From: Syntrophomonadaceae bacterium
GTDB taxonomy: Bacteria; Bacillota; Dethiobacteria; DTU022
DNA length: 54,663 nucleotides
NCBI GenBank assembly: GCA_007119965.1
Contig: SKOR01000024.1
Span: 1 to 54,663 of the forward strand
Direction of reading: 5' to 3'
Positions within the stretch are counted from its first letter, which is position 1, and every line of letters starts with the position of its first letter. This document shows, piece after piece, positions 1 to 54,663 of the stretch. A program made the position numbers and the translations under genes. The notes under the pieces are model-generated. The model ran no database searches. It saw nothing but the letters and a program-made list of their open reading frames with translations, and was not told the DNA's origin.

Positions 1-97
1 CGCGGCAGTCAAGGCAGATTTCAAAAACGGCCCCGCCGGAGGGAAGCAGGTTGACCGGGCGCAGGGGGATGGGCCGGTCAGAGATAAAGGAGGGCAT
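1..97 (-). CDS. N-terminal fragment of an unidentified protein, cut by the left window edge
   Basis: A minus-strand reading frame runs off the left edge. From the ATG at 95-97 it encodes about 32 residues beginning MPSFISDRP and reading on to a Cys-Leu-Asp-Cys near the edge, with no stop. An in-frame stop at 131-133 bounds the start. The ATG has no good ribosome-binding site. A purine-rich AAGGGGG lies instead about six bases before an in-frame ATA at 113-115, so the true start is uncertain. The family is not recognised. It follows the formamidase-like gene in the same direction and could be in its operon. Confidence 0.35.
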   Translation of the reverse strand, partial: MPSFISDRPIPLRPVNLLPSGGAVFEICLDCR

Positions 98-159
98 GTA
101 AACCTGTAAAAGTATGGCGGACCCCCTTAGTTAATCTGGTATTTAACGTCGGCAGACCC

Positions 160-1062
160 TTAGTAAAGTTTAAATCCATAATTGTCCAGCACCTGCAGGG
201 GGATCTCGCAGCGCACGGTTTTAAGCGGATCGACCACCTGGGAAATTCTTACCTGACCTGCAACACTCAGCAGCATCACGATCTCTTCTGAAGGCAGCCC
301 TGTTCTGCTTCTGATCAGATCTTCCATGATTTCTACCGACCCGGTTACTGCTTCGTCGAGGCTTTTTCGGGAACAGATTACAGCTAAAACCTGGTCGTTC
401 ATCAGGATTGGTGTAGAAAGGTTTAGCTTTTTAATCAATGTTACCTTCACCCTGACTTCACCCGCCACTTCTGCCCCGGAAACTGATACTTCGCCATCAC
501 CCATCAGGGCATGAAGATCCCCTAAAGCGAGCAGCCCGCCATCCACCCATACCGGAAGATAAATGTCAGCCTGCTCCCTGATCAGCCTGGTATCCATATT
601 CCCGCCGTGGGTATCCGGGGTGCCGCAATTTATACCTTCACCTTCAGGAGCAACCCCGATTACTCCAACCATCGGTTCGACAGGCAGCCGGGTATGTTCA
701 TCAAAAACCACTTTACCATTCTCTATGGGAAGAATCTTGAAATGCATACCCTGCAGCTTGTGGCCCAGGACGCCAAGGCCTTTTCCCGTTAGCATTACTG
801 CCCTGTTTCCGATCTTAATCTGTTCAATGGTTACTTTTAAAGCATCGCCCTTCCGGGCTCCTTCTACGTAAATCGGCCCCGTGGCAGGATTTACCCGGTC
901 AAAGCTGACTTCTTCTAGGCTGTCCCCAGGAGTTTGAATCTGGTCGGAGAAACAATCCATCGTTTCAATACTGACCGTATCCCCGGAACTGATCGTCAGC
1001 ACGGGTGTTTCCCCGGCGGAAAACTTAAAAATATGATTGTCCCTGGCCAAGAAATAATGCAT
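160..1062 (-). CDS. Acetamidase/formamidase family protein (FmdA/AmdA)
   Basis: This 300-residue protein belongs to the acetamidase/formamidase family (PF03069), metal-dependent cytosolic hydrolases that release ammonia from formamide, acetamide or other short amides. Family hallmarks are visible: a GD.HA..GDGE stretch in the middle (GDLHALMGDGE), an upstream acidic TPDTHGGN segment, and an N-terminal half with FDRVNPATGPIYVEGA. The length suits the short bacterial version. AAGGAG stands nine bases before the ATG. The cobalamin adenosyltransferase gene lies upstream on the same strand, about 70 bases away. The real substrate cannot be read from sequence. Confidence 0.85.
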   Translation of the reverse strand: MHYFLARDNHIFKFSAGETPVLTISSGDTVSIETMDCFSDQIQTPGDSLEEVSFDRVNPATGPIYVEGARKGDALKVTIEQIKIGNRAVMLTGKGLGVLGHKLQGMHFKILPIENGKVVFDEHTRLPVEPMVGVIGVAPEGEGINCGTPDTHGGNMDTRLIREQADIYLPVWVDGGLLALGDLHALMGDGEVSVSGAEVAGEVRVKVTLIKKLNLSTPILMNDQVLAVICSRKSLDEAVTGSVEIMEDLIRSRTGLPSEEIVMLLSVAGQVRISQVVDPLKTVRCEIPLQVLDNYGFKLY

Positions 1063-1130
1063 GCCATTTCACTCCTTAAGAAGAATACTTTAAGGTGCTG
1101 CCGGCAACTCTCGCCCGGGCAGCCTTTCGC

Positions 1131-1661
1131 TTATTTTTCAATGCCGGCGCGGGCGGGAACGCCATTGTCCATATAGTGTTTAATACAGCGCATTTCGGTT
1201 ACTAAATCGGCTTTTTCAACGATCACCTGCGGAACGCTGCGCCCGGTTAAGATCATCTCCATACTTGCAGGACGGGCGTCTATCAGGGCACAAACCTCTT
1301 CAACTATCAGCAGCTTGCCGTGGATGGCAGCCATAATTTCATCGAGGATCAGGATGTCACAGGACTCGTTTTCCAGAACATCTTTTACCTGGCTCAATTC
1401 GCCCAGCAAACGCTCTTTAAGCTCTGCTTTTTCCTGGTGGCTGAGCGCACCGAAAAATTTATCCGTTTCTCCAAGGCGGATAATTTCAAACCTGCCGCCA
1501 AGCGAAGGAACGCTGTCGAGTTCCCCGCTGTGAGCGCCTTTCAGAAACTGGAACATAATGACCTTGAAGCCGCTTCCCACGGCCCGTAATCCAAGCCCCA
1601 GGGCAGCAGTAGTTTTTCCTTTACCGTCTCCTGTATAAACCTGTACACAGCCTTTTTCCAT
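1131..1661 (-). CDS. cobO: Cob(I)alamin adenosyltransferase, CobA/BtuR type
   Basis: The predicted enzyme transfers the adenosyl group of ATP to cob(I)alamin or cobinamide to make adenosylcobalamin. It has 176 residues with an N-terminal P-loop GDGKGKTT (residues 11-18) typical of the CobA/CobO/BtuR family, and the later LDEIMAAIHG segment. The frame is open further upstream, but AGGAGG lies seven bases before the ATG at 1661, so that start was chosen. A corrinoid function fits the MttB/corrinoid-protein genes at 10-20 kb, although the two loci are not adjacent. Confidence 0.9.
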   Translation of the reverse strand: MEKGCVQVYTGDGKGKTTAALGLGLRAVGSGFKVIMFQFLKGAHSGELDSVPSLGGRFEIIRLGETDKFFGALSHQEKAELKERLLGELSQVKDVLENESCDILILDEIMAAIHGKLLIVEEVCALIDARPASMEMILTGRSVPQVIVEKADLVTEMRCIKHYMDNGVPARAGIEK

Positions 1662-1733
1662 TATAAAACCTCCTATCCCATGCTTCAATATTAGCCTATA
1701 AGAAAGAATCTGTCATCCGCAGCTGCTTCATTT

Positions 1734-1762
1734 TTGCACGGCAGGCAATTTTCACATATACT
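1734..1762 (+). promoter_or_regulatory. Candidate sigma-A promoter for the pyrophosphatase gene
   Basis: TTGCAC (1734-1739) and TATACT (1757-1762) are separated by 17 bases. The -10 is good and the -35 is weak. It lies 45 bases before the pyrophosphatase start. Confidence 0.35.
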
Positions 1763-1806
1763 GTTTATAGATTTATTACCTGGCAGCTTTCAGAGGAGGA
1801 ATCCGG

Positions 1807-2463
1807 ATGACTGGTCATAATAGTTTTAAAGATCCCGAACGTAACCTCAACTTTAAAGCTCACCCCTGGCACGGCGTTTCTCTCGGTAATGATTGGCCCG
1901 GAATCGTAAATACCTACATCGAAGTTGTGCCCAGCGATACAGTGAAGTATGAGCTGGATAAGGAAACCGGCCTTTTAAAAATCGACCGGCCCCAACTCTA
2001 TTCGAGCATCTACCCAACTCTTTACGGTATGCTGCCGCAGACTTACTGCGGCCCGAAAGTCGGCAATTACTGCAGCCGCAAATCGGGCTATCCGGATATC
2101 AGGGGTGATGACGATCCCCTTGATATTTGCGTGATGACAGAAAAAATTGTGCCCCACGGGGATATATTACTGCAGGCGAAACCGATTGGAGGCATACGAC
2201 TTCTCGATGACGGGGAAGCTGACGATAAAATTTTAGCCGTCCTCGTCAATGATGCCCTCTACGGGCACTGGGCTGATATCGGTGATTTTCCCACTGCAGT
2301 AATTAAGCGCCTGGAACATTTCTTCCTGACGTACAAGCAAATGCCCGGCGGGCCGGATCAAAAATGCACCATCGAAACTATCTACAGCAGAGCGGAAGCC
2401 CACGAAGTAATCCGCCTGGCCCACGCCGACTACAAAAACCTCTTCCCCGGAGAGAGGCAATAA
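1807..2463 (+). CDS. ppa: Inorganic pyrophosphatase, family I
   Basis: Soluble Mg-dependent pyrophosphatase of 218 residues that hydrolyses pyrophosphate to phosphate and drives biosynthetic reactions forward. The family I signature D-x-D-P-x-D is present as GDDDPLDICV (about residues 100-109). It is preceded by the substrate-binding Tyr/Lys/Glu-rich first half (YELDKETGLLKIDRP). It is longer than the roughly 175-residue E. coli enzyme, with an N-terminal extension like that of some plant-like and clostridial members. AGAGGAGG precedes the ATG. It stands alone between genes on the other strand. Confidence 0.92.
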   Translation: MTGHNSFKDPERNLNFKAHPWHGVSLGNDWPGIVNTYIEVVPSDTVKYELDKETGLLKIDRPQLYSSIYPTLYGMLPQTYCGPKVGNYCSRKSGYPDIRGDDDPLDICVMTEKIVPHGDILLQAKPIGGIRLLDDGEADDKILAVLVNDALYGHWADIGDFPTAVIKRLEHFFLTYKQMPGGPDQKCTIETIYSRAEAHEVIRLAHADYKNLFPGERQ

Positions 2464-2471
2464 CTACGCTT

Positions 2472-2511
2472 AAATAAGTTAAAAAGATGCCTGACACCTT
2501 TTTAACTTATC
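2472..2511. repeat. Long near-perfect palindrome with a CCTGA loop (REP-like element or bidirectional terminator)
   Basis: The arms TAAGTTAAAAAG (2475-2486) and CTTTTTAACTTA (2498-2509) are perfect inverted repeats. The pairing extends inward through a single A-C mismatch to a 15-bp stem around a CCTGA loop. It sits between convergent genes and includes the stop codon of the minus-strand gene. The core (gATGCCTGACACC) resembles a palindrome family I recall as dispersed in many bacterial genomes, but this copy also has A and T runs on both sides of the stem and could terminate both transcripts. Confidence 0.6.
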
Positions 2512-2932
2512 CGGTGTTTTTTGTGCCTTTGAATACTGTCCAAACGGCTACGGCGATTACGGCTATGCCGCCAACTGCGGCGGGGATGGCCAGACGCAGG
2601 AAGTAACCGTGCTGCATGGCCCAGCGCTGGTCGGTATTGACGAACCCGTGCTCCAGGAGAGCGGGCACGCTCAGGATCAGAAGGATGGACGAGAGCAGGA
2701 CAGGGACCCATTTCAGCTTGTCCAGTTCAGCGGTATCGGTCAGGCTCAAATATTCGGAGAAAAATGCCGAAAGGCTGCCTGTTTTCAGGTCATAAAGGGT
2801 TAAACACAGGAGGATTAATCCCAATACCAAAAGCACCAGGTGACTCATTCCATAGTAGCTGGAGACGAGCAGCACTGAGAGCAGGATTGCCAGATCCGCT
2901 GCAATAAATATGGCCAGGTTGCGTGAAGTCAT
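2507..2932 (-). CDS. Small integral membrane protein of unknown function
   Basis: 141 residues with four predicted membrane segments: about residues 5-25, 28-48, 75-95 and 113-135. The N-terminal pair is separated from the C-terminal pair by a hydrophilic loop containing SLTDTAELDKLKW. No catalytic or binding motif is recognised. A weak AAAGGTGG lies about 13 bases before the ATG. It is convergent with ppa and divergent from the M50 protease gene. The even spread of hydrophobic segments and the intact length argue for a real gene, but the function is unknown. Confidence 0.7.
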   Translation of the reverse strand: MTSRNLAIFIAADLAILLSVLLVSSYYGMSHLVLLVLGLILLCLTLYDLKTGSLSAFFSEYLSLTDTAELDKLKWVPVLLSSILLILSVPALLEHGFVNTDQRWAMQHGYFLRLAIPAAVGGIAVIAVAVWTVFKGTKNTG

Positions 2933-3089
2933 TACGGGCGAAATTCACCACCTTTGAAGGATAGGGCTTTTTCTGCAGGAATCTTTACCTGTTCTATCAA
3001 ATATAATGGTCAGGTAAAATTATTGTGTTTTTCAACCAGACTTTAACTTATTACATTATACTAAAAAAATGCCGGGGAGGCTTCATTAA

Positions 3090-4208
3090 ATGAATAACTC
3101 ACTTCGCATATTTACTTTTAAGGGAATACCTGTTGAGATACATATCAGCTGGCTTTTAATCTTCTCGCTCCTGAGCATCTCCCTGGCGATGGGTTATTTT
3201 CCGGAAACTGTGGAAGGCTACAGCAACCAGGTCTATTGGGCTGCCGGCATTATAACCACGCTGGTTATTTTCGCATCAGTCCTGACCCATGAGTTCGGGC
3301 ACTCCCTGGTGGCCCTTAAAGAAGGAATCCCGATCAAAAAGATTACTCTTTTTATTTTCGGCGGGGTGGCCCATATGGAACACGATCCGAATCACCCGTC
3401 AGCAGAATTAAAAATTACAGCGGCCGGACCCCTGACCAGCCTGCTGATTGCGGCAGCAGCGGGCGCTGTATACTACCTGCTGCTTACCCCGGGCCTGTTA
3501 GCCAGTGAAGCGGTCCTGATTGTAGCCCGGGTGAACCTGGTTATGGCTGTATTTAACCTGGTACCGGCTTTCCCCCTGGACGGCGGACGTCTTTTTCGTT
3601 CGATTGTCTGGTATTTCAACAAGAACATGCTGACGGCAACGCGGATTGCCGCCGGCTTCGGCAGCTTTCTTTCCTTCCTGATCATGGCCTTAGGTTTTAC
3701 GATGATCTTTTTCCAGGGAAACATTCTCGGCATCTGGCTCATTTTTATCGGCTGGATGATCTACCAGGCCGGGCAGTCAAGCTATTCTCAGCTGGTTTTT
3801 AAAGATACTTTTGCCGGCATGAAAGTTTCTGAATTAATGAGCACCGACCTGCAGACAATTTCACCCGATGCCACCCTGGACGAGCTGGCCGATCATTTCC
3901 TGCACTACAAGTACGGCGCTTTCCCCGTTGTTTACGGTTCGACTACTCACGGACTGGTTTCGCTGCAGCACGTGAAAGAAATTCCCCGGGAAAAATGGGC
4001 AGAAACCAGGGTGTCCCAGGTCTTAACCCCGCTCAAAGAAACGATGGTCCTGAAACCGGACAATGATGCCGCCGAGGTAATGATGCGCATGGCTGCCCAA
4101 AACACCGGGAGAGCCCTGGTTATGGAAAACGGCGACCTGGTTGGTTTGCTGAGCCGGACTGACATGATGCGTTTCATGCAGATGCACATGGCACTGGGAT
4201 CGGATTAG
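3090..4208 (+). CDS. Site-2 protease family (M50) zinc metalloprotease with CBS domains
   Basis: An intramembrane zinc protease of 372 residues. The metal-binding HExxH is HEFGH at residues 67-71. The third ligand lies in NLVPAFPLDGGR (Asp164) in a later membrane segment. Hydrophobic segments fill residues 15-240, and two CBS motifs (about 247-365) end the protein in the cytoplasm. This layout matches the SpoIVFB-like M50B group with C-terminal CBS domains, in which nucleotide binding may gate the protease. The substrate is unknown. GGGGAGG precedes the ATG by nine bases. It is monocistronic and convergent with the fetB-like gene. Confidence 0.9.
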   Translation: MNNSLRIFTFKGIPVEIHISWLLIFSLLSISLAMGYFPETVEGYSNQVYWAAGIITTLVIFASVLTHEFGHSLVALKEGIPIKKITLFIFGGVAHMEHDPNHPSAELKITAAGPLTSLLIAAAAGAVYYLLLTPGLLASEAVLIVARVNLVMAVFNLVPAFPLDGGRLFRSIVWYFNKNMLTATRIAAGFGSFLSFLIMALGFTMIFFQGNILGIWLIFIGWMIYQAGQSSYSQLVFKDTFAGMKVSELMSTDLQTISPDATLDELADHFLHYKYGAFPVVYGSTTHGLVSLQHVKEIPREKWAETRVSQVLTPLKETMVLKPDNDAAEVMMRMAAQNTGRALVMENGDLVGLLSRTDMMRFMQMHMALGSD

Positions 4209-4212
4209 CCGG

Positions 4213-5001
4213 TCATTCACCGTTATTGAGCAGTTGGGCCCTTTCGTTAAAAAAGGTCCTGTACCCAAGCTGGGTAATTAAGTATACAGCAAGGGCGACA
4301 CTGCCAAGGATACCCATCATTATTACTATCTGGTATTTTATAGCATCAACCGGTGATGCCCCGGCCAGAATCTGGCCGCTCATCATGCCCGGTATAAAGA
4401 TAATGCCCATGCCCAGCATTGAATTGATGGTGGGGATAATCGCCGCGCTGAAGGTGTCACTCAGAAACTCCCTGACCGCTTCCTGCGGGGTGGCCCCGAG
4501 CATAAGGGCTTCTTCAATCCGCGGGCGGCTGGTTTCGAAAACCCGGGCCAGCCGCTCGGCGCCCAGGGTAATCCCGGTCATCGAGTTGCCGACAGTCATT
4601 CCCGCAATGGGAATAAAGTATCGCGGTGAATACCAGGGATCGGCGGCAATAACAACGACCATAAAATAGGCCAGGGGAATTGACGTCCCGACGAACAGGG
4701 CCAGGGCCACAACTTTTTTTAGGCCGGCACTGATCTTGCCTTTAACCCGGCCGTATATCGTGACCAGGGCAAAGGTCTGCATAAACAGCATAATGGCCAG
4801 GGTAACCAGGATGTTCTGCTGGCTGAAAACCAGTTCTAAAATATAGCCGGCCAGGACAAGCTGAAGGGTCATTCTGACGGTAGCCACCAGGAATTCTTTA
4901 CCGTGCCCCAGCTTGAGCAGTTGGGACATAATCATGAGCAGGATCAGAAACAGGTAAGAAGCAGCAAGGCGCCAGGTTTCAATGGAGATTGTCTCAGGCA
5001 T
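4213..5001 (-). CDS. fetB: FetB/YbbM-family ABC exporter permease
   Basis: Membrane subunit (262 residues) of a UPF0014 (YbbM/FetB) transporter, which in E. coli exports iron together with the ATPase FetA. It has about seven hydrophobic segments and the family's conserved central core (GMTVGNSMTGITLG and RIEEALMLGATPQEA, then GMMSGQILAGASP). The frame is open further upstream, but the ATG at 5001 overlaps the end of the ATPase gene by eight bases, a spacing typical of translational coupling. The exported substrate is inferred from the family, not from the sequence. Confidence 0.88.
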   Translation of the reverse strand: MPETISIETWRLAASYLFLILLMIMSQLLKLGHGKEFLVATVRMTLQLVLAGYILELVFSQQNILVTLAIMLFMQTFALVTIYGRVKGKISAGLKKVVALALFVGTSIPLAYFMVVVIAADPWYSPRYFIPIAGMTVGNSMTGITLGAERLARVFETSRPRIEEALMLGATPQEAVREFLSDTFSAAIIPTINSMLGMGIIFIPGMMSGQILAGASPVDAIKYQIVIMMGILGSVALAVYLITQLGYRTFFNERAQLLNNGE

Positions 5002-5656
5002 GGGCACCACTTCTTTCTTCCAGGCTCTTGATCCGCCCACCACTCAAATCAAGGATTGCATCGCCGTAATCGTTGATCAGGGAACCGGCGTGGGATATTG
5101 CAACTACCGATTTGCCGGGAGCACCGATCCACCGGGCCAGGTATTTAAAGACTACGAGGGCGTTATCTTCGTCGAGCGCCGCTGTTGGCTCATCGAGAAG
5201 CAGCGTTTCGGGATCAAGGAGCAGGGCGCGGGCCAGGGCGATGCGTTGTTTTTCTCCCCCTGACATGTTTGCGGTGCTCCGGTTGAGGACAGAAGGCATG
5301 CCAAGCTGCTCAAGAAGGTTTTCTATCTCAGCTTGCGCAGGCAGTTCTTTCCGGTTAAAATGGAAAACCAGTTGGATATTTTCCAGGACAGTTCCGGGAA
5401 AGATGTAGGGAGCCTGGGGGACCATGATCACCTTGCGGCGCAAAACAATCGGATCGATCATTAAGACATTGGTCCCGTAGTAACTGACCTCTCCTGTATC
5501 GCTGGTAAGCATGTTGTTTAGAAGTTTAAGCAGGGTTGTCTTGCCGCTGCCGCTTTTTCCGGTAATGCCAAACAGTGTGCCTGATTCAATATCGAGATAT
5601 TCCACGAAAAGTATGTCGCGGAAAGCGGTATTTCGAAGGCTGAACACAGCCTGCAT
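4994..5656 (-). CDS. fetA: FetA/YbbL-like ABC exporter ATPase
   Basis: Nucleotide-binding subunit of 220 residues. The Walker A motif GKSGSGKTT is at residues 33-41, the ABC signature MSGGEKQR at 131-138, and Walker B with the D-loop LLLDEPTAALD at 152-162. A Q-loop (VPQAPYIFPGTV) and an H-loop His (AISHAG) are also present. It is paired with the FetB-like permease directly downstream with overlapping ends, so the two form one transporter. ACGGGGTG precedes the ATG. The iron-export role is inferred from the partner. Confidence 0.88.
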   Translation of the reverse strand: MQAVFSLRNTAFRDILFVEYLDIESGTLFGITGKSGSGKTTLLKLLNNMLTSDTGEVSYYGTNVLMIDPIVLRRKVIMVPQAPYIFPGTVLENIQLVFHFNRKELPAQAEIENLLEQLGMPSVLNRSTANMSGGEKQRIALARALLLDPETLLLDEPTAALDEDNALVVFKYLARWIGAPGKSVVAISHAGSLINDYGDAILDLSGGRIKSLEERSGAHA

Positions 5657-5703
5657 ATCAACACCCCGTTCATTTAATTACAGCTTAGAAGGAGAATTCA
5701 CCA

Positions 5704-6144
5704 ATGTCAACTTTAGCAGAACCGATTAAAAAAGGTTTTTCAAAAAGCCTGCAGCTGCTCTGGCTTCTGATCAAAATTATCGTCCCTGTTTCCTGCCTTG
5801 TCGCCATTCTCGATTTTTACGGTATTATCGATCGGATCGCCGGATTTTTCAGCCCGGCCATGGCTTTATTCGGGCTGCCTGGAGAAGCGACTATCGCACT
5901 GCTGCTGAGCTTTTTTGTGAACTTTTACGCCGCTCTCGGCGTGATTACCACTCTGTCGCTAAGCCCACAGCAGATTACCATCTTAGCAGTTATGATCGGC
6001 ATCTGCCATGAACTGCCTGTTGAAACAGTTGTCTGCAGTTATACCGGTTTGCGCATCCCAGTTTCGGCGGCGCTGCGCCTGTTTACCGCTCTGGCCGCAG
6101 GCCTGGTTTTAAACCTGATCTACAGCCTGGCTGTGGGGGGCTAA
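5704..6144 (+). CDS. Nucleoside-recognition (Gate) domain membrane protein, first of a pair
   Basis: 146 residues, almost entirely hydrophobic, with four or five membrane segments. It carries the Gate/nucleoside-recognition pattern (PF07670): LPGEATIALLLSFF in the middle and a polar ICHELPVETVV motif in the next helix. AAGGAG precedes the ATG. The following gene begins four bases downstream and encodes a second short Gate protein, so the two probably form one complex, as SpmA/SpmB do. The transported or sensed molecule is unknown. Confidence 0.8.
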   Translation: MSTLAEPIKKGFSKSLQLLWLLIKIIVPVSCLVAILDFYGIIDRIAGFFSPAMALFGLPGEATIALLLSFFVNFYAALGVITTLSLSPQQITILAVMIGICHELPVETVVCSYTGLRIPVSAALRLFTALAAGLVLNLIYSLAVGG

Positions 6145-6148
6145 TAAG

Positions 6149-6604
6149 ATGGAAATCATTATGCTGCTGATCGAAACAATAGCCGACACCATGTACAATA
6201 TCGCCCGCCTTGCTTTATTGCTGATCCCGGTATTAATTTTAATTGAACTGGCCCGGCACTACAAGGTTATCGAAAAAATTACCGGCAGTATGAGGGGGCC
6301 CCTGCGGTTTTTGACCCTGCCCCAGGAGGCAGCTTTTCCTCTGCTGGGCGGCATGTTTTTTGGCATTGTGCTCGGCTCGGCGTTAATCATCGATTATGCG
6401 CGGGAAGGTTACCTTAAAAAACGCGACCTGCTTCTAATCGGCATATTCCTCAGCATTTCTCACTCGATAGTTGAAGATACCTTTATTTTTGCTGTCTTCG
6501 GTGCCAACCCGCTTGTAATGCTGGGCACAAGGACTATCCTGGCCGTAGCAATTACCAGGATAGCCGCTTCTTTAATCGACCGCTTTGCGGCGAAAGAGGC
6601 CTAA
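6149..6604 (+). CDS. Nucleoside-recognition (Gate) domain membrane protein, second of a pair
   Basis: 151 residues with four or five membrane segments. Its LPQEAAFPLLGGMFFGIVLG and ISHSIVEDTFIF motifs mirror the LPGEAT/ICHELPVET motifs of the preceding gene, so the two are distant paralogues. It starts four bases after the partner's stop with only a poor G-rich ribosome-binding site, which suggests coupled translation. Its stop overlaps that of the convergent amidase gene by four bases. Function is not known beyond the Gate-domain family. Confidence 0.8.
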   Translation: MEIIMLLIETIADTMYNIARLALLLIPVLILIELARHYKVIEKITGSMRGPLRFLTLPQEAAFPLLGGMFFGIVLGSALIIDYAREGYLKKRDLLLIGIFLSISHSIVEDTFIFAVFGANPLVMLGTRTILAVAITRIAASLIDRFAAKEA

Positions 6605-7914
6605 AGGTTATAGGCCTGGAATTCTTCAAATACGGCAGCTGCATCGGCCGCCCAGGAGAGCAGCAGTTCGTCCCCCATAAAGGGCGCAATCAGCTGGATG
6701 CCGAGGGGCATTCCGTTTTCAGCCTTGCCGGCAGGGAACGAAACCGTGGGCAGCCCCGCGTTTGTCCAGGGCATATTCATCGCGGGATCCCCTGTGGCGC
6801 CGATACCTTCAGGCGCAGGACCTTTTGCGGCAGGAGTGGCAAATAAATCAATGCCTGCATCACGCATGGTTGTTTCGAGCCTCTCAGTGAGCTCTTTTTG
6901 CTGCCTGCGGGCTTCAACAAGTTCGGCTTTGGGCACAGCCATCCCCTCTTCAATTATTTCCCTGGTCCGCGGCCTATAGAGATGGGCATATTTTGAATAG
7001 AGGTTTTTATGTTCAATAGCAATTTCTGCAGCGATAAGTTTGCGGTGCCACAGAGCAATTTTTTCAATATCATCAAGGGCATTGACTTCTTTTATCGTGT
7101 AACCTGCGGCACTGAGTTGATCGAGCTGCCCGTTAAATGCTGCAAGCGCTTCCCCGGAGGCCTGTTCCAGGTATTTGCCGCGGGGCACTCCCAGGACCGG
7201 GGTATAGGGAACAGAAATCTCTTTCCAGTTGTAGCACAGGACCTGTGCCGCCAGGATCATACCCTCCATGTCCTGGGTAAAGCAGCCAACGTGATCGGCT
7301 GAGCGGGAAAAATAGAGCAGCCCTTCGGTATTGATCCGGTTATAACTGGGCTTGAAACCGACAACACCGCAAAATGCCGCGGGACGGTTAACTGAACCGA
7401 TTGTCTGGGTGCCCAGGGTCAGGGGACTGAACCCTGCGGCAACCGCGGCAGCTGAACCGCTGCTGGAACCGCCCGGAGTGTGATTCAGGTTATGTGGATT
7501 CCTTGTCGGCCCGGGTTCAAAATAAGCGAATTCAGTGGTTGCCGTTTTGCCGAGCACCAGGGCGCCTTCCTGGCGCAGGATCCGGACACACTCCGCTTCG
7601 GGGCCGGCCAGGGCCCCGGGATCAAGGTTAGAACCACCCCTGGTTGGAAACCCGTCTACCTGGTATATATCCTTGACTCCGAGTAAAACTCCATATAACA
7701 GCGGCCTGTCTTCAGGTTCGGGATAGATCTCCTGCAGCATGTCCGCTTCTTTCAGCAGCCTTTCACGACGGCCGGGTTCGGGTAAAAATGATTCTAATTG
7801 CTGGTCGTCACGCTCGAGGTGGTCACAAACATCATTAATATATTTTTTTAAATCAAGTGTTCCGTTAACCAGGTCTTTTGCGATCCGGGCCAGTGGGGCA
7901 GAGTTGAGATACAC
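6601..7914 (-). CDS. Amidase-signature family hydrolase
   Basis: A 437-residue amidase-signature enzyme. The Ser-cisSer-Lys triad can be placed: Lys81 in LLGVKDIY, cis-Ser about 150 in GGSSSGSAAA, and nucleophile Ser174 in TIGSVNRPA. These spacings match those of GatA. It lacks a GatB/GatC neighbour and diverges at the nucleophile loop (usual DTGGSIRxPA), so it is more likely a stand-alone amidase. An ATG exists at 7938 without a ribosome-binding site. GAGAGGAGG lies just downstream of it and eight bases before a GTG at 7914, which I chose as the start. The substrate is unknown. Confidence 0.85.
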   Translation of the reverse strand: MYLNSAPLARIAKDLVNGTLDLKKYINDVCDHLERDDQQLESFLPEPGRRERLLKEADMLQEIYPEPEDRPLLYGVLLGVKDIYQVDGFPTRGGSNLDPGALAGPEAECVRILRQEGALVLGKTATTEFAYFEPGPTRNPHNLNHTPGGSSSGSAAAVAAGFSPLTLGTQTIGSVNRPAAFCGVVGFKPSYNRINTEGLLYFSRSADHVGCFTQDMEGMILAAQVLCYNWKEISVPYTPVLGVPRGKYLEQASGEALAAFNGQLDQLSAAGYTIKEVNALDDIEKIALWHRKLIAAEIAIEHKNLYSKYAHLYRPRTREIIEEGMAVPKAELVEARRQQKELTERLETTMRDAGIDLFATPAAKGPAPEGIGATGDPAMNMPWTNAGLPTVSFPAGKAENGMPLGIQLIAPFMGDELLLSWAADAAAVFEEFQAYNL

Positions 7915-7980
7915 GTAAAACTCCTCCTCTCGTTTCATACAGTGATGTAATTCTTAGCTGATCTGGACATAATGCGGCAG

Positions 7981-8862
7981 CTAGCTGTTTTGAAGCTTAT
8001 CTATTTGCAGGCTCTCCAGGTAACCGGCCAGGACGGGGCCTAGATCCTCCCGCCTTAAGGCATATTCTATCGTCGCTTCCAGGAAACCAATCCGGTCACC
8101 CACATCATAGCGGCGGCCTTTAAAGGTATAAGCCCACACCGGCTGCTGCCCGGCCAGTGTATTCAAAGCATCGGTAATCTGGATTTCACCCCCGGAACCG
8201 GGAGGTGTTGCTTCGATTATCGGGAATATTCCGGGGTCTATAATGTAGCGCCCCAGTACCGCCAAATCAGATTTAGCTTCTTCCCTGGAGGGCTTTTCGA
8301 TCAGTTCCCTGACTCTCACTACCGGGCCGTTTTCTCCTTCAAAACTAACGGCCCCGTATTTATGAATATTCTCGTAACCGACCTGCTGGACACCAAGCAC
8401 AGTTTGCCCTTTTTGGGCGTATACTTCAGCCATCTGACCGATTACAGGCACTTCAGCATGAACCACATCATCGCCAAGCAGTACGGCAAAAGGCTCGCTG
8501 CCAACAAACTGCCGGGCACAAAGCACGGCATGGCCCAACCCAAGCGGCTCTTTCTGACGAATATAGAAAACGTTGGCCAGCTCGCTGATCTGCTTTATTT
8601 CATGAAGCTCTTCATCCCTGCCTTTTTCTTCAAGCACTAACTCGAGCTCGATACTCCTGTCGAAGTGATCTTCTATCGCCCTTTTATTGCGGCCTGTTAT
8701 GATCAGGATGTCTTCAATGCCTGCCGCGACAGCTTCTTCAATCACATACTGGATAGTTGGTTTATCCACTATCGGCAGCATCTCTTTAGGTTGTGCTTTT
8801 GTGGCCGGTAAAAACCTCGTTCCCATTCCGGCCGCCGGGATTACCGCTTTTTTAATCGTCAT
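7981..8862 (-). CDS. galU: UTP-glucose-1-phosphate uridylyltransferase
   Basis: A 293-residue nucleotidyltransferase making UDP-glucose from UTP and glucose-1-phosphate for cell-envelope and exopolysaccharide synthesis. The N-terminal nucleotide-binding signature AAGMGTRFLPATKAQPKEML, the PIVDKPTIQYVIEEAV segment, LLGDDVV and the C-terminal KGRRYDVGDRIGFLEA segment are the standard GalU blocks, and the length is normal. It seems to be transcribed alone. A GGTGAT sequence lies upstream of the ATG. Confidence 0.95.
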   Translation of the reverse strand: MTIKKAVIPAAGMGTRFLPATKAQPKEMLPIVDKPTIQYVIEEAVAAGIEDILIITGRNKRAIEDHFDRSIELELVLEEKGRDEELHEIKQISELANVFYIRQKEPLGLGHAVLCARQFVGSEPFAVLLGDDVVHAEVPVIGQMAEVYAQKGQTVLGVQQVGYENIHKYGAVSFEGENGPVVRVRELIEKPSREEAKSDLAVLGRYIIDPGIFPIIEATPPGSGGEIQITDALNTLAGQQPVWAYTFKGRRYDVGDRIGFLEATIEYALRREDLGPVLAGYLESLQIDKLQNS

Positions 8863-9255
8863 CTTAACAGATCACCATCCCTGCAAATTATGGCCGGCAG
8901 CGGCTCAGGGTGCCGGTTTGCTGCATATCATTTAATTTTCATATCGAACCAGTGTAAACTGTATTGACAAAGATTTCTACAAAATTGACCTGTTTCCTTC
9001 CTTCCGCGGGAATTAACCGGCGTGCGTTCGCAGTATTTAAAGGAATTACGGTGTTAACGCACGAAATTATTCTTTACAGAGAGCTGACCGGGTTTTAATT
9101 TTTTCCAGCGGTTTTAAAAATGGTGTTATGAAGTTTTGAAAACTATTCGCGTGCCGGGCGGAGATTGCAAGGCAGAATAAGATAATTTGCACTGCACCGG
9201 CAGCACTTTCCTGCGGAAACAGCGCAGTTCAATACTATAGCGAAGGGGAGTTATC
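8863..9255. other. Intergenic region between divergent galU and dehydrogenase genes
   Basis: This 393-base stretch is AT-rich in places and must contain both promoters. A consensus TTGACA occurs at 8964-8969, but no acceptable -10 follows at the right distance. I see no strong hairpin, tRNA-like sequence or convincing small gene. Confidence 0.5.
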
Positions 9256-10296
9256 ATGAAAACTATGCAGGCGGCACAGCTTACCGGGATTGGCAAACCA
9301 CTGGAGATTGCAGAGGTGCCTGTCCCTCAACCGGGGGTGGATGACATCCTGGTGCGGGTCAGGGCTGCGGGGATTTGCAGTTCAGACCTTCATTACCAGG
9401 ACGGCCGCAGTGAGGTGACCAGGCTGCCGATAACCCTGGGCCATGAAGTGTCCGGTGAAGTTGCCGGGCTTGGTGAAAATGTCAGGGGGCTTAAACGTGG
9501 CGACCGGGTCAGCCTTTTTTACCTGGCAACCTGTGGGAAATGCATGATGTGTTCGACAGGAAATGATAATTATTGCAGCGAAGCTGAAATGCTGGGCAAA
9601 AATATTGACGGGGGCTTTGCTGAATACGTTGTGGTTCCGGCCCGCAACGCTTTTCCTTTTCCGGAATCGATCCCCTTTGCCCAGGCGGCGCTGATCACCG
9701 ATGCCGTGGCCACCCCGTTTCACGCCCTGAAGCGGGCTGCTGTTCAAACCGGAGAAAATGTTTTAATTATCGGCATCGGGGGCCTTGGAATCCACGCCGT
9801 GCAGATTGCTAAAATAATGGGAGCCGGCCAGGTAATTGCGATGGACCTTGATGAAGACAAACTTGACCTGGCTGTAAAAGCAGGGGCCACCGCTGTTATT
9901 CACCCGCAGAAAGACACTGCGGAAGATATAATTGGCGCTGCTACCGGTGGACGGGGTATAGACGTGGCCGTGGAACTAATCGGCCTGCCCGCCACGATCA
10001 GGCAGGCTATTGACAGTACCGGCATAGGCGGGCGAATCGTGGTCGTCGGGATCTGCCCGGAAGAAGTCCGCATTAACCCGTATCACGATCTTCTGCTCGG
10101 GGAGCGGACCATCATGGGCAGCGCAGACCAGTGCAGGGCAGATTTCCCCGTAATTATAGAAATGGCCGCCCAAAAGAGACTAAACTTGTCTCATTCAGTC
10201 AGCCTCGAACTGCCCCTGGATCGGATAAACGAGGGATTTGAAATGCTTAAGAAGAAAGACCAAAGCGTGGTCCGGATTGTTGTGACCTTTCCTTAA
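9256..10296 (+). CDS. Zinc-dependent medium-chain alcohol/polyol dehydrogenase
   Basis: A 346-residue MDR-superfamily NAD(P)-dependent dehydrogenase. Catalytic zinc ligands are Cys41, His63 and Glu64 (GHE). Structural zinc is bound by Cys93, 96, 99 and 107 (CGKCMMC...C). The Rossmann GIGGLG is at 173-178, with an acidic residue at the end of the second strand (AMDLDED) favouring NAD. The pattern resembles sorbitol/threonine dehydrogenases, but the substrate is not determinable. AAGGGGAG precedes the ATG. The stop codon overlaps that of the convergent mttB-like gene (TTAA), so the two transcripts run into each other. Confidence 0.9.
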   Translation: MKTMQAAQLTGIGKPLEIAEVPVPQPGVDDILVRVRAAGICSSDLHYQDGRSEVTRLPITLGHEVSGEVAGLGENVRGLKRGDRVSLFYLATCGKCMMCSTGNDNYCSEAEMLGKNIDGGFAEYVVVPARNAFPFPESIPFAQAALITDAVATPFHALKRAAVQTGENVLIIGIGGLGIHAVQIAKIMGAGQVIAMDLDEDKLDLAVKAGATAVIHPQKDTAEDIIGAATGGRGIDVAVELIGLPATIRQAIDSTGIGGRIVVVGICPEEVRINPYHDLLLGERTIMGSADQCRADFPVIIEMAAQKRLNLSHSVSLELPLDRINEGFEMLKKKDQSVVRIVVTFP

Positions 10297-11774
10297 ACTG
10301 AGCCGGTTTTCCACTGCACGTTACCACCTTCGTCCAGGCAAACCAGGTCCGGGAATTCGGCCCTGATCTGCGCGTCCAGTTCAGGCGGTATAATCGGCTC
10401 AGAAGGTTCCGCAAGCAGCTGTGCGGCATAATCTTCAGCCCTTCTCCAGCTGTCTTTACTGCCGGCATCAATCCAGCGCTGGTACGGCTGGCGGTCACTG
10501 GTCTTTGGCGAGTAGAGTTCCGTGCGCATATACCTGACTGTATGCTCTTCACTGAGATAGTTTCCACCGGGGCCGACCTTCGCAATCGCATCATAGGCCA
10601 GGGTGTCCTCATTTATCTCAATGCCGCGCAGGGTGCGCAGGCAGCTGCCAATAATATCATTATCGATAATGTACTGGGCATATGAAGCAGTCATCGCCCC
10701 GTCAAGCATGCCGAAAGCTTCATGGATAAAGTTGCCGCCGGCCAGCGCTGCCAGCATAGCAGTCGAAGCGCTTTCGTGGGCCGCCTGGGCATCGGGCAGC
10801 TTGGAATCGGTAGTGCCAACCGTCAGGTAGCAGGGCAGCCGGTAATAATGGGCCATCTGGGTAATTGCCGCATTCATCAGGCCTGATTCAATACTGCCCA
10901 TCAGAAATGACATTGTCCGCATATCCATGGTAACCGGCACGGCGCTGTAGAGAACCGGAGTGCCCGGGTTAACCAGCTGGGTAAAAATTACCCCCATCAG
11001 GGCTTCTGCATTTTGCTGCACCAGGGTCCCCGCCAGGGTAACCGGCGCCGTTGCCCCTGCCGCAGGCGCGGTTGATGTCGCGAGGGGCAGTCCGTAACGG
11101 GCAACTTCCATTATATACTCGGCATGATCCGAACTTAATTTCAGGGGACTGGTAATAGAAGATATGAAGCCGATAAAAGGCCTGCGCTGCAGTTTTTCCA
11201 TGCTGCCGGCAATTATCGAGGAGATTTTAACTATATCTTCAAGCCCCTGCTTATTAAATATGCCGCCCATCACCGGTTTGCCGGTGTTTAACATCGCCTG
11301 GTACTTAGTATTAACATCGACTGTATCAATGTTTATGTCGTGTGGGTAGGCGGGGATAATAAAGAAATCAAGGTTTTCGAGCCGGTCAGCCAGGCGGGCA
11401 AAATTGGCAACATCCTGCAGTGTTGACGGCCGCTTTTCACGATCTAGATCGAGAACGTATAAAGCCAGCCCTCCTGTGCCGAAATGCACCTGTTTGCCGC
11501 CAACAGTAATGCTCTTGCCTTCCTGCCTGCCGTAAAAAACGAATTCCTCGGGAGCCTGCTTAATCAGGCGGGAAACCATCTCACGGGGCACGTAAACCCG
11601 GTTCCGATCAAAATCGACCGTGGCCCCTTTTGCTTCGAACATCTCCAGGGCGGGAAGGTGATTTATTTCAAATCCCACATTTTCAAGAACCCTGACCGTC
11701 GTCTCGTGGATCTGCCTGATCTCTTTTTCGGACAATACGTGGTAGCTCCCACCTTCATAAATCGGTTGTTTCAT
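10293..11774 (-). CDS. MttB-superfamily methyltransferase (COG5598), non-pyrrolysine, copy 1
   Basis: A 493-residue TIM-barrel methyltransferase of the MttB superfamily, whose members move a methyl group from a quaternary or tertiary amine to a corrinoid protein. Matching blocks include the N-terminal LSEKEIRQIHETTVRVLENVG, a central SITSPLKLS, STAPAAGATAPVTLAG, and the C-terminal KVGPGGNYLSEEHT. The frame has no internal TAG, so it lacks pyrrolysine and belongs with the glycine betaine (MtgB), proline betaine (MtpB) or carnitine (MtcB) demethylases rather than trimethylamine MttB. AGGAGG precedes the ATG. It follows the CBS-protein gene and the quaternary-amine transporter, which supports a betaine-like substrate. 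Confidence 0.88.
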   Translation of the reverse strand: MKQPIYEGGSYHVLSEKEIRQIHETTVRVLENVGFEINHLPALEMFEAKGATVDFDRNRVYVPREMVSRLIKQAPEEFVFYGRQEGKSITVGGKQVHFGTGGLALYVLDLDREKRPSTLQDVANFARLADRLENLDFFIIPAYPHDINIDTVDVNTKYQAMLNTGKPVMGGIFNKQGLEDIVKISSIIAGSMEKLQRRPFIGFISSITSPLKLSSDHAEYIMEVARYGLPLATSTAPAAGATAPVTLAGTLVQQNAEALMGVIFTQLVNPGTPVLYSAVPVTMDMRTMSFLMGSIESGLMNAAITQMAHYYRLPCYLTVGTTDSKLPDAQAAHESASTAMLAALAGGNFIHEAFGMLDGAMTASYAQYIIDNDIIGSCLRTLRGIEINEDTLAYDAIAKVGPGGNYLSEEHTVRYMRTELYSPKTSDRQPYQRWIDAGSKDSWRRAEDYAAQLLAEPSEPIIPPELDAQIRAEFPDLVCLDEGGNVQWKTGSV

Positions 11775-11828
11775 AAATATAAACCTCCTATGCCTGACGG
11801 TTTTACCTGTTAACCGGATGGTTATTTA

Positions 11829-12323
11829 TTACTGGTTAATTGAGTCCCAGTTCTTAACCATTGCCGTAATTAAGTCTGCCCTGGTAATAATGCCCAGGAC
11901 CACTTTATTTTTATCGACTACGGGAACCCGGTTAATATTGTTTTCTTTCATCAAGCAGACAACCTCGTAAAGCGGCGTATCAAAGTAAACTGAAATTACA
12001 TCCCTGGTCATTAATGTTTCAACCGTGGTGGATGCCACCAATTCAATCACTTCCACCCCGCGGTGAGTGATGTCGACATGTAATACTTCCTTGCTTTTTG
12101 TGAAAACACGGTGTGGGTCGCGCAGAGGCTGCCCGATTATCTGTTGAGTGTAGCGGAGAATGTCGGTTTCAGACAAAACACCGATTAACACACCCTCGTC
12201 ATCAACGACCGGCACACCGCTAAAGGAGTTTTCATCTAAAATTTCAGCTGCCTTCTTCAGCGGTGTATCGGCCTTTATGGTAATAACAGGCGAACTCATG
12301 ACTTCTTTCGCTAATACAGCCAT
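11829..12323 (-). CDS. Two-CBS-domain protein
   Basis: A small cytosolic protein of 164 residues made of two CBS motifs (about 6-60 and 100-155, the second starting VETLMTRDVISV). Such modules bind adenine nucleotides or SAM-like ligands and regulate partner proteins. GGAGGG lies six bases before the ATG at 12323; an upstream in-frame start has no such site. It is placed between the transporter terminator and mttB copy 1, so a regulatory role in the methyl-transfer pathway is possible but only inferred. Confidence 0.85.
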   Translation of the reverse strand: MAVLAKEVMSSPVITIKADTPLKKAAEILDENSFSGVPVVDDEGVLIGVLSETDILRYTQQIIGQPLRDPHRVFTKSKEVLHVDITHRGVEVIELVASTTVETLMTRDVISVYFDTPLYEVVCLMKENNINRVPVVDKNKVVLGIITRADLITAMVKNWDSINQ

Positions 12324-12369
12324 ACTAATCCCTCCAGATTGGATTGTCAATAAATATATTTAATAATAC

Positions 12370-12399
12370 GGGGCAGGCAAAACCAGTTCTGCCTGCCCC
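12370..12399 (-). terminator. Intrinsic terminator after the quaternary-amine transporter operon
   Basis: The inverted repeat GGGGCAGGCA (12370-12379) / TGCCTGCCCC (12390-12399) has a ten-base loop. Read on the minus strand the stem is followed by GTATTATTAAAT. The plus-strand side has a TTTT run, so it may work in both directions. Confidence 0.6.
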
Positions 12400-12493
12400 T
12401 TTTAATCGGCTGTTTTCCCCTTAAATATCAATCTTCAGCTTCTTTATCTAACCAGGCGCGTCATACTTTCCGGCCCGGGTTTGCCCGACCGCT

Positions 12494-13513
12494 TTACGGC
12501 GCCGGTACACCGCTCATGATTGCTTCAGCAAGATCGCTGATGGTGGTAATACCAAGTTCATCAGCATCTGCCTGGCGCATCATAATGGTGTAAGTGTTGT
12601 CAAACGGGGTATAGTCAAGCCATACCAAACCGTAACGCTCGAGGTCTTCTTCTGCAACTAACGCATAGCATTCCTCGGGGTCGGTAATTGCTTCGTCATA
12701 TCCGAGGTGGGTAATCAGCGCTGTCCCGGTGTATTCCCAGTAAAGGTCTACATCTCCTCTTTCCTGCGCTTCACGGACAACAACAGTTCCACCGAGGCCT
12801 GTTTCATCAACTGTCGGAATGCCATTGTACTCCAGGGCCAGAATTGCAATCTGACCAAGTGTCAACTGCTCGGTGAACTCCTTGGAGCCAACTACTACCG
12901 GTTCCCCGTCACCCATATCTGCAGGATCGTCACCGATAAAGCCTTCTGCCATCAACCATTCTTCGGCTACTTCCACCGGCAGATATTCCTCAATGTCAAC
13001 CTGCATATTCAGGGATGACATTGTATCGGCATCGAGAGCGGCAGCTATGGGGTTAAGAATATCGGCAATCTCCGGATACATTTCCAAGGTTTCTTCACGG
13101 ACTACCGGTGAACAGTTGTAAACCGGGTGGAACTGCTTGTCGTCAACCAGGTTTACCAGTTCGTAAGCGGCAATACGCCCGTCGGTGGCAAAACCCATCG
13201 CTACCGGAACGTCGCCATCCCTTAATGCCCCGTAGGTAATGCCGAGATCCATGGTAACCACATCGGCAAATTCAAAGCCGTACAGTTCCTGCAAACCGGG
13301 ATAACCATCATCACGGATGGAATACTCATGGTCGGTTGCAAAAACCCAGCCGGGATCAACCTCGGCAGGCGGCTCTTCATCAACAGGTTCTTCATCAACA
13401 GGATCAAGAGGATCTTCGACAACTTCCTCGTCAGGCTCGCACCCGATCGCAAACAGCGATCCGGCGACAAGCATTACCATCAAAAACATAACTAACATGC
13501 GCTTCATAATCAT
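12494..13513 (-). CDS. Quaternary-amine ABC transporter binding lipoprotein with swapped (circularly permuted) lobes
   Basis: The substrate-binding lipoprotein of the adjacent transporter (339 residues). A signal peptide ends at the lipobox FAIGC (Cys25) and is followed by an acidic Pro/Glu linker. Residues 55-193 match the second half of OpuCC-type proteins (DGYPGLQELYGFEF, MGFATDGRIAAYEL, DDKQFHPVYNCSPVV, LNMQVDIEE). Residues 205-335 match the first half (VVVGSKEFTEQLTLGQI, WEYTGTAL, FDNTYTI, TISDL). In the canonical proteins these halves come in the opposite order, so this is a circular permutation. Ligand is probably glycine betaine, choline or a relative. It is last in the operon. Confidence 0.88.
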   Translation of the reverse strand: MIMKRMLVMFLMVMLVAGSLFAIGCEPDEEVVEDPLDPVDEEPVDEEPPAEVDPGWVFATDHEYSIRDDGYPGLQELYGFEFADVVTMDLGITYGALRDGDVPVAMGFATDGRIAAYELVNLVDDKQFHPVYNCSPVVREETLEMYPEIADILNPIAAALDADTMSSLNMQVDIEEYLPVEVAEEWLMAEGFIGDDPADMGDGEPVVVGSKEFTEQLTLGQIAILALEYNGIPTVDETGLGGTVVVREAQERGDVDLYWEYTGTALITHLGYDEAITDPEECYALVAEEDLERYGLVWLDYTPFDNTYTIMMRQADADELGITTISDLAEAIMSGVPAP

Positions 13514-13565
13514 AAACTATATGTACCCCCTTTTATGGTCAAACTATAGGGAAAACAGCCAAACT

Positions 13566-14288
13566 TTATGTCCACTTAACTACACGTATTTCAATCTGGC
13601 CAATCACGTAATCGAGTATAATAGCGGTTAGTGCGGCCAGGCCGGCCCCGGTAACGATAACCATATCGCGACGTACCGAAAGGCCGGTTACAATTAAATC
13701 GCCGAATCCACCGCCGCCGATAAAAGTTGCCAGGGTAGCTGCCCCAACGTTAATCACAATAGCGGTGCGGATCCCGGCAATAATAATCGGAAAAGCCAGC
13801 GGCAGTTCAATGCGGGTCAAAATCCGAAACTGATTCAGGCCCATGCCCTTGGCTGACTCGATAATGCTATCATCAACACTGGTAATGCCGGCAAATGTAT
13901 TTCTTAAGATAGGCAATATGGAATATAAAAACAGGGCAAAAACCGCCACCCTGAAACCAAGGCCCAGCCAGGTGAAAAACAGGGCGAGAATAGCCAGGCT
14001 GGGTATGGTCTGGCCGACGTTGACCACATTTTCCACACCTCGGCCTAAGTAGTACAGTGAAGGCCGGGAGAGCATAATTCCGACCAGCACGCCAACGGTA
14101 ATTGCGCCAATCATCGAAACAAGCATCAGCATCAGGTGCTCTCGCAAAGCCCTGATTACATTATCGTAAGTAAGCATCCTGGCCACCAGGCCGTCAGTCG
14201 GGTTGTTAACCGTATAAATTACAATAACAACGCCAACGATAACTAAGAACAGCGGTACCAATACCAGTTTATAAAGGTTTTGGAGCAT
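13566..14288 (-). CDS. Quaternary-amine ABC transporter permease (OpuCB/OpuCD-like), second copy
   Basis: 240-residue permease with a short N-terminal hydrophobic segment and the binding-protein-dependent transport core: IESAKGMGLNQFRILTRIELPLAFPIIIAGIRTA is the EAA loop that contacts the ATPase. About six membrane segments. The frame is open further upstream inside the ATPase gene, but AAGGAGG before the ATG at 14288 fixes the start; the ATPase stop lies one base before it. It forms a heterodimer with the first permease in the usual OpuC arrangement. Confidence 0.88.
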   Translation of the reverse strand: MLQNLYKLVLVPLFLVIVGVVIVIYTVNNPTDGLVARMLTYDNVIRALREHLMLMLVSMIGAITVGVLVGIMLSRPSLYYLGRGVENVVNVGQTIPSLAILALFFTWLGLGFRVAVFALFLYSILPILRNTFAGITSVDDSIIESAKGMGLNQFRILTRIELPLAFPIIIAGIRTAIVINVGAATLATFIGGGGFGDLIVTGLSVRRDMVIVTGAGLAALTAIILDYVIGQIEIRVVKWT

Positions 14289-14289
14289 A

Positions 14290-15402
14290 CTAATTATCCT
14301 CCTTGACCACGTTGAGCAGATCGCCCAGGGTAATCGTCCCCGCATATTGATCGTCTTCATTAACGACGGCAACATACCCTTCACCCATTTCAAGCATAAC
14401 CGAAAGGGCATCGTTTAGAGTTGCGTCATCGGTCACCGAGTCGGATATCTTCTGGCAGTAATCACCGGCCACTTCACCCGTCTTTCTCTTCAGGTCGTTG
14501 ACCCCGATAATTCCTTTCAATTTGTTATCGCGATCAACAACAATTACCGACCTGATGTCGCTGTCTTCGATACGTTTTTTAACGTCATCAAGCGGCATAT
14601 CTTCCGGGGCGGGTTTAATCCGGTTGACATCATCCAGTATCTCGCGAATACGGATCAGGTGCAGGCGCTTGATCGAACGGTTCCTGCCCACCAGGTCAGC
14701 CACAAAATCATCGGCCGGCGCACTTAGAAGGTCACCTGGCGTGGCATGCTGGATCAGTTTGCCTTCCCGCATTACAGCAATGGTGTCGCCCATTTTGATC
14801 GCCTCATCGATATCGTGGGTAACAAAGACAATCGTTTTTTCGATCCGTTCCTGGATCCTTAAAAATTCATTCTGCAGACGAGCCCTGGTAATCGGGTCGA
14901 CCGCACCGAAAGGTTCATCCATCAGCATAATCGGCGGGTCTGAGACCATGGCCCTGGCCACACCGACCCGCTGCCGCTGCCCGCCGCTTAAAGCGGAAGG
15001 GTAACGTTTGCGGTATATTTTCGGGTCAAGGCCAACTAAAGTCATCATTTCGTCGACCTTTTTATCGGTTTTATCCTTCGGCCATTTTTTTTCATTGGGC
15101 ACGGTGGCTACGTTTTCTTCAATGGTCATATGCGGGAAAAGTCCGATCTCCTGGATCACGTAGCCGATATCGAGACGCAGGTTAATCGGATTCATTTTTA
15201 AGGCATCTTCGCCTTTGATGTATATCTTGCCTTCAGTCGGTTCATGAATCCGGTTGATCATTTTCATCGTGGTTGTCTTGCCACAGCCTGAGGGCCCAAC
15301 CAAAACACAGACGTCACCCTCTTTGACTTCCAGGTTTAAATCTTTCACTGCGGGAATTTTCATCCCCGGGAACTTTTTGGTAACATTATCCAGTTTGATC
15401 AT
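14290..15402 (-). CDS. Quaternary-amine ABC transporter ATPase with CBS domains (OpuCA-like)
   Basis: 370 residues. Walker A GPSGCGKTT is near residues 36-44, the signature LSGGQRQR near 138, and Walker B LMDEPFGAVDP near 160. A C-terminal pair of CBS motifs covers about 240-370, as in OpuCA/ProV-type ATPases, where the CBS pair senses ionic strength or a nucleotide such as c-di-AMP. It sits between the two permease genes with gaps of one and six bases. Its role is import of betaine-type solutes, here possibly as methyl donors as well as osmoprotectants. Confidence 0.9.
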   Translation of the reverse strand: MIKLDNVTKKFPGMKIPAVKDLNLEVKEGDVCVLVGPSGCGKTTTMKMINRIHEPTEGKIYIKGEDALKMNPINLRLDIGYVIQEIGLFPHMTIEENVATVPNEKKWPKDKTDKKVDEMMTLVGLDPKIYRKRYPSALSGGQRQRVGVARAMVSDPPIMLMDEPFGAVDPITRARLQNEFLRIQERIEKTIVFVTHDIDEAIKMGDTIAVMREGKLIQHATPGDLLSAPADDFVADLVGRNRSIKRLHLIRIREILDDVNRIKPAPEDMPLDDVKKRIEDSDIRSVIVVDRDNKLKGIIGVNDLKRKTGEVAGDYCQKISDSVTDDATLNDALSVMLEMGEGYVAVVNEDDQYAGTITLGDLLNVVKEDN

Positions 15403-15408
15403 ATTATA

Positions 15409-16134
15409 TTACCTCCCTGACTTGCCCACTGCGGCAAAACGTCGTTCACCCCAGGACAGTATAAAGTCAAATGCAAGGGCTATAACAGACACCCCGAGAG
15501 CGCCAACGATAATCATCGGTTCGCTGGATCGCGATATGCCCTGGAAAATCAACTCACCCAGGCCGCCGGCGCCAACATAAGCGGCAATCGCTGCTATACC
15601 GACAATCATGACCGTGGCAGTGCGGATTCCGGCCATTATGACCGGCCGGGCCAGCGGTATCTTGATCTTGGTTAAAATCCGCCACTCGGTCATCCCCATC
15701 GCCTTGGCCGATTCAATTACCGCCGGACTGATCTCTCTAATCCCGGTAAAGGTATTGCGAACTATCGGTAGAAGGCTATACAGGATCAGGGCCATCACAC
15801 CGGTGGTAAAGCCAATTCCAAATAAAGGCACCATAAAACCCAACATGGCCATACTCGGTATAGTCATCAAAACCTGGCATACCGCCAGGACTGGTGGAGA
15901 CACATTCGTGTAGTAGCTGATAAAAATACCGATGACTACAGAGACAACAACAGCAATAACAATCGAAACTATGACCAGCCAGAGGTGCTCCAGCATCAAC
16001 TCCCAGACCATGTCACCACGGCGGTCCAGGTAGGCGATAACCCGTCTGAAAGTCGACGGGGTATCTGCAGCAATAAAAATCCTGCTCCCTGCTGCCCTGA
16101 AAGTGTCAAGCAAAAATCCAACAGATGATATCAT
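15409..16134 (-). CDS. Quaternary-amine ABC transporter permease (OpuCB-like), first gene of the operon
   Basis: 241-residue permease with about six membrane segments and the EAA loop IESAKAMGMTEWRILTKIKIPLARPVIMAGIRTA. It resembles the second permease of the operon closely in this loop, so both probably arose by duplication. It starts the transcript. GGGAGGGG lies about 11 bases before the ATG. The N-terminal 45 residues before the first membrane helix are longer than in OpuCB. Confidence 0.87.
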   Translation of the reverse strand: MISSVGFLLDTFRAAGSRIFIAADTPSTFRRVIAYLDRRGDMVWELMLEHLWLVIVSIVIAVVVSVVIGIFISYYTNVSPPVLAVCQVLMTIPSMAMLGFMVPLFGIGFTTGVMALILYSLLPIVRNTFTGIREISPAVIESAKAMGMTEWRILTKIKIPLARPVIMAGIRTATVMIVGIAAIAAYVGAGGLGELIFQGISRSSEPMIIVGALGVSVIALAFDFILSWGERRFAAVGKSGR

Positions 16135-16429
16135 GAATTTCTAATCCCCTCCCTGCTTTTTTATTAATGATTTGCTGGCAAAGCTGCCGGCCTATAATTC
16201 TGCCATTTAGATAACCCTGCAGGTGCTAAAGATGCCAGGTTTTTTGCAGTCATTTTTGGATAGTTTTGAGTATGTTCCTAAACGCGGAGATATTATGACC
16301 TTTATTAATAAATTCAAGCCACCCTAAACAATTCCTGCTTTAATGTCATTATTTCATATGCAGAATTAAGATACAAATCGTAAATTTAGTAAAACATGGA
16401 CGATATTACTCAAAAAACAGAGGTAACAC

Positions 16430-16470
16430 GCCCTGAACAGGCTTTAACAGGTTTACAGCCTATTCAGGGC
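16430..16470 (-). terminator. Hairpin terminator after the corrinoid methyl-transfer operon
   Basis: The arms GCCCTGAAcAGGCT (16430-16443) and AGCCTaTTCAGGGC (16457-16470) pair with one mismatch. A T-rich stretch (TGTTTTTTG) follows about 12 bases later on the minus strand. It lies 44 bases after the methyltransferase stop. The remaining intergenic sequence to 16135 carries the transporter promoter region, where I could not pick a convincing -35/-10 pair. Confidence 0.55.
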
Positions 16471-16513
16471 AGCATGAATCATCTCTCAATAATCCAAACG
16501 GGTTTTTACCGCC

Positions 16514-17761
16514 TTATTTTACTACCTGGACTACAGCTACCAGGCCGTGAGCCAGGCCCTGCCCGCTTTGCAGGTTCATTTCCAGGCTGCGCAGGGCATA
16601 GCCCAGCTGGGCTTCAATCAGATCTGCCCTGATATCGCCATAAAGGCCACGGCTGCCTTCCAGGGTCTGCCGCATAACCCGGTATGCTTTCTCCAGGGGC
16701 TTCACCTTGGTCTGAGGCGGGTAGGGCAGCAGCGCCTCATCATTGTCATGATGCTTCATCAGGAACATTGTGTAGTCAACCAGGGCATTCCAGGAATCGG
16801 CAAGGGTTTGCAGGGATTCATTTTGCCAGTCAAAACCTTTTCTCGGCCTGAAACTGACCTTAAGATCGGGGAAATAGGTCCTCAAACCCCGCTCAAAAAG
16901 AGATGAAACCATCAACCGCAGGGGCTGCGGGTTGCCGTTATAAGTGCCTGTTTCTATGTGGCGGCCCACAAACAGGGAGCGATCAAAATAGCGTAAAACC
17001 TTCAGCTCTACTCCAGCTTTTCGTGAAGCACTTTCAAGCACCTTATCTACTTCAGGTGGTGACATAAGCCGCAGTGGAAATGAAGATACTTCTACGCTGT
17101 CCCTATCCTGCTCTGAATACAGGTAGTTAATCAAGTAATCAATATAGGGCTGTTCTTCCGGTTTATCCGTCCAGAGATCCTGCCACTCATAGGAGTAACG
17201 CCCGATAAAGTCGCAAAGGAGCAGGCTTCCGTCGTTGCCATGCCTGGCAACATCGATAAATAGCTTCTCCAGTTCTTGATCATTGCAGTGAGAAAGGGTT
17301 CCGAAGGATGTAAAGTAAAGATCGTACGGCTCTTCACCCTCTTCCAGGGGCAGGCCGTTCGAAAAATTACCCTTGCAAAAATCAACGTTTTCATAATCGC
17401 CAAACTGGTTGTTTGCTTCTTTTAAGAGATCTACATTCAAATCGATACCCTTGTAATGAGACATCATTTCTTCCTGGATCAGGCGGTTATCAAATTCTGA
17501 CAGCTTGGTTTTTTTGGCCATCTTGGTTAACAGGTCATAACCATCGCCGGTCCCACAACCCAGGTCATAAAAACGCAGTCCCCCGCCGCCATTGTTTTCT
17601 TTCCTTTCGACCAGTTCTTCCAGGTAAGGCCTCAGGTAAAAGGCGGTAATAAAATCTTCAAACTGGATACGGACATGGTCATACTTACAGCGCAAATCGT
17701 TTACTTTTTCACTGTAGCGACCATGTTGTATCGCTTCCAAGTAAGCTTTATCGGCTTCCAT
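16514..17761 (-). CDS. SAM-dependent class I methyltransferase in the MttB operon
   Basis: A 415-residue protein with the class I motif DLGCGTG at residues 66-72, the acidic residue after strand 2 (GIDLNVD) and a FTSFGTLSH post-II/III region. The C-terminal 150 residues, including SFRPRKGFDWQNES, are not recognised. It starts 34 bases after the corrinoid-protein stop with a good AAGGAGAT, so it is the third gene of the mttB-corrinoid operon. The substrate is unknown. It might methylate an amine that the pathway later demethylates, or a modification target; both are inference. Confidence 0.75.
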   Translation of the reverse strand: MEADKAYLEAIQHGRYSEKVNDLRCKYDHVRIQFEDFITAFYLRPYLEELVERKENNGGGGLRFYDLGCGTGDGYDLLTKMAKKTKLSEFDNRLIQEEMMSHYKGIDLNVDLLKEANNQFGDYENVDFCKGNFSNGLPLEEGEEPYDLYFTSFGTLSHCNDQELEKLFIDVARHGNDGSLLLCDFIGRYSYEWQDLWTDKPEEQPYIDYLINYLYSEQDRDSVEVSSFPLRLMSPPEVDKVLESASRKAGVELKVLRYFDRSLFVGRHIETGTYNGNPQPLRLMVSSLFERGLRTYFPDLKVSFRPRKGFDWQNESLQTLADSWNALVDYTMFLMKHHDNDEALLPYPPQTKVKPLEKAYRVMRQTLEGSRGLYGDIRADLIEAQLGYALRSLEMNLQSGQGLAHGLVAVVQVVK

Positions 17762-17795
17762 TTCAGAACATCTCCTTGTTGGTTATAATTTTCGC

Positions 17796-18479
17796 TTATT
17801 TAAGCAATTTCTCGGCTTCCCGAATGGCGGCAAAAGCATCTTTGCCGTAGCTGTCGGCACCGATTTCTTTAGCAAAATCTTCAGAGGTGGGGGCACCCCC
17901 GATCAGGACTTTAACTTTATCACGAAGCCCTTTTTGCTCCAGCTCTTTAACAACGTCGCCCATATTCGACATGGTGGTGTTAAGCAGGGCAGACAGGCCA
18001 ACCAGTCCTGCTCCTTCTTCTTCGGCTGCCTCAGCTATCCGGGCGGCGGGCACATCAATGCCGAGATCAACTACTGTAAAACCGGCCCCTTTAAGCATGA
18101 TGCTGACCAGGTTTTTGCCGATATCATGCAGGTCCTTTTCAACCGTGGCCATGACCACCTTTCCTTTGCCGCTGCCGCCTTCCCCTTTAACCAGGTGAGG
18201 CTCCATAACTTTCATTCCTTCTTCGACTGCTTCCGCAGCGGTTAGCATATCGGGAATAAAGTACTCCCCTGTCTCATATTTTTCTCCAACCAACTCCATG
18301 CCGCGGCTTAAGCCGTTAAGCAGGATGTCGTTGGTATCGGTGCCGCTATCAAGGGCTTTCTGAACAAGTTCAGCCACGCCGGGATCCCCGGTCATTCCTT
18401 CCTCGATGCCTTCGTCATCCTTGTTGCGGCGTCCCTGCAGGACATTGTTCACAATTTGCTCAATCAGGTCTTTACTCAT
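17796..18479 (-). CDS. Corrinoid (B12-binding) methyl carrier protein, MtbC/MttC-like
   Basis: A 227-residue two-domain corrinoid protein. The helical cap (about 1-95, GMELVGEKYETGEYFIPDML) precedes a B12-binding Rossmann domain with DLHDIG, the D-x-H-x-x-G motif whose His is the lower ligand of cobalt. The later GLSALL and GGAPTS loops are also seen. AGGAGG lies four bases before one ATG and seven before a second; the second (18479) is preferred. It receives the methyl group from the upstream MttB homologue, whose gene ends 70 bases earlier. Confidence 0.93.
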   Translation of the reverse strand: MSKDLIEQIVNNVLQGRRNKDDEGIEEGMTGDPGVAELVQKALDSGTDTNDILLNGLSRGMELVGEKYETGEYFIPDMLTAAEAVEEGMKVMEPHLVKGEGGSGKGKVVMATVEKDLHDIGKNLVSIMLKGAGFTVVDLGIDVPAARIAEAAEEEGAGLVGLSALLNTTMSNMGDVVKELEQKGLRDKVKVLIGGAPTSEDFAKEIGADSYGKDAFAAIREAEKLLK

Positions 18480-18549
18480 CATTTGTCCTCCTTATTGAAA
18501 ACTCGGGAGGCAGCCTGGCCAGTTGCCTCCCGCTTATTAACTTCTTCAG

Positions 18550-20082
18550 CTATTTATACGGGTTTAACCTGGGCAGCAACCCCGGAATCTTATCAAAGAT
18601 CTCCTTGCAGACATCTTCCGAAAGGTACTGCGGTTCCCTTGCTTCCAGTTCCTTTAAATGCTCATGGACATTAAGAAGGGTCTGATCCTGGTCTTCAGAC
18701 TCGCCCTCGAAGGGGAACCCGCCAAAGATTTCGCCGCGCCTCAGCATACCGCGGGCATAACGGGCATACATCCTGTACGGGCTGTGCATTACTTCCTGCA
18801 CAGTTTTTTTGGTCCGTTCAATTGCCTCTTCAGTTATGCCGCTTTCCCGGTGAAGGAATTTGGCCATACCAATCTTGTGGTTGTCAAGCACTGCCTGCTC
18901 AGGAGAGAAGGTCTGTGTTTTGTCCAGCAGGCCGAAAGCATAGTGAACCAGGCCGGGTGCTGCAAAAGGAACAGCAGTGTAGGTATACATTTTTTCCACA
19001 GATGCCTGGATCCCGGGAACTTTTGCGTCCCCTACGCCAGCGGTTGAATAGCAGGGCACCTTGTAGTATCGGGCCATCTGGGCGCAATCCATGTTGTAAT
19101 GGCAAAACTCGGGCACGCCATACATATCGTGGAGATCATCCATACGAGCCCGGACGGGAACTGCACCGTAAATTACAGGTGCACCAGGGTTAGCCAGCTG
19201 GTTAATGGTAATCCCGGCCAGGGCTTCGGCGTTGACCTGGGCAACCATGCCCACTTCGTCAATCGGGGCTGTAGAACCGCCCTGGGGCGAAGTGGAGATC
19301 ACAACAGGAAGGCCAAGCCTGGCAATGGCAATCAGTTTTTCCGCTGTTTCGGCCACAATCTGCAGGGGGCTCTTGACTACACTGGTGATAAAAGAAACTA
19401 CCGGGTTTTTAACCAGCTCATCCCGGCCACCGACAATAATCTCGGCCATTTTAACCACCTGTTCCAACTGATCGAAATCGGCAACTCCGCTGACAACAGG
19501 CTTGGTGATGTTATTTAATGCGGCAAAAAATACATTAACATCCTTGTTCTCAGTGGTGACATCTGTATCCTGAACATTGACGTTGCGGATGAAAAAATCC
19601 AGGTTCTCGAGTTGTTCAGATAAGTGCGCTGAGCGGCAAAGGTATTCAAGGCTGCCGCGGTTCCTCTTCATAATCGGAAGCACCCGCTCACGGCCGTCTT
19701 CCGTTGATGTAAATTTTTCCGGTTTAACTTCCAGCCAGTAATTGGTTTCCGAACCGCTGCCGAAGTGAACCCTGTTGCCTTCGGCCTCTAAGATTACCTT
19801 GTTTTCCGGGTTGCGAGCCCCCAGGGTAACTGTGGCAGGCACGGTATCTAAGGCCTGCTTTACTACTTTAGCCGGAATACTGACCCACCAGGCATCGTGC
19901 TCGCCTTCACGGGTGGCCTTAGCCGTGGCACCGGCTTTTTCAAGCATGGTGACACTTTCTTCGTGATAACATAATATACCCGGATTTTCCAGGAGATCTA
20001 AAGATGCCTTGTCGATCATCTCCATCTGCTCCCGGCTTAACCGGGCATACGGCTTATGAACTACTATTCCTCTCTCACTCAA
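18550..20082 (-). CDS. MttB-superfamily methyltransferase, non-pyrrolysine, copy 2 (first gene of the corrinoid operon)
   Basis: A 510-residue COG5598 methyltransferase with matching blocks LSREQMEMIDKASLDLLENPG, SFITSVVKSPLQIV, STSPQGGSTAPIDEVG and a C-terminal ARGMLRRGEIFGG. No in-frame TAG, hence no pyrrolysine. It is only distantly similar to copy 1. Its start is TTG at 20082, and an in-frame stop lies just upstream. The strong AAGGAGGTG is 32 bases away, with a perfect 8-bp hairpin between. The gene pairs with the corrinoid protein downstream, so this copy is the likely working methyltransferase. The leader carries an intrinsic terminator. Confidence 0.88.
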   Translation of the reverse strand: MSERGIVVHKPYARLSREQMEMIDKASLDLLENPGILCYHEESVTMLEKAGATAKATREGEHDAWWVSIPAKVVKQALDTVPATVTLGARNPENKVILEAEGNRVHFGSGSETNYWLEVKPEKFTSTEDGRERVLPIMKRNRGSLEYLCRSAHLSEQLENLDFFIRNVNVQDTDVTTENKDVNVFFAALNNITKPVVSGVADFDQLEQVVKMAEIIVGGRDELVKNPVVSFITSVVKSPLQIVAETAEKLIAIARLGLPVVISTSPQGGSTAPIDEVGMVAQVNAEALAGITINQLANPGAPVIYGAVPVRARMDDLHDMYGVPEFCHYNMDCAQMARYYKVPCYSTAGVGDAKVPGIQASVEKMYTYTAVPFAAPGLVHYAFGLLDKTQTFSPEQAVLDNHKIGMAKFLHRESGITEEAIERTKKTVQEVMHSPYRMYARYARGMLRRGEIFGGFPFEGESEDQDQTLLNVHEHLKELEAREPQYLSEDVCKEIFDKIPGLLPRLNPYK

Positions 20083-20088
20083 TCGTTC

Positions 20089-20110
20089 AGCCTGGTCTTC
20101 AAACCAGGCT
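20089..20110 (-). promoter_or_regulatory. Hairpin between ribosome-binding site and TTG start of mttB copy 2
   Basis: AGCCTGGT (20089-20096) and ACCAGGCT (20103-20110) form a perfect 8-bp stem with a six-base loop. It lies between AAGGAGGTG (20114-20122) and the TTG (20080-20082). If the stem folds, the ribosome-binding site comes close to the start. A short TTG-led frame also spans the gap and ends at TGA overlapping the TTG start. Confidence 0.55.
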
Positions 20111-20147
20111 GTTCACCTCCTTCAAGGTTTGATTTAAAAATAAAAAA

Positions 20148-20194
20148 CCCGTAGAATATCATTCAGGACAGGCCTGAGGCTGATGTAGTACGGG
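20148..20194 (-). terminator. Leader terminator (candidate attenuator) before mttB copy 2
   Basis: Read on the minus strand, CCCGTA and TACGGG (20189-20194 and 20148-20153) close a hairpin. It stacks ATCA/TGAT and TCAGG/CCTGA around a CCTGT loop and is followed at once by TTTTTTATTTTT. It lies between the promoter at 20286-20314 and the gene, so it would stop transcription before mttB unless overridden. Confidence 0.7.
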
Positions 20195-20285
20195 AGTTTA
20201 AAAAAAGTTCTTTGCAGCTAATCCGGCCCGCTTACCGAAAAAATTCTCCCTTCACTGCCAGTGCTTTTGTATTGCTTATTAACTA

Positions 20286-20314
20286 ATTATGACACATCTT
20301 TCACTTTTAATCAA
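20286..20314 (-). promoter_or_regulatory. Sigma-A promoter for the mttB-corrinoid operon
   Basis: On the minus strand, TTGATT (20309-20314) and CATAAT (20286-20291) are separated by exactly 17 bases. This predicts a leader of roughly 200 bases before the TTG start. The leader includes a purine-rich GAAGGGAGAA stretch and the terminator. Confidence 0.6.
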
Positions 20315-20467
20315 AAGATAAGTCGGGTAGCATTATAGCGTTTGAGGTAATAATAACAAGCATATGCGCTTTATTCGGGTAGCAGCCTTACAAGCATTGT
20401 TGAAGCTCCGGCCTGGTTGGCACAGCCATTTTCCAGGCTTTGAAAAGGGTTACTGCCCGTTCCAGCA

Positions 20468-20495
20468 TGGACAACAAAGACTGATGTGATATAAT
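20468..20495 (+). promoter_or_regulatory. Sigma-A promoter for the CDF transporter gene
   Basis: TGGACA (20468-20473) and TATAAT (20490-20495) are 16 bases apart and lie about 48 bases before the ATG. Confidence 0.6.
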
Positions 20496-20542
20496 TTAGT
20501 GACTATTTGAGAGAATATGCTCATCAACACAGGGAGAGTTTT

Positions 20543-21460
20543 ATGAGGCACTTTGCCAATCGCCTGGCCGATAAGCTCACCGCACAACGAAACATGGCAA
20601 ACCCATCCGAGAGATTCCGGGTAGGGATAATTGAAAGCTGGACAAGCATTGCGGGCAATATATTTTTAACCCTGCTTAAGGTGTTTTTCGGCCTGCTCAC
20701 CAACAGCATCGCCCTCCTTGCCGATGCCGTGCACAGCGCTTCCGATATTTTTTCTTCACTGGTTGTCTTGATCGGCTTTATGCTTTCTAACAGGAAACCG
20801 GACCGGGAGCATCCCCACGGCCACGGGCGCACGGAATACCTGGCGGGCCTGTTAATCGGGCTGATGCTGGCCGGAGCGGGTATTGCATTTATTTTCAGCT
20901 CATATAACAGGCTGGTCGGCGAAGTTTATGCCACCCCGAGCGTCGGGGCTATGATCGCCATTATCTTAGCGATCACAATCAAGGAATTCCTGTATTACTT
21001 CTCGGCCAGGCTGGGAACCCTGATCAACTCCGAAGCCCTGGCCGGCGATGCCTGGCATCACCGCACCGACTCACTTTCATCGGCATTAGTCCTCATCGCC
21101 CTGGCAGGCAGTTACTTTGGGCTGCCTGTCCTGGACGCCTACTTCGGCTTTGCTATCGCCCTGTTTATTATTTATACCGGAGCAAAAATAGTCCGGAGCT
21201 CATGCAGTTCTCTGCTGGGGACGGCTCCCCCTGAAGATTTCTATGACGGGGTTGTTACCTGTGCAAAGGAAATAGAAGGCGTAATCGACACCCATGACCT
21301 TAATTTCCACGATTACGGTTCTTACAAGGTGGTTACTCTCCATATCGGGGTCAACGGCAGCCTGAGCCTCGATCAGGCCCATGAGATTGCTCACCGGGTT
21401 GAAGACCATATCAGCAGCCGCTACCACTGCAATGCCGTCGTTCATCTCGATCCACGCTGA
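20543..21460 (+). CDS. Cation diffusion facilitator (CDF) metal efflux protein
   Basis: A 305-residue proton-coupled metal exporter with six membrane segments and a C-terminal cytosolic domain (about 205-305). The metal site motifs are ADAVHSASD in helix 2 and GDAWHHRTD in helix 5, as in FieF/MamM-type members. A His-rich HPHGHGRTEY loop lies between helices 2 and 3. The ATG at 20543 has GGGAGAG upstream; an earlier in-frame TTG lies in the promoter region. Zn, Fe or Mn are likely substrates, but selectivity cannot be told. Confidence 0.92.
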   Translation: MRHFANRLADKLTAQRNMANPSERFRVGIIESWTSIAGNIFLTLLKVFFGLLTNSIALLADAVHSASDIFSSLVVLIGFMLSNRKPDREHPHGHGRTEYLAGLLIGLMLAGAGIAFIFSSYNRLVGEVYATPSVGAMIAIILAITIKEFLYYFSARLGTLINSEALAGDAWHHRTDSLSSALVLIALAGSYFGLPVLDAYFGFAIALFIIYTGAKIVRSSCSSLLGTAPPEDFYDGVVTCAKEIEGVIDTHDLNFHDYGSYKVVTLHIGVNGSLSLDQAHEIAHRVEDHISSRYHCNAVVHLDPR

Positions 21461-21510
21461 ACCATTTCCGGGCAGGAGAACTAAGATCCAGCCCCGCCAG
21501 TTAAGGCCAT

Positions 21511-21554
21511 AATCTAATATGCGGCCGCACACGGCGGCCGTGGTTTAGATTTTT
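21511..21554 (+). terminator. Terminator after the CDF gene
   Basis: AATCTAA (21511-21517) and CGGCCGC (21522-21528) pair with GCGGCCG (21534-21540) and TTAGATT (21545-21551), followed by a five-base T run. It also abuts the stop of the glutaredoxin-like gene on the other strand. Confidence 0.75.
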
Positions 21555-21763
21555 CAGCCTCCCCCGCCGAAGCCGATATATTTAACCGTCCCGTTTTCAA
21601 CGACTAAAGGAACTTTGTCGGCCATAAACTCTTCCTTTGCTTTCTTTTTAGCTTCCGGGTCGGTACTGACATTGTGGAGCTTATAATCCGTTCCCTGCTT
21701 CTTTAATACTTCAATCTGTTTTTCACAGTACGGGCAGCCATCCTTGATATACACCTCTAACAT
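21554..21763 (-). CDS. Glutaredoxin-like small thiol protein
   Basis: 69 residues with a thioredoxin-fold start (LEVYIKDGCPYC), the redox CPYC at residues 10-13, the cis-Pro segment KVPLVV and the glycine-rich C-terminus YIGFGGGG. It is shorter than E. coli glutaredoxins and resembles NrdH/Grx-like proteins that reduce or sense thiols. AGGAGG lies eight bases before the ATG at 21763; a GTG three codons upstream is less well placed. Confidence 0.85.
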   Translation of the reverse strand: MLEVYIKDGCPYCEKQIEVLKKQGTDYKLHNVSTDPEAKKKAKEEFMADKVPLVVENGTVKYIGFGGGG

Positions 21764-21945
21764 TAAAAACACCTCCTGGTTTTATGAGCCGACAGCCGCA
21801 GGCATGAGTTCAAATTAAGTCTTTCGGCCGGGCACCGGCTGGATTCTTAACCCGTTGTTAACTCCATTATAAGAAGAGCAGGGTTAAATAACAAGCCGGC
21901 TGCAGGTGGAATTTTATAAAAAAGCTATAATTCGCCAGGGTCTCC

Positions 21946-21974
21946 TTGACTTTAGAGCGCCCCTTGATTATAAT
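21946..21974 (+). promoter_or_regulatory. Strong sigma-A promoter for nadE
   Basis: TTGACT (21946-21951) and a perfect TATAAT (21969-21974) are spaced by 17 bases. It predicts a leader of about 88 bases before the nadE ATG. Confidence 0.75.
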
Positions 21975-22000
21975 TCAGCCAGGATATACCATTAGTTTTA

Positions 22001-22046
22001 ACGGGAAAAACGCTCACGGGGAAAGTCGCTTTCCCGTGAGTTTTTT
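22001..22046 (+). terminator. Leader terminator with an alternative pairing before nadE
   Basis: CTCACGGGgAAAG (22013-22025) pairs with CTTTCCCGTGAG (22029-22040), followed by TTTTTT. An earlier ACGGGAAA (22001-22008) can pair with TTTCCCGT (22030-22037), which excludes the terminator. The two structures suggest attenuation. No known riboswitch class is recognised. Confidence 0.65.
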
Positions 22047-22068
22047 GATCTTTAAGGAGGATTAATCC

Positions 22069-23712
22069 ATGCGCATCGCACTGACCCAGCTCAATCCGAC
22101 GATCGGAGCGCTAAGCCAAAATGCTGAAAAGGTTAAGAAATATGTGAAGAGCGCTTCAAAAAAAGACGCTGAGCTTGTTGTCTTCACCGAGTTGAGCTTA
22201 AGCGGTTACCCCCCTAAAGATTTAATGCTGTATGAAAGCTTCCTTGACAGGGAAAGGGAGTTGATCGTAAACGAAATAGCCCCCCTGTCCGGCGGCTCCG
22301 GCCCAAAAATATTAATCGGCGCCGCCCACCGTTCGGGAAGCAAGCTTTATAACGGTGCCCTGCTGCTGGAAGAGGGTCGGATTAAATCGATTCACCTGAA
22401 AACTTTGCTGCCCAATTTTGATGTCTTCGATGAAGAAAGATATTTCACCCGCTGCATAGATCGCAGAGTGGAAATGATCGGCGATCTGCCGACAGCAATA
22501 ACTGTTTGCGAAGATATCTGGAATGATCATGATTATTTTCCCGAGCCGCTCTACGATATCGATCCCCTCGTCTCGCTTTTCGGACAGGGCGCGCGCCTGC
22601 TCCTTAATTTATCGGCATCGCCTTACCACCTGGGAAAACATAAATTACGCGAAGATATGCTGCCCTTTCTGGCCAAAAAGTATAACAGCGCTGTAATTTA
22701 CTTAAACCAGGTTGGCGGAAACGATGATCTCGTTTTCGACGGTTCGAGCCTGGTCTACAACCAGCACGGGGAACTGCTTTACCGGGCTTCCGCCCTGGAA
22801 GAAGAACTCTTTTTTGTCGATTCAGAAGACCTTTATAAACCGGCAGTGAAAGTTGTTCCGCCGGACCGCGACGATATCGGCACTGTACTGCAGGTCCTGC
22901 GCCTCGGCCTGAAGGATTATGTAACCAAAACCGGGTTTAAGAAAGTAGTTCTAGGCTTAAGCGGAGGGATCGATTCGGCGGTTGTAGCCGCCCTGGCCGC
23001 AGAAGCGATCGGCCGGGAAAACGTCCTGGGGGTTATGATGCCATCCCCGTATTCTTCCGCCCACAGCGTAGAAGATGCCGTCGCCCTGGCTGACAACCTG
23101 GGCATCGGGCACCGCCTGATCAGCATCGAAAAGCCTTTTCAGTCTTTTATCGAGCTTTTAAACGACAGTAAACGGCCCGTTCAGGACCTCGCTGAAGAAA
23201 ACCTCCAGGCCCGCTTGCGCAGCAATATCTTAATGAACATCTCTAACCGCGAAGGTTACATGGTGCTGGCAACCGGCAATAAATCTGAACTGGCCGTAGG
23301 CTACAGCACCCTTTACGGTGACATGTCCGGCGGCCTGGCCCCGATCGCCGACCTTCCTAAAATGATGGTTTACGATCTTGCCTGGCACATTAATGAAGTT
23401 AACCGCAGGGAAGTGATTCCCGAACGGACGATCACCAAACCACCTTCAGCCGAACTGCGCCCCGAACAGAAGGATGAAGATTCCCTGCCGCCCTACCACA
23501 TCCTCGACCCGATCCTCTACCACTATATCGAGGAAAACCTTTCTGCGGCGGATATTACTGCCAGGGGTTACGGGGAAGAAACGGTGAAAAAAGTAATCCG
23601 CCTTGTGGACATGAGCGAGTTCAAAAGACGCCAGGCCGCTACGGGCCTGAGGGTTACCACCAGCTCTTTTGGGATAGGCAGGCGCATGCCGATCGCCCGC
23701 GGTTTCGAATAA
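22069..23712 (+). CDS. nadE: Glutamine-dependent NAD+ synthase
   Basis: A 547-residue two-domain enzyme that converts nicotinate adenine dinucleotide to NAD+ with ATP and glutamine-derived ammonia. The N-terminal nitrilase-like glutaminase (about 1-260) has the Glu-Lys-Cys triad: Glu in FTELSLSGYPPKD, Lys in LKTLLPNF and Cys in TVCEDIWND. The synthetase domain has the PP-loop GLSGGIDSAV near residue 300 and ATGNKSE later. AAGGAGG precedes the ATG. A leader terminator lies directly upstream. Confidence 0.95.
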   Translation: MRIALTQLNPTIGALSQNAEKVKKYVKSASKKDAELVVFTELSLSGYPPKDLMLYESFLDRERELIVNEIAPLSGGSGPKILIGAAHRSGSKLYNGALLLEEGRIKSIHLKTLLPNFDVFDEERYFTRCIDRRVEMIGDLPTAITVCEDIWNDHDYFPEPLYDIDPLVSLFGQGARLLLNLSASPYHLGKHKLREDMLPFLAKKYNSAVIYLNQVGGNDDLVFDGSSLVYNQHGELLYRASALEEELFFVDSEDLYKPAVKVVPPDRDDIGTVLQVLRLGLKDYVTKTGFKKVVLGLSGGIDSAVVAALAAEAIGRENVLGVMMPSPYSSAHSVEDAVALADNLGIGHRLISIEKPFQSFIELLNDSKRPVQDLAEENLQARLRSNILMNISNREGYMVLATGNKSELAVGYSTLYGDMSGGLAPIADLPKMMVYDLAWHINEVNRREVIPERTITKPPSAELRPEQKDEDSLPPYHILDPILYHYIEENLSAADITARGYGEETVKKVIRLVDMSEFKRRQAATGLRVTTSSFGIGRRMPIARGFE

Positions 23713-23810
23713 AAAAACACCTGTCCGGTTGCTGCAGCGCTGCGGCAGGCTATCAACTCGGATACCGATCTGGGAGCTTCAGCAATCAATAATATAAGTT
23801 GGTGAACTTA

Positions 23811-25760
23811 ATGACTGCAAATGTTAGCCTGGAGAGCAGGGAGTGCTGTTATGATGTAGTAGTAGTTGGGGCAGGCCATGCCGGCTGTGAAGCAGCGCTG
23901 GCCTCAGCCCGTCTGGGCTGCAAAACACTGCTGCTCACTTTAAATTTAGACATGGTTGCCTTTATGGCCTGCAACCCGTCCCTGGGCGGACCCGGTAAAG
24001 GCCACCTGGTAAGGGAAATTGATGCCCTTGGCGGCGAAATGCCCCGGGTCGCGGATCAAAACCTGCTCCAGGTTAGGCTGCTCAATACCGGCAAGGGGCC
24101 GGCAGTACAGGCCCTGCGCGCCCAGATAGACAAATGGGGATACCAGCGCTCCATGCGCATCGCCCTGGAAAAAGAACAAAATTTGATTATCCGTGAGGAC
24201 ATGGCTGAAGAGGTAAGGGTTGAAGATGGCACTGTCAGCGAAGTATTCGGGCGCAGCGGGGCCATTTACAAAACTAAAACTGCCGTTATCTGCAGCGGTG
24301 TTTACCTGGGCTCAGAAATATTTTTAGGAGACCGCCATTATCCTGCTTCGCCCGGCAGCATCACTCCTTCATACAACCTGGTCAAGAGCCTTCAGAAACT
24401 GGGCCTTGCTTTTGACCGCTTTAAAACCGGAACACCGCCCAGGGTTTACCGGCGAAGCGTCGATTTTAGCGGCCTGATCCCGGTCCACGGCGATGCGCAG
24501 GCCCCCGGCTTTTCGATCTCCGGGCATGGAGCCCCCGAAAGCCAGGTTCCCTGTTGGATGACCTACACCAACAAGGCCACCCACGATCTTATCCGCGACA
24601 ACTTTTCCCTGGCCCCGATCTACAGCGGCCTGATCAAGGGAAGCGGCCCCCGCTACTGCCCTTCAATCGAGGATAAAATTGTCCGCTTTGCCGATCGCGA
24701 TCGCCACCCTGTTTTTATTGAGCCGGAAGGAGGGGACATAGACGAACTTTACCTGCAGGGCATTTCCACAGGCCTGCCTCCCGATGTCCAGGAAGCTTTC
24801 CTGCGCACGATTGAAGGGCTTGAAAACGTCCAGGTCATGAGGCCTGCTTATGCAATTGAGTATGATTACGCTCCGCCTGTCCAGTTAAAACTTTCCCTGG
24901 AAACAAAAACCACGGCAGGCCTGTTTTTTGCCGGCCAGATAAACGGCACTACCGGTTACGAAGAAGCAGCCGCCCAGGGTCTGGTAGCCGGGGTTAATGC
25001 CGCTCACCGGATCATGGACAGAAAACCGCTGGTTTTGAAACGTAACGAAGCTTACATCGGGGTAATGATCGACGACCTGGTTACCCGCGGGGCCGCAGAA
25101 CCTTACCGCATTTTTACCTCCCGTGCTGAATACCGCCTGCTGCTGCGCCAGGATAACGCTGACCTGCGGCTGACCGAAAAAAGCCGCTCGATCGGCCTGA
25201 TTGACGATGAGCGCTACCGGCTGTCACTGGCCAAGAAAATATATATCGAAAGTGAACTTGAACGCCTGGAGCAAACCAGGCACAACCCGGGCAGTTCCAT
25301 AGAAACCTTTTTAAGTGAATACGTTTCATCGGCTCCCAAGCACCCGGTCAGCGCTCTTGAACTAATCAGACGGCCGGAAATCACTTACTCTTCCTATCTT
25401 AAATGGGAAGGGACCGAAGCTCCGCCCCTGCCGCAGGGGACTTTAAATGAGCTGGAAAGCCAGATCAAGTATGCCGGTTACATTGCCAAGCAGCAGCACA
25501 TGGTCGAAAAGACCGCCCGCATGCACGACAGGCCGATTCCTGCTGATTTTGATTACCGGAAAGCGATTAATATATCCAGGGAAGCCCGTCAAAAACTGGA
25601 ACAGGTCCGGCCGGCGACGATCGGCCAGGCCTGCCGCATGGAAGGGGTTAACCCCGCCGACATATCGGTCCTGATGCTCTACCTGGAAAGGCCGGATAGC
25701 ATGCGGGCTGCAGGGCGGGAAGAAAACGGGGCTGATGATAATGACCGGGCAAACAAATAA
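23811..25760 (+). CDS. mnmG: tRNA uridine-5-carboxymethylaminomethyl modification enzyme MnmG (GidA)
   Basis: 649 residues. With MnmE it forms the cmnm5 group at wobble uridine 34 of tRNAs. The FAD-binding GAGHAGCEAALASARLG lies near the N-terminus. The MnmG signatures GGPGKGHLVREIDALGGEM and YEEAAAQGLVAG are present, as is the C-terminal helical region. The ATG at 23811, with GGTGA six bases before it, is preferred to an upstream TTG. MnmE, RsmG and ParAB, its usual neighbours near the origin, are absent, so this is a relocated copy. Confidence 0.95.
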   Translation: MTANVSLESRECCYDVVVVGAGHAGCEAALASARLGCKTLLLTLNLDMVAFMACNPSLGGPGKGHLVREIDALGGEMPRVADQNLLQVRLLNTGKGPAVQALRAQIDKWGYQRSMRIALEKEQNLIIREDMAEEVRVEDGTVSEVFGRSGAIYKTKTAVICSGVYLGSEIFLGDRHYPASPGSITPSYNLVKSLQKLGLAFDRFKTGTPPRVYRRSVDFSGLIPVHGDAQAPGFSISGHGAPESQVPCWMTYTNKATHDLIRDNFSLAPIYSGLIKGSGPRYCPSIEDKIVRFADRDRHPVFIEPEGGDIDELYLQGISTGLPPDVQEAFLRTIEGLENVQVMRPAYAIEYDYAPPVQLKLSLETKTTAGLFFAGQINGTTGYEEAAAQGLVAGVNAAHRIMDRKPLVLKRNEAYIGVMIDDLVTRGAAEPYRIFTSRAEYRLLLRQDNADLRLTEKSRSIGLIDDERYRLSLAKKIYIESELERLEQTRHNPGSSIETFLSEYVSSAPKHPVSALELIRRPEITYSSYLKWEGTEAPPLPQGTLNELESQIKYAGYIAKQQHMVEKTARMHDRPIPADFDYRKAINISREARQKLEQVRPATIGQACRMEGVNPADISVLMLYLERPDSMRAAGREENGADDNDRANK

Positions 25761-26682
25761 ATTCCAACCGGGCTGGTACTACCGCCTGAGTACTTTTTTC
25801 CGCGCCAGGTTTGGCGAACCCATCTATAAAATACCGATTGACGCAGGTTTTACCTGCCCAAACCGCGACGGCACCGTCGGCACGGAGGGCTGCAGTTACT
25901 GCTACAACCCCTCATTTTCTCCCTTCACACGCACTGGTACAATAATCCCGGTTTCCGGGCAGATTGAAAGAGGACGAAAAAAAAAGATGCAGGCCCGCTA
26001 CCTGGCCTACTTCCAGTCCTATACCAATACGTATGCCCCGCCGGAACAGCTGAAACCTCTTTACGATGAAGCGCTGGCTGACCGGGAGGTAATCGGTTTA
26101 AGTATCGCTACCCGCCCCGACTGCATATCTGAGGAAATTCTTGCCATGCTGGAAAGCTATGCCCACCGCTGCCACATATGGGTGGAGTACGGCCTGCAGT
26201 CGGCCCATGACAGCACGCTGTTCAGGATTAACCGCGGCCACGACTCCGCCGCGTTCAGCGATGCGGTAAAAAGAACCCGTAACCGGAAGATCTTGATCTG
26301 TGCCCATATTATTCTCGGGCTGCCCGGTGAAACTCCCGAAATGATGCTCGAAACCGTTCAATTTTTAAATGACGCGGGAGTGGACGGGGTTAAGTTTCAC
26401 CACCTGCAGGTAATTAAAAATACCCCTCTGGCAGGACAGTATGCCCGGAACGAAATAAGCGTATATGAAAAAGCAGAGGACTACATTTCGATCCTCTGCG
26501 ACTGCCTGGAGTGGCTTTCCGCTGATATTGTGATCCACCGCCTGGCCAGCCAGGCTGCTTCGCAGGATCTGCTAATTGCCCCCCACTGGCCTGAAAGCGC
26601 CGGGCAGATTGCCTCCCTGACCGAGTCTGAACTTTCCAGGCGTGGAACCTGCCAGGGATTCAATTATAATTACAATCTCTGA
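25735..26682 (+). CDS. TIGR01212-family radical SAM protein (YhcC-like)
   Basis: 315 residues. Cysteines in CPNRDGTVGTEGCSYC (residues 41, 53 and 56) give the CX11CX2C pattern of this family, with the DAGFTCPNRDG lead-in. A TIM-barrel follows with IRINRGHDSA-type and HIILGLPGE motifs, as in Elp3-like proteins. It overlaps the last 26 bases of mnmG and is probably translated with it. Its position suggests a link to tRNA modification, but its reaction is not known to me. Confidence 0.88.
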   Translation: MIMTGQTNKFQPGWYYRLSTFFRARFGEPIYKIPIDAGFTCPNRDGTVGTEGCSYCYNPSFSPFTRTGTIIPVSGQIERGRKKKMQARYLAYFQSYTNTYAPPEQLKPLYDEALADREVIGLSIATRPDCISEEILAMLESYAHRCHIWVEYGLQSAHDSTLFRINRGHDSAAFSDAVKRTRNRKILICAHIILGLPGETPEMMLETVQFLNDAGVDGVKFHHLQVIKNTPLAGQYARNEISVYEKAEDYISILCDCLEWLSADIVIHRLASQAASQDLLIAPHWPESAGQIASLTESELSRRGTCQGFNYNYNL

Positions 26683-27041
26683 AAACAATTTCAGGATAGG
26701 CGTACCCCAAATTATTAACTTTCATCATCATATAACCAGGACCTATCTTTACTTAACTGCAACCTTCTCTTACTGATCGCCAAGCAGGAACTAGAGCTGC
26801 TCAACTGCTGCCCTGCACCTGGTCTGCCCCGCGATGAACTCATCCGGATCCCTCGCCCGGCGTCCGACCTCCCTGTCGTCCGGCCTGCTTGAGGCTTTGC
26901 TTCACCGGCATTCGCAGGCATTCGCTTTACGTTCGCTGAAGGTTACAGTTATAAATCAGCCGGCACCGTTTTGGGGTGCTCTGGAAAAGGCCTGATATTC
27001 CAGACCCCTTGTAATTACGTAATTAAATCTTGTTAGTATCC
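26683..27041. other. Intergenic region with no recognised gene
   Basis: 359 bases between the convergent radical SAM and kce genes. It has a tandem GGCATTCGC (26907-26915 and 26917-26925) and a TCTGGAA/TTCCAGA hairpin near 26980-27005. A minus-strand open frame of 68 codons (26715-26921), rich in Ser/Arg, has no convincing start site. It could be a repeat or RNA relic. Confidence 0.4.
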
Positions 27042-27854
27042 TCACCTTAACTTAAGAATTTCCCTGGCTTCGTCCGGTGAAGCCACCGGACGGCTGTGGA
27101 TTTCGGCCACGCGGGCGATGCGCTCAACAAGCTGGGCATTGCTTTCGGCCAGAACCCCTTTTGTGAAGTAAATGTTATCTTCAAAACCGACCCGCACGTG
27201 TCCGCCCATGATAACGGCAGCAGTGCCCAGGGGCAGTTCAGTGCGCCCCATCCCGGCAACCGTCCAGGTGCTGCCCGGGGGGATGCTCTCAGCCATGTGC
27301 AGCAGGTTCTTAACCGTTCCCGGAATGCCCCCGGGAACACCCATCACAAAATCAAAGTGGAGCGGTTCAGCAAGCAGGCCTTTTTTAACAAGCTGCAGGG
27401 CATTGTTGATCATCCCAACATCGAAAGCCTCAATTTCCGGCTTAACGCCGTGCTCCTGCATTGTTTTTGCAAATTCTTCCAGATAAGCCGGGGGATTCAT
27501 AAAGACGTCGTCGCCAAAGTTTACCGACCCTGTCGACAGGGTCGCCATTTCCGGCTTGAGGCAGATCGGCTGCAGCCTCTCCTCAGCGCTCATCCCCACA
27601 GCCCCGCCTGTGGAAACCTGGATAATCAAATCACATTCAGCCTCGATCAGTCCTATGGCTTCTTTATATACCCCGGCCGACTGGGTTGAAGTCCCGTCGT
27701 CATTGCGGGCGTGCAGGTGAACCATTGAAGCTCCGGCCCGGTAACAATCGTAAGCTGCTGCTGCAATTTCAGCGGGTGTAATAGGCAGGTTCGGGTTGTC
27801 TTCCCTGGTTACCTCTGCACCGGTAAGGGCTGCGGTTATAATCAGCTTATCCAT
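27042..27854 (-). CDS. kce: 3-keto-5-aminohexanoate cleavage enzyme
   Basis: A 270-residue Zn-dependent enzyme of the BKACE (DUF849) family. It condenses and cleaves 3-keto-5-aminohexanoate with acetyl-CoA to give 3-aminobutyryl-CoA and acetoacetate in lysine fermentation. Zinc ligands His46 and His48 lie in VHLHARN; the third, Glu225, is in RVGFEDN. Length and the MGVPGGIPG loop fit Kce. Its ATG overlaps the kal stop by one base, and kdd is upstream, so the three form one operon and the assignment is firm. Confidence 0.92.
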   Translation of the reverse strand: MDKLIITAALTGAEVTREDNPNLPITPAEIAAAAYDCYRAGASMVHLHARNDDGTSTQSAGVYKEAIGLIEAECDLIIQVSTGGAVGMSAEERLQPICLKPEMATLSTGSVNFGDDVFMNPPAYLEEFAKTMQEHGVKPEIEAFDVGMINNALQLVKKGLLAEPLHFDFVMGVPGGIPGTVKNLLHMAESIPPGSTWTVAGMGRTELPLGTAAVIMGGHVRVGFEDNIYFTKGVLAESNAQLVERIARVAEIHSRPVASPDEAREILKLR

Positions 27855-28279
27855 TATTCCATCCCTCCGTCTTCACCGGGATTTTTTCCCTGCCTGCCTC
27901 TCTGCATGTCCAGGGGCACTACACAGGTGCCGCCTGCCCGGGTTACCAGCATCGGTTCAGGCAGGACATTGCAGGCCGACGGAGAGCCTTCAATCCCGGC
28001 ATTGGTAATTACTTTAAACGCTTCAAACTGCATGTGCCTTGAAGTTTTTCCAACCCTGTCGATCCACCCCCGGATCTCCAGGTAATCGCCTGCGTAGACC
28101 GGTTCTTTAAATTCGATAAAATCATAAGCGACAAAAAGACCCTCATCACCGTCATTACGAATCAGCAGCTCGGTAGCCACATCGCCGAAAAACTTGACAA
28201 CATGGGCTCCATCGACCAGGCCGCCCCCGTAATGAACTTCTTCTTCACTGATCCGCACCCTTAATAATACCCTTTCCAT
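27854..28279 (-). CDS. kal: 3-aminobutyryl-CoA ammonia lyase
   Basis: A 141-residue hot-dog-fold enzyme that removes ammonia from L-3-aminobutyryl-CoA to give crotonyl-CoA. Sequence cues are VDGAHVVKFFGDVATEL, DFIEFKEPVYAGDYLEIRGW and the FEAFKV strand. It resembles small acyl-CoA hot-dog thioesterases, but the position between kdd and kce specifies Kal. The ATG at 28279 with GAGAGGTG upstream is preferred to a GTG three codons earlier. The C-terminus has a flexible basic-then-acidic tail. Confidence 0.88.
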   Translation of the reverse strand: MERVLLRVRISEEEVHYGGGLVDGAHVVKFFGDVATELLIRNDGDEGLFVAYDFIEFKEPVYAGDYLEIRGWIDRVGKTSRHMQFEAFKVITNAGIEGSPSACNVLPEPMLVTRAGGTCVVPLDMQRGRQGKNPGEDGGME

Positions 28280-28319
28280 TACGCACACCTCTCAGTATAA
28301 CAAGCTGCCTGACCTGGTA

Positions 28320-29357
28320 TCAGGTATAAAGCTCTTCAAATATTTTACGCAGCACGGGGCTTTCACGCATTATATTGAGCGATATTTCTGCATGGTCGCG
28401 TGTATAGCCGTTGCCAATGATCATATTAACATCTTTGCCGACTCCCTCGGCCCCCAGGGCGGCAGCGGTAAAACTGGTCGCCATGCTGAAGTAGTAAACC
28501 AGGCCGCCGTCGCGGGTAGCCAGGATAGATGAAAGCTCAGTATTGGGGATATTAACACAGTTGATCGTTACATCGGCCAGGTCCCCGCCGGTTGCTGCTT
28601 CTACTTTGCTCATTACGTCCAGCGCATCGGCGGCATCGGCCATCAGGACTTCGTCGCATAACCCGGTCGATTCAGCCCGTTTTTTACTGGCTTCACGGGG
28701 AGCGATCCCGATTACCCGGCCGGTTACCCCCGCCCGTTTCCTTGCTTCATGCAGGCAGAGCAGGCCTGATTTACCGCCCGCGCCGATAATAACAACTTTG
28801 TCGCCCGGTTTGACCAGCTTGGCAGTCTGGGCTGCCGCCCCGGCTACATCGAGAACTGCAAGGGAGAGGGTCTGCGGCATATCTTCAGGCAATACCGCAT
28901 AGATACCGCTTTCAAAAAGAACGGCTTTGCCTTCAATTTCAACCTGGTCAATATCTTTGTGGATTTTTTTTATTTTATCGATCCGCAGGGGGGTCAGGGA
29001 TAAAGATACCAGCGTGGCCAACCTCTGGCCCACGGCAAGATCGCGTTTTCCCTCCAGCGCCGCACCTATTTTTTCTACTTTGCCGATCAGCATACCACCT
29101 GAACCTGTAACCGGGTTATGGTGCTTGCCCCGCTCTTTGACAAGACCAAGCATCATTTCAGCGATGCGGGCCTCATCACCGCCTGCTTCTTCTTCAATCT
29201 GGGTAAAGCTGGCGGAGTCGATATTCAATACTTCAACATCAATTAATATTTCGTTATCATAAATCTCCATATCATTGTCGATTTTCCAGGCCGGCTGGGG
29301 AAGCAGGCCTTTCGGTTCAATTACGCGGTGAGTACCGTACGGGTTGCCTTTATTCAT
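28320..29357 (-). CDS. kdd: L-erythro-3,5-diaminohexanoate dehydrogenase
   Basis: A 345-residue NAD(P)-dependent oxidoreductase that deaminates L-erythro-3,5-diaminohexanoate to 3-keto-5-aminohexanoate. The N-terminal GTHRVIEPKGLLPQPAW is characteristic. The Rossmann motif GAGGKSG (192-198) and the TINCVNIPNTE segment follow. AGGAGG stands ten bases before the ATG. The lysine 2,3-aminomutase (KamA), beta-lysine 5,6-aminomutase (KamDE) and CoA transferase that complete the pathway are not in the window. Confidence 0.93.
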   Translation of the reverse strand: MNKGNPYGTHRVIEPKGLLPQPAWKIDNDMEIYDNEILIDVEVLNIDSASFTQIEEEAGGDEARIAEMMLGLVKERGKHHNPVTGSGGMLIGKVEKIGAALEGKRDLAVGQRLATLVSLSLTPLRIDKIKKIHKDIDQVEIEGKAVLFESGIYAVLPEDMPQTLSLAVLDVAGAAAQTAKLVKPGDKVVIIGAGGKSGLLCLHEARKRAGVTGRVIGIAPREASKKRAESTGLCDEVLMADAADALDVMSKVEAATGGDLADVTINCVNIPNTELSSILATRDGGLVYYFSMATSFTAAALGAEGVGKDVNMIIGNGYTRDHAEISLNIMRESPVLRKIFEELYT

Positions 29358-29561
29358 CAGTTGTCTAACCTCCTGTATTATTTGGGAAACCGGGGCCGGG
29401 TAAGCTTTTCACTGCCTGATGCCATAAATCCCGGATGCTAAACCTTCCGCCCCAGCTTTAAGCTTATGGTATGATTATGATATTCGCCGACAGCCCGGTA
29501 AATCCTCTGCTTTTTTAGCTGCTTTTATATAACAGGTAGGATAATAAATCCGGACGTCGAA

Positions 29562-29576
29562 TATACTTTAAGTATA
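29562..29576. promoter_or_regulatory. Perfect 15-bp palindrome between kdd and mrfA
   Basis: TATACTT (29562-29568) and AAGTATA (29570-29576) flank one T. It lies 31 bases before the mrfA start and could be an operator or part of a promoter. It does not resemble the Bacillota LexA box. Confidence 0.35.
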
Positions 29577-29606
29577 ACAAACTTATGTTTAAGGCGGGTG
29601 CAATAT

Positions 29607-31868
29607 ATGTCGAACTTATCAGAAATGCTGCAGCTGTGGCAGGAGGATCCCGCATTCATGAGCAATGTGACCAGGTGGGAAATTGTCCCCGAATCAAAGG
29701 GGGACTATCTAGATTTCCCGGCTTACCTTGATCCGCAACTCCGTGAAGCCCTCCAAAACCGCGGCATAGGGAAGCTCTACAGCCATCAGACAGCCGCGAT
29801 TGAAGCCGTGGAGCAGGGCAATCATACCGTGGTCGTTACTCCGACCGCCTCAGGCAAGACCCTCTGCTACAACCTCCCGGTAGTCAGCGCGATGATTAAA
29901 GAGCCTTCGAGCCGGGCTCTTTACCTGTTTCCGACAAAAGCTCTTTCCCAGGATCAGGTTGCCGAGCTGCGTGAACTGACCGCGGGACTGGAAACAACCC
30001 TGAACTGCCACACTTATGATGGGGACACTGAACCCGGGTTGCGCCAGGGCATACGCCGCAGCGGCCATATCGTGGTCACTAATCCCGATATGCTCCATTC
30101 TGCCATATTACCCCACCACACCAAGTGGGTTCAGCTGTTCCAAAACCTGAAATTTATTGTTATAGATGAAATGCACCAGTACCGCGGGGTATTCGGCAGC
30201 CATGTTGCCAATGTTATCCGCCGCATAAAGCGAATCTGCGCTTTTTACGGGTCCAGTCCCCGCTTTATCCTCTGCTCGGCAACGATCGCCAACCCGGGAG
30301 AACTGGCTGAAGTGCTGATTGAAGAGCCGCTTAAAGTAATTACTGAAAACGGAGCCCCGCAGGCTGAGAAGCACTTTGTCCTTTATAACCCGCCCGTGAT
30401 CAATACTGAACTGGGACTGCGCCGCAGCGCGATGCTCGAAGCGCAGCGGATCGCAACCGAGTTAATCAGGAAAAAGATCCAGACCATTATTTTTACCCGC
30501 AGCCGCATTGGCGTTGAAATCCTCCTGACTTACCTGCGCCAGGGCATTAAAACGAAGACCGGTCAGGACAGCGGAATCAGGGGGTACCGCGGCGGTTACC
30601 TGCCCCGTGAACGGCGGGCTATCGAGGAGGGCCTGCGCAAAGGTGAAATAAAAGGGGTGGTCAGCACCAACGCCCTGGAACTGGGGATCGATATCGGCGC
30701 TTTAGATGCCTGTATTATGACCGGTTACCCCGGCAGCATAGCCAGCACCTGGCAGCAGGCCGGCCGTTCAGGACGCCGCAGCGGAGCCTCCCTGGCTATG
30801 CTGGTGGCCAACAGCGAGCCGCTGAACCAGTACATGGTATCCAACCCTGACTATTTCTTCGGTCGGACCCCTGAACGGGCTCTTGCCGATCCTGATAACC
30901 TGATTATTTTGACCAACCATGTCCGCTGTGCCGCTTTTGAACTGCCCTTTGAACAAAATGCGCGCTTTGGCAGGACAGAAGTCAGTGAGATTCTGGATTT
31001 CCTGGTCGATGAAGATGTTATCATCAATAGTAACGGCCGTTATCTCTGGATGGAAGACACCTACCCGGCAGAAGAGATCAGCCTGCGCAGCGCAACCAGG
31101 GAAAACGTGGTTATTATTGACATTTCCGGGCCTTCACCACGGGTAATCGGGGAAGTTGACCGTTTCAGCGCACCGATGCTGGTCCACGAAGAAGCAATTT
31201 ACATGCACGCGGGGCTGCAGTATCAGGTTGAAAAGCTTGACTTCGCAGAAAAAAAAGCTTATGTCCGCCAGGTAGACGTCAATTACTTTACCGACGCTAA
31301 CCTGTCTGTAGACCTGCAAATACTCGACACTTTTGAAGAAAATAACGGGGCGGTTAACCTGGCTTACGGGGAAGTCCGCATTAATGCCCTGGTTTCGATG
31401 TTTAAAAAAGTCCGTTTTAATACCCATGAGAACCTGGGTGCCGGCCCGGTAGACCTGCCGGAAACCGAAATGCACACCAGTGCTTTCTGGCTTTCCTTTC
31501 CCCCCTCTTCCACGGGAGCAATGCCCCTGTCGGCGGTCCAGTCCGGTTTAATCAGCCTGGCCAACGTACTGCCCCAGGTAGCCTCCCTCTTTCTAATGGG
31601 CGACCCGCGGGATCTGCGGGCAGTCAGCCAGGTCAAGGCCCCTTTCACCGAATTGCCAACCCTTTACCTTTACGATAATTTTCCGGGCGGGGTCGGTTAC
31701 AGCCAGGAGATATACAACATTTACCGCGATATTTTTACGGCAGTGCGCAGGGTGATTACCGACTGCCCCTGCACTGAAGGCTGTCCTTCCTGCATCGGCC
31801 CGGCCCAACCGGGTGGGGAAACAGGCAAGCTGCCGGCTTTGCAGCTGCTCGGGGTGATCCTGAAATGA
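29607..31868 (+). CDS. mrfA: DEAD/DEAH-box helicase MrfA (YprA), DUF1998 family
   Basis: A 753-residue superfamily 2 helicase. Motif I is TPTASGKT, motif II DEMHQYRG (DEVH variant), motif III CSATIANP and motif VI QAGRSGRR. The C-terminal DUF1998 region ends in a cysteine cluster CPCTEGCPSC (Cys720, 722, 726, 729), as in the B. subtilis mitomycin-repair helicase MrfA. It is the leading gene of a two-gene operon with the exonuclease MrfB, which supports the name. AAGGCGG lies nine bases before the ATG at 29607. A role in repair of DNA adducts is inferred from homology. Confidence 0.9.
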   Translation: MSNLSEMLQLWQEDPAFMSNVTRWEIVPESKGDYLDFPAYLDPQLREALQNRGIGKLYSHQTAAIEAVEQGNHTVVVTPTASGKTLCYNLPVVSAMIKEPSSRALYLFPTKALSQDQVAELRELTAGLETTLNCHTYDGDTEPGLRQGIRRSGHIVVTNPDMLHSAILPHHTKWVQLFQNLKFIVIDEMHQYRGVFGSHVANVIRRIKRICAFYGSSPRFILCSATIANPGELAEVLIEEPLKVITENGAPQAEKHFVLYNPPVINTELGLRRSAMLEAQRIATELIRKKIQTIIFTRSRIGVEILLTYLRQGIKTKTGQDSGIRGYRGGYLPRERRAIEEGLRKGEIKGVVSTNALELGIDIGALDACIMTGYPGSIASTWQQAGRSGRRSGASLAMLVANSEPLNQYMVSNPDYFFGRTPERALADPDNLIILTNHVRCAAFELPFEQNARFGRTEVSEILDFLVDEDVIINSNGRYLWMEDTYPAEEISLRSATRENVVIIDISGPSPRVIGEVDRFSAPMLVHEEAIYMHAGLQYQVEKLDFAEKKAYVRQVDVNYFTDANLSVDLQILDTFEENNGAVNLAYGEVRINALVSMFKKVRFNTHENLGAGPVDLPETEMHTSAFWLSFPPSSTGAMPLSAVQSGLISLANVLPQVASLFLMGDPRDLRAVSQVKAPFTELPTLYLYDNFPGGVGYSQEIYNIYRDIFTAVRRVITDCPCTEGCPSCIGPAQPGGETGKLPALQLLGVILK

Positions 31869-33112
31869 AGCGGAACCTGCGTGCACGTTTAAGCGACCTG
31901 CGCCGCACAGGCGAGGTTATGACCGGCAGACAGCTGGCCGGCAACCTGGAAAAAAACGAAAACCTCGACCCCTTACCTGATTTGCCGGGACAGGGCCGGA
32001 TAGCTGAGACCCCTTTCGGGCCCTGCTACCTGCGCGAGCACGTCTACCACCCGGGCTTCAGGCACGGCAGCATGTCACTGTCGGGGGCCCTTTCCTGCAC
32101 CGGAAAAGACCTGGCCCTGCCCGCGGGCGGATGTGATCTGGACAGCTTTGATCCGCGGCAATCCCTGTTCATCGATACTGAAACTACAGGCCTTTCAGGA
32201 GGAACCGGAACCTGGGCCTTCCTGATCGGCCTGGGTTGGTTTGAAGGCCCTGACTTTCAGCTGCGCCAGTATTTTTTACGCCGCCCTGCAGAGGAAAGGG
32301 CAATCTTAAACCACTTTGCGGCAACAGCAGAAAAATTCCCAACCCTGATCAGCTTCAACGGCAAAATGTTTGATTTGCCCCTGATCCAGTCTCGCCAGGT
32401 TTTAGCCGGGTTAAAACAGACAGTTCCGCGCCTGCACCTTGATCTGCTCCAGTGCGCCCGCCGGCTCTGGAGAAAGCGGCTGCCTTCCAGGTCGCTGCGT
32501 TCCCTGGAAGAAACCCTGCTCGGCCTGGAGCGCTTTGATGACATCCCGGGGGCTGAAATACCGGCAGTTTATTTCGATTTCCTGCGCCGCGGAACAACAG
32601 GCCGGCTAAAGAAGGTTTTTCATCACAATGTTCTAGATATCTTATCGATGGTCACCCTGTTGGAAAGGATATCGAACCTGGCCGGCGGCCGGGTTGTGGA
32701 GCATCCTGCCGAAGCAATTGCAATGGGCCGGCTCTGCCTGCAGGCCGGGCGCACAGATGAAGGAGTTGAATACCTGCGTGAGGCTGCAGAAAGCTGCCAG
32801 TCACCGCTGGCTGAAGAGGCAGCCCTGGAGCTGGCTTTGCACTACAAGAGGCAGGGGAAGTGGGCGGAAGCTGAATCTATCTGGCAAAACTCTGTAATAA
32901 ACAGCCCGGCCAACCCGGCTGCATATGTCGAGTTGGCCAAGTATTATGAACACCGCCGCGCCAATTACCGGGCCGCCATGGTGTTAACCGAGCAGGCCCT
33001 GGCCCTTGCTTCCCGCAGACCCGACCTCCCGCTCAGCGGTGAGCTGAGCCCGCAGGCCCTTGAGCATCGCCTGCAGCGCCTGAAGCGGCGCCGGGGACAA
33101 CTCATGCCTTAA
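31865..33112 (+). CDS. mrfB: DEDDh-type exonuclease MrfB (YprB) with TPR repeats
   Basis: 415 residues. The ribonuclease H-like exonuclease domain has ExoI DTETTG (Asp104, Glu106), ExoII FNGKMFD (Asp170) and ExoIII HHNVLD (His254, Asp258), making a DEDDh nuclease. TPR-like helices (about 285-380) follow. It overlaps the helicase gene by four bases (ATGA), so the pair is co-translated. In B. subtilis this pair repairs mitomycin C damage independently of nucleotide excision repair. It is convergent with metX, with a four-base overlap of stops. Confidence 0.9.
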   Translation: MKRNLRARLSDLRRTGEVMTGRQLAGNLEKNENLDPLPDLPGQGRIAETPFGPCYLREHVYHPGFRHGSMSLSGALSCTGKDLALPAGGCDLDSFDPRQSLFIDTETTGLSGGTGTWAFLIGLGWFEGPDFQLRQYFLRRPAEERAILNHFAATAEKFPTLISFNGKMFDLPLIQSRQVLAGLKQTVPRLHLDLLQCARRLWRKRLPSRSLRSLEETLLGLERFDDIPGAEIPAVYFDFLRRGTTGRLKKVFHHNVLDILSMVTLLERISNLAGGRVVEHPAEAIAMGRLCLQAGRTDEGVEYLREAAESCQSPLAEEAALELALHYKRQGKWAEAESIWQNSVINSPANPAAYVELAKYYEHRRANYRAAMVLTEQALALASRRPDLPLSGELSPQALEHRLQRLKRRRGQLMP

Positions 33113-34320
33113 TCCCGCCTCTTCAGAAAGGATTCGATAATGGGCCCGGTTTGCGCGGTTTCCAGCAGGAAAGCATCGTGCCCGCAGCCGGAAGGGACCT
33201 CCAGGAAGGAAACGGGCTTGTTGTTTGCCAGTAACGCCTCGGCCACTTCTCTTGTTGCCCCGGACGGGTAAAGCCAATCGGAAGTATAGGCAATTAAGAG
33301 CAGCCTTGCTTTAACTGAAGCGCAGGCTGCAGCAAGGTTTCCGCCTCCGGAGGCCGCAGCATCATAGTAATCCATGGCCCTGGTCAGGTAGAGATAGCTG
33401 TTGGCGTCAAAACGCCGGACAAAAGAACGGCCCTGGTGTTCCAGGTAGCTTTCCACCGAGAACTCTTTGTTCAGGCGGTAACACGGCTGGGTTCCATTCT
33501 GAAAGCTTCGGCCGAATTTTCCCTCCATAGATTCAGGAGAGAGGTAAGTTATGTGTCCGAGCATGCGAGCCACTTCCAACCCCCCGGTGGGGGGCTGGCC
33601 GCCGTAATACTGTCCGCCCCGGAAACAGGGATCATTTAGTATCGCCTGCCTGCCGACAGCGTTAAAAGCCAGCCCCTGGGCGCCAAGGCGGGCCGCTGCA
33701 GCAATGATCACAGCGGAATTTATCCGATCCGGGTAATGCATAGCCCAGGCCAGCGCCTGCTGTCCTCCCAGGGAACCTCCAATTACAGCCAGCAGTTTAT
33801 CTATTCCGAGGTAATCCTGCAGGCGGACCTGCAAGCGCACCCAATCTTCTACGGTAATAACGGGAAAATCAAGGCCGTACGGTATACCGGTCTGCGGGTT
33901 TGTTTCCCACGGCCCGGTCGTACCGTAACAGCTGCCCAGCAGGTTAGCGCAAACAACAAAGTACTCCTCTGTGTCGATCGCTTTTCCGGGGCCGATCATG
34001 CCATCCCACCAGCCGGGTTTTCCATTCCTCCAGGGGCGGTTATCTTTTTTCCAGTCGGCATCCCAGCCCGCGGCATGGGCATCGCCGGACAGGGCATGTA
34101 AAATAAACACGGCATTATCTTTTAACGGCGCCAGTCGGCCGTAAGTCTCAAACTCGACCGTCACAGGGGCGATACTTGTTCCGCAGTCAAGAGGCAGCGG
34201 GTTGCCCTCATCGGCCAGGAGGACCCGCTGCGGCCTGATCCAGCCGACCGAGTGGTCCGAACCGGGGGGAGCGCTGTAACTATCCTGCTTTTTCAGGCTT
34301 GCATTCAGGGGGTTGGCCAC
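33109..34320 (-). CDS. metXA: Homoserine O-acetyltransferase
   Basis: A 403-residue alpha/beta hydrolase-fold enzyme that acetylates homoserine with acetyl-CoA for methionine synthesis. The nucleophile Ser is in GGSLGGQQALAW, the Asp in SDWLYP and the His in GCGHDAFL; NLLGSCYGTTGP is the family block. An ATG at 34359 lies inside metY; a GTG at 34320, one base after the metY stop with GGAAGGGGGG upstream, is preferred. It is translationally coupled to metY. Succinyl specificity is possible, but the neighbour uses acetyl esters. Confidence 0.92.
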   Translation of the reverse strand: MANPLNASLKKQDSYSAPPGSDHSVGWIRPQRVLLADEGNPLPLDCGTSIAPVTVEFETYGRLAPLKDNAVFILHALSGDAHAAGWDADWKKDNRPWRNGKPGWWDGMIGPGKAIDTEEYFVVCANLLGSCYGTTGPWETNPQTGIPYGLDFPVITVEDWVRLQVRLQDYLGIDKLLAVIGGSLGGQQALAWAMHYPDRINSAVIIAAAARLGAQGLAFNAVGRQAILNDPCFRGGQYYGGQPPTGGLEVARMLGHITYLSPESMEGKFGRSFQNGTQPCYRLNKEFSVESYLEHQGRSFVRRFDANSYLYLTRAMDYYDAAASGGGNLAAACASVKARLLLIAYTSDWLYPSGATREVAEALLANNKPVSFLEVPSGCGHDAFLLETAQTGPIIESFLKRRD

Positions 34321-34321
34321 T

Positions 34322-35644
34322 CTACTGCGCCCCCCCTTCCTTATCCCGGTCCCGGTCAACCGGCAGGGCCTGCTCCAGGTCTGAAATTATATCTTTGGGA
34401 TCTTCCAGCCCAACCGAGAGTCGGATATAATCTTCTGTTACTCCCGTACTTAAGCGCTCTGCATCTGACAACTGGCGGTGTGTAGTAGATGCCGGGTGGA
34501 TAATTAATGTTTTCGCATCGCCCACGTTGGCCAGGTGAGAGATCAGTTTCAGGGAGTTGATCAGGTCAACCCCAGCTTCCAGCCCGCCGCGAACGCCAAA
34601 GCCGACGATTGCCCCCCGGCCCTGCGGCAGGATTTTCCGGGCGTAAGCATAGTCGGGGTGGCTTTCCAGTCCCGGATAATTAACCCATGAAACTGCAGGG
34701 TGTGTTTCCAGCCATTTAGCTACAACCAGGGCATTTTCGCAATGCCTGGCCATCCGCAGGGGCAACGTTTCCAGGCCCTGTAAAAGAAGAAAGGCATTGA
34801 AAGGAGCGAGGCAGGGCCCCAGGTCTCTCAAGAGCTGGACCCTTGCTTTTACGGTAAAAGCGGAACCAGGTCCCGGGGCGGAACCGGCAGAGAATGAGTC
34901 CCAGTAGCTGATTCCGTGATAAGTGGGATCGGGCTCTGTAAATTCAGGATACCTGCCGTTATTCCAGGGAAAAGTGCCTTTTTCAACGATTGCCCCCCCG
35001 ATAGAAGTTCCGTGGCCCCCGATAAACTTCGTTAGGGAATGAACGACAATATCGGCGCCGTGTTCAAACGGGCGCAGCAGGTATGGAGTGGTAACCGTAT
35101 TATCAACAATAAGCGGTACCCCTTGTTCATGGGCAAGTTTGCTGATTTTGCTGATCCTTGCAACCTGGTTTTTAGGGTTGCCGATTGATTCAATATAAAC
35201 AGCCCCGGTGCTGTCATCAATGGCTCCGGCAACCTCTTCGGAATCCGCAGGATCAACAAAGCGCGTGGTTATCCCGAACCGGGGCAGGGTATAAGCAAAC
35301 AGGTTGTGGGTGCCACCGTAGAGGTGGCTGCTGCTGATAATATTCTGCCCGGCTTTTACCAGGTTTAAAATGGCGATCGTTATCGCAGACTGCCCTGACG
35401 CCAGAGCCAGGGCGGCACTGCCGCCTTCCAGGCAGGCCAATCTTTTTTCCAGCACGTCAACAGTGGGGTTCATTATCCGGGAATAGATATTACCGGCCTG
35501 TTCAAGACCAAAGAGGCCGGCAGCGTGCTCGACAGAATCAAAAAGATACGAGGTAGTTTGATATATTGGCACAGCACGAGACCCTGTTGCCGGATCTGCC
35601 CTGTGCCCGGCATGAAGAGATTGAGTTGAAAACTCGTGGTTCAT
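34322..35644 (-). CDS. metY: O-acetylhomoserine sulfhydrylase (aminocarboxypropyltransferase)
   Basis: A 440-residue PLP enzyme of the Cys/Met metabolism family that makes homocysteine from O-acetylhomoserine and sulfide. The PLP Lys lies in [15 protein letters not shown]. The N-terminal [17 protein letters not shown] and [14 protein letters not shown] are standard, as is the long family length with the FVDPADSE insert. GGGAGGC precedes the ATG at 35644 by nine bases. It precedes metX on one transcript led by a long 5' leader. Confidence 0.93.
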
Positions 35645-35885
35645 AATTAATGCCTCCCTTTTAATTGGCCGTAAGTTAGTTACTAAACCAGAGTAAAAAG
35701 AAAGCACATGGCTGAAAGACCGCCCCGATCAGTAAAGCGGTGAGGGGAAACCGGCAGCGAAACATCGTCCCGCCCCGGCTTGGGCAGACAGCTTGTTGTC
35801 ACTACGCGCTTTAAATCGTTTATAAACACTTAAGCTTCCCCTCCCACTATGATATAATTCCTACTATATTTCTATCATTTATTGT
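35645..35885 (-). promoter_or_regulatory. Long structured 5' leader of metY-metX, class unrecognised
   Basis: About 240 bases separate the promoter from metY. The stretches at 35836-35845 and 35739-35750 can pair over about ten bases (GGGAGGGGAA with TTTCCCCTC.ACC, one bulge) and enclose about 85 bases, including a CCGG...CCGG hairpin and a GTTTATAAAC palindrome. The core of the SAM-I riboswitch and the T-box motif were not found. Confidence 0.45.
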
Positions 35886-35891
35886 TGTTCC

Positions 35892-35920
35892 ATACTACCT
35901 TTTGACACTTTAATTGTCAA
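35892..35920 (-). promoter_or_regulatory. Sigma-A promoter of metY-metX within an inverted repeat
   Basis: On the minus strand, TTGACA (35915-35920) and TAGTAT (35892-35897) are 17 bases apart. The -35 is one arm of a TTGACA...TGTCAA inverted repeat (35902-35920), which could be an operator. Confidence 0.55.
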
Positions 35921-36133
35921 GAGTCTATTTATATTTATGTTTACTCTTCCATATTCATTTGCAGTTGTCTTTTGGCTAGAACTGTGTTCGCTGTTCGTTC
36001 AGGCTGGGACTGCATCGGCTTAGCTTCAATATTCTTTGGCAGACTCAGCAGGATCATGGCAATCAGGCTGAGCAGTTCCTTATTTCAAATGGAAGTTAAG
36101 CAGCGGTGAGGGCCGTCCGGGAAGGTTGAAATT
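35921..36133. other. Intergenic stretch upstream of metY promoter
   Basis: 213 bases after the DtxR-family gene stop. It is AT-rich near 35925-35965, then of mixed composition. I see no gene, clear terminator or tRNA. Confidence 0.5.
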
Positions 36134-36568
36134 TTATTGATCGGGGTCATCCTGCCAGCCGATTTCTTTTTTTAACGGGGCATCGATATCCTGACTTTTC
36201 AGGTATTGCAGCAGGCATTTAAAAGTTTCCTCGCTTAAGTCGTGCTCCATGAGGCAGGCATCTTCTTCTGCTGCAGCAGGCGATACCCCGAGGACCTGGG
36301 TTAAAAACCCATACAGCACCTGGTGCCGGTGGCGTATCTTGAGGGCATAGCGCCTTCCTTCTGCAGTCAGTTCAACCGGCCCATAGCGATCTTGCTTAAT
36401 CAAACCTTTTTCTTTCAGCAGCGTTAGAGCCTGGTTGACACTCGGCTTGGCAATATTTAAACGATCGGCAATGTCGGTAACCCTGGCCCGCTCTTTTTCC
36501 TGGACCAGGTTGAGTATTACTTCCAGGTAATCCTGCAGTGATGATGTAACTGTTGTCTGTTCGCTCAA
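36134..36568 (-). CDS. DtxR/MntR-family metal-dependent regulator
   Basis: A 144-residue repressor of the DtxR/MntR/IdeR family. An N-terminal winged helix (DYLEVILNLVQEKERARVTDIADRLNIAKPSVNQALTLL) is followed by a dimerisation/metal-binding half with HRHQVLYGFL and EEDACLMEHDLSEET, containing the usual Glu, Cys, Glu and His ligands. It senses Mn(II) or Fe(II). The SH3 domain of IdeR is missing. GTG at 36577 is too close to the AGGGAAG ribosome-binding site, so the TTG at 36568 is preferred. It is divergent from an MFS gene. Confidence 0.88.
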   Translation of the reverse strand: MSEQTTVTSSLQDYLEVILNLVQEKERARVTDIADRLNIAKPSVNQALTLLKEKGLIKQDRYGPVELTAEGRRYALKIRHRHQVLYGFLTQVLGVSPAAAEEDACLMEHDLSEETFKCLLQYLKSQDIDAPLKKEIGWQDDPDQ

Positions 36569-36775
36569 AGGTAACACTTCCCTGTCCTGGAAATAAATTG
36601 CCTGTGCTGTCCCACGGTTCCGGCAGTTTTCAGGCCGCTGTTACGGAGGTTCAGCCTGTAACGGCTTCGCTTCAGAGAGCGGCAGCGCTTCAATTAGCGT
36701 AAAGCTTAAAAACAGGTTTAAAGGAACAGGTTCCGCGAGCAGTAAAAAGATCTAAACGGGCCAGGTACTAGCGTA

Positions 36776-36804
36776 AATGTAGCATTACCATTTTCAATTG
36801 TCAA
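36776..36804 (-). promoter_or_regulatory. Candidate promoter of the DtxR-family gene
   Basis: On the minus strand, TTGACA (36799-36804) and TACATT (36776-36781) have a 17-base spacer. It would give a leader of about 200 bases, in which I see only weak inverted repeats. Confidence 0.5.
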
Positions 36805-36857
36805 CCTGGATGCCCCGCCCGCGCCCGGTTTAAAATGACCCGGAGGCAATGTTATTA

Positions 36858-36863
36858 TATAAT
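36858..36863 (+). promoter_or_regulatory. TATAAT -10 element of the MFS gene
   Basis: A perfect TATAAT about 37 bases before the TTG start of the MFS gene. No good -35 is seen. Confidence 0.45.
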
Positions 36864-36899
36864 ATAACCCGGTGTATGATCGGGGAAGGGGGGGGTAAT

Positions 36900-38102
36900 T
36901 TGGCCAGGGGTGATTCAGGCAGAATTGGTAAAATAAGCGCAGCTGGTAATTCCGAACCTGCAGGTGCCGGGCTGCTCCCCGTTTACCTGATAGTTTTCAG
37001 CGCTTTTTTTGATACTCATGCCCAGATGCCCGTGCTGGCTCCTTATGCTGTAAGTATGGGTGCTACACCCTTCATTCTCGGTGTAGTTATCGGCACATAT
37101 TCCTTTTTTAATATTCTCGGCAACTTTACAGGCGGTGCCGCCATCGACAGGAAGGGCTGGAAGGTTCCCCTGATAATCGGCCTTTTGGGAGTATCGTTTG
37201 CCCTGCTCATCTATACGCAGGTCGATGTTGTTCTATACCTGGTCTTAACCAGGGGAGCACATGGGTTTATGGGCGGGCTGCTTGTCCCTGCGGCCCTGGC
37301 CTGCCTGACCGGAAACAAGGACGGCAGCGCTTTTTACGGCCCTCGCCTGGCCGTCTTTGGCGCGACCATCGGCCTTGCTGCGGTAACCGGACCGCTCGCG
37401 GCGGGGATTATAGCCACCAATTTTGGTTACCCTGCAGTATACTACAGCCTGTCTGCCCTGATGTTTACCGCAACAATAGCCTCTGCCGCCGTGGCAAAAA
37501 AGCAGGTGGTGTGCAGCAGGCCGGCTGCACCAGTAAGCTTCAGGCAGATATCCGCCCTCCCGGAAATGCGGGGAGCATTTATTTTTGCACTTGGCACGAT
37601 GGGTTCAACGGGAACGCTGGCTTCATTCCTGCCTGCCCGGGCCGAATCACTCGGCTTTGACCCTGCGCAAACCGGCATGCTTTTTGCCACATTTGCCCTG
37701 GTGGCCATCGTGGTCCAGATCTTTTGGCCCGGAAAGTTAAAACCGTTTTTGGGTGGGAACTGCCGGGGCTGCACGGTGGGCCTGTTTTTTCTCTGCCTGG
37801 GCCTGTCCCTCGCTGCCTCGTTAAACAACGCCACTGGTCTCTTTGCAGCCCTGGCCACCTTCGGCATCGGTTTTGGCCTTACGTTCCAGGGCATGCTGGG
37901 CATGGTTATCGATGGTTCGGAGTTAAGCTGGCGGGGCAGGGCTATCGGACTGTTCTTTGCCGTTTACTCCTTTGGGGTTGCAGTTGTCCCGCCTCTCAGC
38001 GGCCTGATCTGGCAGAACCTGCCGGCAATTTTCCCTTTCTATACTGCCGCTGCCGTAGCGCTGGCCAGCATGGCCTGCGGCCTTAAAATAGCTAGGCAGT
38101 AA
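36900..38102 (+). CDS. Major facilitator superfamily transporter
   Basis: A 400-residue, about 12-helix MFS exporter-like protein. The motif-A region GGAAIDRKGWK in loop 2-3 and a VLTRGAHGFMGGLLVPAALACL helix are typical, with repeated short loops. An ATG at 36849 lies over the TATAAT box. The TTG at 36900, five bases after AAGGGGGGG, is therefore taken as the start. The gene is divergent from the DtxR-family regulator, whose product may control it. Substrate unknown. Confidence 0.85.
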   Translation: MARGDSGRIGKISAAGNSEPAGAGLLPVYLIVFSAFFDTHAQMPVLAPYAVSMGATPFILGVVIGTYSFFNILGNFTGGAAIDRKGWKVPLIIGLLGVSFALLIYTQVDVVLYLVLTRGAHGFMGGLLVPAALACLTGNKDGSAFYGPRLAVFGATIGLAAVTGPLAAGIIATNFGYPAVYYSLSALMFTATIASAAVAKKQVVCSRPAAPVSFRQISALPEMRGAFIFALGTMGSTGTLASFLPARAESLGFDPAQTGMLFATFALVAIVVQIFWPGKLKPFLGGNCRGCTVGLFFLCLGLSLAASLNNATGLFAALATFGIGFGLTFQGMLGMVIDGSELSWRGRAIGLFFAVYSFGVAVVPPLSGLIWQNLPAIFPFYTAAAVALASMACGLKIARQ

Positions 38103-38111
38103 AATAAACAA

Positions 38112-38146
38112 GCGTCTGCGGCAGACCAGAACCCTGCCTCAGACGC
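38112..38146 (-). terminator. Terminator after msrB
   Basis: GCGTCTGcGGCAG (38112-38124) pairs with CTGCCtCAGACGC (38134-38146). On the minus strand TTGTTTATTTT follows. It may also stop the MFS transcript. Confidence 0.65.
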
Positions 38147-38181
38147 CTGTCCCAGAAATTCTATAACGTATTTCTTAACTG

Positions 38182-38754
38182 CTACTCAAAAAGGCTGACA
38201 AATTGTCCGTAACCTTCTTTTTCAAGGTCAGCTTTCGGAATAAAACGCAGTGCCGCTGAATTGATGCAGTACCGCAACCCTGTCGGATCCGGGCCGTCTT
38301 CAAATAAGTGACCGAGGTGGGAATCGCCTTCCCTGCTGCGCACTTCGGTCCGCACCATCCCGTAGCTTTTATCTTCGACTTCCACAATATTGCTGTCTTC
38401 AATCGGCTGCGTGTAACTTGGCCAGCCCGTACCTGAATCAAACTTGTCCAGAGAACTGAAGAGAGGTTCACCTGAAACAATATCAACATAAATACCTTCT
38501 TCTTTGCTGTCCCAGTACTCATTGTCAAAAGCCGGTTCGGTAGCATCTTCCTGAGTTACAGAATACTGTAACTCTGTCAGGCGCTCGCGCAGTTCATCCA
38601 TCTCTTTTTCCTCCTCCCCCACATCTACATCCACTGCTTCTGTTTCTGAACCGGTTTCAATTTCCCCGGTTCCGCAACCGCTTATGAGCAGCAGAAGGAA
38701 TAATGATAATCCAAAAACGATTATCAAAGATTTGCTCTGCAAATTATATTTCAA
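38182..38754 (-). CDS. msrB: Peptide-methionine (R)-S-oxide reductase, exported as a lipoprotein
   Basis: 190 residues. A signal peptide with lipobox LISGC places it on the outer face of the membrane, after which an acidic linker leads to the MsrB fold. The catalytic Cys is in [11 protein letters not shown], with the GTGWPSY and [11 protein letters not shown] blocks. The zinc-binding CxxC pairs are absent. It reduces Met-R-sulfoxide in exposed proteins. GGAAGGGTG stands six bases before a TTG at 38754; the ATG at 38778 has no such site. The start overlaps the DUF427 stop. Confidence 0.9.
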
Positions 38755-39037
38755 CTGAAACACCCTTCCAGAAAGCATAGTAATTGGATATATGCACTGC
38801 TTTTTCTTTCGGCTGCAGGTAAGACCAGGCAGCAGTCCTGTTTATTTCATCTCCGACAACAATGTTAAAATAGTGGGCCTCCCCTTTCCAGGGGCACTGT
38901 GTCCGGGATTCTGTTTCAGCCAGGTACTCTTTGTTTACATCGGCAGGAGGGAAATAGTGATTCCCTTCAACGACAATTGTCCTGTCACTCTCAGCAATTA
39001 CAGTATCATTCCATACAGCCCTGATAATTATTTGCAA
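38744..39037 (-). CDS. DUF427 domain protein, copy 1
   Basis: 97 residues with the DUF427 pattern: [39 protein letters not shown] and [10 protein letters not shown]. The family has an all-beta fold with no firm function. Several in-frame starts exist. I prefer TTG at 39037 with AAGGTGA eight bases upstream, close to where homologues begin. The upstream ATG at 39070 has no ribosome-binding site. It overlaps msrB by 11 bases, so the two are coupled. Confidence 0.8.
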
Positions 39038-39138
39038 CCTCCCCGTCACCTTACATGATTGTATTATCATATCTTGCTTTTTTGATATTATAAGCTTTTT
39101 ACCGTCACCGGTCAAACGAATCCCCGACAACAGGGTAG

Positions 39139-39894
39139 TTACCTGCCCTTAATTCTCCAAAGCATAACAACACAGAGGACAACTATCGCCGGGGTAAAAA
39201 GGTGGACAGTAGTAAAAAAGCCTGCGCCCCATGCTTCACTGATATAGCCCCAGGCTACGAGCGGATTTTGCCGGAAGGTTTCCTCGATAAATCCGCGAAG
39301 CAAGGTATAGCCGAGCACAAAATTCCAGAATAGATAACCAGGTTTGACCGTACCCCTGCGGGCCAGGTAATTATGGAGCAGGAGAAGGACAATCCCGATT
39401 AGCGAGCCGTAAATCTGGGTTGGATGGCGCTCGAAAAAAAACAGGGCTGCCTCACGGCCGATTATTTCCTGGTTAAAGATATTGCCGATGCGAACCAGCG
39501 CTATACCGACAGCAACAGCGGGAACTGCAAGATCAGCGAGATCATGCCAGCTTAGTTTCCTGATATGGCAGTAGATCCAGCTGCTCAGAATACCGCCCAG
39601 CAGGCCCCCGTGAAACGCCAGGCCGCCCTGATCGATACGGATAATCAACCCGGGGTTGGCCATAAAATAAGACCAGTTTACAGCAACAAATACCAGCCGG
39701 GCTCCGACCACCAGGGAAAACAGGATCACCATAAACAGGCTAAAAATCATGTCTTCGTTAAAGCCCTTTTTAATACCGTGTTTTCTCATATAATAGAAGC
39801 CGGTCAATACAGATACGGCGAACAGCAGACCATACCAGCGTACTGCGAACGGCCCAATCTCAAATATTATTGGACTGATGTTTTCTATAATCAT
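39139..39894 (-). CDS. lgt: Phosphatidylglycerol-prolipoprotein diacylglyceryl transferase
   Basis: A 251-residue membrane enzyme that attaches diacylglycerol to the lipobox Cys of prolipoproteins. It has seven membrane segments with FAVRWYGLLF near the start, GLAFHGGLLGG in the middle, RIGNIFNQEIIGR and HPTQIYGS. These are the Lgt core motifs. AGGGGTGG precedes the ATG. It serves the lipoproteins seen here (MsrB, ZnuA, the betaine-binding protein, the surface proteins). Confidence 0.95.
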   Translation of the reverse strand: MIIENISPIIFEIGPFAVRWYGLLFAVSVLTGFYYMRKHGIKKGFNEDMIFSLFMVILFSLVVGARLVFVAVNWSYFMANPGLIIRIDQGGLAFHGGLLGGILSSWIYCHIRKLSWHDLADLAVPAVAVGIALVRIGNIFNQEIIGREAALFFFERHPTQIYGSLIGIVLLLLHNYLARRGTVKPGYLFWNFVLGYTLLRGFIEETFRQNPLVAWGYISEAWGAGFFTTVHLFTPAIVVLCVVMLWRIKGR

Positions 39895-39981
39895 TAAACC
39901 ACCCCTATATCTCTTTTATAATGCTGACCTATAGTAAATTACTGCAACCCGATTGTCAACCCGGCAGCGCAATTATAACGT

Positions 39982-41019
39982 TCAAACCAGGCCGAACGCC
40001 AGCAGGGCGGATATCGAATAGCCCACAATCAGGGCGATACAAAATACTGTAAATACATAAAGGCAGAGAAAATTCCGTTTAAAAACAGAGCTCATAAAAA
40101 CTATCCCGCTGATGCTGGTTCCTGAACCGGAAATTATAAAAGCAATTCCTGCTCCTGCAGCACCCGTAGCGCTGATCAAAGGCGCCGCCAGGGCAATCAT
40201 GGCACAGTCTCCGCTGTAAACAGGAATACCCACCAGGGCGCCGGCCAGAACATCAAAAGGAGCCCTCTCCAGGATATACTGCTCAATTACACCCTGCGGA
40301 ACAAGGTTGCTCAGCAAAGTTGAAACCAGGATTACAACAGCCATGTAAGGGGCAATTTTTTTCAGAAGCCTGAATGTATGCCCCCAGGCCGGAACGAAAA
40401 TGGCGCTGTATTTTCCTGTGCCCTGTTCAGCCTCTAAGCCGCTTATCTTAGTTGCAGTGCTGCAGCAGTTTGCACCGCTTTCAGCTTCATTGCAGGATGA
40501 AACGCAGCCGGCAGCCGCCTGAGACAACCTGTTAACCTTTTTATCAACGGCAACGCCTTCTTTAAACATCCCCCAGCGGCGTCCCAAAGGCTCGAGAATA
40601 AACCCGGCTGCCAGGGCTGACAAAACTGTAATCGCCAGGTAGGCCAGGGCAAAGGGCAGACTGAAAACAGCGATCAGGATCATAAATGCTGGCATACTGA
40701 CAACCGGGCTGACCAGGAAAAAGGTCAGTACTGCGCTGGCAGGCACGCCTGCCCTGATCAGCCCGAGCATCATAGGAAAAGCGCCGCATTCACAAAACGG
40801 CAGAACTGCCCCCAGGGCAGCTGCTCTCAGGCGCCCTGTCCACAGGTTTTTGCCGGCCAACAGGTTCCTTAACCTGTCATCTCCCAGCCACAACCTGGCT
40901 GATTCCGCCAGGAATATGGCAGCAACGAGCAGGGGCGCTACCCGAAGCAGCATCCCCGCGGCATAAAGCGCCATGTCGTATAACAAGCCGTTGTTCAATA
41001 GATCCGCCAGGCCTGTCAA
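39982..41019 (-). CDS. DUF318/COG0701 permease with a Cys-rich loop
   Basis: 345 residues, about eight membrane segments, and the family block LPFCECGAFPMMLGL. Homologues such as ArsP and SO_0444 export toxic metalloids or organoarsenicals. A cytosolic loop (GCVSSCNEAESGANCC) holds four or five Cys that could bind metal. The start was moved from an upstream ATG to a TTG at 41019, six bases after AAAGGGGTG and just behind the regulator stop. The pair with a CadC-like sensor suggests an inducible metal efflux system. Confidence 0.82.
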   Translation of the reverse strand: MTGLADLLNNGLLYDMALYAAGMLLRVAPLLVAAIFLAESARLWLGDDRLRNLLAGKNLWTGRLRAAALGAVLPFCECGAFPMMLGLIRAGVPASAVLTFFLVSPVVSMPAFMILIAVFSLPFALAYLAITVLSALAAGFILEPLGRRWGMFKEGVAVDKKVNRLSQAAAGCVSSCNEAESGANCCSTATKISGLEAEQGTGKYSAIFVPAWGHTFRLLKKIAPYMAVVILVSTLLSNLVPQGVIEQYILERAPFDVLAGALVGIPVYSGDCAMIALAAPLISATGAAGAGIAFIISGSGTSISGIVFMSSVFKRNFLCLYVFTVFCIALIVGYSISALLAFGLV

Positions 41020-41035
41020 TTTAAACACCCCTTTG

Positions 41036-41398
41036 TTATTTTTCTTCTTTGCTGTGTTCCAGTGCCAAATCAACCAGCCGGGAAACATGATCGTCATCAA
41101 GGCGGTAAAATACCATTTTGCCCCGTTTGTCATACCTGACCAGCCTCAAGCTCCGCAAATAGCGCAAATGATAAGATACAGCTGCAACCGGCATATCAAC
41201 AGCGAGGGCTAAATCGCAGACACAGAGTTCTTCGTGCCAGAGGGCAAAGACAATTTTAAACCTGGTATTGTCGCCGAGGGCTTTAAAGATATCGACCATT
41301 ACCTCTAACCCATTCAGGTGTTCTTTAACCCGGTCGACTTTTTCCCGGTCGCTGCAAAATATTTCACAGCGCCCTGCATCATCCTGTTCCGACGCCAT
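41036..41398 (-). CDS. ArsR/SmtB-family metal sensor, CadC-like
   Basis: A 120-residue winged-helix repressor. The N-terminal CEIFC pair and ELCVCDLA in the recognition region match the four Cys that hold Cd/Pb/Zn in CadC. HLRYLRSLRLVRYDKRGKMVFYRLDD is the DNA-binding core and wing. AGGAGGAG precedes the ATG at 41398. An earlier in-frame ATG lies within the promoter/operator. It probably represses itself and the downstream permease and lifts when metal binds. Confidence 0.9.
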   Translation of the reverse strand: MASEQDDAGRCEIFCSDREKVDRVKEHLNGLEVMVDIFKALGDNTRFKIVFALWHEELCVCDLALAVDMPVAAVSYHLRYLRSLRLVRYDKRGKMVFYRLDDDHVSRLVDLALEHSKEEK

Positions 41399-41420
41399 AA
41401 TTATGCTCCTCCTGCATTCA

Positions 41421-41445
41421 TTCAAGTATTTATACAACTATTATA
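41421..41445 (-). promoter_or_regulatory. Candidate CadC-type operator and -10 of the metal sensor
   Basis: TATAAT (minus strand, 41440-41445) is followed by an imperfect repeat (41421-41439) reading AGTTGTATAAATACTTGAA. It resembles the CadC operator as I remember it. It lies about 25 bases before the ribosome-binding site. Confidence 0.5.
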
Positions 41446-41583
41446 ACGTAATCTGAAGAGAATTACACCCCTAAATTAGATTAATCCTGCAGGCCTGCCC
41501 GGCATCAATTTGATTGGCGTCTGCAGGAAAGGGGTCCGCTCTGTTGAATCCTTATTTAAGATGACAAAGAAAGAAGTGATCAG

Positions 41584-42486
41584 ATGAACCGGCCGATAAG
41601 CGGCTCTCAAACCTGGAACGGCCTGCACAACCCTGAACTCGAACCCTTTGAAGCTGACGTGACTGTGCTGGGGCTTCCTTTTGATGAAGCTGCATCATAC
41701 CGCAGGGGGGCTGCGGCGGCTCCTGACCGGATCAGGGAAATTTCGGTGCACGTCCCGCCGACAACCGAGGAAGGCTGTTCACTGGAACATCTGCGCGTCC
41801 TTGACCTGGGCAACCTTTCCCCTGAAGGGATGAACCAGGTTGATTACTTTAAAATGGTCGAACAAAAAGCGGCCGAGCTTTTCAGGGTCACTTTTCCCAC
41901 TTTCCTCGGCGGCGATCATTCTGTAACCATTCCCCTGCTTAACGCCGCTGCAGGTATCTGGGGCGATGAACTGGGCATAATCCACCTCGATGCCCATCTC
42001 GACCTCTGCGCTGAACTGGACGGCAACCTGCTATCCCACGGATGCACGCACCGGCGGATCCTGGAAAAAAATAACCTGCCCCTGGGGCAGGTATATTTTA
42101 TCGGTATCCGTTCATTTGAAACACAGGAACTGCAGTTTTTGGAGAATCAACAGGCAAACATTTATACGGCAGCCCACATTTGCAGGGAAGGAATTGCCCC
42201 TACCGCTCAGGAAGTATGCCGCGGCCTGGAAAAACACAAGGCAGTGTACCTGACACTGGACATTGACTTTTTGGACCCGTCAGCCGCACCGGGTACGGGC
42301 ACGCCCAAACCGGGCGGCTTCAGTTCCAGGGATCTCCTGTTATTTCTACGTTACTTTGCTGAACTGCCCCTGATCGGCCTGGACGTTGTAGAGGTATCGC
42401 CACCGCTGGATCACAGCGATATAACCTCTTTTGCCGCTCAGCGGGCAATTACCGAAACCTGGGGGCAGCTTTTCAACTGCCGCTGA
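41584..42486 (+). CDS. Agmatinase/arginase-family (ureohydrolase) enzyme
   Basis: A 300-residue binuclear Mn enzyme that hydrolyses guanidino compounds, with agmatine to putrescine and urea the most likely. Metal ligands are visible: GGDHS, IHLDAHLDL and DIDFLDP, with APGTGTPKPGG. SHGCTHRR takes the place of the usual substrate loop, which may shift specificity, so formiminoglutamase or another guanidine hydrolase is possible. GAAGTGAT precedes the ATG. A 7-bp CCTGCAG/CTGCAGG hairpin occurs around 41490-41530 upstream. Confidence 0.87.
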   Translation: MNRPISGSQTWNGLHNPELEPFEADVTVLGLPFDEAASYRRGAAAAPDRIREISVHVPPTTEEGCSLEHLRVLDLGNLSPEGMNQVDYFKMVEQKAAELFRVTFPTFLGGDHSVTIPLLNAAAGIWGDELGIIHLDAHLDLCAELDGNLLSHGCTHRRILEKNNLPLGQVYFIGIRSFETQELQFLENQQANIYTAAHICREGIAPTAQEVCRGLEKHKAVYLTLDIDFLDPSAAPGTGTPKPGGFSSRDLLLFLRYFAELPLIGLDVVEVSPPLDHSDITSFAAQRAITETWGQLFNCR

Positions 42487-42499
42487 CTCTTTTGTGCGA

Positions 42500-42538
42500 A
42501 ACCGGCGGACCGCTTGCAAAGCAGGTCTCCTGCCGGTT
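42500..42538. terminator. Hairpin between the agmatinase-like gene and the beta-helix lipoprotein gene
   Basis: AACCGGC (42500-42506) and GCCGGTT (42532-42538) close a stem extended by GACC/GGTC. It lacks a T run, so termination is uncertain. It ends at the stop of the minus-strand gene. Confidence 0.45.
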
Positions 42539-44240
42539 ACTGTTCGTCCTCTTCATCCTGATCATTGTCTTCAACTTCTTCAATATCTTCGACATCTTCA
42601 GGTATATTGCCGCTGTAGATGTTGTCGTCGGGATCGTTTAAATCGATGCTGGCATCCCCAAAACCGATAAAAGAACCGCCCAGGTTTGCTTCGTTATCAG
42701 TGAATTCATTATCCCTGAGCGTAACAACTGATTCTTCATAAGCGACAAGCCCTCCGCCAAACTCGAGGGCATAGTTACCGGAAAACAGGTTTCCCGTAAC
42801 CTCGGCCGAAGAACCGAGAACCAGGATCACCGCACCGCCCGATCCTTCCCGGGCAGAGTTATCGGTCAGCATATTGTTCCTCAGGGTCAGGGCTGATCTT
42901 TGAACAAACAAACCGCCCCCGGTGCTGGCCTGGTTGGCGCTAATCGTATTGTCTTCCAGAAATGCCGTTGAGCCTTCACCGATTACCATAGCGCCGCCTG
43001 CCCGTCCGGCAATGTTTTCATCAATAATATTCCCGACAAGATCAGGTTCAGAGCCGTTGAGAATCGCTATCCCGCCGCCATCCTGCTGAACCAGGTTTTT
43101 GTATATGTTATTGCTGTTGATGGAAGGCGAAGATTCGCTGACATATATACCGCCGCCGCCGTAGAGTACCGTGTTTTCAGAAATAATATTATCGATTATT
43201 GTCGGCTGAGAACCTTCAATAACCGCAATGCCTCCACCGCTTTCTTCGGTGTAATTTTTATTGACCTGGTTGTTGCTGATTGTCGGCGCCGCTTCTCCGG
43301 AAACGGCAATACCACCACCGTAATTTGCGGCGGTATTTCTTGAGATATCATTGCCATCAATTGTCGGAGAAGCATCGACTACCGAAATACCTCCACCGGT
43401 CCAGATCGAAGCATTATTGTGAATAGAATTCCCGGTGATCATGGCATCTGACTTCCACACGGCTATCCCGCCGCCGCCGGTAGCAGAGTTGTTGTGAATT
43501 TCATTTCCGCTGATTGAGGGAGAAGAACCGTAATCAACTGAAATTGCAGCCCCGAGGTATTGAGACCGGTTTTGCCGGAAGAGATTATCTTCAATAACCG
43601 GGCTTGACTCCCAGACCGTGATCCCCCCACCGCTGTACGATGCATTGTTTTCTATGGTATTGTTGCTGATAAAGGGGGCAGAATTGCCCATAACAGCGAT
43701 TCCCCCGCCATCCAGGTCCACGTTATTGCCGGAAATCACGTTATTAGTAATGGTCGGAGAACTTGCACCGGTAACATATATGCCTCCACCGAAGAAGCCC
43801 TCGTTTACGACTTCCTCTCCTTCCTCTTCATAAGCAACCTGTCCCCTGGTGCCAACTCCACTGGTAATGGTAAAACCCAGTAAAACAGCATCTTCACTTT
43901 CACCGCCCCGGAAGGTGACAACTGAGCCCCTTTTCCGGCCGTCAATAATTGTTTCCGCAACGACACCAGGATCTTCCGGGTCTGTGCTGCGGATCGTGAT
44001 GTTTTTGCCCGAAAAATCGATTTGCTCGTAGTAAACACCGGGTTCTACAACTATAGTATCGCCATCTTCAGCTTCATCGATTGCCGCCTGGATGGTGCGG
44101 TGATCGCCGGGAACCGAGATATCGGTGTCAAACAAGGTACAACCTGCGGTCAAAACAACCAGGCCGGCTGCAACCAGTGCAGCGGCCGCCAGGCTTATTA
44201 TTTTTAAACTGCGGGACTTGCCTCCGCTGTGCTCTTTCAT
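42537..44240 (-). CDS. Parallel beta-helix repeat surface lipoprotein (NosD-like)
   Basis: 567 residues. A signal peptide ends at lipobox LTAGC (Cys34). An N-terminal DHRTIQAAIDEAEDGDTIVV cap (the NosD-type start of a coil) follows. Then come about fifteen coils of roughly 25 residues with the pattern GGGI.V....P.I..N.I..N, predicting a right-handed beta-helix, and an Asp/Glu-rich tail. It is likely displayed on the membrane surface. Such helices can bind polysaccharides or partners, but no catalytic residues are apparent. AAAGGAGC precedes the ATG. Confidence 0.85.
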   Translation of the reverse strand: MKEHSGGKSRSLKIISLAAAALVAAGLVVLTAGCTLFDTDISVPGDHRTIQAAIDEAEDGDTIVVEPGVYYEQIDFSGKNITIRSTDPEDPGVVAETIIDGRKRGSVVTFRGGESEDAVLLGFTITSGVGTRGQVAYEEEGEEVVNEGFFGGGIYVTGASSPTITNNVISGNNVDLDGGGIAVMGNSAPFISNNTIENNASYSGGGITVWESSPVIEDNLFRQNRSQYLGAAISVDYGSSPSISGNEIHNNSATGGGGIAVWKSDAMITGNSIHNNASIWTGGGISVVDASPTIDGNDISRNTAANYGGGIAVSGEAAPTISNNQVNKNYTEESGGGIAVIEGSQPTIIDNIISENTVLYGGGGIYVSESSPSINSNNIYKNLVQQDGGGIAILNGSEPDLVGNIIDENIAGRAGGAMVIGEGSTAFLEDNTISANQASTGGGLFVQRSALTLRNNMLTDNSAREGSGGAVILVLGSSAEVTGNLFSGNYALEFGGGLVAYEESVVTLRDNEFTDNEANLGGSFIGFGDASIDLNDPDDNIYSGNIPEDVEDIEEVEDNDQDEEDEQ

Positions 44241-44293
44241 TATTTTGCTCCTTTCAACTTGGCAAAATCAACCTCTTTTTATTCTGATTCCAG

Positions 44294-45679
44294 TTACTCC
44301 AGGACTAAATCATCCGGAGTATTCTGCAGGTAATTATTGTCATCCGGGTCGCTTAAATCCAGGGTAGAGTCTTCCGAGGCCCATATTGCGCCGCCACCTT
44401 CAACACCCTGTGCGTCATTGTTTTCAAAAGTGTTTAAACTGAAAAGCGGGGATGAGTTATAAACAGCCGCACCTCCGCCTAAGTGCTCTGATATGTTATC
44501 AATAAAGCTGTTATCTTCGATAACCGGGGAGGAGCCTTCCATATAAAGGCCGCCGCCGGCAATCGAAGCTACATTCGCAGTTATCCTGTTCCCGATAATT
44601 CTCAGGGTAGTGTTGAAGGAATTAACTATAAACAGACCGGCGCCGTTAGCCGCACGGTTCCTGGCGAAAGTATTATCTTCTATGATGGGCTCCGATTCTT
44701 CAATCAGTATGCCGCCGCCATTGCGCTCGGCGATATTGCCGATCACCTCGTTACCCTGTATCGTGGGGGATGAATTAACTGCGACTACAATTCCCCCGCC
44801 GAGCCTTTCAGCAACATTTTCTGCAATGCGGTTGCCAATAATTGTCGGAGATGAGTTGGAAATTATAACCATACCGCTGCCCATTTCAGCCCGGTTCCTG
44901 GCAATCGTATTGCCCTCAACATGGGGGGATGACTCTTCAATAAATAAACCTCCGCCCAAGAAGCCCGAGTTGCCGATAATCGTATTGTTCAAGATAGTCG
45001 GCGAAGAATCAAATATTGCTATTCCGGCGCCAAATTCGGCGGTGTTATCTTCAACTATACATTTTTCTATGACCGGCGAGCTGCCTCCTGAAATAAGAAT
45101 TCCACTGCCCCTGGTCACAGTAAGCCCGCTCAGGACGGCACCTTCGTCTTCGCCGCTGCGAAACGAAACGACGGAACCGCTGTTGCCGCCGTCGATAATG
45201 GTCTGGTCGACCACATTACGGTCATCAGGGTCGATACTGCGCAGAGTGATATTCTTGCCGTTAAAATCAATGTTTTCCCTGTAGGTGCCAATATCTATCA
45301 CAATCTCATCACCGTCTTCAGCAGCATCAATAGCCTCCTGGATCGTATCATACCTGTCGGGGACGGTTACAGCAGAACCGTTCAGGGAAGGGGCGACAAA
45401 CAGGGCTGCCGCTATAACAGCAACGGCAGCTAGAGCGGTGACAATATATTTAACCTTGCTGCCGGCAGGCTTGGCCTGTTCAGCTGCGCCGGGTTCAGTT
45501 TGTTTATCTGCTGTCTGAACAGTCTTTTCGGGGTCTTTGGATTGTCCTGCCTGCTGCACTTCGCCATGAGCTTTTTCTCCTGCCCCCTCAGCTTCATCTT
45601 CAGGCACATAACCGCAGTACGGGCAAAAATCAAATTCATTTGGATCATAATTCATACCGCAACTTTTACAATCTGTCAT
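44294..45679 (-). CDS. Parallel beta-helix protein with an N-terminal zinc ribbon and membrane anchor
   Basis: 461 residues. The start has a zinc ribbon (CKSCGMN...CPYCG, Cys 4, 7, 19, 22), then a polar linker, a membrane segment (about 76-96) and an external beta-helix of about ten coils. The helix begins DRYDTIQEAIDAAEDGDEI, like the neighbour. Both proteins end with a D(L/N).DPDDN.Y..N.P.D block. The zinc ribbon should face the cytosol. It starts the pair with the next beta-helix gene 53 bases downstream. Confidence 0.85.
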   Translation of the reverse strand: MTDCKSCGMNYDPNEFDFCPYCGYVPEDEAEGAGEKAHGEVQQAGQSKDPEKTVQTADKQTEPGAAEQAKPAGSKVKYIVTALAAVAVIAAALFVAPSLNGSAVTVPDRYDTIQEAIDAAEDGDEIVIDIGTYRENIDFNGKNITLRSIDPDDRNVVDQTIIDGGNSGSVVSFRSGEDEGAVLSGLTVTRGSGILISGGSSPVIEKCIVEDNTAEFGAGIAIFDSSPTILNNTIIGNSGFLGGGLFIEESSPHVEGNTIARNRAEMGSGMVIISNSSPTIIGNRIAENVAERLGGGIVVAVNSSPTIQGNEVIGNIAERNGGGILIEESEPIIEDNTFARNRAANGAGLFIVNSFNTTLRIIGNRITANVASIAGGGLYMEGSSPVIEDNSFIDNISEHLGGGAAVYNSSPLFSLNTFENNDAQGVEGGGAIWASEDSTLDLSDPDDNNYLQNTPDDLVLE

Positions 45680-45821
45680 CTTTAAACCCCTCTCAAAAGC
45701 GAAACCTCAGTTTTGCTATTTAGATTTCACCTGCGCATACTTATTTATCATTCACTTATATTAACACGTTATATACTCATTAAACAAGGGGCAGTACCAA
45801 CTGAAATACAGACAAATAAGA

Positions 45822-45851
45822 CCATCACCACTTGTTTTCGCAGGATGATGG
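45822..45851 (-). terminator. Possible terminator after the repeat lipoprotein gene
   Basis: CCATCA (minus-strand arm, 45846-45851) and TGATGG (45822-45827) flank an 18-base loop and are followed by TCTTATTTGT. The stem is only 6 bp. It lies before the promoter region of the zinc-ribbon beta-helix gene. Confidence 0.3.
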
Positions 45852-45878
45852 CCCCGGCTTTAAAGTCAGGCTGACGGG

Positions 45879-46805
45879 TCACCGTTCAGCAATAGTTTTC
45901 AGCACCGGACGGTCCGGATCATCCCGGTATGTAAAAACTACCTCCGACCCATCGACAAGATGATCTGCATTTAGATCTTCGCCAAGGGCAAAGGCTTGAA
46001 AATACCGGATTTCCACAGACTGGGCGTCAATAATACCGACCAGCGTGCCGTGCAGGACTTCGCCTTCTTTGGGTTCATCGACAGCTTCTATTGATTCGAT
46101 AACCGCCCTTTGCCCGGTTTCCGTAATGGTAAAGGCTACTGTTGAGCCATCTTCAATATCATCCATCGAAACCCCTTCACCAAGCATGAAGGCCCTGTTG
46201 ATATCAATTTCCACGGATCGGGAATCGATCTGTCCGACGTAGGTACCTTCACCGGTCAGGATTCCTTCGTCACCGCTTACCGGTTCTTCAACCACTGTAA
46301 CTGAGAGCAGGAGCAGCCGTTGACCTTCATCGCTGTAAGTAATTTCAACCCTTGAGCCATCGGCGATATTATCCACCTTAACATCCTCACTGAGAGCAAA
46401 GGCCGCAGGATGACCGTTAAGTTGAATTTCCACTGAATGGTTATCGATTTGGCCAACATAAACACCTTCCGCCCGGATAACCTCTTCCTGATCCCCTACC
46501 GGTTCGATTGAACGAAGGACAAAGCGCCCTTCCTGTTCAACATAAGAAATAAGTACCGCTGAGCCGTCGCTGATACCGGAGACGACCAGGCCTTCTCCCA
46601 GGGCAAAATTTATAGTCTGGCCGGCTACTTCTATTTCTACCGACTGGCTGTCAGTCTGGCCGACCAGGATGGCTTCATCTTCATGGACTACCTGTTCCTC
46701 ATGGACTTCCGCTTCTAAATCATCAGGCCGGCAGCCTGATCCAAAAAGCATTAATGCCAGAACCAGTAACGTAAGGAGAAACCTAACGCCCAATTTAGCT
46801 GTCAT
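45879..46805 (-). CDS. Lipoprotein with four ~70-residue tandem repeats, function unknown
   Basis: 308 residues. A signal peptide ends at lipobox GSGC (Cys25). Four repeats start near residues 47, 117, 188 and 255. Each contains VG.(I/T)D..SVEI, then FALGE and I.DGS.V.I.Y, which suggests small beta domains. The family is not recognised. The ATG at 46805 has GGGGGAGG about seven bases upstream; an earlier in-frame start is less likely. It lies upstream of two beta-helix genes with the same orientation. Confidence 0.82.
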   Translation of the reverse strand: MTAKLGVRFLLTLLVLALMLFGSGCRPDDLEAEVHEEQVVHEDEAILVGQTDSQSVEIEVAGQTINFALGEGLVVSGISDGSAVLISYVEQEGRFVLRSIEPVGDQEEVIRAEGVYVGQIDNHSVEIQLNGHPAAFALSEDVKVDNIADGSRVEITYSDEGQRLLLLSVTVVEEPVSGDEGILTGEGTYVGQIDSRSVEIDINRAFMLGEGVSMDDIEDGSTVAFTITETGQRAVIESIEAVDEPKEGEVLHGTLVGIIDAQSVEIRYFQAFALGEDLNADHLVDGSEVVFTYRDDPDRPVLKTIAER

Positions 46806-47080
46806 AAAAAAACCTCCCCCGCCGGGCATCTTATTCTTTAGACCACCGGCTGCAGAAACCGGTTCCACTCTTCAACAAACAATAAACTATTCTGCGAGAT
46901 CATAATACTAAGCCCACCGGTGTTTGTCAATTTGGCCAGGCCCCGCCACTGAATAGAGGTCCCGCTCTGACAGGATGCGTTTTACACCTTTACCCGCACC
47001 CGGGCAGACATTTTTGATTATTATTAGTTAAAAGGAATTAGCCGCCCGGTTGGAGAATAAGCCATACGGAGGGGATACCT

Positions 47081-48031
47081 GTGGAACAAAAAATTCGCGT
47101 AGGGATCAGTTCGTGTTTGCTCGGAAACCCCGTTCGCTACGACGGCGGCCATAAACATGACCGCTATTTTACCGACATCCTGGCTGATTACTTCCACTTT
47201 GTCGCAGTTTGCCCCGAAGTTGAGTGCGGCCTTCCCGTCCCGCGTGAAACCATGCGTTTAACCGGTGACCCGGAAAACCCGAAACTGCTCACATCGAGAA
47301 GCAGTATCGACCATACAGACAGGATGCTCCGCTTCTGCGCTGAAAAAGTCCGCCAGCTTGAAAATGAAAACCTCTGCGCCTTCATCTTTAAAAAAGACTC
47401 GCCGAGCTCCGGCCTGCACAGGGTTAAGGTATACGGGGAGTCGGGGCAGGCACAAAAAATCGGACGGGGCCTTTTTGCCGCGGCACTGGTCAACCGTTTT
47501 CCACTGCTGCCGGTAGAAGAAGAGGGACGTTTGCATGACGCCAACCTTCGTGAAAACTTTATCGAAAGAATTTTTTGTTATAACCGCTGGAAAATATTCT
47601 TAAGGGAAAACCCGGACTACAAAAAGCTGATAGACTTTCACACCCGCCACAAACTGCAGCTGTTGGCCCACAGCCCAAAGCATACTTCAAAAATGGGTAA
47701 ATTGGTTGCCGCAGGAAAAACCCTGCCAGGGGAAGAGCTGCTGGAAAACTACGAGTTAAACCTGATGGAAGCCCTTGCCTTAAAAGCAACCGTCAAAAAA
47801 AACGTCAACGTTCTTTACCACCTGGCAGGCCATTTTAAGAAACTAATCACCGGTGATGAAAAAGCTGAACTAATTGAGTTAATCGATAATTATGCCCATC
47901 ACCTGGCGCCCCTGGTCGTGCCGCTGACCCTGGTCAGTCACTATGTGCGCAAACACGAGGTTTCTTACCTGCAAAACCAGACTTACCTAGAGCCTCATCC
48001 GGCTGAATTAATGCTCCGTAACCACGTTTAA
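47081..48031 (+). CDS. DUF523 and DUF1722 domain protein (YbgA-like)
   Basis: 316 residues. An N-terminal DUF523 domain (ISSCLLGNPVRYDGGHKHD, AVCPEVECGLPVPRE, FKKDSPSSG) with conserved Cys and an Asp-rich core is fused to a C-terminal DUF1722 helical domain (about 190-310). The function of neither domain is firmly known to me; the fused form occurs widely in bacteria. The start is GTG at 47081 after GGAGGGG. It is single, with the FakA-like gene 86 bases downstream. Confidence 0.87.
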   Translation: MEQKIRVGISSCLLGNPVRYDGGHKHDRYFTDILADYFHFVAVCPEVECGLPVPRETMRLTGDPENPKLLTSRSSIDHTDRMLRFCAEKVRQLENENLCAFIFKKDSPSSGLHRVKVYGESGQAQKIGRGLFAAALVNRFPLLPVEEEGRLHDANLRENFIERIFCYNRWKIFLRENPDYKKLIDFHTRHKLQLLAHSPKHTSKMGKLVAAGKTLPGEELLENYELNLMEALALKATVKKNVNVLYHLAGHFKKLITGDEKAELIELIDNYAHHLAPLVVPLTLVSHYVRKHEVSYLQNQTYLEPHPAELMLRNHV

Positions 48032-48117
48032 GTTAGTCCGCAATTCGCAGTCCGGGCAAACTTATGGTATTATTCAGTTAAATAGTAATCAATACTCTTT
48101 TTACGGGAGACTGAACA

Positions 48118-49803
48118 TTGAGCACTGCAGCTAAGACAGGCTACGGAGAAACCCTGCATGCAAGCGATTTTAAAAAAATGATCCTCGGGGCCACCTATTT
48201 TTTTGAGCGGGAAGTAGAAAATATCAACGCTTTAAATGTTTTCCCCGTTCCCGATGGCGACACAGGAACTAATATGAGCCTGACCCTTAAGGCCGCTGCC
48301 GAGGGCTCCGCCGCCTATGATGGGCATTCAATAGGTGAGCTTTCTGAAATAGTAGCCTCGAAAGCCCTGATGGGTGCCAGGGGCAATTCCGGGGTAATCC
48401 TGTCTCAGATCCTGCGCGGCATAGCCCGCGGCCTAAGAAAAAAAGATTATATTTCTCCCGGTGAACTGAGCAAGGCATTCCAGTACGGGGTGGTCTATGC
48501 TTACAAGGCAGTTTCCAAGCCGGTTGAAGGGACAATCCTGACTGTGGCGCGGGAAATGGCGCGCGGCATCTATTCTGCTGCCCGCAAAGGGGATAACCTG
48601 TACGGAAGTATAGAAGAAGCAATAAAAAATGGCAGGACAGCTCTTGATAAAACAACAGATATGCTTCCTGAACTTAAAGAAGCAGGGGTCGTCGATGCCG
48701 GGGGCTTAGGCCTGCTGGTATTCCTGGAAGGCTGCCTTTTTGCCCTGAAGCGTTCATTAACCGATGTCCTGAGCCATAAGCCTACAGCTTTGCCGGAAAC
48801 ATCTGCTTCAGAAGTTATTCATGCAGCGGGCGCAGCAGGGACTCTGAACCTTGACCACCCATACTGCACAGAAATGATTGTGAAAGCAAAATCAAGGACC
48901 TTTGATGATTTGGAAGCAAACCTTTCTGCTTACGGGGATTCCCTGCTCATTGCAACAGACAACCATATTGCAAAGATTCACATCCATACTGCAGCACCTG
49001 GGGATGTCCTGCAGCTGGCCCTTGAATACGGCACCCTGCACGACATAAAAATTGACAATATGCAGGATCAGCACCGCCAGGCATCCGCTGCAGCCCCGAA
49101 AACCACAGGATCCGTAATTCTGCCCGGACCGGACCGCCGGGAAACAGGAGATACCGGTATTATTTCCGTATCCTTCGGGGAAGGCTTCAGGGAAATTTTC
49201 CTCAGCCTCGGGGCGGATGAAATCGTCTTTGGCGGACAGACCATGAACCCCAATGTCAATGATCTGCTCAGTGCAGTGGAGAACCTGCCGCAGGATTCAG
49301 CAATTATCCTTCCCAACAATAAAAATATTATCCTGGTGGCCGAACAGGTCAAAGAGTTGACTGAAAAACAGGTTGAAGTGCTTGAAACAAAAACCCTGCC
49401 CGAAGGATTGGCTGCGCTGCTTGCTCACAACCCCCACCAGCCGACTGCCGATAATATTGAAAAAATGCGGGAGAGCATAATACGTGTGGAAACCGGATTA
49501 GTTACTTATGCAACCAGGAATGCAGTAGTTCAGGGGGCGAGTGTAAAACAGGGGCAGTACCTGGGGCTGGCCGGGGACGACATTATCATCACCGCTGAAA
49601 ATTTGGACCAGGCTGCACTGGAACTGGCCCGGGCTATAGCCGGCCCCGGAAAAGATATAATCACAATATTTTACGGCCAGGATATCTCCCGTAAAGATGC
49701 CTCGTCTCTGGCCGCAGCTATCGAGAAAGAATACCCCGGCCTGGAGATAGAGATCCATTACGGGGGCCAGCCGATTTATTACTACATCTTTTCCGTAGAG
49801 TAA
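48118..49803 (+). CDS. fakA: FakA/YloV-like fatty-acid kinase with DAK2 domain
   Basis: 561 residues. The N-terminal DAK2 kinase domain has NVFPVPDGDTGTNMSLTL near residues 41-58 and ALMGARGNSGVILSQ. The middle and C-terminal FakA domains follow, with the HTAAPGDV loop. In S. aureus FakA phosphorylates fatty acids held by FakB proteins. No fakB lies in the window. The start is TTG at 48118. Its end overlaps the zur-like gene by 22 bases on the other strand. Confidence 0.85.
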   Translation: MSTAAKTGYGETLHASDFKKMILGATYFFEREVENINALNVFPVPDGDTGTNMSLTLKAAAEGSAAYDGHSIGELSEIVASKALMGARGNSGVILSQILRGIARGLRKKDYISPGELSKAFQYGVVYAYKAVSKPVEGTILTVAREMARGIYSAARKGDNLYGSIEEAIKNGRTALDKTTDMLPELKEAGVVDAGGLGLLVFLEGCLFALKRSLTDVLSHKPTALPETSASEVIHAAGAAGTLNLDHPYCTEMIVKAKSRTFDDLEANLSAYGDSLLIATDNHIAKIHIHTAAPGDVLQLALEYGTLHDIKIDNMQDQHRQASAAAPKTTGSVILPGPDRRETGDTGIISVSFGEGFREIFLSLGADEIVFGGQTMNPNVNDLLSAVENLPQDSAIILPNNKNIILVAEQVKELTEKQVEVLETKTLPEGLAALLAHNPHQPTADNIEKMRESIIRVETGLVTYATRNAVVQGASVKQGQYLGLAGDDIIITAENLDQAALELARAIAGPGKDIITIFYGQDISRKDASSLAAAIEKEYPGLEIEIHYGGQPIYYYIFSVE

Positions 49804-50243
49804 TGTTGTTTGCCGGGCAAACAGTCATGGCATAAACCATATGCCTCCAGAATGTGCTCCTCAATTCTAAAACGGGTAACTTTTTCAATTTCTTTCGAGA
49901 TCAGCTGAAAGTTGCAGCTGCCAAACTCGATTACCCGGCCGCAACCTTTACAAACCAGGTGATGATGGTGATCGCCGGGCCAATTCACCTCGTAGCGAAG
50001 CTGGTTCTTTTTTATAGTAATCGCCCTTAAGAAACCCAATTCCAGGAGCAGATCTACCGTACGGTAGACTGTAGCTATCCCGATCCCGGGATGCTCAGAT
50101 CGAATCCTGGTGAAGATCTGCCTGATGTCGGGGTGCCCCTTTTCACCGGCCAGGTACCTGATAATAGCCAGGCGGGGGCCTGTCAGCTTGTAACCTTGCC
50201 GCTGCAGCCCTTCTTTTGCGGTCTCAATATATATCTCTTTCAT
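49782..50243 (-). CDS. zur: Fur-family metal regulator, probably Zur
   Basis: 153 residues with a winged helix (HPDIRQIFTRIRSEHPGIGIATVYRTVDLL) and a dimer domain holding HHHLVCKGCGR and GLCHDC, two CxxC pairs that bind structural zinc. The Fur-type HHHH cluster follows. As the last gene of a zinc ABC operon with a Fur-family box upstream, it most likely represses zinc uptake. PerR or Fur are alternatives. GGAGG lies before the ATG at 50243. The convergent fakA ends inside it. Confidence 0.85.
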   Translation of the reverse strand: MKEIYIETAKEGLQRQGYKLTGPRLAIIRYLAGEKGHPDIRQIFTRIRSEHPGIGIATVYRTVDLLLELGFLRAITIKKNQLRYEVNWPGDHHHHLVCKGCGRVIEFGSCNFQLISKEIEKVTRFRIEEHILEAYGLCHDCLPGKQHYSTEKM

Positions 50244-50258
50244 CAGCAAACCTCCAAA

Positions 50259-51083
50259 TTAACCCTTAGCTGGCCCGCGCTTCTCCAGCAGGGGTTTTAC
50301 TGCCATAGCAGCAGCGAAAATAGCAGCCAGGATCAGGACAATTGCTGCCCCGGGTGGAACGGGGTAATAGTAGGATATAAGCAGGCCGCCGAAGCTGCCG
50401 GTCAAACCGACCGCCAGGGACAGGGCGAGCATACCGCGATAGTTACTGCTCAGACGGTATGCAGCAGCACCCGGGATAACGATCAGGGCAGCCACCAGGA
50501 CTACCCCAACCAGTTGAATCGAAACGATAACCGTCAGGCCCATAGCCGCCAATAACGCCATGTACAGCGGCCCAACCGGCAAACCGGCCGCTTCAGCCAT
50601 TTCTTCGTCAAAACAGATCGCCAGGAGTTCTTTAAAAAACAGCACAACAAAAACAAGAATTACAACCAGGGCCAGGCCCATGTAAATAAGGTCACCGGCC
50701 GAAACGGAGAGGATATTACCGAAAAGCAGGGCAAACAGCTCGGGGTAATATCCTTTAAAAGTGCTGATCAGGGTGATACCCAGAGCCATGCCTGAAGCAT
50801 AAAATATGCCGATTACTGTATCTTCACTGATTTTACCGATCCTGCTGATGTAACCTGTGCTCATTGCCGTCCCCACGGCAAAAATGCTGCCCGTCAGAAC
50901 CGGATCGGTACCGGTTACCAGACCGAGGGAAATCCCCCCCAGGGCAGTATGTGATATTCCGGCGCCCAGAAAAGAAAGGCGCTTCAGAACAACAAAGAAA
51001 GAAATGGTGGAGCACAGTATCCCGACCAGCAGGGCGGCCAGGAGCGCTCTCTGCATAAAGCCGTAAGCCAGGATTTCACTCAC
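50259..51083 (-). CDS. znuB: Zinc ABC transporter permease
   Basis: A 274-residue permease of the ABC-3 family with eight or nine membrane segments. Conserved stretches are KRLSFLGAGISHTALGG, DTVIGIFYASGMALG and LVVAALIVIPGAAA. It moves Zn(II) delivered by the lipoprotein. The GTG at 51083 (after GAGGTG) overlaps the ATPase stop by eight bases, which supports coupling. Manganese is a possible alternative ligand for this family. Confidence 0.9.
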   Translation of the reverse strand: MSEILAYGFMQRALLAALLVGILCSTISFFVVLKRLSFLGAGISHTALGGISLGLVTGTDPVLTGSIFAVGTAMSTGYISRIGKISEDTVIGIFYASGMALGITLISTFKGYYPELFALLFGNILSVSAGDLIYMGLALVVILVFVVLFFKELLAICFDEEMAEAAGLPVGPLYMALLAAMGLTVIVSIQLVGVVLVAALIVIPGAAAYRLSSNYRGMLALSLAVGLTGSFGGLLISYYYPVPPGAAIVLILAAIFAAAMAVKPLLEKRGPAKG

Positions 51084-51840
51084 CGGCAGCACCTCTTTTT
51101 TCTTTCATGCTTAGAAAATCGAACTGGCAGCGGTATGCCTGATCAAGGTAAGGGCTGTTCATAACTTCTGCAGGACGACCGTGAATGTGCATAGTCCGGT
51201 TAATGCAAACCAGTTGATCGGCTGCCGAAGCAACAGAAACCAGGTCATGAGAGACTAAAAGAATCGTCAGGCCTTTTTCTTGTTTAAGCTTCTGTAAAAG
51301 CTCTACAAAACTTTGCTGGGCCGGGAAATCAAGCCCGGCATTGGGTTCGTCGAGCAGCAGCAGAACAGGCTGCCGCACCAGGGACCGGGCCAGCAATATT
51401 CTTTGCTGCTCCCCTCCCGAAAGATCCTTAAAAGGGCGCCTGGTGTACTCTTCCATGCCCACAGACTGCAGCGCTGCTCCGATGCTCCGATCCTGATCGG
51501 CGATCCTGCGCAGCATTGCAGAAGGAGAGAGGAGGCCGACAGCAACCACATCCGCGGCAGAAAGGGGGAAGTTTTTTTCAAATGACTGCCGCTGGGGCAT
51601 GTAGCCGATTTTTGGGCGAACCTCTCTGAGCCTGGAACAAGGAACGCCTAATACATCCAGCTTGCCTGCCCGAATCCTGACCAGGCCGAGAATGGCCCGT
51701 AAAAGGGTAGTTTTACCGGCGCCGTTTGGGCCGATAATTCCGGTAAGTTCACCCTCCACGGCTGAAAAGGTGATTCCTTCAAGAACTGACCTTCCCCCCA
51801 GGGTTACACCGAGGTTTTCCGCCCTGATTAACCTTTCCAC
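51076..51840 (-). CDS. znuC: Zinc ABC transporter ATPase
   Basis: A 254-residue ABC ATPase: Walker A GPNGAGKTT near residue 37, signature LSGGEQQR and Walker B LLLLDEPNAGLD. It pairs with the ABC-3 permease and the metal-binding lipoprotein on either side. The GTG at 51840 is taken as the start, since AGGAG lies nine bases before it; the TTG three codons earlier follows directly on AGGAG. Confidence 0.9.
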   Translation of the reverse strand: MERLIRAENLGVTLGGRSVLEGITFSAVEGELTGIIGPNGAGKTTLLRAILGLVRIRAGKLDVLGVPCSRLREVRPKIGYMPQRQSFEKNFPLSAADVVAVGLLSPSAMLRRIADQDRSIGAALQSVGMEEYTRRPFKDLSGGEQQRILLARSLVRQPVLLLLDEPNAGLDFPAQQSFVELLQKLKQEKGLTILLVSHDLVSVASAADQLVCINRTMHIHGRPAEVMNSPYLDQAYRCQFDFLSMKEKRGAAGE

Positions 51841-51869
51841 ATGGATCAACTCCTGACTGTCCCCGCAGG

Positions 51870-52853
51870 TTACTCCATCGCTTCCCTGAAGGAGTCCAGG
51901 TTAAAGCGCATTATATCAAGATAAGATTCTCGGCCGGGGACACCTTCTCCCCCCAGGGGGTCTAAGACCCTTACTTCAGAGCCGCTCTCTTCAGCGATCC
52001 TATCGGCAAGGGCGGTGGGAAATTGCGGTTCGGCAAAAATTGCCCCCATATCCTCATCCTTAATCAGTTCAACCAGTTCAGCAACCCAGCCGGCAGAAGG
52101 CTCCTGGCCGGGAAAATCGGCAATAACAGCAACTTCTTCCAAGCCGTAACGCTGTCCAAAATACTGCCATGCCGAGTGAAAAGCGATAAAACCGCGGCGG
52201 GAAAAATCCGATACCGTCTCTTCGATCTCTTCGTGCAGGGCAGTTAACTCCAGGCGGTATTGATCGTATTTTTGATCATAGAAATCTTCCCTGCCGGGAT
52301 CAACTGCAAGCAGTTGGACATAAATAGCCGGACAGATAGAATCACGCACGATCAGGGGATCCAGCCAATAATGAGGGTCTACCGGGCCGTGATCATGATC
52401 GCAGGAACCGTGATCATGATCACAGGTGCTATGATCATCAGACGGGTGGCCTTTACTATCAGGGCCTTCCAGGATTTGATAATCGACAGGCTCAATCAGA
52501 TCGATTTCTCCTGACAGGTCAATCAGGGCCAGTTCAGTTTCCGCAGCAGCCGCCAGTTTAACCGCCCAATCGTCCAGGCCTGCCCCGATGTGGACAAAGA
52601 AATCTGCTTTTTCAACCAGTTTGGCCTGTTCCACGGTCGGCTCATATGTATGGGGGCTGGCCCCTGCCGGTAAAAGGTAGGAGACATTTACCCGCTCGCC
52701 GCCCAGTTGCTCTGTAATATCGGCCAGTGGATAGATTGTGGTGACAACATTGACTGCAGGGGATACAGCCTCTTTTTCCGTCTCATCTGCCTCACAACCG
52801 GCAGTGCCAATAAGGACCGTTAAACAAAGCAGGAAATAAACCAGTTTTCGCAT
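51870..52853 (-). CDS. znuA: Zinc-binding lipoprotein of an ABC transporter
   Basis: A 327-residue cluster A-I binding lipoprotein with lipobox GTAGC (Cys20). The His in GASPHTYEP, the later HYWLDP and the FHSAWQYFG helix provide metal ligands. A His/Asp/Cys-rich loop (about 136-160, HDHGSCDHDHG) is the mark of zinc-specific proteins and likely traps Zn(II). GGGGAGGAG precedes the ATG. It is the first gene of the operon, behind a Fur-family operator. Confidence 0.92.
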   Translation of the reverse strand: MRKLVYFLLCLTVLIGTAGCEADETEKEAVSPAVNVVTTIYPLADITEQLGGERVNVSYLLPAGASPHTYEPTVEQAKLVEKADFFVHIGAGLDDWAVKLAAAAETELALIDLSGEIDLIEPVDYQILEGPDSKGHPSDDHSTCDHDHGSCDHDHGPVDPHYWLDPLIVRDSICPAIYVQLLAVDPGREDFYDQKYDQYRLELTALHEEIEETVSDFSRRGFIAFHSAWQYFGQRYGLEEVAVIADFPGQEPSAGWVAELVELIKDEDMGAIFAEPQFPTALADRIAEESGSEVRVLDPLGGEGVPGRESYLDIMRFNLDSFREAME

Positions 52854-52935
52854 TTATTTCTCCTCCCCAGGCTGATAATCCCAATCAATTCGAATCTTTA
52901 CCAGTCAGGAAAATAAGTATCACGGCAGATGCAGT

Positions 52936-52950
52936 TGATAAAGATTATCA
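52936..52950. promoter_or_regulatory. Fur-family (Zur) operator before znuA
   Basis: TGATAAAGATTATCA is a 7-1-7 inverted repeat with one mismatched position. It lies about 85 bases before znuA. A minus-strand TATAAT occurs about 20 bases upstream of it, so the operator probably sits at the transcript start. Confidence 0.75.
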
Positions 52951-53056
52951 TTTATTACTTTGAATTATACCACACATGAGATTATGCTGTTTACTTATCA
53001 GGCCTGCTAATATATTATTTGAATGTAAATGCTTACAAAATGGAGGTATTGACCAA

Positions 53057-54178
53057 ATGCACCCTAAACCACAAGAAAAACCAGCCAGGCCTTACTTCTC
53101 CTCCGGACCCTGCGCCAAGCGCCCCGGTTATAACCTGCAGGCTCTGCGGCTAGCGCCTCTCGGCCGCTCACATCGCAGCAGTATTGGCAAAACCCGCCTC
53201 AGGGAAGCGATTGAAAAAACCAAAATCATTCTCGGACTGCCCGAAGATTACCTGCTCGGCATTGTTCCTGCTTCAGATACGGGAGCTTTCGAAATGGCCA
53301 TGTGGAACCTGCTCGGCGAGAGGACAGTTGATGTGATCTATTTTGAGGCTTTCGGTAAAACCTGGGCCGATGACATTACCAGGCAGCTTAAACTTGAAAA
53401 CGTAAACCTTTTTAAAGGAGATTACGGGTTTATGCCGGACCTCACCGGGGTCAGCTTCGACCATGATGTTGTCTTTACCTGGAATGGGACTACCAGCGGG
53501 GTCAAATTCCCCGGCGGCGATTTCATTCCCGCCGACCGGAAAGGCCTTACTCTCTGCGATGCGACCTCAGCGGTTTTCGCCATGGAAATCCCCTGGGAAA
53601 AGATAGATGCCGCCACTTTCTCGTGGCAAAAAGTCCTCGGCGGGGAAGCGGCCCACGGCATGCTCATATTGTCGCCCCGCGCGGTTGAACGCCTTGAAAA
53701 CTACAACCCGCCCTGGCCGCTGCCGAAAATTTTCCGCCTTAAAAAGAACGGCAAGCTGATGGCGGAGATATTTGATGGCTCCACGATAAATACCCCTTCT
53801 ATGCTCTGCTGCGAGGACTACCTGGATGCCCTGCAGTGGGCGGAAAACATAGGCGGCCTAAAAGGCCTGATCGGGCGCAGTGAGGCCAACCTGAAGGTTA
53901 TAGAAGGTTTTGTATCCAAACACGACTGGATTAACTTCCTGGCCGGCGACCCGGAAATACGTTCCAACACCAGTGTCTGTCTGACCGTTAAACTGGAACC
54001 CGACCGGCTCAAGCAGCTGGTTAAACTGCTTGAAACCGAGGAAGCCGCCCTTGATATTGCCTCTTACCGAGATGCTCCGGGAGGCCTGCGCTTCTGGTGC
54101 GGGGCAACGGTTGAGAAAGAAGACCTGGAGAAAGCCATGCAGTGGCTGGAGTGGGCGTACCACCAGGTTAAGCCGTAA
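53057..54178 (+). CDS. serC: Phosphoserine aminotransferase, archaeal/alphaproteobacterial-type
   Basis: A 373-residue class V PLP aminotransferase that converts 3-phosphohydroxypyruvate to phosphoserine. The N-terminal [12 protein letters not shown] and [13 protein letters not shown] fit the Methanosarcina-type subfamily. The PLP Lys is in [14 protein letters not shown]. An earlier frame exists, but GGAGG about ten bases before the ATG at 53057 decides the start. SerA and SerB are not adjacent. Confidence 0.88.
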
Positions 54179-54276
54179 AGGCTGTCCGGGAATCCCTGGC
54201 GGTAAGTTTAGAGAAAAAGGACAGGCTTACGACCTGTGCAGGGCCGCTGCCTGCGTGAATAATACGCCACAGAACT

Positions 54277-54295
54277 ATTCAGGGCAACCCTGAAT
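54277..54295. other. 8-bp hairpin in the intergenic region after serC
   Basis: ATTCAGGG (54277-54284) and CCCTGAAT (54288-54295) form a perfect stem with a three-base loop. No T run follows. Confidence 0.4.
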
Positions 54296-54365
54296 CTGAC
54301 TTCATGACCGGCATACAGGAAGCCGCATTTCAAATTGCAGGCGAAGCTGGTTTTAGAAGCTGTCC

Positions 54366-54390
54366 CCCGGGGAAACAGGATTTCCCCGGG
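54366..54390. terminator. Strong 10-bp hairpin between convergent serC and the DUF427 gene
   Basis: CCCGGGGAAA (54366-54375) and TTTCCCCGGG (54381-54390) flank a five-base loop. TTAAATGTTTATT follows on the plus strand. It is a plausible bidirectional terminator. Confidence 0.5.
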
Positions 54391-54433
54391 TTAAATGTTT
54401 ATTCTTCAGGAAAACATTACGGGGATAGTGCTG

Positions 54434-54663
54434 TTAATCTGAAGCTTCACTTAATAGCTGTCCGTCAACGTAAAAATCTTCTATCCTTTCCGTATAGAAG
54501 CAGAGCAGATCTTTTATCCTGGCAGATTCGGGAGATGGAGCGTTATAGGTCCACACGAGGTGCTTCCTGTTTGTATCTCCGACCTTTACATTAAAATGCG
54601 CAGCCCTGCCCTTATAAGGACACGCCGTCTGCCTGTCGCTCGGTTCCAAAAGGTCCATCCTGA
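54434..54663 (-). CDS. DUF427 domain protein, copy 2, cut by the right window edge
   Basis: The C-terminal 76 residues of a DUF427 protein. MDLLEPSDRQTACPYKGRA matches the family core aligned with TQCPWKGEA of copy 1, followed by AHFNVKVGDTNRKHLVWTYNAP. The Met codon is internal to the domain, so the true start lies beyond the edge. It belongs to the same family as the DUF427 gene at 38.7 kb but is clearly divergent. Confidence 0.75.
   Translation of the reverse strand, partial: RMDLLEPSDRQTACPYKGRAAHFNVKVGDTNRKHLVWTYNAPSPESARIKDLLCFYTERIEDFYVDGQLLSEASD

Follow-up and report, generated by a model that had tools for sequence, protein, structure and literature searches.

A putative quaternary-amine-binding lipoprotein beside an mttB cluster is a probably functional circular permutant in a family with repeatedly switched half order

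Introduction

The binding lipoprotein encoded beside a methyltransferase gene of the MttB superfamily in the DNA analysed here (the window, the whole stretch of 54,663 nucleotides) carries the two halves of its body in the reverse of the canonical order, and this raises the question of whether such a protein can still serve as a transport receptor and how its order came about. A report of 2008 described circular permutation for glycine-betaine-binding proteins on the basis of the structures 2B4L, 1R9L and 1SW1 (PMC2395249), and the OpuAC of B. subtilis in that report bears out the remark, made in a sequence-only reading of this DNA, that changes of domain order are on record among betaine-binding proteins. 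The answer that we reached is that the lipoprotein, which belongs to a putative quaternary-amine importer feeding an MttB cluster, is a probably functional circular permutant of the OpuCC/OsmF type that most likely arose by duplication and whose allele would have been exchanged between lineages.

Results

The open reading frame of the binding protein lies at 12494-13513 on the minus strand and encodes 339 residues, which begin with a lipoprotein signal and an acidic tether and continue as a body of two parts (Table 1). It stands in the operon that is conserved for its family, with the order permease 1, ATPase, permease 2, binding protein, CBS protein, mttB1 and adh. To judge from the gene assignments, the content of this operon suggests quaternary-amine import for corrinoid-dependent demethylation, comparable with that in glycine-betaine-fermenting bacteria (PMC9768040), and the lipoprotein would serve the ABC importer that supplies the MttB-type demethylation cluster. 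For the protein itself we infer a betaine-, choline- or carnitine-like ligand and a role in transport. The gene is under purifying selection, with dN/dS of about 0.04, at saturated dS, both against its permuted counterpart in genome G020 and against its canonical orthologue in the same-genus genome G004, which has the same operon. Many family members carry a stand-alone protein with two CBS domains at the same operon place, and the ATPase already has CBS domains of its own; the stand-alone protein is a possible regulator.

Table 1. Features of the importer operon and parts of the binding protein, in window coordinates
Feature	Position	Strand	Remarks
MttB-superfamily methyltransferase 1	10293..11774	(-)	
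Two-CBS-domain protein between binding protein and mttB1	11829..12350	(-)	
Binding protein, new C-terminus (end of GVPAP and stop)	12494..12508	(-)	from comparison with canonical orthologues
Binding protein, residues 205-335, canonical first half (Pfam OpuAC 2-110)	12509..12901	(-)	pocket K211, Q216, Y261, T264, N306, Y308
Binding protein, new internal junction, residues 194-204 (GDDPADMGDGE)	12902..12934	(-)	old C-terminus to old N-terminus
Binding protein, residues 55-193, canonical second half (Pfam OpuAC 115-255)	12935..13351	(-)	pocket E63, R67, F108, Y132
Binding protein, lipidated Cys25 and acidic Pro/Glu/Asp tether, residues 25-54	13352..13441	(-)	pLDDT mostly about 50-55
Binding protein, lipoprotein signal peptide, residues 1-24	13442..13513	(-)	lipobox LFAIG|C25; helix 2-22 in model
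Permease 2 of importer (BPD_transp_1)	13566..14288	(-)	start codon chosen within longer ORF
ATPase with two CBS domains (OpuAA/ProV type)	14290..15402	(-)	above NCBIfam proV cut-off
Permease 1 of importer (BPD_transp_1)	15409..16134	(-)	
SAM-type methyltransferase-like protein, corrinoid protein (MtgC/MtbC type) and MttB-superfamily methyltransferase 2	16514..20082	(-)	

The sequence-only reading had aligned residues 55-193 with the second half of OpuCC-type proteins and residues 205-335 with the first, and both searches confirmed this assignment. In phmmer against the PDB, query residues 68-193 matched chain residues 164-289 of an OpuCC-type protein and query residues 197-330 matched chain residues 11-147 (E 2e-47). 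The Pfam profile OpuAC (PF04069) scored 182.6 bits against a cut-off of 21.2. Its match falls into two stretches, with profile positions 115-255 preceding 2-110, and each stretch alone was above the cut-off. The E-values of these searches exclude a chance match. The NCBIfam OsmF equivalog NF049931 was also matched in two stretches, with 175.9 bits, which is below the required 400. Since the halves match different regions of the OpuAC profile, two copies of one lobe were ruled out. The old ends would be joined by the acidic linker and the new ends would lie in the loop that follows helix ISDLA, and where the new C-terminus lies the canonical orthologues continue (GVEAPEPGEW..) into the second half. 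We take the cut to fall near residue 136 in A. fulgidus ProX (AfProX) numbering, inside lobe B, the lobe limits being those that we presume for the ProX fold. A cut within lobe B means that sequence halves and not entire lobes are swapped, and the description of two lobes in reversed order thus stands as regards the swap itself and fails as regards the lobe boundary.

The AlphaFold2 model of the window protein, for which 21 permuted proteins were aligned, reached a pLDDT of 91.4 and a pTM of 0.80, with all blocks of the body above 90. A complete two-lobed fold is predicted from the swapped order, and this, together with the swapped profile order, upholds the proposal of a circular permutation relative to OpuCC. 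When the model was compared with the PDB, a full-length match in chain order was obtained only with B. subtilis OpuAC (242-247 residues, Z 17-18, 13-14% identity), the best being 2b4m with Z 18.1 and 13% identity over 247 aligned residues (VIA-align), and the next structure followed at Z 9.7. OpuCC, OpuBC and OpuCC-like sensor proteins were matched over one half only (~140 columns, ~2 A, at most 38% identity), because a structure alignment that preserves chain order covers one half when the halves are swapped. As a control, the model of the canonical G004 orthologue matched OpuBC, OpuCC, OsmF and AfProX over about 265-275 residues with Z 30-33; for E. coli ProX, ChoX and L. lactis OpuAC, Z was about 18. 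B. subtilis OpuAC was absent among the 50 structure matches listed for it. As modelled, the window protein combines a sequence of the OpuCC/OsmF family with the topology that the chain takes in B. subtilis OpuAC.

For the ligand pocket, AfProX was the reference, its sequence being identical to the PDB copy, and we take K13, Q18, T66 and E145 to be pocket positions additional to the tabulated ones. The ligand residues of the published table are Y63, D109, Y111, R149, Y190 and Y214 (PMC10087775). In the window protein, K13, Q18, Y63, T66 and D109 correspond to K211, Q216, Y261, T264 and N306, and Y111, E145, R149, Y190 and Y214 correspond to Y308, E63, R67, F108 and Y132. All ten positions are conserved or conservatively replaced (Y190 by F, D109 by N), and the residues at them agree with those of most canonical orthologues. 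Because the pocket residues are drawn from both swapped halves, the halves must fold together, and a single two-lobed fold with an aromatic pocket built from both is what the model predicts. Permuted and canonical orthologues share one structure in these models, with the pocket formed by equivalent residues, and with a complete fold and such a pocket, ligand binding and permease docking would be expected to proceed as in the canonical orthologues. In the permuted chain lobe A would be continuous, and the lipid tether would enter via lobe B instead of lobe A. The window protein is a real and probably functional circular permutant, and the process behind it has recurred in its family.

Proteins with both halves numbered 86, mostly from contigs of metagenome-assembled genomes; 37 were permuted and 49 canonical, and one single-contig genome has two permuted copies. 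The permuted proteins fall into several groups: the window protein with G020; L039/L097/L098; a group of Thermanaeromonas-, Desulfotomaculum- and Desulforudis-type genomes (L040-L044, L106-L110), to which the one-contig genome of 2.36 Mb with two permuted copies belongs; L012, L018, L020 and L025; and an orphan group that includes the second permuted gene of the window genome, on contig 91. In the one-contig genome G351 a whole importer operon with a permuted binding protein stands as a tandem duplicate (binding proteins L128:6136-7101 and L128:10075-11052), in which the permeases and ATPases look near-identical and the binding proteins are already diverging. A special tie between the swapped order and the MttB locus had also been proposed. 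The same mttB operon has a canonical binding protein in G004, G009-G012, G014 and G034 and a permuted one in the window and in G020. For many of the permuted relatives, moreover, the DNA that was read lacks an mttB gene. With both orders occurring beside MttB, the permutation is not an MttB trait, and this proposal was rejected.

For the phylogeny of 74 proteins the halves were aligned separately and concatenated in canonical order. The order changes 8 times on the best tree, and at least 6 of these changes are forced by supported branches. A single clade of all permuted proteins appeared in none of the 200 bootstrap trees and was rejected by the AU test for both halves jointly (p 2.3e-5) and for each half (p 3e-4 for the N-half, 1.5e-45 for the C-half). 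The grouping of the window protein with G020 has modest support (79/92), and the two stand apart from L039/L097/L098 (p 4.8e-4, for a subgroup defined after inspection of the tree). A second cut site was found in L138-L140 (G925 and G986, from one order of Actinomycetota), which are permuted after GFEIPxG, about 25 residues beyond the Bacillota cut, and have canonical relatives of the same taxonomic order (L141-L150) that are up to 82% identical; the different cut site and these close orthologues make the Actinomycetota permutants independent. In a Thermodesulfobacteriota sample of 247 genomes, a permuted match was absent at E 1e-42. The order of the halves has switched repeatedly in the OpuCC/OsmF-type family.

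The direction of change in the window family could also be the opposite one, an ancestral permuted gene having reverted so that the canonical orthologues are derived. The long middle linker of these orthologues (INEGVEAPEPGEW) indeed resembles a permuted C-terminus fused to a permuted N-terminus, but the canonical order is that of the majority (18 of 20 rows) in the clade holding the window gene, and also in sampled distant relatives, and we regard reversion as unlikely. Less probable still, and already refuted in large part, is a single ancient permutation, in which transfer, recombination or tree error would account for the canonical relatives within permuted groups. Its attractions are the similar junction linkers in the larger permuted groups (..APxxxKGxIxVGSKEF), the cut in the same loop across all Bacillota groups and the weak forks of the tree backbone; it is opposed by the AU results, joint and for each half, and by the Actinomycetota permutants with their own cut site and close canonical orthologues.

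Two orders occur at one operon position, and most of the genes around this position tell a different history from the binding protein. Between the window and G004 the permeases, ATPase and MttB1 are 92-96% identical and between the window and G020 80-83% (a cut-off permease 1 aside). For the binding protein, identity is 85-89% per half with that of G004 and 86% with that of G020. When G011 served as the fourth taxon, quartet sites that unite the window with G004 and those that unite it with G020 stood at 57:7 in the flanks but at 4:13 in the binding protein (Fisher p 3e-7), and with other fourth taxa the p values were 0.003 (G012) and 0.0004 (G010). The upstream DNA and the signal peptide of the window gene are nearly identical to those of G004 (signal peptide 92% in the best-matching part), and the internal junction of G020 (GDDPVEMGSGDP) is about the same as that of the window protein. 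The gene tree of the binding protein conflicts with the operon phylogeny. These sequence comparisons fit a recombination between lineages, in one direction or the other, that replaced the body of the gene, with a permuted allele common to the window and G020. It is a speculative and rather improbable extension that chain order is an exchangeable, possibly selected trait: lineages would swap permuted and canonical alleles of one operon, and attaching the lipid anchor to lobe B instead of lobe A would tune opening, closing or docking and leave the pocket untouched.

As to the origin of the order, each permutation would most likely have begun with a tandem duplication of the gene whose two copies fused, the outer halves being lost afterwards; permutation by duplication is a described route (PMC3320104). 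Two observations are supporting signs for this likely route. Tandem canonical binding-protein genes occur in G034 (L055:3485-5510, the same as the L080 pair) where the window has one permuted gene, and the internal junction of the Actinomycetota permutants retains the old mature N-terminal stretch (GDxSLDGA, then strand and SKDF). Fused N-C-N-C or half-trimmed intermediates were found in none of the 86 proteins, and remnants of lost halves were not seen in the 143-bp gap downstream of the window gene, the latter part of which resembles the gap in G004. A 642-residue open reading frame of G034 was considered as a fused double binding protein and rejected, as it is a kinase fusion.

Discussion

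The halves of the window protein are ~35-40% identical to the solved members OpuCC, OpuBC, OsmF (YehZ) and A. fulgidus ProX, with which it shares the pocket positions and the kind of operon, but the canonical full-length order of OpuCC, OsmF and AfProX is not kept, the halves being swapped. B. subtilis OpuAC (2B4L/2B4M), a known permutant (PMC2395249), has the same chain topology, but it is not closer in sequence than OpuCC and is absent from the 27 sequence matches of the window protein; with so low a structural identity and no sequence match, the shared topology looks convergent. Moreover, that OpuAC is an old separate subfamily, whereas the window protein has close canonical orthologues. 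Permuted forms of DNA methyltransferases are reportedly distant. Several permuted orders in one family, with duplication as the proposed route, are described for these enzymes as they are here, to judge from the citation of Jeltsch 1999 in PMC3320104. Unlike DNA methyltransferases, the window family varies its order among orthologues at one operon position. In the open-access literature no report was found of OpuCC/OsmF-type proteins with a permuted chain, nor of permutation that happened repeatedly between close orthologues. As far as this literature shows, permutation in betaine-binding proteins is known; what is new is that it recurs in close orthologues occupying one operon position, where the alleles show signs of replacement.

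As a rule, natural circular permutants have come to light as remote pairs without surviving intermediates. In this family the switch has been caught many times and at two different cut sites, among orthologues of the same operon whose halves reach 85-89% identity, and such near-isogenic natural pairs make the origin, cost and effect of permutation directly testable. There is also a warning for annotation, since permuted proteins can miss full-length family cut-offs because of their chain order.

That the window protein is a decayed or repurposed copy which no longer acts as a transporter receptor seems very unlikely to us. The window genome (G000) does have a canonical paralogue, with 72-78% identity per half, on contig 44 as well as the orphan permuted paralogue with an altered pocket on contig 91, but the window copy lies within a complete importer operon, has kept its pocket and is under purifying selection. 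An assembly or binning artefact, by which a mis-joined contig made the swapped order, can practically be dismissed: the source genome consists of 120 contigs, but the same order is found at the same operon position in the independent assembly G020/JAGYMW010000035, the 37 permuted proteins are distinct and include two in a one-contig genome, and the reading frame runs unbroken through both junctions with low dN/dS. The reading of a functional, recurrently arising permutant is the one that we prefer.

Orphan permuted paralogues without nearby importer genes were seen on contig 91 of G000 (L077:6185-7147 (+)) and in L094, L095, L091, L085 and L087. In these the equivalents of AfProX R149 and Y214 are lost and those of Y63 and Y111 mostly kept, and they are possibly sensors or receptors for another ligand; the gene adjoining that of L077 is a weak match to undecaprenyl-diphosphatase models. 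In G034, an open reading frame on contig 190 (L079:1-1928 (+)), which extends past the contig start, combines a Hanks-type Ser/Thr protein kinase, assigned by eye, with a membrane segment and a canonical OpuCC/OsmF-type binding domain, and this fusion looks like a betaine-sensing receptor kinase.
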